Of a stretch of 5,658 bases of DNA, positions 1 to 5,658 are shown in pieces. This DNA comes from Candidatus Roizmanbacteria bacterium. GTDB lineage: Bacteria; Patescibacteriota; Microgenomatia; UBA1406; GWC2-37-13. The stretch lies in contig JACPMD010000051.1 of the NCBI GenBank assembly GCA_016186235.1, positions 1-5,658 on the forward strand, written 5' to 3'. The notes under the pieces are model-generated. The model did no database searches. It saw only the letters and a program-made list of their open reading frames with translations, and was not told the origin of the DNA. How positions within the stretch are numbered: the first letter of the stretch is position 1; the number at the start of each line of letters is the position of its first letter. Position numbers and translations under genes: made by a program.

Positions 1-1
1 A

Positions 2-232
2 TTTAAAAGCGCTAAAAAAATCAAGAAGTTAAGCTGGGAAGAGATGGAGCAAATTGTTGGAAATAAATGGAGGCCGGGTTTAAGCGCGCCATTTGATCCT
101 GTAGCGACGCAACTGGCAAAAAAATTAGGTTTGACGGTCATAATCACCAATGGAAAAGATTTTAAAAATTTAGAAAATATTGTTGAGGGAAAAAAATTTA
201 AAGGAACAGTTATTGGTCCCAATGGAGCGTAG
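2..232 (+). CDS. pyrH: UMP kinase (uridylate kinase), archaeal-like type, C-terminal fragment
   Basis: The gene enters from the left edge; 76 C-terminal residues and the TAG stop are visible, and the first full codon starts at base 2. UMP kinase phosphorylates UMP to UDP with ATP in the cytoplasm, the first dedicated step to UTP/CTP. What is seen: a Lys-rich lead-in, then SWEEMEQIVGNKWRPG, APFDPVATQLAKKLG, and an end reading ITNGKDFKNLEN...GTVIG. The W-x-PG-x-x-APFDP-x-A block followed by NGKDxxNLEN is typical of the archaeal-type UMP kinase rather than the usual bacterial PyrH, whose equivalent region reads differently. The ATG at 44 is internal, because the family pattern continues upstream of it to the window edge. 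recF starts 8 bp after the stop, suggesting co-transcription. I am confident of the family and less sure of the exact subgroup from 76 residues. Confidence 0.85.
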   Translation, partial: FKSAKKIKKLSWEEMEQIVGNKWRPGLSAPFDPVATQLAKKLGLTVIITNGKDFKNLENIVEGKKFKGTVIGPNGA

Positions 233-240
233 CATGAAAA

Positions 241-1287
241 ATGCTTCTAAAACAGATTACTCTCAAAAATTTTCGTAACTTCGATCAGAACGCATTTTAC
301 TTCAATCCTTTTTTAACGGTAATAATTGGAGAAAATGCAAGAGGCAAAACCAATCTTCTTGAAGCCATCTACTTTGTTCTCCACGGAAGCGGATTTCGTG
401 AAACAAGAGAAGATGAACTAGTTCAATTAGATAAAGAGAGATCAGAGGTAGAAGCAAGATTTGGATCGGGAGATGAATCTATTGATTTTAAGATAATGTT
501 ACGTAAAAAGGAACACGGCGTTGACAAAACTTTTATGGTTGATAAAGCAAATAAAAGATATTTTCAATATCTGCCGGAAACGACAAAGTCTGTATTATTT
601 TCTCCAGAACAAATAGAAATTATTATCGGTTCCCCAGATCGGCGAAGACAATATTTGGATCGTCTTTTTTCTTCCCACGATTTTGAATACAAAAAAAGAA
701 TCAGAAACTATGGGAATGCCCTGAGAAAGAGGAATAAAATTTTAGAAAGTTTTCGAAACGAAGAAATCTTAAAGGAAGAGTTGAAATTTTGGAATCAATA
801 TCTTGAAGAACAAGGGGCATATATTACCTCTATACGAGAAGATCATTTTACCTTCTTGAACAAACATAAGGCGATCGATAAGAAAAAATTTACTATAGAC
901 TACAGCAAAAATGAAATCAACAAAAAGAGGCTGGAATCTGTATTTGAAAAAGAAAAAAAATACAGAAAGACACTTATTGGTCCGCAGAAAGACGATTTTC
1001 AAATTTTTCAAGAATTTGACAGTTCTAATAGAAACGTTCACCATTTTGGTTCAAGAAGTGATCAAAGACTTGCTCTCTTCTGGCTCAAGTTTAACGAGGT
1101 AAAATTATATGAGGAAAAATTTAACATAAAACCAATCCTGCTTCTCGACGATATTTTCTCGGAATTGGACGTAAAGAATAAGAAACTAGTTCTCGATATC
1201 ATTAAAAAGTATCAAACCGTTCTTACTACGACAGAAATAGAGCTTCTTGACCTAATCGATATGCCCAAAAGTATCATCACAGTGTGA
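241..1287 (+). CDS. recF: DNA replication and repair protein RecF
   Basis: RecF is an SMC/ABC-like ATPase that, with RecO and RecR, helps load RecA at single-strand gaps; it acts on DNA in the cytoplasm. The 348 residues match the family's usual length (about 350-370). Visible motifs in order are: N-terminal LKNFRNF (residues 8-14), Walker A GENARGKT (30-37) followed by NLLEAIY, FSPEQIEIIIGSPDRRRQYLD in the arm-proximal region, TLIGPQKDDF near residue 250, the ABC signature region GSRSDQR (270-276), and Walker B ILLLDDIFSELD (299-310, with the D303-D304 pair). The signature departs from the common SRGQQR: the Gly is Ser273 and the first Gln is Asp274. A GGAG at 224-227 lies 13 nt before the ATG, rather far but usable. 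The gene ends TGA-TAA (tandem stops). It sits directly after pyrH, probably in one transcript; recO and recR are not in this window. The protein appears full length and in frame throughout. Confidence 0.95.
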   Translation: MLLKQITLKNFRNFDQNAFYFNPFLTVIIGENARGKTNLLEAIYFVLHGSGFRETREDELVQLDKERSEVEARFGSGDESIDFKIMLRKKEHGVDKTFMVDKANKRYFQYLPETTKSVLFSPEQIEIIIGSPDRRRQYLDRLFSSHDFEYKKRIRNYGNALRKRNKILESFRNEEILKEELKFWNQYLEEQGAYITSIREDHFTFLNKHKAIDKKKFTIDYSKNEINKKRLESVFEKEKKYRKTLIGPQKDDFQIFQEFDSSNRNVHHFGSRSDQRLALFWLKFNEVKLYEEKFNIKPILLLDDIFSELDVKNKKLVLDIIKKYQTVLTTTEIELLDLIDMPKSIITV

Positions 1288-1321
1288 TAAAATTAAAGCT
1301 TATTAAATAACTTCAGAGCAT

Positions 1322-1485
1322 GGAGGGTTGGCAGAACGGTAATGCGCCGGTTTCGAATCCCGATAGAGAGGTGGGGTGCTTGGAGTGGTTTATCAGCCAG
1401 GTCTCGAAAACCTTGGGTCCCGCAAGGGACACGCGAGTTCGAATCTCGCCCCCACCGCAGATCGGGACGAGCCCTCTACCCTCCG
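1322..1485 (+). pseudogene. Relic of a tRNA gene interrupted by tRNA-Ser(CGA)
   Basis: Bases 1322-1328 (GGAGGGT) are perfectly complementary to 1478-1484 (ACCCTCC), followed by a G at 1485 in the discriminator position. After the 5' arm the sequence continues exactly as a tRNA would: TG as positions 8-9, then a D-arm GCA-GAACGGTAA-TGC (1331-1345, with the D-loop GG), then G and CCGG as the start of an anticodon stem. It then jumps to GGTTTCGAATCCC (1349-1361), which resembles a T-arm. A second complementary pair, TCCCGAT 1358-1364 and ATCGGGA 1461-1467, encloses the intact tRNA-Ser. Removing the 88-nt tRNA-Ser leaves 76 nt, but these do not make a proper anticodon arm plus T-arm, so I call it a relic. 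The likeliest origin is a second tRNA (possibly also Ser) damaged by internal deletion and insertion. An unrecognised structured RNA or a misassembly of tandem tRNAs are alternatives. Confidence 0.5.
1370..1457 (+). tRNA. tRNA-Ser(CGA), reads UCG
   Basis: The 88-nt cloverleaf has a long class II variable arm. The acceptor is GGTGGGG (1370-1376) with CCCCACC (1450-1456) and discriminator G1457; CCA is not encoded (CA follows). The D-loop contains AGTGGTTT (1384-1391). The anticodon loop is CTCGAAA (1403-1409) with anticodon CGA at 1405-1407, closed by AGGT/ACCT with a C-T mismatch at the base of the stem. The variable arm is GTCCC-GCAA-GGGAC (1417-1430), a perfect 5-bp stem with a GNRA-type tetraloop. 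The T-arm is GCGAG-TTCGAAT-CTCGC (1433-1449), fully paired. The long variable arm plus the CGA anticodon and G discriminator identify serine. The D-stem is slightly unusual: GCT(T)G/CAGC pairs only if T1381 is bulged. Short open frames in both directions across this locus are only readings of the tRNA. Confidence 0.93.
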
Positions 1486-1542
1486 CTCTAGAAGCGTCCA
1501 CAAAACGGTTGGGGATAAATCCTCTCACTTCGGTTCCAGTTC

Positions 1543-1571
1543 TTTCCTAAAAACTTTTTGTAGCTTATACT
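1543..1571 (+). promoter_or_regulatory. Weak candidate promoter for radC-nth
   Basis: A good -10 hexamer TATACT lies at 1566-1571. The best -35 at 17-nt spacing is the poor TTTCCT (1543-1548). Transcription would start near 1578, giving a leader of about 35 nt before the GTG at 1613. The rest of 1458-1612 shows no gene: it contains the 3' acceptor-like arm of the tRNA relic, a small CGCT-CTAGA-AGCG hairpin (1484-1496) without a T-run, and no convincing terminator or riboswitch. Read-through from the tRNA or recF is an alternative source of radC transcription. Confidence 0.3.
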
Positions 1572-1612
1572 CCATTGAAAACAAACTTTGAAGATTGAAA
1601 TAATGAGTCTTA

Positions 1613-2275
1613 GTGAAAATAAAGGATCTTCCTAAAGTTGAAAGGCCGAGAGAGAAACTGAAACGCTATGGACTGACTCGGCTTACTGACGCAGAACTTC
1701 TAGCGATTGTACTCGGAAAAGGAGAAAAAGGCCAGAATGTTCTCGAACTTTCAAAGAAAATCCTAAAAACTCTATCGAAAAATAATCTCGATGGATTGAA
1801 ATTAAGTGATTTTGAAAAGTTTTCAGGAGTAGGCGAAGTAAAGGCATCCCAAATTATCGCTTCTTTTGAATTAGGGAGAAGATTCTTTCATGGGAAGGAA
1901 GTTATTTCTTTGATTTCTCCTCAAGATATCTGGCATCAATTAGGCTCTATTAGAGAGAGCAGAAAAGAGCACTTCATAGGATTCTATTTAAATGTACGAA
2001 ATGAAGTAATCCACAAAGAAACGATCTCAATAGGCACTTTGAATGCAAGTCTGGTCCACCCAAGGGAAATATTTGAGCCTGCGTTACGGCATCTTGCAGC
2101 TCAGATAATCATTTGTCACAATCATCCGTCTGGAGAAATACAGCCTTCTCAAGAAGATAGAGAACTAACTCAAGAACTGGTAAAAGCAGGACAGATTTTG
2201 GGAATTGAAATTATTGATCATATAGTAGTTACCGAAGAGAACTATTTTAGCTTCAAAGAGAAAGGTTTGCTGTAG
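1613..2275 (+). CDS. radC: RadC family protein (JAB/MPN metalloprotease-like fold)
   Basis: The 220 residues are close to the family norm (about 225). The family (UPF0758) is named for DNA repair but its biochemical role is unsettled. In order: an N-terminal RPREKLKRYG...LTDAELLAIVLG block (residues about 11-35), a helix-hairpin-helix around FSGVGEVKASQI (70-81, Gly72-Val-Gly74), and the C-terminal JAB domain with Glu136 (KETIS), the conserved GTLNASLVHPREIF stretch, and the JAMM zinc signature H169-x-H171-P-S-G-x7-D182. All expected metal ligands are present. The start is GTG at 1613: an in-frame TGA at 1604 leaves it as the first usable start. No clear ribosome binding site is visible. nth begins 11 bp after the stop, so the two probably form one operon. 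The sequence looks intact. Confidence 0.95.
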   Translation: MKIKDLPKVERPREKLKRYGLTRLTDAELLAIVLGKGEKGQNVLELSKKILKTLSKNNLDGLKLSDFEKFSGVGEVKASQIIASFELGRRFFHGKEVISLISPQDIWHQLGSIRESRKEHFIGFYLNVRNEVIHKETISIGTLNASLVHPREIFEPALRHLAAQIIICHNHPSGEIQPSQEDRELTQELVKAGQILGIEIIDHIVVTEENYFSFKEKGLL

Positions 2276-2286
2276 AATGGTATGGT

Positions 2287-2922
2287 GTGAGAACCCTAGA
2301 AGAACGCAGAAAGAGAGCTAAAAAAATTATTAAGGAGTTAAAAAAACTCTTTCCGCGTGCAAAAATATCGCTGAACTACTCGAATAATTGGGAACTTTTG
2401 GTTGCGGTGATGCTTTCCGCGCAATGTACCGATAGGATGGTAAATAAAGTAACTGAAAAACTTTTTAAGAAATATAAGACCCTCGATAATTATACAAAAG
2501 CAGACCAAAAGGATTTTGAACAGGATATTCGATCGACCGGTTTCTATCGAAATAAGGCAAAGAATATTTTAGCAACTGCGAAAATAATTAAAGAAAAGTT
2601 TCACGGCAAAGTTCCAAATACTATGAAGGATCTTCTGACTTTGCGTGGAGTCGCCAGAAAAACAGCCAATGTAGTTTTAGGCAATGCCTATGGCATTTTT
2701 GCAGGGATTGCCGTCGATACCCATGTAAGAAGGCTTGCAAAACTCTATGGTCTTACAGAAAATAACAATCCAGATAAAATTGAACGAGACCTAATGGAGA
2801 TTATTCCAAAAAAAGAATGGTTTGATTTTACCTATAGAATGATTGCTTATGGAAGAACGTATTGTTTTGCAAGACGTCATGATCACGATAAATGCCCATT
2901 AGCCAAAAATAGTTTAAGCTAA
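2287..2922 (+). CDS. nth: Endonuclease III (DNA glycosylase/AP lyase) with degenerate iron-sulfur site
   Basis: Nth removes oxidised pyrimidines from DNA and cuts the resulting abasic site by beta-elimination (base excision repair). The 211 residues equal the E. coli length. Features are VAVMLSAQCTD near residue 40, the helix-hairpin-helix LRGVARKTANVVL (119-131) with catalytic Lys125, and AVDTHVRR with catalytic Asp144. The C-terminal 4Fe-4S motif C-x6-C-x2-C-x5-C is damaged: in perfect register the four positions read Cys193, His200, Cys203, Ser209. With only two cysteines plus a histidine, a normal cluster is unlikely; some Nth relatives are known to lack it. Catalytic residues are intact, so the enzyme may still work, perhaps with altered DNA scanning. 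The GTG at 2287 follows radC by 11 bp, without a strong ribosome binding site. The 3' end overlaps the convergent polymerase gene by 9 bp. Confidence 0.94.
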   Translation: MRTLEERRKRAKKIIKELKKLFPRAKISLNYSNNWELLVAVMLSAQCTDRMVNKVTEKLFKKYKTLDNYTKADQKDFEQDIRSTGFYRNKAKNILATAKIIKEKFHGKVPNTMKDLLTLRGVARKTANVVLGNAYGIFAGIAVDTHVRRLAKLYGLTENNNPDKIERDLMEIIPKKEWFDFTYRMIAYGRTYCFARRHDHDKCPLAKNSLS

Positions 2923-4082
2923 TGACATAATGGGAATTTTTAATTTTGATTTTTTCTTCTGGTGCTCAATTTTTTGTTTATCAAAGAGCATAGAGCCAAA
3001 GTCTACTTTCTTTTCTTCTAAGAGGGGATAAATTCTTTTTACTTTTTCTTCACGAATATGATTTTGCTCAAAAAGTTCCATTTGATTGTCCGATGTAACA
3101 TCGGACTCAAGGTTAGAGATATAACAACCCGTAGATCGATAGAGATGACCTTTCTGATATATTTCCACAAATGCCTTTTTTAGTTCATTCCGAATTAAGT
3201 ACGGATATGCGGTTTTTTTTAGGAGTTTGACTTCTTTTGTATAATACTCGAAATTTTGTGTCTTCAAAAATGGCGTTACTTTGCCTACGAGATAATGGAA
3301 CTTGCGCGCTTGTTGAAAGGCGTCCTCAATATGGCTTAATACCTTTGCACATAAAATATTTTTATCGTTCGTGGAGGGCGTAAACGTTTGGGAACGGGTG
3401 ATTCCCTTATATGATCGTTTTCCTTGGAGGTCGAGTTCATAGATTTTTTCGCCCCGAAGCTCCTGCCAAATCTCAAAGAATGGTTTTGAGAGACGAGCTA
3501 TAATAAAATTTTCTGACTTTAGAGCAAAGTCTAACGCGGTAAAGATACCCAACTTATTAAGGTAAGAAGAAGTATTTGTGCCTATCCCCCATACGTCTTT
3601 CACAGGAGTAGTTTTTAGAATTTTCTCGATATCTTTTCCTTTCACTAGAGTAAGTCCCGATGGTTTTTGAAAAGAGGAAGCAAGCTTTGCGAGCGATTTG
3701 GTGACAGAAATACCAATAGAGATCGTAATTCCAAGCGAAGATTCTATCTTGTTTTTTATGGCTTTGCCTATTTCGTAGTAAGTCATATTGAGGGGTCTTC
3801 TGAGACCTTTTATATCGGCGAATGCCTCATCTACCGAATATTCTTCAACAGCCGGGGTGAATGAGCGAAGAATAGTGAACATCTTATGAGAGAAGAGATT
3901 GTATAATTCGTAATCAGAGGGTAGAGTGATACAAGACGGACATATTTTTTTGATCTGCCACATGAGCATGCCTCGTTTCACCCCGTATTGAGTGCAGGGT
4001 GAACGGCTTGGAATACCGAGCAGAAGAAAGCATCTCCATCGAGATGAAGAATAACATTCGGCCAGGAGTCGATCTGAAACAT
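2914..4082 (-). pseudogene. Y-family translesion DNA polymerase (DinB/UmuC type), broken by internal deletion and frameshift
   Basis: The gene begins at ATG 4082, four bases after the LexA-like stop. The first 34 codons (4082-3978) give a Y-family N-terminus with VILHLDGDAFFCSV, containing the metal-binding Asp15 and steric-gate Phe20, then QAVHPALNTG and a TGA. The remaining 355 residues run in another frame from 3981 to 2914, starting VKRGMLMWQIKKICP. They hold the catalytic SVDEAFAD (residues 49-56 of that frame), KPSGLTLV, a helix-hairpin-helix at 127-155 (VKDVWGIGTNTSSYLNKLG) and the little-finger domain, ending near the family's usual C-terminus. Between HPAL and YGVKRGM, relatives carry roughly 25 residues (GKPVVV... 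to SYEAK), including the conserved dNTP-contacting Tyr-Arg region; these are absent. The second frame's GTG overlaps the TGA as GTGA, so coupled translation is conceivable, but the missing block argues for a non-functional polymerase. The usual Glu of SVEQ is also Phe24. The family identification is secure; decay is inferred. Confidence 0.85.
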
Positions 4083-4086
4083 AGGC

Positions 4087-4576
4087 CTAATTTGAGAATT
4101 TACGTATCACTGCTTTTACCACCCCGAAAATTTGAAGTTCTTGATGAGGATAAAAAGGCGGATATTTGGGATTTGCCGCTTCTAAGTAGATGGCTCGTTT
4201 TATTCTATCCCTTTTTAAAATTTTGAGCGTCCACTCTCTGTCGATTTGGGCCAATACTATGTCTCCTGAGATTGCTTCCTTTTTTCTTTCAATAATAACC
4301 ATGTCTCCGTCGAATATTCCAACTCCTGAGAGTGAATCGCCGCTTACCCTCAGAAGAAATGATGATTCGGGATCTTCAATTAAATACTCGTCAAGAGTGA
4401 GATAGTCCTTATGTTCATCAGCTAAGATAGGAAAGCCGGCTTTAATTGTGCCAAAAAGCGGGAGACTAAAGAATCGAGAAAGCGAGTTTGAAAAGACGTA
4501 ACATCTCAGAATATGAGGGGAGCCGTCTATATTTTCTATAAAATTTTTTGACTTGTGAAAGTCGGTCGGTAGACAT
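4087..4576 (-). pseudogene. lexA: LexA/UmuD-like SOS repressor-protease (S24 family), broken in the DNA-binding domain
   Basis: From ATG 4576, 36 codons (to TAG 4468-4466) encode a LexA-type winged-helix start: LSQVKKFYRKYRRLPSYSEM then LRLFKLA. The rest lies in another frame: SLPLFGTIKAGFP, with the Ala-Gly autocleavage pair at 4440-4435, then VSGDSLSGVGIFDGD with catalytic Ser at 4335-4333, GDIVLAQIDREWTLK with catalytic Lys at 4224-4222, and a GVVKAVIRKF ending at 4087. The S24 protease half therefore looks complete, while the recognition helix and wing of the DNA-binding half (about 30-40 residues in relatives) are missing at the junction near 4490-4465. The family normally represses SOS genes and self-cleaves with RecA; UmuD relatives instead activate the partner polymerase. 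The downstream polymerase gene makes this a lexA/umuD-umuC style operon. The ATG at 4302 is internal (GDMVII) and is not a credible native start. Alternatives are a recoded short UmuD-like protein or a sequencing/assembly deletion. Confidence 0.82.
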
Positions 4577-4612
4577 AAGTATAGTAAACGTTTGTTTACA
4601 AGTATAGTAAAC
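4577..4612. repeat. Pair of 13-bp direct repeats (AAGTATAGTAAAC)
   Basis: AAGTATAGTAAAC occurs identically at 4577-4589 and 4600-4612, start to start 23 bp apart, about two helical turns. Each copy supplies the left half of one inverted-repeat operator and, on the - strand, a TATACT hexamer. Only the copy at 4606-4601 is positioned to be the -10 of the LexA-like gene; the other ends one base before its ATG. The spacing on the same helix face suggests duplication of a regulator site. Confidence 0.85.
4584..4599. promoter_or_regulatory. Candidate LexA/SOS box 1, perfect inverted repeat
   Basis: GTAAAC-GTTT-GTTTAC is a perfect 6+6 dyad with a 4-bp spacer. Its layout resembles the Gram-positive-type SOS box (GAAC-N4-GTTC class) with a different core. 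It covers the predicted transcription start of the LexA-like operon, where a repressor would autoregulate. Assignment to LexA rests on position and symmetry only. Confidence 0.6.
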
Positions 4613-4630
4613 TCTTGTTCACTTTGTCAA
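4601..4630 (-). promoter_or_regulatory. Promoter of the LexA-like / Y-polymerase operon
   Basis: On the - strand a consensus -35 TTGACA (4630-4625) is followed after 18 bp by TATACT (4606-4601). The expected start is near 4594, giving a leader of about 18 nt before ATG 4576, with no Shine-Dalgarno sequence. The second operator box fills the -35/-10 spacer and the first covers the start site, as expected for an autoregulated SOS promoter. Confidence 0.7.
4607..4622. promoter_or_regulatory. Candidate LexA/SOS box 2, one mismatch
   Basis: GTAAAC-TCTT-GTTCAC matches box 1 in layout, with one half-site mismatch (GTTCAC against GTTTAC). It lies 23 bp from box 1, inside the spacer of the - strand promoter and one base from the -35 of the divergent mscS promoter, so one bound repressor could touch both genes. 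Confidence 0.55.
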
Positions 4631-4651
4631 GGGGGATTTTTGTGCTATACT
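4624..4651 (+). promoter_or_regulatory. Promoter of the mscS-like gene, extended -10
   Basis: TTGTCA (4624-4629), a 16-bp spacer and TATACT (4646-4651), preceded by TGC, give an extended -10. Its -35 overlaps the -35 of the opposite promoter, since the shared TTGTCAA reads TTGTCA one way and TTGACA the other. The predicted start near 4658 leaves only about 7 nt before ATG 4665, so the message would be nearly leaderless. Confidence 0.7.
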
Positions 4652-4664
4652 ATAGCCATAACTT

Positions 4665-5216
4665 ATGCCTACTATATTTTCTGAATCATTTATAAATAAG
4701 ATACTGTTTTCCTCGTTTATCTTGATTGTTACATTCATTATCTCTTCGCTTCTTCACAGAATCGTAAGCGCTCTTTTTGCGAGAGTAAGAAAAAGAGTTC
4801 CTTCTGGTTACCTTATAACAAAAACCAGAACTATACGTTCGCTTTTGAAAAATATCGCAGACATAGTACTTTACTTACTCGCAATTTTGATGATCCTCTC
4901 AAACTGGGGAGTAAATATTACTCCTATCCTGACTGGCGCGGGAATTATAGGTCTCGCTGTTTCTTTCGGTTCCCAAACACTTATTAAAGATCTGATCGGA
5001 GGGTTTTTTATCATTTTCGAAGATCAATTTAACGTGGGAGACAAAGTGAGAATCAATAACGTTGAAGGAGAAGTTGAACGCGTTACGATGAGGTTAACCG
5101 TGCTTCGAGATAAGGACGGAAACAATATCTATATCCCAAACTCACAGGTAAATGTCGTAACACGATATCGAAAAGTTACGGCACCAAAGGTAAAGATTAT
5201 ACGCGCTAGAAGATAA
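4665..5216 (+). CDS. Small-conductance mechanosensitive channel, MscS family (short form)
   Basis: MscS channels sit in the cytoplasmic membrane and open under tension to release solutes on osmotic down-shock. The 183 residues show a first membrane helix at about 13-38, a second at about 64-82, and the pore-lining helix at about 85-112 with the family's Gly/Ala-rich TGAGIIGLAVSFGSQ followed by LIKDLIGGFFI. Then comes the beta domain: FEDQFNVGDKVRI (118-130), NVEGEVERVTMRLTVLRDKDG and IYIPNSQV. The C-terminal alpha/beta vestibule domain of E. coli MscS (286 residues) is missing; the protein stops soon after the beta domain with a basic tail, as short family members do. The ATG has no Shine-Dalgarno sequence and lies just after a strong promoter, pointing to leaderless-type translation. 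The gene is divergent from the LexA-like operon and shares its control region. The downstream small gene starts 19 bp after the stop. Confidence 0.92.
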   Translation: MPTIFSESFINKILFSSFILIVTFIISSLLHRIVSALFARVRKRVPSGYLITKTRTIRSLLKNIADIVLYLLAILMILSNWGVNITPILTGAGIIGLAVSFGSQTLIKDLIGGFFIIFEDQFNVGDKVRINNVEGEVERVTMRLTVLRDKDGNNIYIPNSQVNVVTRYRKVTAPKVKIIRARR

Positions 5217-5235
5217 AAAATGTTAGAATATACTT

Positions 5236-5541
5236 GTGTTAATCCCACCATCATCTGCACCTAAACCGACTTACGTTAACCAAACATTTATTCAAAATGT
5301 TCAGAAAGGCATACCTGTAAATTGCCACGCAAATTATCCAGTTCAGCAGTCAGAAGGTTTTGATGGTTTATTCATCGTTACTACCAATGGAACGGCATCA
5401 ACAGCTTCTGGTACTACTCAGATAGAGTATGTAATTTATATACGTACTGACAGAATGGATCACAATATACTAACCGATCTTCTAAACGGAGCTAAGAAGA
5501 TGGAGCAGGCTGTTGAAATTAGGGAATTGAATAAGGTTTAA
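5236..5541 (+). CDS. Hypothetical protein, 101 residues, unrecognised
   Basis: I do not recognise this protein. It starts at GTG 5236; an in-frame TAG at 5224 means no earlier GTG or ATG is available, and no Shine-Dalgarno sequence is seen. The N-terminus is Pro/Ser-rich (IPPSSAPKP). The middle is polar and probably beta-rich, with a Thr/Ser/Gly run (TTNGTASTASGTT) followed by QIEYVIYIRTDR. The end is helical and charged (ILTDLLNGAKKMEQAVEIREL). There is no signal peptide, membrane segment or cysteine-rich motif; a single Cys is present. It lies 19 bp after the mscS-like gene on the same strand and is probably co-transcribed. A TATACT at 5229-5234 directly before the GTG is more likely chance than a promoter. 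The length, the amino-acid make-up and the in-frame position after mscS support a real gene, but not strongly. Confidence 0.6.
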   Translation: MLIPPSSAPKPTYVNQTFIQNVQKGIPVNCHANYPVQQSEGFDGLFIVTTNGTASTASGTTQIEYVIYIRTDRMDHNILTDLLNGAKKMEQAVEIRELNKV

Positions 5542-5658
5542 TGAGAATTATTACTGTGAAGCGAGAATAGTTATATATAGTTTGTTGCCACGATCTACAT
5601 CCTTTAGGTTGACAGTAAGGGACAAAGTTTATAAACCTTTTTACTTATTTATCATCGC
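5542..5658. other. Non-coding tail, possible weak promoter toward the right edge
   Basis: There is no gene in these 117 bp. TTGACA at 5609-5614 with TATAAA at 5630-5635 gives a 15-bp spacer, shorter than ideal, and could serve a gene beyond the edge. The perfect palindrome GTTTATAAAC (5627-5636) overlaps it and is followed by a short T-run. Confidence 0.25.

Follow-up and report, generated by a model that had tools for sequence, protein, structure and literature searches.

Our analysis of a 5,658-base contig from a draft genome of Candidatus Roizmanbacteria indicates that it carries a lexA-dinB operon with a block lost from each of the two genes, and that both losses very probably reflect contig ends that the assembler joined wrongly. 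The organism itself most likely has no such broken operon. The preliminary description of this DNA had left two readings side by side: either the lineage has lost its damage-tolerance switch, or the assembly is at fault. We favour the second because gapless losses of the same kind are found in further genes of the draft, rplK among them, while the first fares badly: the listed relatives keep both blocks, the retained parts show no significant excess of changes, and the promoter is intact.

The operon and its two junctions

The window (the whole stretch of DNA that was analysed) is one entire contig, C24, of a draft of 162 contigs and 820,033 bases that is rated 80% complete, and it contains no N. 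Along it lie recF, a tRNA-Ser gene, radC and nth, then lexA followed by dinB on the minus strand, and then a divergent MscS-like gene (Table 1). The two cistrons are closely spaced, with the dinB start 4 nt past the lexA stop. The MscS-like gene (4665-5216) is short at 183 aa and matches positions 27-178 of a 280-position model; read against that model, it lacks the C-terminal part or has it in reduced form. Beyond it, at 5236-5541, lies an open frame of 101 residues without a Pfam match.

Table 1. Positions of the lexA-dinB operon elements in the window
Feature	Position	Strand	Remarks
Promoter-like site of the operon	4601..4630	(-)	TTGACA, 18 nt, TATACT; 11/12 consensus matches
Predicted LexA operator 1, within promoter spacer	4607..4622	(-)	Matches GTRAAC-N4-GTTYAC
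Predicted LexA operator 2, 7 nt upstream of lexA start codon	4584..4599	(-)	Matches GTRAAC-N4-GTTYAC
lexA N-terminal piece, 32 residues	4481..4576	(-)	61% to G007 LexA residues 1-33; start as in P0123
Junction 1	4479..4481	(-)	83 nt fewer than G007 and G001; frame change; no N
lexA remainder with S24 protease domain, stop at 4087	4087..4479	(-)	PF00717 above cut-off; 93-95% to P0123
dinB N-terminal piece, 32 residues	3987..4082	(-)	75% to G001 DinB residues 1-32
Junction 2	3984..3987	(-)	67 nt fewer than G007 and G001; frame change; no N
dinB remainder (rest of catalytic domain, HHH motif, little finger)	2914..3984	(-)	PF00817 and PF11799 above cut-offs, PF11798 just under

Pfam domains and alignment to intact relatives confirm the original naming of the genes as a LexA-like repressor and a Y-family polymerase. 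The loss in lexA amounts to 28 codons and that in dinB to about 23, and in each gene the size is the same whether the proteins of G007, a relative assembled in a single contig, or those of G001, a fragmentary one, are taken for comparison. Both junctions fall within the ranges that had been proposed by eye (4490-4465 and 3990-3979), and the earlier estimates of about 25 residues and 70-110 bases come close to the values obtained by alignment. The 28 residues absent from lexA are those at positions 33-60 in P0123, a near relative, and we take them to be the recognition helix and wing by the established naming of LexA domains, as the preliminary description had it. In dinB the absent stretch of about 23 residues lies, again as described, between HPAL and YGVKRGM. 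Both dinB pieces align to one intact G001 protein, with 75% identity over 32 residues and 65% over 354 residues; since both pieces of a gene align to one intact protein, the breaks do not arise by chance.

What the assembled genes lack can be stated in terms of the known families. The S24 protease domain of the repressor is present in the window, while the N-terminal winged-helix domain with its recognition helix, which P0123 possesses, is incomplete there and the frame is broken. LexA itself (3k2z) is the best solved match of P0123, aligning to its residues 9-187, although no match to the Pfam LexA DNA-binding domain was found at E 0.05 in P0123 or in the LexA of another family genome, G025. 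The gene order, with an S24 protein gene directly before a Y-family polymerase, also recalls UmuDC-type operons, and the UmuD chain 8gmt matches P0123 (E 4.8e-15); P0123 nevertheless differs in that its best match is LexA and that its protease part is preceded by an N-terminal region. UmuD is not known to have a DNA-binding domain. The polymerase resembles DNA polymerase IV (DinB, Y family) in its domains, and its relative P0003, in which the catalytic domain, the HHH motif and the little finger are complete, has numerous matches among DNA polymerase IV chains of solved structure; in the assembled window, by contrast, PF00817 covers only positions 46-147 of the 148 of the profile, and the catalytic domain is broken in frame.

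Relatives of both proteins keep the blocks. From a search of 5.8 billion proteins we took the best 120 of 718 LexA matches and the best 120 of 1,898 DinB matches, the window's own protein being among each. The presence of the block was established by pattern in 112 LexA and 110 DinB proteins and read by eye from the sequence starts in the remaining 7 and 9. The whole block is kept in 118 of the 119 other LexA proteins, the one exception beginning inside it, and likewise in 118 of the 119 other DinB proteins, where the exception begins after it. In none of the 119 listed relatives of either protein is the N-terminus joined directly to the rest. P0123 (190 residues) is intact and contains the block; its identity to the window's LexA is 95% as aligned by the search and 93% when 129 shared columns are compared. 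P0003 (410 residues) contains the DinB block and is 83-84% identical. These are the nearest among the matches listed (93-95% for LexA and 83-84% for DinB), and none of them is a block-containing sequence from the same species. The closest genome found by means of the window's DinB is G001. In genome G021 the dinB match (L013) carries one internal TAG, possibly another draft fault.

Four relative-rate tests for each gene gave no significant excess of changes in the retained parts of the window's copy. One value exceeded 3.84, namely 4.13 for DinB against G001, and its direction was opposite to an excess in the window's copy. For LexA the largest value toward such an excess, with unique changes of 5 versus 1, was a chi-square of 2.67, which is not significant. 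Upstream, the promoter and the two predicted LexA boxes are intact: the region before lexA holds 3 promoter-like sites in 141 bases, against a mean of 0.3 in shuffled sequence, and predicted operator 2 lies 23 bases downstream of operator 1.

Similar breaks elsewhere in the draft

If the joins are faults of assembly, the same lesion may be sought in unrelated genes of the draft and in genomes assembled without fragmentation. Our sample comprised the window and 60 further contigs, of which 9 proved to be all N, leaving 52 readable contigs and 295,869 readable bases. Proteins from 60 stretches of G007 and 20 stretches of G001 were compared with these by tblastn, seeking adjoining parts of a gene in different frames; the final scan counted frame-changing splits only, in genes with a best identity of at least 40% and a summed score of at least 60 bits. 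With the G007 queries 150 genes were matched and 9 splits found, and with the G001 queries 55 genes and 8 splits, two of the splits being the window's own in each case. Setting the window's two aside, the readable contigs contain 6 distinct splits that change the frame without a gap, of which 4 are firm. A further 3 splits in the draft sit on runs of N, one of these with the same sequence on either side. The firm ones, named after the matching proteins of relatives, are in rplK (ribosomal protein L11; 109 nt missing, contig C43, the single copy found in the draft), an FtsK-like gene (20-26 nt missing), an Fpg-like glycosylase gene (55 nt) and a transporter-like gene (77 nt). The two weak ones, of 250 and 4 nt, have flanking identities of 41% and 55-56%.

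A looser first run, on 41 contigs of the window's draft (G000) and with 40 of the 60 G007 stretches, had given four additional splits with identities of 24-37%, three from G001 and one from G007. Two of these involve no change of frame, and all four were excluded by the filter applied later. A search for broken genes in the tRNA-synthetase family gave three matches in one contig, with one open frame and no internal stop.

The controls behave as the quality of their assemblies would suggest. Among 126 matched genes of the fragmentary G001 there are 5 splits, every one of which carries N, while in the single-contig G007 none was seen in 122 genes with G001 queries or in 152 with G000 queries. 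Since splits occur in the draft and in G001 and none was seen in the unfragmented G007, the lesion goes with fragmentary assemblies. We infer that G001 fits a curated draft in which faulty joins were replaced by Ns, and that the window's genome looks like one in which they were left in. Short scaffolding errors of metagenome assembly, as described in PMC5079060, arise where two contigs are erroneously joined, Ns being substituted if the error cannot be corrected, and the criterion given there is zero read coverage. The breaks described here resemble those errors in being short regions where contig ends are wrongly joined, many to a draft and some of them marked by N; they are unlike them in that the joins of the window carry no N. 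Several observations count against an assembly fault. Among the matches listed, none from the same species contains the blocks, and in one LexA rate test the window's copy has more unique changes, though not significantly so. In the sample, about 138 kb of matched genes contain 6 gapless splits, and two faults within 500 bp exceed what is expected of independent faults at that rate, though contig C37 (L105) also has two breaks within 700 bp.

We therefore return to what the alternatives would require. Two short deletions may recently have removed the lexA-dinB damage-tolerance switch of this lineage while the promoter and operators were still fresh, and if this were true the contig would show an SOS system caught in the course of dying out from a reduced genome. 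Loss of SOS genes does occur in such genomes, and the only copies found of both genes are frame-broken: the search for intact copies that had been suggested at the outset found neither gene again in the readable sequence of the draft (with the 9 all-N contigs among the 60 further ones), so that the idea of cover by an intact second copy is unsupported. We nevertheless consider a real loss quite unlikely, since the same type of lesion is present in rplK and elsewhere in the draft, the sequence that remains shows no significant excess of changes, the promoter and predicted operators are intact, and not one of the 119 relatives listed beside the window's LexA, or of the 119 beside its DinB, joins the N-terminus to the rest without the block.

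Less probable still is that the joins are real and the assembler chose a deletion variant from a mixed population. Strain variants do seem to be mixed in this draft: on contig C10 (L042, 3908-4120) identical stretches of 59 bases flank 28 N, and the sequence that follows them differs slightly between the two sides, probably because one contig end was set down twice in a row, in the versions of two strains. The same luck would be needed, however, for rplK and the other broken genes, and we give this account very little weight. A functional two-frame layout bridged by ribosomal frameshifting or hopping, for which one might cite that each piece is readable in its own frame, we reject as having next to no probability, since recoding cannot supply codons that are absent and, of the relatives listed for each protein (119 besides the window's own), not one is without the block between N-terminus and rest.

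On the assembly-fault reading, short-read scaffolding would have made the two joins, the missing blocks would be present in the organism's DNA, and the operon would be intact and ordinary there. By analogy with established LexA and DinB systems, the two operators would allow LexA to repress both its own promoter and dinB, and DNA damage would lead to RecA-stimulated self-cleavage of LexA and so to release of the translesion polymerase. The face value of the contig is the loss of an SOS switch, and gapless wrong joins can mimic paired pseudogenes; before a gene is declared lost, it costs little to look for the same lesion in the other genes of that draft.

A nested tRNA gene in the same window

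Another irregularity of the window concerns its tRNA-Ser region. A complete tRNA-Ser(CGA) (1370-1458) lies inside an apparently broken second tRNA-Ser gene (1321-1487), whose 5' part ends at TTCGAA before the inner tRNA and whose 3' end comes after it, and an inverted repeat, TCCCGAT...ATCGGGA, surrounds the inner gene. The Rfam search of this region found only the tRNA. The nested pattern occurs in 2 of 72 family genomes, G001 having the same layout at the same place, so that the oddity is probably real and separate from the lexA-dinB breaks; a third assembly loss at 1321-1487 was considered and, for the same reason, dropped.

The predicted LexA operator in the family

The palindrome GTRAAC-N4-GTTYAC is predicted from its sequence and placement to be the LexA operator of this family. 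It occurs in 52 of 72 family genomes, whereas the reversed pattern occurs in 5 of the 72. The 29 dinB loci L003-L031 include 12 in which a full lexA adjoins dinB, and in 10 of these the palindrome stands upstream of lexA at a distance of 12-198 nt. Of the 17 loci that have no full adjoining lexA, 8 contain it; among those 17, L010, L027 and L028 encode an S24 protein without the N-terminal part. At L020 and L021 lexA stands beside dinB and the palindrome is absent; the LexA proteins there are 47-48% identical to the window's, and their operator may differ from the palindrome.

Further instances stand apart from dinB. In the window's own genome the palindrome lies 36 nt before a GyrB-like gene, so named by eye (L184, 1213-1228), and in G025 it lies 12 nt before a lexA standing apart from dinB (L185, 1038-1053) and 13 nt before a RarA/MgsA-like gene (L186, 1002-1017). 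These sites may mark a small damage regulon. Sanchez-Osuna, Barbe and Erill are said to have described in 2017 the LexA network of Patescibacteria, by title the same wider group, and their account likely covers such operons. For the present family of uncultured bacteria, a predicted LexA box would allow prediction of their damage regulon.
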